Origin: Aeromicrobium sp.
Lineage (GTDB): Bacteria > Actinomycetota > Actinomycetes > Propionibacteriales > Nocardioidaceae
Reading direction: 5' to 3'
Length of the DNA stretch: 33,193 nt
Assembly (NCBI GenBank): GCA_025965435.1
Contig: JAOPWZ010000059.1
Span: 1 to 33,193 of the forward strand
Shown: in pieces, positions 1-33,193 of the stretch
How positions within the stretch are numbered: position 1 is the first letter of the stretch
Layout: each line of letters starts with the position of its first letter
Notes under the pieces: model-generated
Database searches by the model: none
Told to the model about the DNA's origin: nothing
The model's input: only the letters and a program-made list of their open reading frames with translations
Program-made: the position numbers and the translations under genes

Positions 1-229
1 CCAGCGCCTCGATGAACGTCGACTTGCCGACTCCGGGGACGCCAGAGATGCCGATACGGATCGCGCCGCTGCCGCCGCCGCGACCGTCCCCCTCGGTGAG
101 CAGGCCCAGGAGCTCGCGAGCCTCGGCGCGATGGTCGCCGCGGCTCGACTCCACCAGCGTGATGGCACGCGAGATCGCCGCCCGCTTGCCGACGCGGACG
201 TCGTCGGCGAGCTCCGCCACGTCGACCAT
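1..229 (-). CDS. meaB: Methylmalonyl-CoA mutase-associated GTPase MeaB (ArgK family), N-terminal part, runs off left edge
   Basis: Reverse strand reads MVDVAELADDVRVGKRAAISRAITLVES...IRIGISGVPGVGKSTFIEAL, a P-loop; directly downstream of mutB. Confidence 0.85.
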   Translation of the reverse strand, partial: MVDVAELADDVRVGKRAAISRAITLVESSRGDHRAEARELLGLLTEGDGRGGGSGAIRIGISGVPGVGKSTFIEAL

Positions 230-242
230 CAGGCGGCGCCGC

Positions 243-2444
243 TCACGGCGAGAGGGTCGTGCGCAGCTTGTCGAGCAGGTCGAGCGCCGAGTCGGCGATG
301 ACCGTGCCCGGCGGGAAGACCGCGGCGGCACCCATGTCCTTGAGCGTCTGGACGTCGTCGGGCGGGATCACGCCGCCGATGACGACCATGATGTCGGGCC
401 GGCCGAGCTCGGCCAACGACTCCTTGAGAGCCGGGAGCAGTGTCAGGTGTCCCGCTGCGAGCGAGGACACGCCGACGATGTGCACGTCGGCGTCGATCGC
501 CTGCTGGGCGACCTCCTCGGGCGTCGAGAACAGCGGGCCGACGTCGACGTCGAAGCCCATGTCGGCGAAGGCCGTGACGATGACCTTCTGACCGCGGTCG
601 TGACCGTCCTGGCCCATCTTGGCGACCAGGATGCGGGGGCGGCGGCCCTCGGCCTTCTCGAACTCGTCGGTGGCCTCGATGACCTGGGCGACGTTGCCCG
701 CCTGGCCGGCCTCTGTGCGGTACACACCTGAGATCGTACGGATCACAGCCTGGTGGCGCCCGTAGACCTTCTCGAGGGCGTCGGAGATCTCGCCGACCGT
801 CGCCTTCGCGCGCGCAGCGTTCACGGCCAGGGTCAGCAGGTTGTCGTCGAGCGAACCGGCGCCCCCTCCCGATGAGCCCTGTGAGCCGCGCTCGGCGCTC
901 CTGGTGAGCGCGGCCAGCGCCGCGTCGACCTCGTCCTGGTTGCGCTCGGCGCGCAGCCGCTCGAGCTTGGCGATCTGCGAGGCGTACACGGCCTTGTTGT
1001 CGACCTTGAGGACGTCGAGCGGGTCCTCGTCGGCGAGCCGGTACGTGTTGACGCCGATGACGGCCTGCTGGCCGGAGTCGATGCGCGCCTGGGTGCGGGC
1101 CGCGGCCTCCTCGATGCGCATCTTGGGGATGCCGGCCTCGATGGCCTTCGACATGCCGCCGGCCTTCTCGACCTCCTGGATGTGCGCCCACGCACGGTTC
1201 GCGAGGTCGTGGGTCAGGCGCTCGACGTAGTACGAGCCGCCCCACGGGTCGATGATGTCGGTCGTGCCGGACTCCTGCTGCAGGAGCAGCTGGGTGTTGC
1301 GGGCGATGCGGGCGCTGAAGTCGGTCGGCAGCGCGATGGCCTCGTCGAGCGCGTTGGTGTGCAGCGACTGCGTGTGTCCCTGCGTCGCAGCCATCGCCTC
1401 GATCGCGGTGCGGCCGACGTTGTTGTAGACGTCCTGCGCCGTCAGCGACCAGCCGGACGTCTGGCTGTGCGTGCGCAGGCTCAGGCTCTTGGGGTTCTTG
1501 GGGTTGAAGTCGGCGACGAGCTGGGCCCACAGTGCACGGGCGGCGCGCAGCTTCGCGACCTCCATGTAGAAGTTCATGCCGATGGCCCAGAAGAAGCTGA
1601 GCCGCGGCGCGAAGGCGTCGATGTCCAAGCCCACGTCGAGGCCCGCGCGGATGTACTCGACGCCGTCGGCGAGCGTGTACGCCAGCTCGAGGTCGTTCGT
1701 CGCCCCGGCCTCCTGGATGTGGTAGCCGGAGATCGAGATCGAGTTGAATCGCGGCATCTTCTGCGCGGTGTACGCGAAGATGTCGGAGATGATCCGCATC
1801 GACGGCGCGGGCGGGTAGATGTAGGTGTTGCGGACCATGAACTCCTTGAGGATGTCGTTCTGGATGGTCCCCGACAGCTTCTCGGGCGGCACGCCCTGCT
1901 CCTCGGCCGCGACGATGTAGAGCGCGAGGATCGGCAGCACCGCGCCGTTCATCGTCATCGAGACGCTCATCTCGTCGAGCGGGATGCCCTCGAAGAGCTT
2001 GCGCGTGTCGTAGATCGAGTCGATCGCGACGCCCGCCCTGCCGACGTCGCCGACGACGCGCGGGTTGTCGGAGTCGTACCCGCGGTGCGTCGCGAGGTCG
2101 AACGCGACCGAGAGTCCCTTCTGCCCGGCCGCGAGGTTGCGACGGTAGAAGGCGTTGGACTCCTCGGCGGTGGAGAAGCCGGCGTACTGGCGGATCGTCC
2201 ACGGCTGCGTCGTGTACATCGCCGGGTACGGCCCGCGCAGGAACGGCGTCAGGCCCGGGTACGTGTCGAGGCCGTCGAGGCCCTCGAGGTCGGCGGCGGT
2301 GTACAGGCCCTCGACGTCGATGCCCTCGGGTGCAGCCCACGGCTCGGCGCCGTCGGTGGCCCGGGCGTACGTCTCGGGATCGGGCTCGTACGGCTGCTCG
2401 GGATCCAGCGGCAGGCCCTGGAAGCTCTCGGGAACGGCGCTCAT
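243..2444 (-). CDS. mutB: Methylmalonyl-CoA mutase large (alpha) subunit, B12-dependent
   Basis: Translation [26 protein letters not shown]... with [52 protein letters not shown] and C-terminal B12 motif [11 protein letters not shown]. Start set at 2444 (ATGA overlap with mutA stop) rather than the longer ORF to 2627. Confidence 0.96.
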
Positions 2445-4270
2445 GACGCGATCACCTCTCGGATCGAACGGAGGAAGGCCAACGCATCGACGCCCATCGC
2501 GATGGTCGCGTCCGCGCCGATCTCCACCTTGCCCGCGAGGACGACGTACGTCGACCCGGCGTCCCGCAGGGCGGCCACCAGGTCGGGGCCCCACGCCTCG
2601 TAGGCCTGGTCGTTGCCGACGAGACACACCACGGGAGGCCTGCCGGCCTGCTCGTACGCCGTCAGCACGTCGTCGATGCCCTCGCTGGGTCCGGCCACGA
2701 CGGTGTCGACGCCACCGGCGGCGAACAGGTTGGCCGCGAACGTCGCGCGGGCCGTGTAGCCGGCCACGGTGCCCAGCGAGGCCAGGAAGACCGGGGTGGC
2801 GGCGCGATCGTCGCGCAGCGCCTCGAACTCACCGGCGTAGCGGTGCACCTCGAGCGGCCGGTCGTACGGTCGTCGCTCGGGCAGCTGCTCGTGCAGGTTG
2901 GGGAACTCCGAGACGCCCGTGATCGGACGCTTGCGCCGGGCGATCGCGAGGGCGCGGTCGGACACCGTGACCTCGATCCGCGCGCGCAGCAGGTCGTGCG
3001 CCGCCTCGAGGCTCTCGGTCGCGTCGATCTCGCCGAACAGCTCCCAAGCCGCCCGCGCGAGGTCGTCGGTCAGCTTCTCGACGGCGTGCGAGCCGCCGGC
3101 GGGGTCGGTCACGGCGGCGACGTGCGACTCGCTGATCAGCACACTCGAGGTGTTGCGGGCGATACGCCGGCTGAACGCCTCGGGCAGCCCGAGGGGCTCG
3201 TCGAAGGGCAGGACGGTCACGGCGGCGGCCCCGCCGACCCCCGCGGCGAAGGCCGCGACGGTCGTGCGCAGCATGTTCACGTACGGGTCGTACGTCGACA
3301 TCATGGGCCGGGACGTCACGGCGTGCTGCAGCTGGCCGGCAGCGGCGGTCGTGACGCCGCTCAGCTCGGCCACGCGGTTCCACAGGCGGCGGGCTGCGCG
3401 CAGCTTGGCGATCGTCGGGAACTGCTCGTCGGTCGCGGCGTAGCGGAAGTCGATCAGCCCGGCGGCCTGCTCGACGCTGAAGCCCGCCTCGACCAGGAGG
3501 CGCAGGTACTGCGCTCCCGCGGCCAGCGAGTACGCCAGCTCCTGCACGTCGGACGCACCGGCGTCGTGGACCGCCGTGGCGTCGACCGTCACGGCGCGGA
3601 TGCCGAGCGGCTGCGCGAGGCGCGCGGCCTCGACGGCTGCGTCGAGGTCGACGACTCCCCGGCCGCGGAACGCCGCACCGAGCGGGTCGACGCCGAAGCT
3701 GGTGCCGGGCGCCGGGTCGACGCCCTTGTCCGCGATCACCGCGGCCAGGGCCCGTGCCGCCTCCAGTGGTTCGAAGGGCGCGTCGAGGACGACGGCGGCC
3801 AGGTCGACGAAGACCGGCTCGAGGATCATCGCGAGGGCGTCGACCGGGATGCCGCCGGTGCCGGCCGAGATCCACAGTGAGTTGACGCCGTTCTCGATGT
3901 CGGTGACGACGTCCTTGGCGGTGCGCTCGACGTCGGGATCGGTGAACCAGGCCCGGACGTCCCATCCCTCGAGCTCACGCGTGGCCGTCGCGCCGCGGGT
4001 GAACGGGGCCTGCCCGGGCAGTCCGCCATCGGGCAGCCCGGCGCTGAGCGCGGGAGTGCCGAGCGGGGTGACCGAGATGCCGTCGAGCGTCGTCGTCGCG
4101 AGCGTGCTCCACGCGTCGGTGTCGGGCGCGTCCTCACCGAGCCGGCGCGACTTGCGCAGCACTGCTGCGGTGGCCTGCTCCCACTCCTGTTGCGTGTGCT
4201 CAAGACCCTTCGAGAGGGGAACCTCGATCATTGCCGGGGTCCTTGAGCTGGTCGAGGGGTCAGATGCCAT
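2441..4270 (-). CDS. mutA: Methylmalonyl-CoA mutase small (beta) subunit
   Basis: ORF 2441..4279 matches the MutA family and is adjacent to mutB. Start ambiguous (MPPMASDP / MASDP / MIEV). Confidence 0.9.
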
Positions 4271-4333
4271 AGGGGGCATCGTACGAAGGAGTCGGCGCCC
4301 CGGCCACCCGGTGTGACTTATGTGACGGTGGTG

Positions 4334-4651
4334 TTACGTCGCGTCGGGCTCGAGCTCGACCAGGAAGCCCGCCATGTCGAGGACCTGAACGTGCTCGGCG
4401 GGCGTCGCGGTGATCTCGTGCGCGACGGTGCGTCGCCGGCCGGTCGCCATGACCAGACGGACGATCGTGCCGCCGACCTCGGCGTCACCCCCGTCGTCGA
4501 CGGCGCTCGTCACGTCTGCGTCGAATCCATCCGGCAGCTGGGGCAGCAGCTCGTCGAAGCCCTCGGTCAGCACCGGCCACGTCACGACGTCGCCCACGGC
4601 GAACCCGCCGTCCACCACGATGTTTTCGGCGCCGTCCACCCATGTCCACAC
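4334..4651 (-). CDS. Small hypothetical protein, about 105 aa, beginning WTWVDGAENIVVDGGFAVGDVVTWPV; possibly DUF6578-like (tentative)
   Basis: In-frame GTG at 4651 with TAGGGT 7 nt upstream; the upstream part of the 346-aa ORF is antisense to serC. Confidence 0.6.
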   Translation of the reverse strand: MWTWVDGAENIVVDGGFAVGDVVTWPVLTEGFDELLPQLPDGFDADVTSAVDDGGDAEVGGTIVRLVMATGRRRTVAHEITATPAEHVQVLDMAGFLVELEPDAT

Positions 4652-4693
4652 GCCGCCAACCCTACGGGCATCCGCTCGGGCGCAGCGCCCTGA

Positions 4694-5812
<1,119 letters not shown>

Positions 5813-5822
5813 CCCCGTCCCG

Positions 5823-5921
5823 CGAGTGGTGCACAGGTCCCCGCGAGTGGTGCAAGTCCGGCATTCCGAGACGGCGAGTCGTCCGAACTTGCACCACTCG
5901 CCGGGAGGATTGCACCACTCG
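5823..5921. repeat. Nested inverted-repeat element between convergent genes (outer arms CGAGTGGTGCA/TGCACCACTCG; inner hairpin 5844-5900)
   Basis: Inner arms CGAGTGGTGCAAGT (5844-5857) and ACTTGCACCACTCG (5887-5900) are exact reverse complements; outer arms 5823-5833 and 5911-5921; loop contains GAGACGGCG. Confidence 0.85.
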
Positions 5922-5925
5922 CGAG

Positions 5926-6444
5926 CTAGCCGACGACCGTTCCGGCGCGGTGCTGGTCGCGGTGGTGGGCGTAGATCTCGGCGTTGCGGTGCAGCTTGTC
6001 GACCTCGGCATCGCTGAGCTCACGGCGCACCTTCGCCGGCACGCCGGCCACCAGCGATCGCGGCGGGACGACCATGCCCTCGGTGACCAGGGCGCCGGCG
6101 GCGATCAGCGACTCCGCGCCGATGACCGCGCCGTTCATGATCGTGGAGCTCATGCCGACCAGCACGTGGTCGCCGACCGTTGCGCCGTGGACGACCGCGC
6201 CGTGACCGACGGACACGCCGGTCCCCAGCAGGACGGGCTTGCCCTTGTCGACGTGGAAGACGCAGTTGTCCTGCACGTTCGAGTCGGCACCGATCGTGAT
6301 CGGCTCGTTGTCGGCGCGCAGCACTGCTCCGTACCAGATGCTCGCGCCCTCACCGATCACGACGGCGCCGACGAGGGTGGCGGACGGGGCGATCCAGGCG
6401 GAGTCCGCCACCTGGGGGGTCAGGTCTTCGAGGGCGATCAGCAT
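5926..6444 (-). CDS. Gamma carbonic anhydrase family / left-handed beta-helix hexapeptide protein
   Basis: ATLVGAVVIGEGASIWYGAVLRADNEPITIGADSNVQDNCVFHVDKGKPVLLGTGVSVGHGAVVHGATVGDHVLVGMSSTIMNGA is typical of the family. Confidence 0.9.
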   Translation of the reverse strand: MLIALEDLTPQVADSAWIAPSATLVGAVVIGEGASIWYGAVLRADNEPITIGADSNVQDNCVFHVDKGKPVLLGTGVSVGHGAVVHGATVGDHVLVGMSSTIMNGAVIGAESLIAAGALVTEGMVVPPRSLVAGVPAKVRRELSDAEVDKLHRNAEIYAHHRDQHRAGTVVG

Positions 6445-6466
6445 GGGCCCAACGTACCCACCCGGG

Positions 6467-7906
6467 TCAGCTGATCCAGCGGCTGATCGGGTCGATCGCG
6501 AAGTAGATGACGAACAGGGTGCCGACGATCCACATCAGCGGGTGCACCTGCGCGAGCTTGCCCTTGACCACCTTGAGCAGGACGAAGGCGATGAATCCCG
6601 CGCCGATGCCCGCCGTGATCGAGTACGTGAACGGCATCAGGGCGATCGTCAGGAAGGCTGGAATCGCGATCTCCTCGTCCTTCCAGTCGATCTCCCCCAC
6701 CTGCTGCATCATCAGGAAGCCGACGAGCACCAGCGCGGGCACCGCGGCTTCGCTCGGGATGTGCTCGACGAGCGGCGTGAAGATCGTCGCGAGCAGGAAC
6801 AGCACGCCGGTGACGACGGCGGCCAGCCCTGTCCGCGCGCCGTCGCCGACGCCGGAGGCCGACTCGATGTACGACGTGTTGGACGAGACTCCGGCAGCGC
6901 CGCCGGCCGCAGCCGCGATGGAGTCGACGATCAGGATCTTCTGCGCACCGGCCGGCGTGCCCTCTTCATCGTTCAGGCCGGCCTCTGCGCCGATCGCGGT
7001 CATGGTGCCCATCGTGTCGAAGAAGTCCGCCAGCAGGAGGCTGAAGACCAGCAGGACCACCGTGACGAAACCGACGCGCTCGAATGATCCGAACAGGCTG
7101 AACTCACCCAGCAGCCCGAAGTCGGGAGTGCTGACGAGCGAGTCCGGGATGGACGGCACATTGAGGTTCCAGCCCTTGGGGCTGGGCTTGCCGTCGACCA
7201 GGCTCGGCCCGGCGTCCGCCAGCTTCTCGACGATGATCGCGAGCACCGTGGTGGCCACGATGCCGATGAGGATCGCGCCCGGGACCCGTCGCGCGTGCAG
7301 CGCGATCATGAGCAGCAGGCCGATGCAGAACACGAGGACCGGCCAGCCCGACAGCTGTCCGCCGATGCCCATGCCGATCGGCGGGGCGCTCATGCCGGTC
7401 GTCCGGACGAAGCCCGCGTCGACCAGACCGATCAGGGCGATGAACAGGCCGATGCCGACCGCGATCGCGGTCTTGAGCTCGCGCGGCACCGCGTCGAAGA
7501 CTGCCTTGCGGAAGCCCGTCAGGACAAGGACCAGGATGATGAGGCCCTCCAGCACGACGAGTCCCATGGCATCGGCCCACGACATCTGGGACGCGACGGA
7601 GTAGGCCACGAAGGCATTGAGTCCCAGGCCCGCCGCGAGGGCGAGCGGGAAGTTCGCGACGACGCCCATCAGGATCGTCAGCACACCCGCGACCAGGGCC
7701 GTCGCAGCCGCGATCTTGGCCAGGTCCGGTGCGGCTCCGCCACCGAGGAACTGCCCGTCCGCATCCTGCACGAAGCCCAGGATCAGCGGGTTGAGCACGA
7801 TGATGTAGGCCATCGTCAGGAACGTGACGACGCCGCCACGCACCTCTCGGCCGATCGTCGACCCGCGCTGCGAGATCTTGAAGTACTGCTCGAGCGTGCT
7901 GGTCAT
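6467..7906 (-). CDS. NCS2 family nucleobase permease (AzgA/PbuG-like)
   Basis: MTSTLEQYFKISQRGSTIGREVRGGVVTFLTMAYIIVLNPLIL...; start 7906 preceded by AGGAGTGGC. Confidence 0.9.
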   Translation of the reverse strand: MTSTLEQYFKISQRGSTIGREVRGGVVTFLTMAYIIVLNPLILGFVQDADGQFLGGGAAPDLAKIAAATALVAGVLTILMGVVANFPLALAAGLGLNAFVAYSVASQMSWADAMGLVVLEGLIILVLVLTGFRKAVFDAVPRELKTAIAVGIGLFIALIGLVDAGFVRTTGMSAPPIGMGIGGQLSGWPVLVFCIGLLLMIALHARRVPGAILIGIVATTVLAIIVEKLADAGPSLVDGKPSPKGWNLNVPSIPDSLVSTPDFGLLGEFSLFGSFERVGFVTVVLLVFSLLLADFFDTMGTMTAIGAEAGLNDEEGTPAGAQKILIVDSIAAAAGGAAGVSSNTSYIESASGVGDGARTGLAAVVTGVLFLLATIFTPLVEHIPSEAAVPALVLVGFLMMQQVGEIDWKDEEIAIPAFLTIALMPFTYSITAGIGAGFIAFVLLKVVKGKLAQVHPLMWIVGTLFVIYFAIDPISRWIS

Positions 7907-7993
7907 GCCACTCCTGTCACGGCGGGATGGTTCGAGGAGTGAGCATGCCAGACCCCTCCGAACGCAACGCATCCGGATTGCGCAGACGCCCGC

Positions 7994-8995
7994 CTAGCGC
8001 CGCCGGACCGCCCCGGCGCTGATCGCGGCCAGCAGTGCGACGACCACCGCGGCCCAGAACCAGGTGGCTCCGGCGAAGCCGTTGCCCCCGGCCGGGGGTG
8101 CGGACGCCAGGCCCGGCGGCGCTGTCGTCGCCTCGGCGGGAGCGGCCTTCGTGTCGTCGGGCGTCGACAGCGGGACGCGGATCAGTGGGGAGTCGCTCCC
8201 CTCGCTGCCGACGAGCAGCGTCCGTCCGGCCGTCTCGACCGCCAAGCTCTCGCCCTGGTCGACCGACGGCAGGTCCATCGTCGAGACGATCTCCCACGTC
8301 TTCGCGTCCAGGACGTAGGCCTCGGAGTAGTCACGCGCCACGACGTACCGTCCGTCGGGGGTGAAGGAGGCATCCGTGACCAGGCCCGGGATCTCCCCCT
8401 CCAGCGCCACGGCCTCGTTGGGCCGGTCCGGAACCAGGGGGTCCGGGAGGGCGAAGACCGTACCGCCCAGCAGCCCCTTGCTGATCAGGAACTTCTCGCC
8501 GGTCAGGGGGCTGACGACGAGGGCCTCGACGTCGATCGGCCCACCGGGATACACGACCGGGTAGCGCCGCACCGACGTCGCGACGGCATCGCCCAGGCCG
8601 AACTCGGGCACCGAGTAGAGCGCCGCATCGGTGCGCACCGCCTGGTTGTCACCCGTGTCGGCGATCCACAGGGTCCCCTCGGCGTCCCGCGAGATCGCCT
8701 CGGTGTCGACCAGCTCGGCCTCGACCCGCGCCGTGCCGACCGTGCTGCCGGTGGAGACCTGGATCGCGTAGACGACCGGCGTCCCGCCCGAGTCGTTGAT
8801 CGTGAAGACCCGGTCGTCGTCGGCGCTCGTGGCGAGGCCGCTCGACTCGTTGATGCGGCCGTCCGACAGCGTGCTGACGGCTTCCGGCTCGGCCGTCGCG
8901 GCATCGGCCTTGCCCGCCAGCGAGGCGATCACGACGATGGCGAGCAGGGCGAGGAGCAGACCGGGGATCAGCAGCCGGCGATAGCGCGGATTCAT
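7994..8995 (-). CDS. Exported, C-terminally membrane-anchored beta-propeller-like hypothetical protein
   Basis: N-terminal signal/TM segment, repeated blades (NESSGLATSADDDRVFTINDSGG, LWIADTGDN, FTPDGRYVVARDY), C-terminal TM plus RRR. Confidence 0.7.
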   Translation of the reverse strand: MNPRYRRLLIPGLLLALLAIVVIASLAGKADAATAEPEAVSTLSDGRINESSGLATSADDDRVFTINDSGGTPVVYAIQVSTGSTVGTARVEAELVDTEAISRDAEGTLWIADTGDNQAVRTDAALYSVPEFGLGDAVATSVRRYPVVYPGGPIDVEALVVSPLTGEKFLISKGLLGGTVFALPDPLVPDRPNEAVALEGEIPGLVTDASFTPDGRYVVARDYSEAYVLDAKTWEIVSTMDLPSVDQGESLAVETAGRTLLVGSEGSDSPLIRVPLSTPDDTKAAPAEATTAPPGLASAPPAGGNGFAGATWFWAAVVVALLAAISAGAVRRR

Positions 8996-9054
8996 TGCAG
9001 ATCAGCATGACAGGACACGGGTGGCCCCTCGATCGCGGCGGGTACTGTGGCGGT

Positions 9055-9462
9055 GTGAGCGACAGCGACGACTGGGTGATCCGGCAGGGCGACGGCCCTG
9101 AGACCATCGAGCGCAAGATGGGGCACCGCGAGATCGCGCGCCTCGAGCGTGCCGCCCGTCGTCACGAGTTCGGCCGCCCCGACGTCACCGAGCTCGAGAT
9201 CGGCCGCAAGACCCACCGCGTCGCGGAGGTGGAGCCGATGGACGTCGACGGCGTCCGCACCATGACGGTCGGCACGATCGTCTGGGGAGTCATCGCGATC
9301 GCACTCCTGCCGTTCCTCGGCACCCTCGAGGAGGAGGGCCGTACGTGGTGGCTGTGGTCGGCTGTCGCCGGCTTCGGCCTCGGACTCATCGGCATCGAGT
9401 ACTGCCGCCGGCGACGCAACGCGCTGCGCATGCAGCCCGGCCGCCGCCGCAAGATCGACTAG
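9055..9462 (+). CDS. DUF2530-type membrane protein
   Basis: VEPMDVDGVRTMTVGTIVWGVIAIALLPF and two TM segments; GTG at 9055 preceded by TACTGT-N6. Confidence 0.7.
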   Translation: MSDSDDWVIRQGDGPETIERKMGHREIARLERAARRHEFGRPDVTELEIGRKTHRVAEVEPMDVDGVRTMTVGTIVWGVIAIALLPFLGTLEEEGRTWWLWSAVAGFGLGLIGIEYCRRRRNALRMQPGRRRKID

Positions 9463-9492
9463 GGCCTGTCCCCCGCAGCCGGGAGCCAGGCC
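9463..9492. terminator. Candidate bidirectional terminator hairpin
   Basis: GGCCTG (9463-9468) and CAGGCC (9487-9492) flank TCCC.../...GGGA, between convergent genes. Confidence 0.55.
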
Positions 9493-9499
9493 CCGGCGA

Positions 9500-11071
9500 T
9501 CACTCGTCGTCGGCCGGCTTGTGCAGGGTCGTGCGGAGCGGAACTTCCTTCATCAGCAGCGACGTGATGAGGCTGAGCACCGCGATGCAGGCCGCGACCA
9601 TGAAGATCGTGCCCGTCGCGTCGCCGTAGGCCGACCGGACGATCTCGGCGACCTGGGGCGGCAGGTTCTTGACGTCGAGCAACGAGCCGCTGCCCGCCGC
9701 GGCGGCATCGGGGCCCAGCGCCGCGAGCTTGGACGACACGTCGTCGTTGACCTGGGCGGCCAGGATCGCGCCCAGCACCGAGACGCCGATGGTTCCACCG
9801 AGCGAGCGGAAGAACGCCACGACCGCGCTGGCAGACCCGACCTGCGAGACGTCGACGGTGTTCTGCACGACGAGCACGTAGTTCTGCATCAGCATGCCCA
9901 TGCCGAGGCCGACGAAGCCCAGGGACACCATGGCGTGCCACTCGGGCGTGTGGTGGTCGATCGTGGCGAGCAGGCCGAGGCCGACGATCAGCAGCACCGA
10001 GCCGAGCACCAGGAACCGCTTCCACCGGCCCGTCTTGGTGATCAGGCGTCCCGAGGTGAGCGTGCCGATCAGCGAGCCGAGCATCAACGGGATCGTCAAC
10101 AGGCCCGCCTGGGTCGGGGTGCGACCGCCCGCGACCTGGAAGTACTGGCCGATGAAGACCGAGCCGCCGAAGATCGCGATGCCGACGGCGATGCTGCCGA
10201 TGATGGCCAGTGCCGTCGTGCGCTCACGGATGACGGCGATCGGCACCATGGGCTCGGGGTGCCGCAGCTCGACGCGCACCGTCAGCACGGCGGCGACGAG
10301 CGTGCCACCCAGGAACGCCGCGGTCTGCCACGACAGCCAGTCGAAGCTGTTTCCGGCGAACGACACCCAGATCAGCGGCAGGCTCGCCGCGATCGCGATG
10401 AGGACGATGCCTACGTAGTCGACCTTCGCCACCCGCCGGACCGTGGCGATGTGCAGGTACTTCTGCAGGATGACCAGGCTCGCGATGGCGAGCGGGACGC
10501 AGACGTAGAACGTCCAGCGCCAGCCGAGCCCGGGGGTGTCGACGATGACGCCGCCGACGAGCGGGCCGCTGACCGTGGCGACGGCCATCGTCGCGCCCAG
10601 GTAGCCGCTGTAGCGGCCACGCTCGCGCGGGGGGATGATCGCGCCGATGATCGACTGGGCGTTGGCCGTCAGGCCACCCATGCCGAGGCCCTGGAGGACG
10701 CGCATGGCGATGAGCTCCGGGACGTTCTGCGACAGGCCGGCGAACACCGAGCCGATCACGAAGATGATGATCGACACCTGCACGAGCAGCTTCTTGTTGT
10801 ACAGGTCCGAGAGCTTGCCCCAGACCGGTGTCGAGATCGTCATCGCCAGCAGCGACGCCGTCACGACCCACGTGTACTGGGTCTGCGTCCCCTCGAGGTC
10901 GGCGATGATCGTCGGCAGCGCGTTCGACACGATCGTCGAGCTGATGATCGCCGTGAACAGCGCTGCCAGCAGGCCGACGAGGATCTCCATGATCTCGCGG
11001 TGGGTGTACGAGGTGGGTGCCGCCTGCTCGGTGCGCTCGGCCGCGCCGACCTTCGGATCGTCTAGTTGCAT
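9500..11071 (-). CDS. MFS drug transporter, DHA2 (EmrB/QacA-like) family
   Basis: IIVGLLAALFTAIISSTIVSNALPTIIADLEGTQTQYTWVVTASLLAMTISTPVWGKLSDLYNKK-type motifs. Start 11071 (MQLDDPK) or 11092 (MQTYGCNM). Confidence 0.88.
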   Translation of the reverse strand: MQLDDPKVGAAERTEQAAPTSYTHREIMEILVGLLAALFTAIISSTIVSNALPTIIADLEGTQTQYTWVVTASLLAMTISTPVWGKLSDLYNKKLLVQVSIIIFVIGSVFAGLSQNVPELIAMRVLQGLGMGGLTANAQSIIGAIIPPRERGRYSGYLGATMAVATVSGPLVGGVIVDTPGLGWRWTFYVCVPLAIASLVILQKYLHIATVRRVAKVDYVGIVLIAIAASLPLIWVSFAGNSFDWLSWQTAAFLGGTLVAAVLTVRVELRHPEPMVPIAVIRERTTALAIIGSIAVGIAIFGGSVFIGQYFQVAGGRTPTQAGLLTIPLMLGSLIGTLTSGRLITKTGRWKRFLVLGSVLLIVGLGLLATIDHHTPEWHAMVSLGFVGLGMGMLMQNYVLVVQNTVDVSQVGSASAVVAFFRSLGGTIGVSVLGAILAAQVNDDVSSKLAALGPDAAAAGSGSLLDVKNLPPQVAEIVRSAYGDATGTIFMVAACIAVLSLITSLLMKEVPLRTTLHKPADDE

Positions 11072-11079
11072 GTTGCAAC
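11065..11079. promoter_or_regulatory. Perfect 6-3-6 inverted repeat GTTGCA-TGT-TGCAAC, candidate operator
   Basis: Read directly at the start of the MFS exporter. Confidence 0.55.
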
Positions 11080-11113
11080 CATACGTCTGCATCCGGCCTC
11101 CCGCAAATCGAGA

Positions 11114-11147
11114 ACCGCCCTCCGTGAGCGGACTCACGAAGGGCGGT
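11114..11147 (-). terminator. Intrinsic terminator-like hairpin downstream of the DUF3027 gene
   Basis: ACCGCCCTCCGTGAG-CGGA-CTCACGAAGGGCGGT: 15-bp stem with one C/A (G-U on the other strand) position, 4-nt loop. Confidence 0.8.
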
Positions 11148-11163
11148 GCGGGTGGTGCAGGCG

Positions 11164-11910
11164 TCAGAGGCCGTCGACCTCGTCGAGGGTCAAGGTGTCG
11201 AACACCGGGTCGGGCAGCTTCTGGATCCCGGCGGACCGGCTGAGCCGCGCACCCGAGTGGGCGCCGCAACCGTGGTCGAACGAGACGACCCTGCCGTCGT
11301 CGTTGGCCATGCCGTTGGCGCACACGCCGAACCGGTCGGCCAGCGGTCCGGCCAGGCTGACCATGAACCCGCAGGAGTGGCACACGCCGGACGCCTGCTG
11401 GGCGATCGCGGCCTCAGGGCCCTGCTCGCCCTCCTGCCACCGATCGGCGGCCAGCTCGCGCCCTTCGAGCGACAGCACCCACTCGCGGCCGAGGCCGACC
11501 TCGCGGGCGAAGAAGCGATCCGGGGTCTGCTCGTCGCCGTCGCCGGCGGACCACGCCGGCACGAGGCGGGCGTCGTCCTCGTCGGGGGGCAGGACGTCGC
11601 CGGGACTGAGATCGCCCGGACGGATGCGGTCGCGGTACGGAGTCCAGGCCGGCGCGGTGATCGCGTCGTCGCCGGGGAGCAGCACGACGTCGTTGATCGT
11701 GATGCGGTCACTGTCGGGCGCCCGGGAGACGCTGACCGACCAGTACCAGCCGGTGTAGCCCGGCTTGAGGCAGGTGAAGTGCTGCGAGACCAGGCGGTCG
11801 CCGTCCTCGACGGCACCGATGTGGTCGCCGACCGTTCCGGCGTCGGCGGCGTCGTCCAGCGCGGAGCGCGCGAGGTCGACGGCTGCTGCGAGCTGGTCAT
11901 CGATGGGCAT
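11164..11910 (-). CDS. DUF3027 family protein
   Basis: DQLAAAVDLARSALDD...GEHxGAVEDGDRLVSQHFTCLKPGYTGWYWSVSVSRAP-type N-terminus and C-terminal CHSCGFMV/CANGMANDDGRVVSFDHGCGAHS. Confidence 0.8.
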   Translation of the reverse strand: MPIDDQLAAAVDLARSALDDAADAGTVGDHIGAVEDGDRLVSQHFTCLKPGYTGWYWSVSVSRAPDSDRITINDVVLLPGDDAITAPAWTPYRDRIRPGDLSPGDVLPPDEDDARLVPAWSAGDGDEQTPDRFFAREVGLGREWVLSLEGRELAADRWQEGEQGPEAAIAQQASGVCHSCGFMVSLAGPLADRFGVCANGMANDDGRVVSFDHGCGAHSGARLSRSAGIQKLPDPVFDTLTLDEVDGL

Positions 11911-11970
11911 TGGACCATTGTCGCCCATGTCGCACACCGGGGCGTTGCGGGGTGGGGCAGGATACAGAGC

Positions 11971-13458
11971 ATGGAGGAGCGCGACTGGCCGTACGACCAC
12001 GCGGCCGAGCCCGAGGGCGATCGGTCCCCGCCTGCGACCCCTCCCCGGTCCGGCCTCAGCCGCGCCGCTCACGCCGCGAGCCGCGCCTCGCGGGGCACGG
12101 CCCGGGTCGTGGCGAAGGGCAGCACCTCGGCCTTCAGCGGCGCGCGGCGCTTCACGCACTCCGGTGGCGCCGGCGAGAGCGGCTTCTCCCGCCTCCTGGA
12201 GCTGCACGCCTTCAACACTGCCGGCGACGCTGCCGTGGCGATCTCCCTGGCCGGCACCCTGTTCTTCACGGTGCCCACCGGTGAGGCGACAGGACAGGTG
12301 GCCATGTTCCTGGCGGTGACGATGCTCCCGTTCGCGATCGTGGCCCCGTTGATCGGCCCGTTCCTCGACCGCTTCCGGCGCGGCCGGCGCTGGGCCATCG
12401 GTGCGACGCTCGCGATCCGCGCGTTCTGCTGCTGGGTGCTCGCCGGGGTCGTCGAGGACGCCTCGCCCGCGTTCTTCCTGGCGGCCCTCGGCTGCCTCGT
12501 GTCGTCCAAGGCCTACGGGGTGACCCGCGCTTCCGCGGTGCCCCGCCTGCTGCCCGAGATGTTCACCCTCGTGAAGGCCAACTCACGCATCTCCCTGACC
12601 GGCACCGGCGCCGCGGCGATCTCCGCGCCGCTGGCCGTGGGTGCGGCGTACATCGGTGCCGACTGGGCGCTGCGCTACGCAGCGCTGCTGTTCGCGATCG
12701 GCACCGTCCTGGCGATCCTCCTGCCCGCCAAGGTCGACTCGAGCGAGGGCGAGGAGCCGGTCGACCTGACGCCCAGCGCGGCCACGGTGCGCAAGGGCCT
12801 GAGCATCACCCGGCCGGTCGTCAACGCGCTGCGCAGCAACTCCGGGCTGCGCCTGCTGTCCGGGTTCCTCACGATCTTCATGGCGTTCACGCTGCGCGAG
12901 CCGCCGGCCTCGATGGGCTGGGACGGCAACGCGACGATCCTGTTGGGCCTCGTCGTCGGCGGGGCCGGTGTCGGCAACACGATCGGAACCCTGATCGGCT
13001 CGGCGGCCAGCACGCGGGCGCCCGAGAAGGTCGTGATCGGCGTGCTGGTCCTCGACGTCGCGGTGCTCGCGACCGTCGGCGTGCTCTTCACGTGGTGGAC
13101 CGCGGTCATCCTCGGCGTCACGGTCGGCATCTGCCAGTCGCTCGGCAAGCTGAGCCTCGACGCCCTGATCCAGCGCGACGTGCCCGAGCGAGTGCGCACC
13201 AGCATGTTCGCCCGCTCGGAGACCTTGCTGCAGCTCGGTTGGGTCATCGGCGGCCTGATCGGCATCGGCCTGTTCACCCTCGATGCGACACCTCGGGTGG
13301 GCCTGCTCGTGATGGGGGCGGTCCTGATCGTGTGGCTCGTGTTCGTGCTCAACCAGGCGCGCGGCGCCGAGCCCCGATCAGGCCAGCACGGCCGCCAGCC
13401 CGATCAGGACGGGCACGGACAGTACCGTCGTGACCGCGGTGCAGTCCCGGGCGAGTAG
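11971..13458 (+). CDS. MFS transporter
   Basis: In-frame ATG 11971 (MEERDWPYDHAAEPEGD); multiple TM segments, APLIGPFLDRFRRGRRWAIG motif. Neighbours DUF3027 and DUF2530 genes. Confidence 0.82.
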   Translation: MEERDWPYDHAAEPEGDRSPPATPPRSGLSRAAHAASRASRGTARVVAKGSTSAFSGARRFTHSGGAGESGFSRLLELHAFNTAGDAAVAISLAGTLFFTVPTGEATGQVAMFLAVTMLPFAIVAPLIGPFLDRFRRGRRWAIGATLAIRAFCCWVLAGVVEDASPAFFLAALGCLVSSKAYGVTRASAVPRLLPEMFTLVKANSRISLTGTGAAAISAPLAVGAAYIGADWALRYAALLFAIGTVLAILLPAKVDSSEGEEPVDLTPSAATVRKGLSITRPVVNALRSNSGLRLLSGFLTIFMAFTLREPPASMGWDGNATILLGLVVGGAGVGNTIGTLIGSAASTRAPEKVVIGVLVLDVAVLATVGVLFTWWTAVILGVTVGICQSLGKLSLDALIQRDVPERVRTSMFARSETLLQLGWVIGGLIGIGLFTLDATPRVGLLVMGAVLIVWLVFVLNQARGAEPRSGQHGRQPDQDGHGQYRRDRGAVPGE

Positions 13459-14295
13459 CTCAGAGCGGCCGAACAGCGAGGCGTACACGAAGACGTTCTG
13501 CGCAGTCGGGAGCGCCGCCATCACGGTGACGCCGAAGACCTCGTGCTCGTCCAGGCCGAACGCGAACCGGGCCAGGACGTACGCCACCGCCGGCTGCCAC
13601 ACGAGCTTGAGGACCGCGATCCACGCGACCTCCGCCCGCTGACCGGAGCCGATCCGTCCTCCGAGCCGCAACGAGATGCCGAAGGCGAGCAGCGCGCCCG
13701 GCACGGCCATCCCACCGAGCAACGAGATCGGGTCGGCGACGACGTCCGGCAGATCGGCGCCCACCAGGGACAGCGCGACCCCCAGTCCGGCCGCGATCGT
13801 GACCGGGTTGCGCGCCCCCGCTCCGACCAGCCCGAGGAGGGTCGGTCGCCGCCCCGAGGCGTCGAGCTCCAGCACCGACAGGGCCAAGGGGGCGTAGACG
13901 ATGAGCTGGAGCACCATGATGGGCAGGGCGAACGCCGCGTTGCCGAGCACGTACACGGCGATCGGCAGGCCGAGGTGGCCGCCGTTGGCGTACGACGCGG
14001 ACAGCGCCCCCACCGTGATGTGCGAGGCCGACCGTCGCCGACGCTTGGCCAGCGGCACGTAGACGACGACCACGGCGAGGACACTGAGGGCGGCGATCGC
14101 GAAGCCGGCTCCCAGCACCTCGGAGACGTCGGTCTGTGACAACAGGTCGATCAGCAGCGCCGGGGTCGCGACGAAGTAGACGATGCGGGACAGCGCTCGC
14201 TGGCTGTCCTCGCCCAGCACCCCGACATGGGCCAGCAGCAGACCCAGCGCGATGAGGATCCCGATGACCCCGAATCCCTGGAGGACCCCGCTCAC
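13378..14295 (-). CDS. AEC (auxin efflux carrier) family transporter
   Basis: ASYANGGHLGLPIAVYVLGN...FGVTVMAALPTAQNVFVYASLF pattern; about 10 TM segments. Confidence 0.85.
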   Translation of the reverse strand: MSGVLQGFGVIGILIALGLLLAHVGVLGEDSQRALSRIVYFVATPALLIDLLSQTDVSEVLGAGFAIAALSVLAVVVVYVPLAKRRRRSASHITVGALSASYANGGHLGLPIAVYVLGNAAFALPIMVLQLIVYAPLALSVLELDASGRRPTLLGLVGAGARNPVTIAAGLGVALSLVGADLPDVVADPISLLGGMAVPGALLAFGISLRLGGRIGSGQRAEVAWIAVLKLVWQPAVAYVLARFAFGLDEHEVFGVTVMAALPTAQNVFVYASLFGRSELLARDCTAVTTVLSVPVLIGLAAVLA

Positions 14296-14322
14296 GCGGG
14301 ATGCCGCGGCGTCACGCGCGGG

Positions 14323-14718
14323 CTAGAGCTCGAGCTCGGTCGCGACGGCGCGAAGCACCTGGGCGATCGGCTTGGCCTTCTTGGCGTCGGGGTGCCGTCC
14401 GTGGCGGTACCCCTCGCCCACCGTGTCGAGCATGCGGATCAGGTCCTCGACGATGACGGCCATCGCCTCGGGGTCCTTGCGCCGCGCGTGCGACTGCGAG
14501 CGGGCCACCGACGTGACGGGGTCGAGCAGGCGCACCTGCAACGCCTGGTCGCCGCGGCCACCCTGGACGATGCCGAACTCGACCCGTGCCCCCGCCTTGA
14601 GCGTCGTGACACCCTCGGGCAGCGCATCGGCACGCACGTAGACGTCCTCGCCCTCGTCACGACTCAGGAAGCCGAAGCCCTTGTCCGCGTCGTACCACTT
14701 CACTTTGCCCGTGGGCAT
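14323..14718 (-). CDS. Cold-shock domain protein with a C-terminal extension of about 65 aa
   Basis: MPTGKVKWYDADKGFGFLSRDEGEDVYVRADALPEG: CSD with RNP1-like KGFGFL. Confidence 0.93.
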   Translation of the reverse strand: MPTGKVKWYDADKGFGFLSRDEGEDVYVRADALPEGVTTLKAGARVEFGIVQGGRGDQALQVRLLDPVTSVARSQSHARRKDPEAMAVIVEDLIRMLDTVGEGYRHGRHPDAKKAKPIAQVLRAVATELEL

Positions 14719-14804
14719 GATGGTGCCACCTTCACATCTCAGCTGGACGACAGACGTCGTCCCGGCCAGCGTAGTGGTCGGCACCCACCCCGTGTCAGCG
14801 CATC

Positions 14805-15848
14805 TCAGGAGGAGGATTCCTTCGAGGCCGGATCGTGCTCCTCCGGCTCGAGGTGCGAGCGGTCGTCGAAGGTCACCTCGACGGACTGGAAGCCCTTGTG
14901 GCGCTGCGACTTGGCGTAGGCCGAATAGGCCTTCTGGTCGGCCGCCGTGAGGATCACGTTGTCGGTGAACGGGGTCAACAGGGCCCGTGGGTACAGGCGC
15001 CGACGGAGGACGACGTTGACCTCCAGACCCAGCACCACCATGATCGCCGCGATGTAGATGAACGCCAGCAGGCCGAGCACCAGGGCGAACGTCTGGTTGA
15101 CCTGGTCGTCGGCCTTGCCGATGACCTCGCGGACGTAGGTGTTGCCGATGTACTGCAGCACCTGCCACAGCACCGCCGTGACGAACGCCCCCGGCAGGAC
15201 CGCCCGGATCCCCGCACGACCCAGGCTGATGAGCCGGAACACCGCCGCGAAGATCGTGAACGTCAGCAGGAAGCTGAGCAGCTGGACGAGTCGCTGCAGT
15301 GTCGGCTCCAGCTCGGTGCCGATGGCATCGGTGTTGGACAGCACCGAGGTGGTGATGGCGAGGGCCAGGATCCCCAGCCCGCCCACCAGCAGGAACGCCA
15401 CGCTCCGCAGCCGCAGGAGGAACGGGTTGGCCCTGCTGTTGCGCGGCACCGACCAGGCGATGTTGGCCGCATTCTGCAGTGCCTGCCCCAGGCCCATCGA
15501 GCCGTAGGTGGCGGTGAGCGCGCCGACGACGATGGCGGCGGTGCTGCCCTGCAGGCCCTCCGGCCGGCCGAGCTGGTCGCCGATGATCGGGAACTGGCTG
15601 AGCGCCGAGTCGAGCAGCTCGTCACGCAGGTCGGGATTGTCCTGCAGGACGAAGCCGAGGATGGAGGTGCTGAGCAGCAGCAGCGGGAAGATCGCGATGA
15701 ACGCGTAGTACGTGATGATCGCCGAGAGATAGGCGCCCTGGTCGTCGAAGTACTTGTAGATGATGGCGATCGGCATGCCGACGAACCGGTGCTTGCGCTG
15801 GAACGCATCGACCCGGCCGATGGGCCGAGGGGCGTGGTCCTCGCTCAC
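14805..15848 (-). CDS. YihY/virulence factor BrkB family membrane protein
   Basis: YFDDQGAYLSAIITYYAFIAIFPLLLLSTSILGFVL... typical N-terminus. Confidence 0.9.
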   Translation of the reverse strand: MSEDHAPRPIGRVDAFQRKHRFVGMPIAIIYKYFDDQGAYLSAIITYYAFIAIFPLLLLSTSILGFVLQDNPDLRDELLDSALSQFPIIGDQLGRPEGLQGSTAAIVVGALTATYGSMGLGQALQNAANIAWSVPRNSRANPFLLRLRSVAFLLVGGLGILALAITTSVLSNTDAIGTELEPTLQRLVQLLSFLLTFTIFAAVFRLISLGRAGIRAVLPGAFVTAVLWQVLQYIGNTYVREVIGKADDQVNQTFALVLGLLAFIYIAAIMVVLGLEVNVVLRRRLYPRALLTPFTDNVILTAADQKAYSAYAKSQRHKGFQSVEVTFDDRSHLEPEEHDPASKESSS

Positions 15849-16240
15849 GAGGAGCCCGGCGCAGAGGGCAGGTGCGGCGCCAGCGCCTCGACCACCGCGG
15901 CGAAGCGCGGCTCGTCCAGCACGGCGCCCTCACGGCGGACGTCGTCCGGGTCGACGCGCAGGAAGCGGTCGAGCCGGACCTCGCTGGGGCGCCCCTTGGA
16001 GTCCCACGCCCCCGTGCCGACGTCGAACCAGAAGCGTCCGTCGCGGTTCTCCTGCTCCTCGTCGCGGTCATGGTCCTTCGACGTCATCACCAGCGCGACC
16101 AGCGCGGCTCCCACGCGGGCGATCAGCAGCACCGGACGGTCCTTGCCCTGGGACGGGTCGTCCTCGTAGGGGACCCAGGTCCACACGACCTCGCCCGGAT
16201 CCGGCTCCCCGTCAGGGTGAGGGTCGTACGCGATGTCCAC
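15845..16240 (-). CDS. PemK/MazF-like protein
   Basis: GEVVWTWVPYEDDPSQGKDRPVLLIARVGAALVALVMTSKDHD...EVRLDRFLRVDPDDVRREGAVLD; 4-bp overlap with YihY start. Confidence 0.75.
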   Translation of the reverse strand: MDIAYDPHPDGEPDPGEVVWTWVPYEDDPSQGKDRPVLLIARVGAALVALVMTSKDHDRDEEQENRDGRFWFDVGTGAWDSKGRPSEVRLDRFLRVDPDDVRREGAVLDEPRFAAVVEALAPHLPSAPGSS

Positions 16241-16310
16241 GCGGCAAAGCCTGCCACAGCAGCCCGTCGCCGCAGGGCAGGCCGCGCACGGCGTTCCGAC
16301 CGGCGCCGCG

Positions 16311-17906
16311 TCAGTCGAAGTCGGGGAGGTTGCGCTTCATGACCTTGCCGGTCGGGTTGCGGGGCAGCTCGTCGAGGATCATGAGGCGGCGCGGCACGGC
16401 AAACCGCGCGACATGCTGCTTGGCGTAGGCCGTCAGGTCGTCCTCGGTCGCCGACGCGCCCGGCTTGAGCACGACATACGCCGCCAGCACCTGGCCGAAC
16501 TTCTCGTCCGGGATGCCCCTCACGACGACGTCGGACACGTCGGCATGCTCGATCAGCGCGTCCTCGAGCTCCCTCGGGAAGACGTTCTCGCCGCCGGAGA
16601 TGACCATGTCGTCATCACGGCCCGACACGAACAGGCGACCGTTCTCGTCGAAGTACCCGACGTCGCCGGTGTGCATGAGACCGTCGGCGAACGACTTGGT
16701 GTTGCCGTCGGTGTAGCCGCCGAAGGGCATGTCGTTGCCGACGTGGATGACCCCCGTCTCGCCCTGCGGCACCTCACGCCCGTCCGGATCGAGGATCTTG
16801 ACCGTGGTGCGAAACGGCGGGGTGCCGGCGGTGCCGGGTGCCTCGCGCAGGTCCTTGGGACCGGCGATCGTGACCCAGCCGGTCTCCGTCGCCCCGTAGA
16901 AGTTGTAGACCGAGTCGGTGAACAGGTCCATGAACCGGTTGGCGAGGTCTCCGGCCAGGGCCGAGCCGCTGCTGGCCGTGATGCGCAGCGACGAGACGTC
17001 CGTCCGCTCGACGACCGCCGGGTCGGCGTCGATCAGCCGCTGCATCATGAGCGGGACCACGACGAGCACCTCGGCTCGGTGGTCCTGGATGTCGCGGAGC
17101 ACCTGGGCCGGGTCGAACTTGCGCCGCAGGACGTACGTCGGCGCGGTGGACAGCCCGAAGGCGAAGTTGATCAGGCCCCAGGAGTGGAACAGCGGCGCAG
17201 CCAGGACGACGGTCGAGTTGCCCCGGTAGGGAATCGCGCCGAAGAACGCCACCAACGGCATGAGGTCCTTGGGCTCCTCGCGCCGCGCTCCCTTGGGCAG
17301 CCCGCTCGTGCCGGAGGTGAAGATGATGATCTGCCCGTGCCGCTCGGGCTTGGGATGACCCTTGGTCGGCTGGTCGGCCGTCAGCCCGGCCACGGTCGGC
17401 AGGTCGTCCGGCGCGTCCTCGTCGGCCCAGCCGAGCACGAGCAGCGACCGGTCGACGTCCTGCGCCACGTCGAGGAACTCCTGGTCGACGATCACGAGGG
17501 AGGCGTCCTCGCGTCCGGCGAGGTCACCGAGCTGCGAGCGGCTCGCCATGGTGTTGAGCAGGAGCACCCGGCCGCCCACCTGCATGATCGCCACGAGCGC
17601 GACGATCATGTACCGGTGGTTGCGCGACAGCACCGCGATCGAGTCGCCCGGCTGGACGCCCCGGTCCTTCAGCGCCTGGGTCATCTGGTTGATCTGACCT
17701 GCGAGCTCCGACCAGGTGATCTCGCCGGCGTCGTCGATGATGGCCGTCTGCCGGGGGAAGCGCTTGGCCGCGGCGTTGACGCCGGACGGCAGCCCCGGTC
17801 CCCACTTGACCAGCTGCACCCCGGCTCCCACCAGGCGGTGCGGCAGGACCGGTCTGAGCAGACCGATCTGCCTGAAGACCTTGAGGGCGTATCCGAGGTC
17901 GTTCAT
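16311..17906 (-). CDS. AMP-binding acyl-CoA synthetase/ligase
   Basis: IIIFTSGTSGLPKGARREE, YGATETGWVTI, MHTGDVGYFDENGRLFVSGRDDDMVISGGENVFPRELED, PRNPTGKVMKRNL. Confidence 0.92.
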   Translation of the reverse strand: MNDLGYALKVFRQIGLLRPVLPHRLVGAGVQLVKWGPGLPSGVNAAAKRFPRQTAIIDDAGEITWSELAGQINQMTQALKDRGVQPGDSIAVLSRNHRYMIVALVAIMQVGGRVLLLNTMASRSQLGDLAGREDASLVIVDQEFLDVAQDVDRSLLVLGWADEDAPDDLPTVAGLTADQPTKGHPKPERHGQIIIFTSGTSGLPKGARREEPKDLMPLVAFFGAIPYRGNSTVVLAAPLFHSWGLINFAFGLSTAPTYVLRRKFDPAQVLRDIQDHRAEVLVVVPLMMQRLIDADPAVVERTDVSSLRITASSGSALAGDLANRFMDLFTDSVYNFYGATETGWVTIAGPKDLREAPGTAGTPPFRTTVKILDPDGREVPQGETGVIHVGNDMPFGGYTDGNTKSFADGLMHTGDVGYFDENGRLFVSGRDDDMVISGGENVFPRELEDALIEHADVSDVVVRGIPDEKFGQVLAAYVVLKPGASATEDDLTAYAKQHVARFAVPRRLMILDELPRNPTGKVMKRNLPDFD

Positions 17907-17936
17907 GCGATCTCCCGTTCGGTGGGGGCATCCCGG

Positions 17937-17991
17937 CGACGACACGGCCGAGGACTCGTAAAGTGTAACAACGAGTTACGGCCGGTGTCGT
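17937..17991 (-). terminator. Imperfect terminator-like inverted repeat downstream of the glycosylphosphotransferase, enclosing a GTAAC-N5-GTTAC dyad
   Basis: CGACGACACGGCCG ... CGGCCGGTGTCGT; internal dyad at 17965-17979. Confidence 0.5.
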
Positions 17992-17998
17992 GGACGCG

Positions 17999-19423
17999 TC
18001 AGTGCGCCCCGTCTCGCGACATGACCGCTCGAACCGTCCGTGCCAGGATCGCTAGATCGAGCCGCAGGTTCCAGTTGTTGACGTACTGCAGGTCGATCCG
18101 GATCGAGTCCTCCCACGAGAGCCTCGACCGTCCGCTGACCTGCCAGAGCCCGGTGAGGCCCGGCTTGACGTGCAGCCGGCGCCAGACCCACTCGCTGTAC
18201 TGCGAGGTCTCCGCCGGCAGGGCCGGCCGAGGTCCGACGAGTGACATGTCGCCCTTCAGGACGTTGAACAGCTGGGGCAGCTCGTCGAGCGAGGTGCGCC
18301 GCAGTCCACGACCGAACGGGGTGATGCGCGGGTCGTTGGTGAGCTTGAACAGTGGCCCGGCGCCCTCGTTCTGGTGGCGCAGCGCCGCCATGCGTTCTTC
18401 GGCGTCGACCACCATCGTCCGGAACTTGTACATCGTGAAGGGACGGCCGTCACGGCCTGACCGCTCCTGACGGAACACCGCCGGACCGTTCGACGTCGCC
18501 CGGATCGTGAGCGCGATCGCGATCAGCACGGGCGAGAGCAGCAGCAGCGCCATGGCTGCCGCCACCCGGTCGAGGATCGACTTGGCCACCAGCGACATCA
18601 GGTGGTCGTTCGGGGCACGCAGCGACAGCGCGATCTGGTCGCCGACGCGGCGCGGGCTGAGGTACTCGACGTGATCACTCATGTCGGCGATGACCAGGCA
18701 CTCGACCTCGGCCCGCTGCAGAGCCCACGCCAGGTGCCGGAGAGCCGGATTGGTGAACGCGCGGCCGCTCGCGATCACGACGGAGGTCGCGTGACGCTCC
18801 GAGACGGTCGCCAGCACCTCCCGCACGACCTCGTGGAAGCCCTGGTCGGAGACCGCGCCCACCGGTGTGAGCTCGTGCGGCGAGCGCCAGAAGCACGTCG
18901 CGACGACATTGACGTCCTTGCGGGTCGCCCAGCGCTTCTGCAGCCGCTTCACCGACTCGACCTGGCCCACGAGGATCGTCGGCTTGCGCCGCAGCACGTG
19001 GCGGTGGACGACGGCCGACATCGAGATCACGGCCGGACCCGCAAGTGTCGCCACCATCGCCTGGCGCACGGTGCCGGAGTTGTCGGCGCCGGCGATCACG
19101 AGCATGAAGGTGCCGACGCCGACCACCTCGACGAGCCGGATCGCGGGCTTGAACGACCGCGCCCGCTCGAAGGCAGGCAGGGCGGCGAAGCTGTAGGCCA
19201 GCCAGATGCCGACCAGCGCCACGACCCCGGCCGTCCACTCCTGCGGCAGCCGGAAGTACTCCGCGGCGAGGTACCACGGCGCTGCGAGCGCCGCGGCGTA
19301 GCCGATGACACCCTGCCGCAGCGCGGCACTGGTGACGCGCTTCGACCACGGGATGCGCCGGGCTCCCGGCCGCACGTCGGTGTCGAGCCCCCTCAGAGGG
19401 GTGCTGATGTTCGCCGCGACCAT
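17999..19423 (-). CDS. Exopolysaccharide biosynthesis polyprenyl glycosylphosphotransferase (initiating sugar-1-P transferase)
   Basis: FRQERSGRDGRPFTMYKFRTMVVDAEERM, RRTSLDELPQLFNVLKGDMSLVGPRPALPAE, KPGLTGLWQVSGRSRLSWEDSIRIDLQYVNNWNLRLDLAIL. Confidence 0.93.
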   Translation of the reverse strand: MVAANISTPLRGLDTDVRPGARRIPWSKRVTSAALRQGVIGYAAALAAPWYLAAEYFRLPQEWTAGVVALVGIWLAYSFAALPAFERARSFKPAIRLVEVVGVGTFMLVIAGADNSGTVRQAMVATLAGPAVISMSAVVHRHVLRRKPTILVGQVESVKRLQKRWATRKDVNVVATCFWRSPHELTPVGAVSDQGFHEVVREVLATVSERHATSVVIASGRAFTNPALRHLAWALQRAEVECLVIADMSDHVEYLSPRRVGDQIALSLRAPNDHLMSLVAKSILDRVAAAMALLLLSPVLIAIALTIRATSNGPAVFRQERSGRDGRPFTMYKFRTMVVDAEERMAALRHQNEGAGPLFKLTNDPRITPFGRGLRRTSLDELPQLFNVLKGDMSLVGPRPALPAETSQYSEWVWRRLHVKPGLTGLWQVSGRSRLSWEDSIRIDLQYVNNWNLRLDLAILARTVRAVMSRDGAH

Positions 19424-19498
19424 GTCAGATCCCCTCGCCGGGGAGAAGTGCCGGCACCGTACGACGGACCGACCGGTTCGAGATGGGCTCTGCCGCGA

Positions 19499-19942
19499 TC
19501 ATTCGGTCGCTCCCCCTTCGAGGAGGAACGTCCGCAGCATCGAGCTCGACGTGTGCTGGGTGTATGGGAAGTACACGACCTCGACCCCGACGCCGGCCAT
19601 CGTCCGCTCGAGCCGGTAGCCCTTGGGCGTGCCCTGCCAGTCGCTGCCCTTGAAGATCGCGTCGAACGGGCGCTGCTGCCAGATCGCGAGCTTGTCCTCG
19701 GATCGGTCGATGATGACCTCGTCGACGATGCCGAGCGCCGACACGATGTCGATGCGTTCGTCGCACGGCACGACCGGCGGGCGGCCCTTGAGGTTCTCGA
19801 CGTACTCGTCGCTGGCCACCCCGACGACCAGGTGACGGCAGTAGTTGCGGGCGCGTCGCAGCAGGTTCAGGTGTCCGACGTGGAACATGTCGAACACTCC
19901 GCTGGAGTAGCCGACGTCAAACGCGGGTCGATCATCAGTCAT
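19499..19942 (-). CDS. Adenylyl/cytidylyltransferase family protein (glycerol-3-phosphate cytidylyltransferase-like)
   Basis: GYSSGVFDMFHVGHLNLLRRARNYCRHLVVGVASDEY (HxGH) and RTFLLEGG ending. Confidence 0.85.
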   Translation of the reverse strand: MTDDRPAFDVGYSSGVFDMFHVGHLNLLRRARNYCRHLVVGVASDEYVENLKGRPPVVPCDERIDIVSALGIVDEVIIDRSEDKLAIWQQRPFDAIFKGSDWQGTPKGYRLERTMAGVGVEVVYFPYTQHTSSSMLRTFLLEGGATE

Positions 19943-20125
19943 TGGGGTCCATGCCTTCGCTCAGTCTCACCGATGGAGAGCACCGAGGAACCCGACCCTG
20001 ACGGCGTTCGGCGAACTTTCCCCCACACGCTCCCCAACAACAGGCGAACACCGGTCGCCCCCGCGGGTCTCGACCGTCGCCGGCCCCGCAGCGGTCACGA
20101 TCGCGGCACGCCCGAAACGACTCGA

Positions 20126-20977
20126 TCAGGGAAGGACCAGGAGGGCGAGGTGCGACAGCACCGGCGCCATCGAGATACCTGCCGCGGCGACGGCGACCGC
20201 CGCCGGGGCGACGATCGAGCCGACCTCGCGGTTGACCTCCTGCAGGTCCAGGTAGATCGCCATGCACTCGCTGCACGACTCCAGGTGCGCGAAGATCCGC
20301 TCCTGGTCGCGGGCGGACGCAGTGCGCCGCACGAAGGCCGACATCTTGGCCCGGTGCTGAAGACAGGTGTGGCTGTCGTCCGGGCGCTCGTCCTTGATGT
20401 GCTGCTGGAGGTAGGCCTCCCGCAGCCCCGCACGGGCCCGGTACACCAGGGCCGACACGCTGTTGGGCGACATGTCGAGGATGTCGGCGAGCTCGTGGGG
20501 CTTGCGGCCTTCGACGTCGAGGGCCCACAGCACCTTCTGCCACCGCTGCGGCAGGGACTCGTACGCGGCACGGACGGCCGACCGCTCGAAGGCGTCCATC
20601 TGGCCGTCGCCGAACGCGACGGGCTTGTCGATCTGCGCGATGTCGTCGGTCGGGATGACGCGCTTGCGAGCCTTGGCCCGGCGTGCGCACTCGTTGCGCA
20701 CCGTCGTGAACAGATAGGCGCGGAAGGCCCGGTCCGGGCCCTTTCCCCGGCCGAGCAGATCGAGGACCTGCGCGAAGGCCTCCGAGACGACGTCGTCGGA
20801 GTCCTCCTTCTGGCCCAGATGCCTGGCGAGGCGGTGCGCGGCGTAGCTGTACCGCGCGAACAAGGCGGCGTAAGCCTCCTGGTGGCCCGACCGTGCCATG
20901 GAAAGGAGCGACCCGTCGTCAAGATCAGCGACGTCTAGCTCCGCACCAGACACGTCGACGGCGTCAACGTGTTGCAT
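20126..20977 (-). CDS. ECF-like sigma-70 family sigma factor with C-terminal H-x3-C-x2-C zinc motif and hydrophobic tail
   Basis: Region 2 (AYAALFARYSYAAHRLARHLGQKEDSDDVVSEAFAQVLDLL), region 4 (LPQRWQKVLWALDVEGRKPHELADILDMSPNSVSALVYRARAGLREAYLQQHI), then HLESCSEC and VAPAAVAVAAAGISMAPVLSHLALLVLP. Confidence 0.85.
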   Translation of the reverse strand: MQHVDAVDVSGAELDVADLDDGSLLSMARSGHQEAYAALFARYSYAAHRLARHLGQKEDSDDVVSEAFAQVLDLLGRGKGPDRAFRAYLFTTVRNECARRAKARKRVIPTDDIAQIDKPVAFGDGQMDAFERSAVRAAYESLPQRWQKVLWALDVEGRKPHELADILDMSPNSVSALVYRARAGLREAYLQQHIKDERPDDSHTCLQHRAKMSAFVRRTASARDQERIFAHLESCSECMAIYLDLQEVNREVGSIVAPAAVAVAAAGISMAPVLSHLALLVLP

Positions 20978-21209
20978 GTGAATCCCCTGGATATTTTGTT
21001 CTTGATCGAGCCCCTGTGGAGACTCTGACGACCTGATCGATGGTGACGATCACTGGCAGCCTCCCACGTACCCGGGACCAGCGCCAGCGAATCGCTGATC
21101 CAACTTTTTGCTGAAACGGCAGAGAGAATAAATAAATGTGCCGTCGCTGGTGCCAAATCGGCGATCGACCCCCGAATGCGGGCTGCCATCCCGCGGGGCA
21201 CATTGTTTT

Positions 21210-21238
21210 TTGCCGTCGTTCCCGCCCCGGCGTACACT
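21210..21238 (+). promoter_or_regulatory. Candidate promoter TTGCCG-N17-TACACT for the Wzz-like gene
   Basis: Hexamers at 21210-21215 and 21233-21238 with 17-nt spacer, upstream of a leader of about 120 nt. Confidence 0.5.
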
Positions 21239-21342
21239 CCAGCGTGCAACTGTGATTTACCCCTCAACCAGAAAAAAATGGCGTGCCCCGTCATAACTTT
21301 CTGGCCCAGCGCTCCACACCGGTAGAGGTCCCGACCCCGAGA

Positions 21343-21359
21343 CCTTGTGACGCACAAGG
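21343..21359 (+). promoter_or_regulatory. Hairpin CCTTGTG-ACG-CACAAGG overlapping the Shine-Dalgarno AAGGA
   Basis: Perfect 7-3-7 inverted repeat; AAGGA (21356-21360) lies 7 nt before ATG 21368. Confidence 0.6.
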
Positions 21360-21367
21360 ACACTTCG

Positions 21368-22657
21368 ATGGTTACTACCCGGCAGCCACTTCTCTCCGAC
21401 ATCGTCGCCTCGCTCAGGCGGCGGTGGTCCGTCGTCGTGGCCATGATGATCGTCGGGCTGGTTCTCGGCGTGCTGTGCTCGTTCGCGGTGCCCTCGCGGT
21501 ACGAGGCCACGTCGACGGTGTCGGTCAACCCGATGAGCCTCGACCCGGCCGGGTCGTCCGCCGACGTCGAGCGATCGGTCAGCATGCCGACGGAGGCCGG
21601 GGTCGCCACCTCGCCGCAGGTCGCCGCAGCCGCGGCCAAGTCCCTCGACTCCGACCACGACCTGTCGGCCGAGGACGTCCGCGACGCGACCGAGGTCGGG
21701 TCGCCGGATGACTCCTTCCTGCTGGAGATCCGGTTCACCGGCCACTCCGCCAAGGAGGCGGCTGCCGGCGCCGAGGCCGTTGCCGAGGCCTACCTCGCGA
21801 CCCGCCGTGCCGATGCCGCCGCCGATGTCGAGCGCGTCGTGGCGTCGGCCGAGGAGAAGATCGGTGCGGTCCAGGCCAGCGCCGACCTGCCCGAGAACGG
21901 CGGCTCGCTGCGCCAGCGCGCGCTCGCCGTCCAGGCGGACGCGCTCGGCGCACGGCTGGCGCAGGTCGGCATCATGGACCTCGACCCCGGTCAGGTCGTC
22001 GGCAGCGCCGAGATCCCCGACAGCCCGTCGACGCCCGGCCCGGGCCTCCTCGGGCTCGCCGGCCTCCTCCTCGGGCTGCTGGCCAGCATCCCGGTCGTCC
22101 TGCTGAAGAAGGATGACAACTCCGACATCGGCAGCGTCGACGGTCTCCACGCGCTCGGCGACCAGATCGTGCTCGACGGCACGAGGGACACGAACCGCGC
22201 CGACACCTGGGACATCGCGGCCTTCATGCTCAAGATCCCCACCGACATCGGCAGCGAGGACTCGTTCCTCGTCATGGTCGATGCCGAGGACGAGCCCGGA
22301 CGCGCGATCACCGCGGGGCAGGAGCTCGTCGACGCCCTCTCGCGACGCGGTCGCTCGGCACGTTTCGTCGATGCCGGGGCCATCAACGAGGGCAAGATCA
22401 GCCGCGGCTGGCCCACCGACCGCAAGCGCGAGTCCTGGGCCAGCGAGATCGTCGTCATCGACACGACACACCTGACCTCGGACGCCAACAAGGTGGCGCT
22501 CGGGACCCGCTCGGACTCCGTCCTGCTGGCCCGGTCCACGACGGACGACGCCTCGGCCCTGCGTCGCTTCGCGGGCCTGCTGAAGTCCAACGGCGTCGAC
22601 ATCGCGCTGACCGCGCTGTTCCCGGCTCGTTCGGAGATGCTGACGCTCAACCGCTGA
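21368..22657 (+). CDS. Wzz/polysaccharide co-polymerase-like membrane protein with C-terminal degenerate BY-kinase-like domain
   Basis: N-terminal LLSDIVASLRRRWSVVVAMMIVGLVLGVLCSFAVPSRYEATSTVSVNP, second TM GLLGLAGLLLGLLASIPVVLL, cytosolic domain with EIVVIDTTHLTSDANKVALGTRSDSVLLARSTT. Confidence 0.75.
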   Translation: MVTTRQPLLSDIVASLRRRWSVVVAMMIVGLVLGVLCSFAVPSRYEATSTVSVNPMSLDPAGSSADVERSVSMPTEAGVATSPQVAAAAAKSLDSDHDLSAEDVRDATEVGSPDDSFLLEIRFTGHSAKEAAAGAEAVAEAYLATRRADAAADVERVVASAEEKIGAVQASADLPENGGSLRQRALAVQADALGARLAQVGIMDLDPGQVVGSAEIPDSPSTPGPGLLGLAGLLLGLLASIPVVLLKKDDNSDIGSVDGLHALGDQIVLDGTRDTNRADTWDIAAFMLKIPTDIGSEDSFLVMVDAEDEPGRAITAGQELVDALSRRGRSARFVDAGAINEGKISRGWPTDRKRESWASEIVVIDTTHLTSDANKVALGTRSDSVLLARSTTDDASALRRFAGLLKSNGVDIALTALFPARSEMLTLNR

Positions 22658-22666
22658 GCGGCACCG

Positions 22667-22695
22667 CCGAACCGGCGCCTACAGCGCCGGTTCGG
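22667..22695. terminator. Bidirectional terminator-like hairpin, perfect 12-bp stem
   Basis: CCGAACCGGCGC-CTACA-GCGCCGGTTCGG between convergent genes. Confidence 0.85.
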
Positions 22696-23068
22696 TCGCC
22701 AGCGCCGCCGTCTCCTCCTCGGTGAAGATGCGCGACCGGATGATGAAACGGAAGCCGGACGGGCCCTCGATGGAGAATCCCGCACCGCGGCCCGGCACGA
22801 CGTCGATCGTGATGTGGGTGTGCGACCAGTACGCGAACTGCTCCCGCGAGATCCACACGGGTGCCGGCTCGGGTCCGCCGTAGTCCAGGTCGCCCAGATG
22901 GACGTCCTGGTGCCCGGTCAGGAAGGTGCCCTGCGTGAAGCACATCGGCGCGGAGCCGTCGCAGCACCCGCCGGACTGGTGGAACATCAGGGGCTGGGCG
23001 TGGGACGCCCGGAGGCTGCGGAGAAGCTCCGCAGCCTCCGGCGCCAGACCTACCCTGGCGACCGTCAC
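22679..23068 (-). CDS. DUF779 family protein
   Basis: PLMFHQSGGCCDGSAPMCFTQGTFLTGHQDVHLGDL...FWSHTHITIDVVPGRGAGFSIEGPSGFRFIIRSRIFTEEE-like translation; next to aldehyde dehydrogenase. Confidence 0.88.
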   Translation of the reverse strand: MTVARVGLAPEAAELLRSLRASHAQPLMFHQSGGCCDGSAPMCFTQGTFLTGHQDVHLGDLDYGGPEPAPVWISREQFAYWSHTHITIDVVPGRGAGFSIEGPSGFRFIIRSRIFTEEETAALATEPAL

Positions 23069-23084
23069 CGACCGTCACCCTCCA

Positions 23085-24608
23085 TCAGAAGAACCCCAGC
23101 TTGTTCTCGTCGTACGAGACCAGCAGGTTCTTGGTCTGCTGGTAGTGATCGAGCATCATCTTGTGGTTCTCCCGCCCGATGCCCGAGGACTTGTAGCCGC
23201 CGAACGCGGCGTGCGCGGGGTACTGGTGGTAGCAGTTGGTCCACACCCGACCGGCCTGGATGTCGCGGCCGGCCTTGTACGCGGTGTTCCCGTCGCGCGA
23301 CCAGACCCCTGCACCCAGCCCGTACAAGGTGTCGTTGGCGATGTCGATCGCGTCGGCGTAGTCGTCGAAGCCAGTGACCGAGATGACCGGGCCGAAGATC
23401 TCCTCCTGGAAGATCCGCATCTTGTTGTGTCCCTGGAAGATCGTCGGTGCGACGTAGTAGCCGCCCGACAGGTCGCCACCGAGGTCGACGCGCTCGCCGC
23501 CGGTGATGACCTTGGCGCCCTCCTGCACCCCGATCTCGAAGTAGGACAGGATCTTCTCGAGCTGGTCGTTGCTCGCCTGGGCGCCGAGCATGGTGTCGGT
23601 GTCGAGCGGGTTGGCCTGGACGATCGCCTTGACGCGCTGTGTCGCGTCGGGCAGGAACTGCTCGAGGATCGAGTTCTGGATCAGGCCTCGGCTGGGGCAG
23701 GTGCAGACCTCGCCCTGGTTGAGCGCGAACATCGCGAAGCCCTCGAGCGCCTTGTCGTAGAACGCGTCGTCCTTCATCGCGACGTCCTCGAAGAAGATGT
23801 TCGGGCTCTTGCCACCGAGCTCGAGCGTCGCGGCGATGAGGTTCTGGCTCGCGTACTGGGCGATCAGGCGTCCCGTCGTGGTCTCCCCCGTGAACGCGAT
23901 CTTGCGGATCCGCGAGCTCGACGCCAGCGGCGCGCCGGCCTCCACACCGAAGCCGTTGACGATGTTGACCACGCCGGCGGGCAGCAGGTCGCCGATCAGC
24001 TCGATGAGGAGCATGATCGAGGCCGGCGTCTGCTCGGCCGGCTTGAGCACGACGGCGTTGCCGGCCGCGAGGGCAGGCGCGAGCTTCCAGGTCGCCATGA
24101 GCAGCGGGAAGTTCCACGGGATGATCTGGCCGACGACGCCCAGCGGCTCGTGGAAGTGGTAGGCCACGGTCTGCTCGTCGAGCTGTGACAACGCCCCCTC
24201 CTGGGCTCGGATGGCACCGGCGAAGTAGCGGAAGTGGTCGACGACGAGCGGCAGGTCGGCGGCCATGCACTCACGGATCGGCTTGCCGTTCTCCCAGGTC
24301 TCCCCCACCGCGAGCATCTCCAGGTTCTGCTCGATGCGGTCGGCGATCTGGTTGAGGATGTTGCCGCGTTCGGCCACGGAGGTCTTGCCCCACGCGGGAG
24401 CGGCCGCGTGCGCGGCGTCCAGGGCGGCCTCGATGTCCTCGGCCGTGCCGCGGGCGACCTCGCAGAAGACCTTGCCGTTGACGGGCGACGGGTTCTCGAA
24501 GTACTGACCCTTGACCGGGGCGACGTACTCGCCACCGATCCAGTGGTCGTATCGGGGCCTGTAGGTCACCAGGCTTCCATCGGTGCCGGGCTGGGCGTAC
24601 ACAGTCAT
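23085..24608 (-). CDS. NAD-dependent aldehyde dehydrogenase (ExaC/AldB-like)
   Basis: [43 protein letters not shown]..., [54 protein letters not shown]. Confidence 0.95.
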
Positions 24609-24635
24609 GGGAACTCCTTGCGGTTCGAGGGTTCC

Positions 24636-24651
24636 TGTGACGCTAGTCACA
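24636..24651. promoter_or_regulatory. CRP/GlxR-like palindrome TGTGACGCTAGTCACA
   Basis: Matches TGTGA-N6-TCACA in both half sites; upstream of the aldehyde dehydrogenase. Confidence 0.6.
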
Positions 24652-24707
24652 GCCGGGTTGCAGGAATGTTGCGCCCCTCGGCCGGTCGCTCGCTGCGCTC
24701 GCTTGGT

Positions 24708-25991
24708 TTACCCAAGCTCGTCGTCGAGCTTGGCCATGTGCCCCATGACCTGGGCGTATCGCGGCGAGCTGAAGGGCAGGATCGACAGCGTCCGCTCCCA
24801 CACCTCGAAGTCGTCGCGGCCGTGGGCCGTGTCTGCGAACGACAGCAGGGCGTCGGCGTCGTCCGACGCGAGCAGGCACGACCGCACGTACATGTGCAGC
24901 TCGTCGCGGAGCCGCTCGACGGCCGGCGCGGTCGACGCCGGCAGGACGGGACCGCGGTAGCGGGCGACCGCCCGCCGCAGCCGACCGGCGGCCAGGTCGT
25001 CCCGCACCCGCGCCACGTCGGTGTCGACGGCACCCCTGAGCCGGTAGGGCCGCGAGGCCAGATCGATGGGACCCAGCACCGTCCGCAGCCGGGACAGCTC
25101 GGCCCGCACCGTGACGGGGGCCTGCTCGTCGTCGCTGAGCGCGACGCCCAGCTCGGAGGTCGTCATGCCGTCGCCGGACTCACTCAGGAGCAGGACGATC
25201 TCGCTGTGCCGAAGGCTCAGGCGGGTGGTGGTCGCACCATGCCGCAGGGTCGCGCCGTGCCCGCCGAGCACCTCGAGGGTCGGCGCCGACCACCCGCTGC
25301 TGATCGGCGGGTGCGCCGCGGGGCTGAGCCGGACGATCCTCAGCTCGGCCTCGACCGCGGCGACCGTCGCCCGGACGAGCGTGAGGCTCTGCGGGGTGAC
25401 CACGTCGTCGCCGCCGGTGAGGTCGAGGACGCCCAGGATCGCCCCGGTGTCGGGATCGTGGATGGGCGCCGCCGAACAGCTCCACGGGGTGACCTGCCGC
25501 GCCAGGTGCTCGGCCCCGAAGATCTGCACGGGACGGTCCAGCGCCAGCGCCGTGCCCGGCGCGTTGGTGCCGGCACTCGTCTCGCTCCAGTCGGCCCCAG
25601 GCACGAAGTGCATGCCCTCGGCCAGCGACCGCAGCGCGGCATCGCCCTCGACCCACAAGAGCTGGCCGGCCGCATCGCTGACGGCGACCAGCAGGCCCGC
25701 GTCGGCCGCGCTCTCGACCAGCAGCCGGCGGATGACCGGCATCCCTGCCGCGAGCGGGTGCGCGTCGCGGATGGCAGCCAGCGAGTGCTCGTCGAGCCGG
25801 ATGCGGGCCAGGGCCTGCTCGGGGTCGAGCCCGCCCTCGACGCTGCGCTGCCACGACTCCCGCACGAGCCGCCGCAGCGCCGGATCGGCCGAGCCCGTCG
25901 TGACGAACGCATCGTGCGCCACGTTGAGGTAGCGCGACAGCGACGCCGGATCAGCGCCCGGCGGCATCGCGAGCTCGTGAGGACCGGCCAT
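24708..25991 (-). CDS. GAF-domain transcriptional regulator associated with aldehyde dehydrogenase
   Basis: MAGPHELAMPPGADPASLSRYLNVAHDAFVTTGSADPALRRLVRESWQRSVEGGLDP..., GAF segment SCSAAPIHDPDTGAILGVLDLTGGDDVV, winged-helix-like C-terminal part. Confidence 0.82.
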   Translation of the reverse strand: MAGPHELAMPPGADPASLSRYLNVAHDAFVTTGSADPALRRLVRESWQRSVEGGLDPEQALARIRLDEHSLAAIRDAHPLAAGMPVIRRLLVESAADAGLLVAVSDAAGQLLWVEGDAALRSLAEGMHFVPGADWSETSAGTNAPGTALALDRPVQIFGAEHLARQVTPWSCSAAPIHDPDTGAILGVLDLTGGDDVVTPQSLTLVRATVAAVEAELRIVRLSPAAHPPISSGWSAPTLEVLGGHGATLRHGATTTRLSLRHSEIVLLLSESGDGMTTSELGVALSDDEQAPVTVRAELSRLRTVLGPIDLASRPYRLRGAVDTDVARVRDDLAAGRLRRAVARYRGPVLPASTAPAVERLRDELHMYVRSCLLASDDADALLSFADTAHGRDDFEVWERTLSILPFSSPRYAQVMGHMAKLDDELG

Positions 25992-26011
25992 GTGCGAAGT
26001 GTACGTCGCGG

Positions 26012-26027
26012 TGTGACGCGCGTCACG
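26012..26027. promoter_or_regulatory. CRP/GlxR-like palindrome TGTGACGCGCGTCACG upstream of the GAF regulator
   Basis: GTGACGCGCGTCAC is a perfect 14-bp palindrome. Confidence 0.5.
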
Positions 26028-26739
26028 GCTCGTCGGCGTGGCTCCAGGTGACGCCCTCCCGGACGATCCGGGCCGGCGAACCCGCCGCCACGGTGAAGGC
26101 CGGCACCTTCTGCCCGCGTACCAGGCTGCGCATGCCGACGACAGCACCTTCACCGATCTCCACGTGCCCGGTGAGCACGGCGTCGCGGCCGAGCCACACG
26201 TGCGGGCCGATGCGGATGTCGGCGCCGTAGGGATTGATGCGCTCCCCCGTCGCACGATCCTCCAGGCGGTGCATGTCGTCGGTGGCGATGTAGACGTCCG
26301 CCGCCCACAGCTGGTCGGGAGCCGCGACGATGCTGCCCCCGTTGCGGGCGTCGAGGATGGCGCTGCGCGTGGCCACGACCGGCCCGTGCAGCACGATGGA
26401 CGAGTCCGCGCCGCAGTACAGCTCGCCCGCCGTCAGCACGCAGTCCCGGCCCAGGAAGATCGTGGCGGAGTCGCCCCCGACCAGCAGCGACGACAGCCAC
26501 TCCATCGGTGACCCGACGACGATCAGCACATCCTTGACGGGAAAGATCCCGAGGCTTGCCAGGACGTGGTCCGGCAGCCAGGCCCGGTCGGCCAGGTACA
26601 GGGCATTGCCGAGCTCGTGCCACCAGTCGGGCAGGCCGTCGGCGACCAGCGTCCACACCGGCTCGTCCAGCGCCGGCGCGTCGGCTCCCGTCGAGCGCAG
26701 GCGGACGCGGTGGGCGGCGGTCAACGAAGCGGGATCCAC
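26023..26739 (-). CDS. Hexapeptide-repeat (left-handed beta-helix) acyltransferase-like protein
   Basis: GADIRIGPHVWLGRDAVLTGHVEIGEGAVVGMRSLVRGQKVPAFTVAAGSPARIVREG; probable GTG start 26739. Confidence 0.7.
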   Translation of the reverse strand: MDPASLTAAHRVRLRSTGADAPALDEPVWTLVADGLPDWWHELGNALYLADRAWLPDHVLASLGIFPVKDVLIVVGSPMEWLSSLLVGGDSATIFLGRDCVLTAGELYCGADSSIVLHGPVVATRSAILDARNGGSIVAAPDQLWAADVYIATDDMHRLEDRATGERINPYGADIRIGPHVWLGRDAVLTGHVEIGEGAVVGMRSLVRGQKVPAFTVAAGSPARIVREGVTWSHADEP

Positions 26740-26757
26740 CCCCGCATCATGTCGTCC

Positions 26758-26797
26758 GGGCGCCCCCGGCCGGGCAGCGGACCCGCCGGGGCCGCCC
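26758..26797 (-). terminator. Terminator-like hairpin downstream of the ABC-2 permease
   Basis: GGGCGCCCCCGGC (26758-26770) and GCCGGGGCCGCCC (26785-26797), 12 of 13 paired. Confidence 0.65.
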
Positions 26798-26798
26798 C

Positions 26799-27617
26799 TC
26801 AGGCGTCGCGGCGCAGGAACAGGGCGTACGCCCCGGCGAGCAGCGCCGCCACGAAGACGCCCATGACGATCCCGCCGCCGACCGGCCCGAACGGCTCGGC
26901 CCCGAGGGCACGTTGCACGAAGCCGTCGATCGACGACTGCACGTACATCTGGCTGCCGGCGTCGTACGGCAGGTACTTGAGGATCACCGTGATGCCGCCC
27001 GCGCCTCGCGGATCGTCGGAGTTCGTCTTGATGATGACGACGATGCTCTGCACGATGAACTCCAGCAGGCTCGGCACCAGCATCAGCAGCGCGACGGCGG
27101 CCGTCTGGTTGCGCGTGATGGCGGCGTAGGCGAGCCCCGAGAGCGCGAACAGCACGGTGTAGATCACGATGCCGCCGGTGACCTCCGCGAAGCCCGACGC
27201 GCTCGGCAGGTCCAGGCCGAAGGCGATGATGCACAGCAACCCGATCAGGACGCACAGGAACGCCGTCACGGCCGAGATCACGGCGGTCGAGACCACCTTG
27301 GCCACGAACACGACGGTGCGGTTCGGGATGGCCGTGAGGGTCGCCCGGATCATGCCGTGGCGGTACTCGTGACCCGTCGAGAACACGCCCAGCAGCCCGA
27401 CGACGTAGGCCACGAGGAGCGGGGCGCCCGTCGAGCCGCCGATCGTCGCCAGGATCTCGAACGTCTCCTCACCACCGCCGAACGTCGCCGAGCGCCCCAG
27501 CGACCAGGCGATCAGCGCTGCGAAGACCAGCTGGAGGAGCAGGGCGATCGCGATGAGCCAGTACGTCGAGCGGATCGTGCGCAGCCGCACGTACTCGTAG
27601 CGCAGGGCGTCGATCAT
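26799..27617 (-). CDS. ABC-2 type transporter permease
   Basis: [32 protein letters not shown]...[24 protein letters not shown]; 4-bp overlap with ATPase gene. Confidence 0.88.
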
Positions 27618-28534
27618 GGCTGCTCGCCCCCCTGGGTGCCGCGGAACTCCTCGGACATCCCGGTCGCCTCGAGGAACGCCTCCTCGAGCGTGGCCTGACG
27701 GGTCGTGAGCTGGTGGATGCGGGCCCCTGCGGCGTGTGCGGCGTCGCCGATCTGCTCGGCCGTCGCACCGCGGACGACCAGCGCGTCGCCGTCGTGTCCG
27801 ACCGAGGCCCCGAGCGCCTCGAGGGCCGGACCCAGCAGGCCGGCGTCGGGTGTCCGCACCGTCACGGCCCCGAGGCCGCTGTGCGAGAGGAACTCCTGCA
27901 CGGGCCCGTTGGCCAGCATCCGGCCGCGGCCGATGACGACGAGCTCGTCGGCCAGCACTGCCATCTCCTGCAGGAGGTGGCTGGACACGAACACCGACCG
28001 CCCCTGCGACGCGAGGAACTTGAGCAGGTTGCGCAGCCACGTGATCCCCTGCGGGTCGAGGCCGTTGCTCGGCTCGTCGAGGATCAGGGTGTGAGGATCG
28101 CCCAGCAGGGCCGCCGCGATGCCGAGCCGCTGCCCCATGCCGAGGCTGAACTTGCCGGGCTTGCCGCGGGCGACTCCCGTGAGGCCGACCATCTCGATGA
28201 CCTCGTCGACCCGGCGCGCCCCGATGCCGCTGGGCGCCGCCAGCATCAGCAGGTGGTTGCGGGCGGTGCGCGTCGGGTGGAACGGCTTGGCCTCCAGCAG
28301 CGTCCCGACGTGGCGCATGGGGTGGTCGAGCTCAGCGAAGGTCACGCCGTCGAAGGTCGTGACGCCGTCGCCGCGGTCCAGGCCCAGCATGAGACGCATC
28401 GTCGTGGACTTGCCCGAGCCGTTGGGCCCGAGGAACCCCGTGACGCTGCCCGGGTGGACGGCGAACGACAGGTCGTCGACGGCTCGCTGCGCACCGAAGG
28501 ACTTGCCGAGCGACCGAGCCTCGATGAGCGCCAT
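27614..28534 (-). CDS. ABC transporter ATP-binding protein
   Basis: [24 protein letters not shown]...[58 protein letters not shown] to 29350 trimmed because it runs antisense to tryptophan dioxygenase. Confidence 0.93.
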
Positions 28535-28576
28535 GCCCCTACCCTGCCACGAGCCGATCGGGCATACCGTGCACTC

Positions 28577-29416
28577 ATGAGCGAACGTGTCGTGCGGCCC
28601 ATCGAGGACGGGGTCGCGACGGATCTGCGCGACGAGCTGACCTATGCCGGCTACCTGCAGCTGCCGACGTTGCTCGCGGCGCAGCAGCCGATCTCCGACC
28701 ACCACGACGAGATGCTGTTCATCGTCCAGCACCAGGTCACCGAGCTGTGGCTCAAGCAGCTCATCCACGAGCTGCGGTCCGCGATCGACCTCGTCACGCA
28801 CGACGACCTCCCGCCCGCGCTCAAGCGGCTGGCCCGGGTCAAGGCGATCCAGCGCCAGATGTTCGAGCAGTGGTCGGTGCTGGAGACCCTGACCCCGGTC
28901 GAGTACGTCCAGTTCCGCGACGTGCTCGGCAAGGCGTCGGGCTTCCAGTCGCCCCAGTACCGCACCGTGGAGTTCCTGCTCGGCAACAAGAACCCGCAGA
29001 TGATCGCCGTCTTCGCCCACGACCGGGCCCTGCACGACGCCCTGCTCGCCGACCTGGAGGCGCCGAGCCTGTACGACGCCTTCCTGCGGTACCTGGCCCG
29101 ACGTGGCCACGACCTTCCGGCCGACGTCCTCGAGCGGGACGTCTCCCAGCCGTACGCGGCCCATCCCGGCGTGACCGAGGCGCTGCGCCGGATCTACGCG
29201 GACCCGGCGACGCACTGGGACGCGTACGAGATGTGCGAGGAGCTCGTCGACGTCGAGGAGAGCTTCCAGCTGTGGCGCTTCCGGCACCTCAAGACCGTCG
29301 AGCGGATCATCGGCTTCAAACGGGGCACGGGCGGGTCGTCGGGCGTCCACTTCCTGCAGAAGGCCCTCGACCTGACGTTCTTCCCCGAGCTGCTGGACGT
29401 CCGCACCCAGCTCTGA
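28577..29416 (+). CDS. kynA: Tryptophan 2,3-dioxygenase
   Basis: [46 protein letters not shown]...[19 protein letters not shown]...[18 protein letters not shown]. Confidence 0.95.
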
Positions 29417-29445
29417 CCCCGCCCGCCCGCCCCGCCCCGTCCCCG

Positions 29446-29501
29446 CGAGTGGTGCGTGGTGGACGAATGAGACGGCGTGTCGGTCCAGGACGCACCACTC
29501 G
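29446..29501. repeat. Second copy of the convergent-intergenic hairpin element
   Basis: CGAGTGGTGC (29446-29455) and GCACCACTCG (29492-29501) enclosing GAGACGGCG. Confidence 0.85.
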
Positions 29502-29512
29502 GGGGCGGCTGG

Positions 29513-30082
29513 TCACCGTCCGGGCGCGGCCGGACGGTCGTCGACGTCGCGGCCCGCGGCCAGGTCCGAGCACCCGACCAGCGTCACCTCGTGCCGGACC
29601 AGGTAGTCGCGGGCTCCCCGGTCGGCGGTCGCCGCGGCGGCCGCCCCGGCCCAGTGGGCGCGCCCGATGAGCACCGGATGGCCGGGCCCATTCCCGTAGT
29701 CGGCCCGCGCGAGGCTCGCCGGCGCAGCCACCCGTACGAGGCGGCGCACGACGTCCGGGCCGACGTCGGGCAGGTCCACGAGGTGCACCATCGCGGCGTC
29801 GACGTCCAGGTCCGCGACGGCCGTCAGCCCCGCGCCCAGCGACGCTCCCATGCCGCTGGCCCACGCGACGGCCTCGACGACCACCGCGCGGTCGTCGAGC
29901 AGCTCGACCACCGCGTCGCGCGCGGCGCCGACGACCACGACGACCGGATCGCATCCGCCCTCGCGCAGCACGCGCACCGACCGGACCACCCAGGCCTCGC
30001 CGTCGGTCTCGGCCAGCGCCTTGGGACCCCCGAACCGCTCGCCGGAGCCCGCCGCGAGCAGCAGTCCGACGACACCAGGCAC
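29513..30082 (-). CDS. MobA-like nucleotidyltransferase (molybdenum cofactor NTP transferase family)
   Basis: VPGVVGLLLAAGSGERFGGPKALAETDGE...MVHLVDLPDVGPDVVRRLV...GHPVLIGRAHW; GTG start 30082. Confidence 0.8.
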   Translation of the reverse strand: MPGVVGLLLAAGSGERFGGPKALAETDGEAWVVRSVRVLREGGCDPVVVVVGAARDAVVELLDDRAVVVEAVAWASGMGASLGAGLTAVADLDVDAAMVHLVDLPDVGPDVVRRLVRVAAPASLARADYGNGPGHPVLIGRAHWAGAAAAATADRGARDYLVRHEVTLVGCSDLAAGRDVDDRPAAPGR

Positions 30083-30119
30083 CGCCCCAGTGTGCCCGGT
30101 GTCGCGCGGCCCCGTCCGG

Positions 30120-30782
30120 TCAGCGCCGCATGACCTTGCGGGCGGCGGCATTGCCGGCGAACTGGCCGATCTGCACGATCAGGATGACGAGCAGGATCGC
30201 GACCGCTGTGACGGTCCAGTCGAACTGCTTGAGGCCGTACGTCAGCGCGACCTTGCCGAGGCTGTCGGCGCCGACGACACCCACGATCGCGGTCATGTCG
30301 ACGATCGCGACGAGGGCGTACGTGAACCCGAGGATCAACGGGCCCAGGGCCTCCGGCAGCAGCACGCTCCAGATCACCCGCCAGCGGCTCGCGCCCATCG
30401 CGCGGGCCGCCTCGAGCACGCCGGGGTCCACCGCGACCAGGTTCTGCTCCACGATGCGCGAGATCCCGAAGGCCGAGGCGAACACGATCGCGACCAGGGC
30501 GTGCCCGTTGCCGATGCCCGAGATCCCGAAGTACCGCGAGATCGGCTGCAGGGCGATCGCGAGCAGGATGAACGGGATCGGTCGCATGAAGTTGACCAGG
30601 ACGTTGAGCACGACGCTGACGGGCCGGCTCGGGACGATCCCCCGCTGACGGGAGACGTACAGGCCGGTGCCGATGATCAGGCCGAGCAGCCCGCCGATCA
30701 CCAGGCCCGCCCCCGCGAGCCACAGCGTGGCCCAGAGGCCCTCGGCGAACTCCGAGCGGAGCTCCCACACGCGGTCCATCAC
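30120..30782 (-). CDS. metI: Methionine ABC transporter permease
   Basis: MetI-like TM pattern with MGASRWRVIWSVLLPEALGPLILGFTYALVAIVDMTAIVGVVGADSLGK. Confidence 0.9.
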   Translation of the reverse strand: MMDRVWELRSEFAEGLWATLWLAGAGLVIGGLLGLIIGTGLYVSRQRGIVPSRPVSVVLNVLVNFMRPIPFILLAIALQPISRYFGISGIGNGHALVAIVFASAFGISRIVEQNLVAVDPGVLEAARAMGASRWRVIWSVLLPEALGPLILGFTYALVAIVDMTAIVGVVGADSLGKVALTYGLKQFDWTVTAVAILLVILIVQIGQFAGNAAARKVMRR

Positions 30783-31807
30783 GCCACCTCCCGCGTCTCG
30801 ACCAGGGCGCCGACGGCGGCGATCGCCTCGTCCACGGCCGAGGCGTCACCGCGCAGCTCGACCGTGAGGTGACCGAAGGTGCGCCCGCGGACGTCCTCGA
30901 TGCCGCCGAAGACGAGCTCGAACTCGATGCCGCGCCGGATCAGCTCGGCGAACACCGCCGACTGGCTGACCGACTCGTCGAGGAACGAGAGCGTGACGAG
31001 GCGGCCCGGGTGCCGACGCCGCAGCGCCTCGAGCGCCGCGGCGTCCGGCACGTCGTCGACCAGGGTCGCGACGAATCGCTGCGTGGCCGGGTGCGCCGGG
31101 CGGGAGAAGATGTCGAACACGTCCCCGTGCTCGACGACCCGCCCCTCCTCCATGACGACCACCCGGTCGGCGATCGACTTGACGACCTCCATCTCGTGGG
31201 TGATGACGACGATCGTGATGCCCAGCTCGGCGTTGACCTTCTTCAGCAGGCGCAGCACGTCCACCGTCGTCTCGGGGTCGAGCGCGCTCGTCGCCTCGTC
31301 CGCGAGCAGGATCTTGGGTGACGTCGCGAGCGCACGGGCGATGCCGACGCGCTGCTTCTGCCCGCCCGACAGCTCCTCGGGCCACGCATGGGCCTTGTCG
31401 GCAAGGCCGACGAAGTGCAGCAGGTCCGAGATGCGCTGCTGCTGCTCGGCCTTGGGGACCTTGGCGACCTCCAGCGGGTACGCGACGTTGCCCCAGACGG
31501 TCCGCGAGCCCAACAGGTTGAACTGCTGGAAGATCATGCCGATGTCGAGCCGGACCTTCTGCAGCTGCCGCTCACGCAGGGTCGTCAGGTCCGTGCCGTC
31601 GACGAGCAGCGAGCCGCTCGTCGTCGGCTCGAGCGCGTTGACGAGCCGGACGAGCGTCGACTTGCCCGCCCCGGAGTACCCGACGATGCCGACGATCTCG
31701 CCCGACTCGATCGACAGGTCGACGTCGCGGACGGCGTGCACGGGCTCGCCGCCCTTGCGGGTCGGCGGGAACGTCTTCGAGACGCCCTTCAGCTCGATGA
31801 GTGACAT
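30779..31807 (-). CDS. metN: Methionine ABC transporter ATP-binding protein with C-terminal NIL domain
   Basis: GYSGAGKSTLVRLVNALEPTTSGSLLVDG...ELSGGQKQRVGIARALATSPKILLADEATSALDPETT. Confidence 0.94.
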   Translation of the reverse strand: MSLIELKGVSKTFPPTRKGGEPVHAVRDVDLSIESGEIVGIVGYSGAGKSTLVRLVNALEPTTSGSLLVDGTDLTTLRERQLQKVRLDIGMIFQQFNLLGSRTVWGNVAYPLEVAKVPKAEQQQRISDLLHFVGLADKAHAWPEELSGGQKQRVGIARALATSPKILLADEATSALDPETTVDVLRLLKKVNAELGITIVVITHEMEVVKSIADRVVVMEEGRVVEHGDVFDIFSRPAHPATQRFVATLVDDVPDAAALEALRRRHPGRLVTLSFLDESVSQSAVFAELIRRGIEFELVFGGIEDVRGRTFGHLTVELRGDASAVDEAIAAVGALVETREVA

Positions 31808-31830
31808 GGGTCCAGCCTTCCTTCGGCAGC

Positions 31831-31871
31831 GTCGCGCCCGGCCGAGAGGATCACCTCGACCGGGACGCGAC
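31831..31871 (-). other. Long intercistronic hairpin between metQ and metN
   Basis: GTCGCG-CCCGG-C-CGAG (31831-31846) pairs with CTCG-A-CCGGG-A-CGCGAC (31855-31871), one bulge and one G-U/C-A position. Confidence 0.75.
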
Positions 31872-31882
31872 GACAGATCCGC

Positions 31883-32821
31883 TCACTTGGTTGCTGCGGT
31901 GTCCTTCTCGACCTTGGCCAGCGACGCCTCGAGATCGGCGACGGGCGTCTTGAGCAGCTCGGCGGTACCACCCGAGACCTCGAGCAGGCCGTCCGTGACG
32001 GTCTTCGTGTCCTGGAAGATCTCGACCAGCTTGAGGTACGTCGGGTTGTCCTTGTCCTCGGCCTTGGCGGCGAAGATGTTGACGTACGGCAGCGCGTTGG
32101 GGTCGGCCGGGTCGTCCTGGGCGATCGCGTCGCCGAACTTCAGGCCGGCCTTCTCGACGAAGTCGTTGTTGATGATGGCCGCGTCGAGGTCGTCGAGGCT
32201 CGTGGCCGTGATGTCGGCGGGCAGGGCCTCGACCTCGACCTTCGACGCATCCTTGTCGACGTCGTTCAGGTCAGAGAAGATCGTCCCGCCGTCCTTGAGC
32301 GTGATGAGCCCCGCCGACTGCAGGATCAGCAGTCCCCGCGACTGGTTGCTGGCGTCGTCGGGCACGGCGACCTTGCCGCCGTCCGGGATGGCATCGGCCG
32401 AGTCGTGCTGCTTGGAGTACAGGCCCAGCGGGTAGATCGCGGTGGAGCCGACCGGCGCGAGGTCCTTGTCGTTGGAGACGTTGTAGTCGGCGAGGTAGAC
32501 GATGTGCTGGAACTGGTTCAGGTCGAGCTCCCCGGCGTCGAGCGCGGGGATGGGCTGCGCGTAGTCGGTGAAGTCGACCACGTCGACCTTGATGCCCTCG
32601 TCCGCGGCGGCCTTCTTGTACGTCTCCCAGTAGGGATCGCTCGCCCCCACGACACCGATCCGGACGGTCTTGCCGCTGGTTCCGCCGGCCGCTGCGGCGT
32701 CGTCGCCGTCCTGGGTCAGGAAGAAGACGAGGGCCGCGACGACGGCGATCGCGACGAGCGCCACGACGGCGATCAGGCCGGTGCGCTTCTTGGGCGCCTC
32801 GATGAGCTGGTGGTCGGTCAT
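31883..32821 (-). CDS. metQ: MetQ/NlpA family methionine-binding protein, apparently TM-anchored
   Basis: VRIGVVGASDPYWETYKKAAADEGIKVDVVDFTDYAQPIPALDAGELDLNQFQHIVYL...PNALPYVNIFAAKAEDKDNPTYLKLVEIF. Confidence 0.92.
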   Translation of the reverse strand: MTDHQLIEAPKKRTGLIAVVALVAIAVVAALVFFLTQDGDDAAAAGGTSGKTVRIGVVGASDPYWETYKKAAADEGIKVDVVDFTDYAQPIPALDAGELDLNQFQHIVYLADYNVSNDKDLAPVGSTAIYPLGLYSKQHDSADAIPDGGKVAVPDDASNQSRGLLILQSAGLITLKDGGTIFSDLNDVDKDASKVEVEALPADITATSLDDLDAAIINNDFVEKAGLKFGDAIAQDDPADPNALPYVNIFAAKAEDKDNPTYLKLVEIFQDTKTVTDGLLEVSGGTAELLKTPVADLEASLAKVEKDTAATK

Positions 32822-32977
32822 GGGTGCTTCCTTTCGCGCCGGCTCGTGGCCGGTGGTGGCTCGCGGAGGGTTGTTCCGCTCCCCTCCACGCTAGGAAGGT
32901 CCAGAGCCCCGCCCTGACGGTTCTCAGCATGTGAAATCCGCGCGGTGAGAGGGGTCACACCCGGTGGCCGGGCATGA

Positions 32978-33018
32978 CGAAGGCCCCCTCCCACGCTCTC
33001 GCGCGGTGGGGGCCTTCG
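32978..33018 (-). terminator. Intrinsic terminator-like hairpin downstream of groEL
   Basis: CGAAGGCCCCC (32978-32988) and GGGGGCCTTCG (33008-33018), exact 11-bp arms. Confidence 0.8.
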
Positions 33019-33050
33019 CTGGTGCTGCCGGCTGTCAGGTCACGAAGTGA

Positions 33051-33193
33051 CTAGAAGCCCATGCCGCCCATGTCACCCATGTCCGGGGCGCCTCCGCCGG
33101 CCTGAGCAGGCTCAGGCTTGTCGGCGACGACGGCCTCGGTGGTGAGGAACAGTGCCGCGATCGAGGCTGCGTTCTGCAGCGCCGAGCGCGTGA
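33051..33193 (-). CDS. groEL: Chaperonin GroEL, C-terminal fragment, runs off right edge
   Basis: Reverse strand reads ...[45 protein letters not shown]-stop. Confidence 0.95.

Follow-up and report, generated by a model that had tools for sequence, protein, structure and literature searches.

The hairpin element that lies directly behind serC in an Aeromicrobium genome belongs to a genuine family of palindromes that are dispersed over intergenic regions and REP-like in habit, and it is, in our view, probably a non-autonomous mobile palindrome of 57 bp that is partnered by a dedicated nuclease gene. Here, we describe the element and its family, the nuclease gene that such palindromes bracket in related genomes and the matching of palindrome and nuclease types, and then weigh the other explanations that have to be considered for them.

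The window, that is, the whole stretch of 33,193 nucleotides that was analysed, comes from a metagenome-assembled genome (MAG; G000) of 2.15 Mb and 59% completeness, and contains two copies of the element (Table 1). Copy 1, the longest inverted repeat reported for the window, was confirmed from the sequence to be built as first described, with four CGAGTGGTGCA-type arms around one core and an equal step of 21 bp between inner and outer arms on the left and on the right. Copy 2 is related to it, as had also been claimed: the two have their arm tips and core motif in common, and both are flanked by a convergent gene pair. The differences between them arise because they belong to different subfamilies (TGCA vs TGCG). 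Elsewhere in the MAG, a second serC fragment (G000:C76:3445-4284) is 77% identical and represents either a paralog or contamination.

Table 1. Features of the two hairpin copies in the window and of their neighbouring genes
Feature	Positions	Strand	Remarks
serC	4706..5812	+	TIGR01366; stop codon 10 bp before copy 1 outer left arm
Outer left arm of copy 1, CGAGTGGTGCA	5823..5833	+	21 bp outside inner arm
Copy 1, 57-bp palindromic unit, type TGCA	5844..5900	+	79.9 bits with model R1
Inner left arm of copy 1, CGAGTGGTGCA	5844..5854	+	
Core of copy 1, GAGACGGCGAGTCG	5868..5881	+	conserved, non-palindromic; gives the element its orientation
Inner right arm of copy 1, complement of CGAGTGGTGCA	5890..5900	-	
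Outer right arm of copy 1, complement of CGAGTGGTGCA	5911..5921	-	21 bp outside inner right arm
Gamma-carbonic-anhydrase-like hexapeptide protein	5926..6444	-	convergent to serC; best NCBIfam match under cut-off
Tryptophan 2,3-dioxygenase (tdo)	28592..29416	+	TIGR03036; upstream neighbour of copy 2
Copy 2, 56-bp unit, type TGCG, arms CGAGTGGTGCG/CGCACCACTCG, inner TGGAC/GTCC	29446..29501	+	65.7 bits
Core of copy 2, GAGACGGCGTGTCG	29469..29482	+	
MobA-like NTP transferase	29513..30151	-	PF12804; convergent neighbour of copy 2

Further copies outside the window, which had been expected of a genuine family, are present in numbers not due to chance: G000 contains at least 16, counted with a covariance model (61 columns) and then read as sequence stretches. 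The family unit is a 57-bp palindrome with arms CGAGTGGYGCR and core GRGACGGCGTGTC, mostly accompanied by an extra arm 21 bp outside. Among the 16 copies from G000, the arms are invariant and the asymmetric columns of the core almost invariant; an outer right arm is found in 13 of them and an outer left arm in five, and the step is always 21 bp. With the covariance model, the 57-bp family was detected in 21 of 59 relatives, all from one genus, which is identified as Aeromicrobium by its named members, and dozens of copies occur in these relatives; weaker matches were obtained in nine further genera (250 genomes of the same bacterial family sampled), match counts throughout taking in both strands of each palindrome. 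The copies have diverged from one another, which indicates that the activity behind them is old or slow.

In several Aeromicrobium genomes, palindromes of the same type form inward-facing pairs that are approximately 1.1 kb apart, and most of these pairs enclose a gene of low coding score for a protein of ~330 aa. The protein is composed of an AbiEi-like N-terminus and a DUF559/Vsr-like nuclease domain (PD-(D/E)XK/EDxHD): it matches the AbiEi_1 profile as well as AbiEi models in PADLOC (down to 1.4e-9), and has a weak match to DUF559. Its AlphaFold (AF2) model is confident (pLDDT 92.4), and the fold nearest to the nuclease part is that of the homing endonuclease I-Bth0305I (3r3p; probability 1.00, TM 0.65 on the target, Foldseek E 3.4e-2), with a further resemblance to R2 endonucleases; as E-values, all Foldseek matches are weak (best 8e-3). 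The AbiEi-like assignment rests on the profile hits because a model of the N-terminal half alone is useless (pLDDT 40). NCBIfam holds no family for the nuclease, an HMM search of solved structures gave nothing significant, and the enzyme belongs to none of the known transposase classes. The bracketing holds, as far as contigs allow, in all 12 of the 12 Aeromicrobium genomes that have a close homolog, including three homologs whose flanking hairpins have a differing core. The gene was missed by the sequence-only reading because it lies outside the window, in sister species. Some inward-facing pairs enclose other genes, for example a GNAT gene between glmM and coaA, which is bracketed in both G000 (L032, 3571-4716) and Aeromicrobium endophyticum (G033; L099) by hairpins of differing types.

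The nuclease and the palindromes also occur together. Close homologs of the nuclease, as found by profile search, are present in 12 of the 16 genomes with at least five hairpin matches vs none of the 21 below that number (Fisher p = 1e-6, without correction for phylogeny), and three genomes (G009, G011 and G007) have many hairpins and no close nuclease. No nuclease gene was seen in the 59% of the genome that the G000 MAG covers; rpsF, the favoured site of the gene, is missing from it as well, which fits an incomplete assembly, and the nuclease gene of this organism probably lies in the missing 41%. Where two nucleases coexist, the palindromes are of two types: in A. endophyticum one nuclease is flanked by CGCA-type and the other by TGCG-type palindromes, and the dispersed copies comprise 21 CGCA, 16 TGCG and two mixed elements. 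A second genome, G008, likewise encodes two nucleases, and their flanking types pair with those of A. endophyticum. The distance between left and right hairpins is 0.153 within a locus vs 0.343 between loci. Nuclease and hairpin distances are correlated within the clade that shares the core (r = 0.38, p = 0.002; 13 loci, chosen post hoc), and no significant correlation was obtained over all 17 loci (Mantel, r = 0.09, p = 0.22).

The association extends well beyond Aeromicrobium. When 85,462 species genomes were scanned, 80 nuclease loci were obtained, distributed over Aeromicrobium, Nocardioides, Cellulomonas, Geodermatophilaceae, Microlunatus, Arthrobacter and others, and many of them have lineage-specific palindromes of ~55-62 bp. 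When left and right flanks were matched with a score of at least 14, this was reached by 36 of 78 own pairs, 8 of 400 mispaired flanks and 1 of 80 other (background) genes; the mispaired set includes loci of one genus, from which several of the eight matches may come. In a genome from another family of the order (G037), three relatives of the nuclease are flanked by other palindromes, and the CGAGTGCTGA type is found there as 11 dispersed, exact 57-bp copies (control 0). Exact 58-bp TCGACGGTTCC palindromes are present in four Arthrobacter genomes, with 4, 7, 2 and 3 copies (control 0), and the CGAGTGCTGA and TCGACGGTTCC palindromes each also flank the nuclease of their own lineage. One region of G037 (G037:C1:67131-67571) contains three CGAGTGCTGA palindromes within 440 bp, adjoining GCAACTGCGG palindromes of another type. 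Within Aeromicrobium itself, more distant DUF559 paralogs (L118-L134) have palindromes of ~57-61 bp on one or both sides, with sequences such as AGATGTGGNCAC... and ACGATTCGGAACGTCATCGCCC....

In nine species, the whole hairpin-nuclease-hairpin unit occupies the interval between rpsF and a conserved gene; in G070 these two genes are adjacent, with no unit between them and a neighbour that is 71% identical; no target-site duplication could be read, as the flanks are too diverged. In the model that we propose, the AbiEi-like part of the enzyme would read the arms, of which each palindrome has two, so that the protein would probably act as a dimer on a site of ~57 bp. AbiEi antitoxins bind inverted repeats (PMC11062541), and I-Bth0305I forms a dimer on its target, which is nearly 60 bp long (PMC3943268). 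The nuclease would then nick or cut in or close to the core, and the palindrome and, rarely, the entire hairpin-gene-hairpin unit would be spread by repair or copying. Gaps just behind stop codons would be the targets, because insertion may be least harmful there and a transcribed hairpin tolerated.

The nuclease fold could be read in another way, namely that the nuclease gene is a selfish, free-standing homing endonuclease gene, that the flanking palindromes are its own operator or target sites, subject to an AbiEi-like autoregulation, and that the solo palindromes are relics of former units that have lost the gene. I-Bth0305I is indeed the best recognised nuclease fold, AbiEi proteins repress via inverted repeats (PMC11062541) and the nucleases of G012 and G036 are frameshifted, but solo palindromes greatly outnumber the units (dozens vs one or two per genome), occur singly in short gaps, with no gene remnant in the gaps that were read, and consist of one palindrome, whereas the units hold two that face each other. 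We therefore regard this explanation as unlikely and retain that of a mobile palindrome with a nuclease partner.

The palindromes have a positional bias, which is to lie just behind a stop codon in a fixed orientation: most elements are located 5-50 bp 3' of the stop codon, and in co-directional gaps the single-arm end faces the stop codon in 25 cases vs 5 (p = 3e-4). The preference for convergent gaps that had been suspected from the two window copies proved not to be the rule, although such gaps are common, as the 54 classified copies from three genomes are divided between 22 convergent, 30 co-directional and 2 divergent gaps. A strictly convergent-gap element is not supported by these counts. 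With regard to individual sites, no other species with a readable serC gap has copy 1 there, and most orthologous gaps are without such an element. The site 3' of tdo contains a TGCG element common to G000, G033 and G068, a CGCA element in the opposite orientation in G008, another type in G029 and, in G071, a palindrome resembling that of a second nuclease, found in a related MAG (L179); in other species it is empty. This distribution suggests that favoured sites have received insertions repeatedly; copy 1 would be an insertion specific to its lineage and copy 2 would represent a second, older subfamily. In other species, the gap downstream of serC contains unrelated hairpin repeats, for example GGCGGTGCGCTGGCGTCCA, GAGTGTGACGTTTGGC and TTGAGCTTGTCGAAAGGACGTC (gaps L262, L276, L288, L270 and L272 in G008, G022, G036, G035 and G006, respectively), and looks like a hot spot for several hairpin families. 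Another favoured site is the neighbourhood of the HMG-CoA lyase gene, where elements or the nuclease unit, of differing types, are found in three Aeromicrobium genomes (L097, L179 and L021).

The strand of copy 1 folds at -73.6 kcal/mol, a stability that none of 200 shuffles reached (z = -8.35), and the sequence-only reading had taken the covarying inner stem as a sign of selection on a folded DNA or RNA form. This does not hold within G000, where the paired percentage and the covariation score of the 16 copies equal those of shuffles and the positions 13-47, 14-46, 16-44 and 17-43 fail to pair in 9-10 of the 16. Over 93 copies from 11 species the covariation score is 0.292 vs 0.146 in shuffles; the excess is gone within types TGCG and TGCA and remains only in type CGCA, which itself brings together several species and sub-types of the inner stem, and is thus mostly a difference between subfamilies. 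An explanation by RNA structure is accordingly rejected within G000, and the pattern points to DNA arms that are read by a protein, more than to a structured RNA. A search of the window with Rfam 15 at the gathering score returned 0 matches.

Selection by the host could nevertheless act on the palindromes in other ways, as bidirectional terminators, stabilisers of mRNA 3' ends or protein-bound chromosome sites, the nuclease being either incidental or a regulator that uses them. The very stable hairpin of copy 1 and the oriented placement, nearly always within ~50 bp of a stop codon, would be in keeping with such domestication. On the other side, no U-tract terminator, that is, a GC-rich hairpin followed by a run of T, was found at copy 1, which also tells against the bidirectional terminator family put forward initially; moreover, compensatory changes are absent within the G000 family, and about half of the Aeromicrobium species sampled lack the palindromes, as do most orthologous gaps. 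Host domestication thus seems to us decidedly improbable.

As to what moves the palindromes, the initial suggestion of a REP/BIME-like family stands with respect to dispersed, REP-like palindromes and fails with respect to the enzyme and the end tag. A linked RAYT/TnpA_REP gene, which had been envisaged, was found in none of the 16 hairpin-rich genomes tested (Y1_Tnp, PF01797; controls positive), and at the ends of the aligned copies no GTAG tetranucleotide was present, the ends being CGAGTGG/CCACTCG; a REP/BIME system with RAYT is ruled out on both grounds. Passive hitchhiking, in which a classical IS or a RAYT transposase moves the palindromes and the nuclease is cargo, has a precedent in the dispersed palindromes that RAYT moves elsewhere (PMC8266576), but given the lack of Y1_Tnp in the 16 genomes and a bracketed gene that is always of the same nuclease family, even with unrelated palindromes, it is very improbable, and its RAYT version is largely refuted.

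The best reading, by analogy, is that the nuclease and its palindromes work like a REPtron without being one, as a REPtron-like system based on a PD-(D/E)XK/EDxHD nuclease. In common with the REP/REPIN-RAYT 'REPtron' (PMC8266576, PMC3733652), it has short, dispersed intergenic palindromes, a DNA-processing partner gene flanked by them (by analogy only, since the nuclease replaces RAYT), one palindrome class per partner gene and several systems per genome. It differs in the enzyme, which is an AbiEi-like/DUF559 nuclease and not an HUH tyrosine transposase, and in the repeat, whose 57-bp unit has long conserved arms together with extra ones 21 bp outside, whereas a REP is a palindrome of 20-40 bp with GTAG (or CGTC) at one end. 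The EDxHD/Vsr-like homing endonuclease I-Bth0305I has a seemingly similar nuclease fold and a dimer target of nearly 60 bp (PMC3943268), near the length of the 57-bp palindromes, but the nuclease described here lies outside any intron or intein, has an AbiEi-like N-terminus and is linked to dispersed palindromes. A gene of ~1 kb between inverted ends together with short non-autonomous copies is reminiscent of insertion sequences and MITEs, except that each end is a complete palindrome that also exists alone and that there is no DDE or HUH transposase. Lastly, the N-terminal homology and the binding of inverted repeats by known AbiEi proteins recall the AbiEi antitoxins of type IV toxin-antitoxin systems, in contrast to which the AbiEi-like part is here fused to a nuclease, and no AbiEii toxin gene was noticed next to it.

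Proteins with DUF559 are annotated as being of unknown function; tying this subfamily to dispersed palindromes of matching type provides it with a role that can be tested and at the same time accounts for a set of hairpins between actinobacterial genes. Palindromes that have a partner gene were already known; the AbiEi-DUF559 enzyme class was not found in that role in the open-access papers in PMC, where searches on DUF559 together with palindromes, on REP-associated endonucleases and on REPtrons returned nothing about the present association. Natural specificity variants are available in the form of enzyme/site pairs, such as the two types within one A. endophyticum genome. We see an even chance that these systems make up a broad, undescribed actinobacterial class of mobile palindromes that are driven by AbiEi-DUF559 nucleases, in which the arms and the specificity of the enzyme evolve together and the REP/RAYT lifestyle was invented independently. 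If this is true, they would constitute a second, unrelated enzyme solution to that lifestyle.
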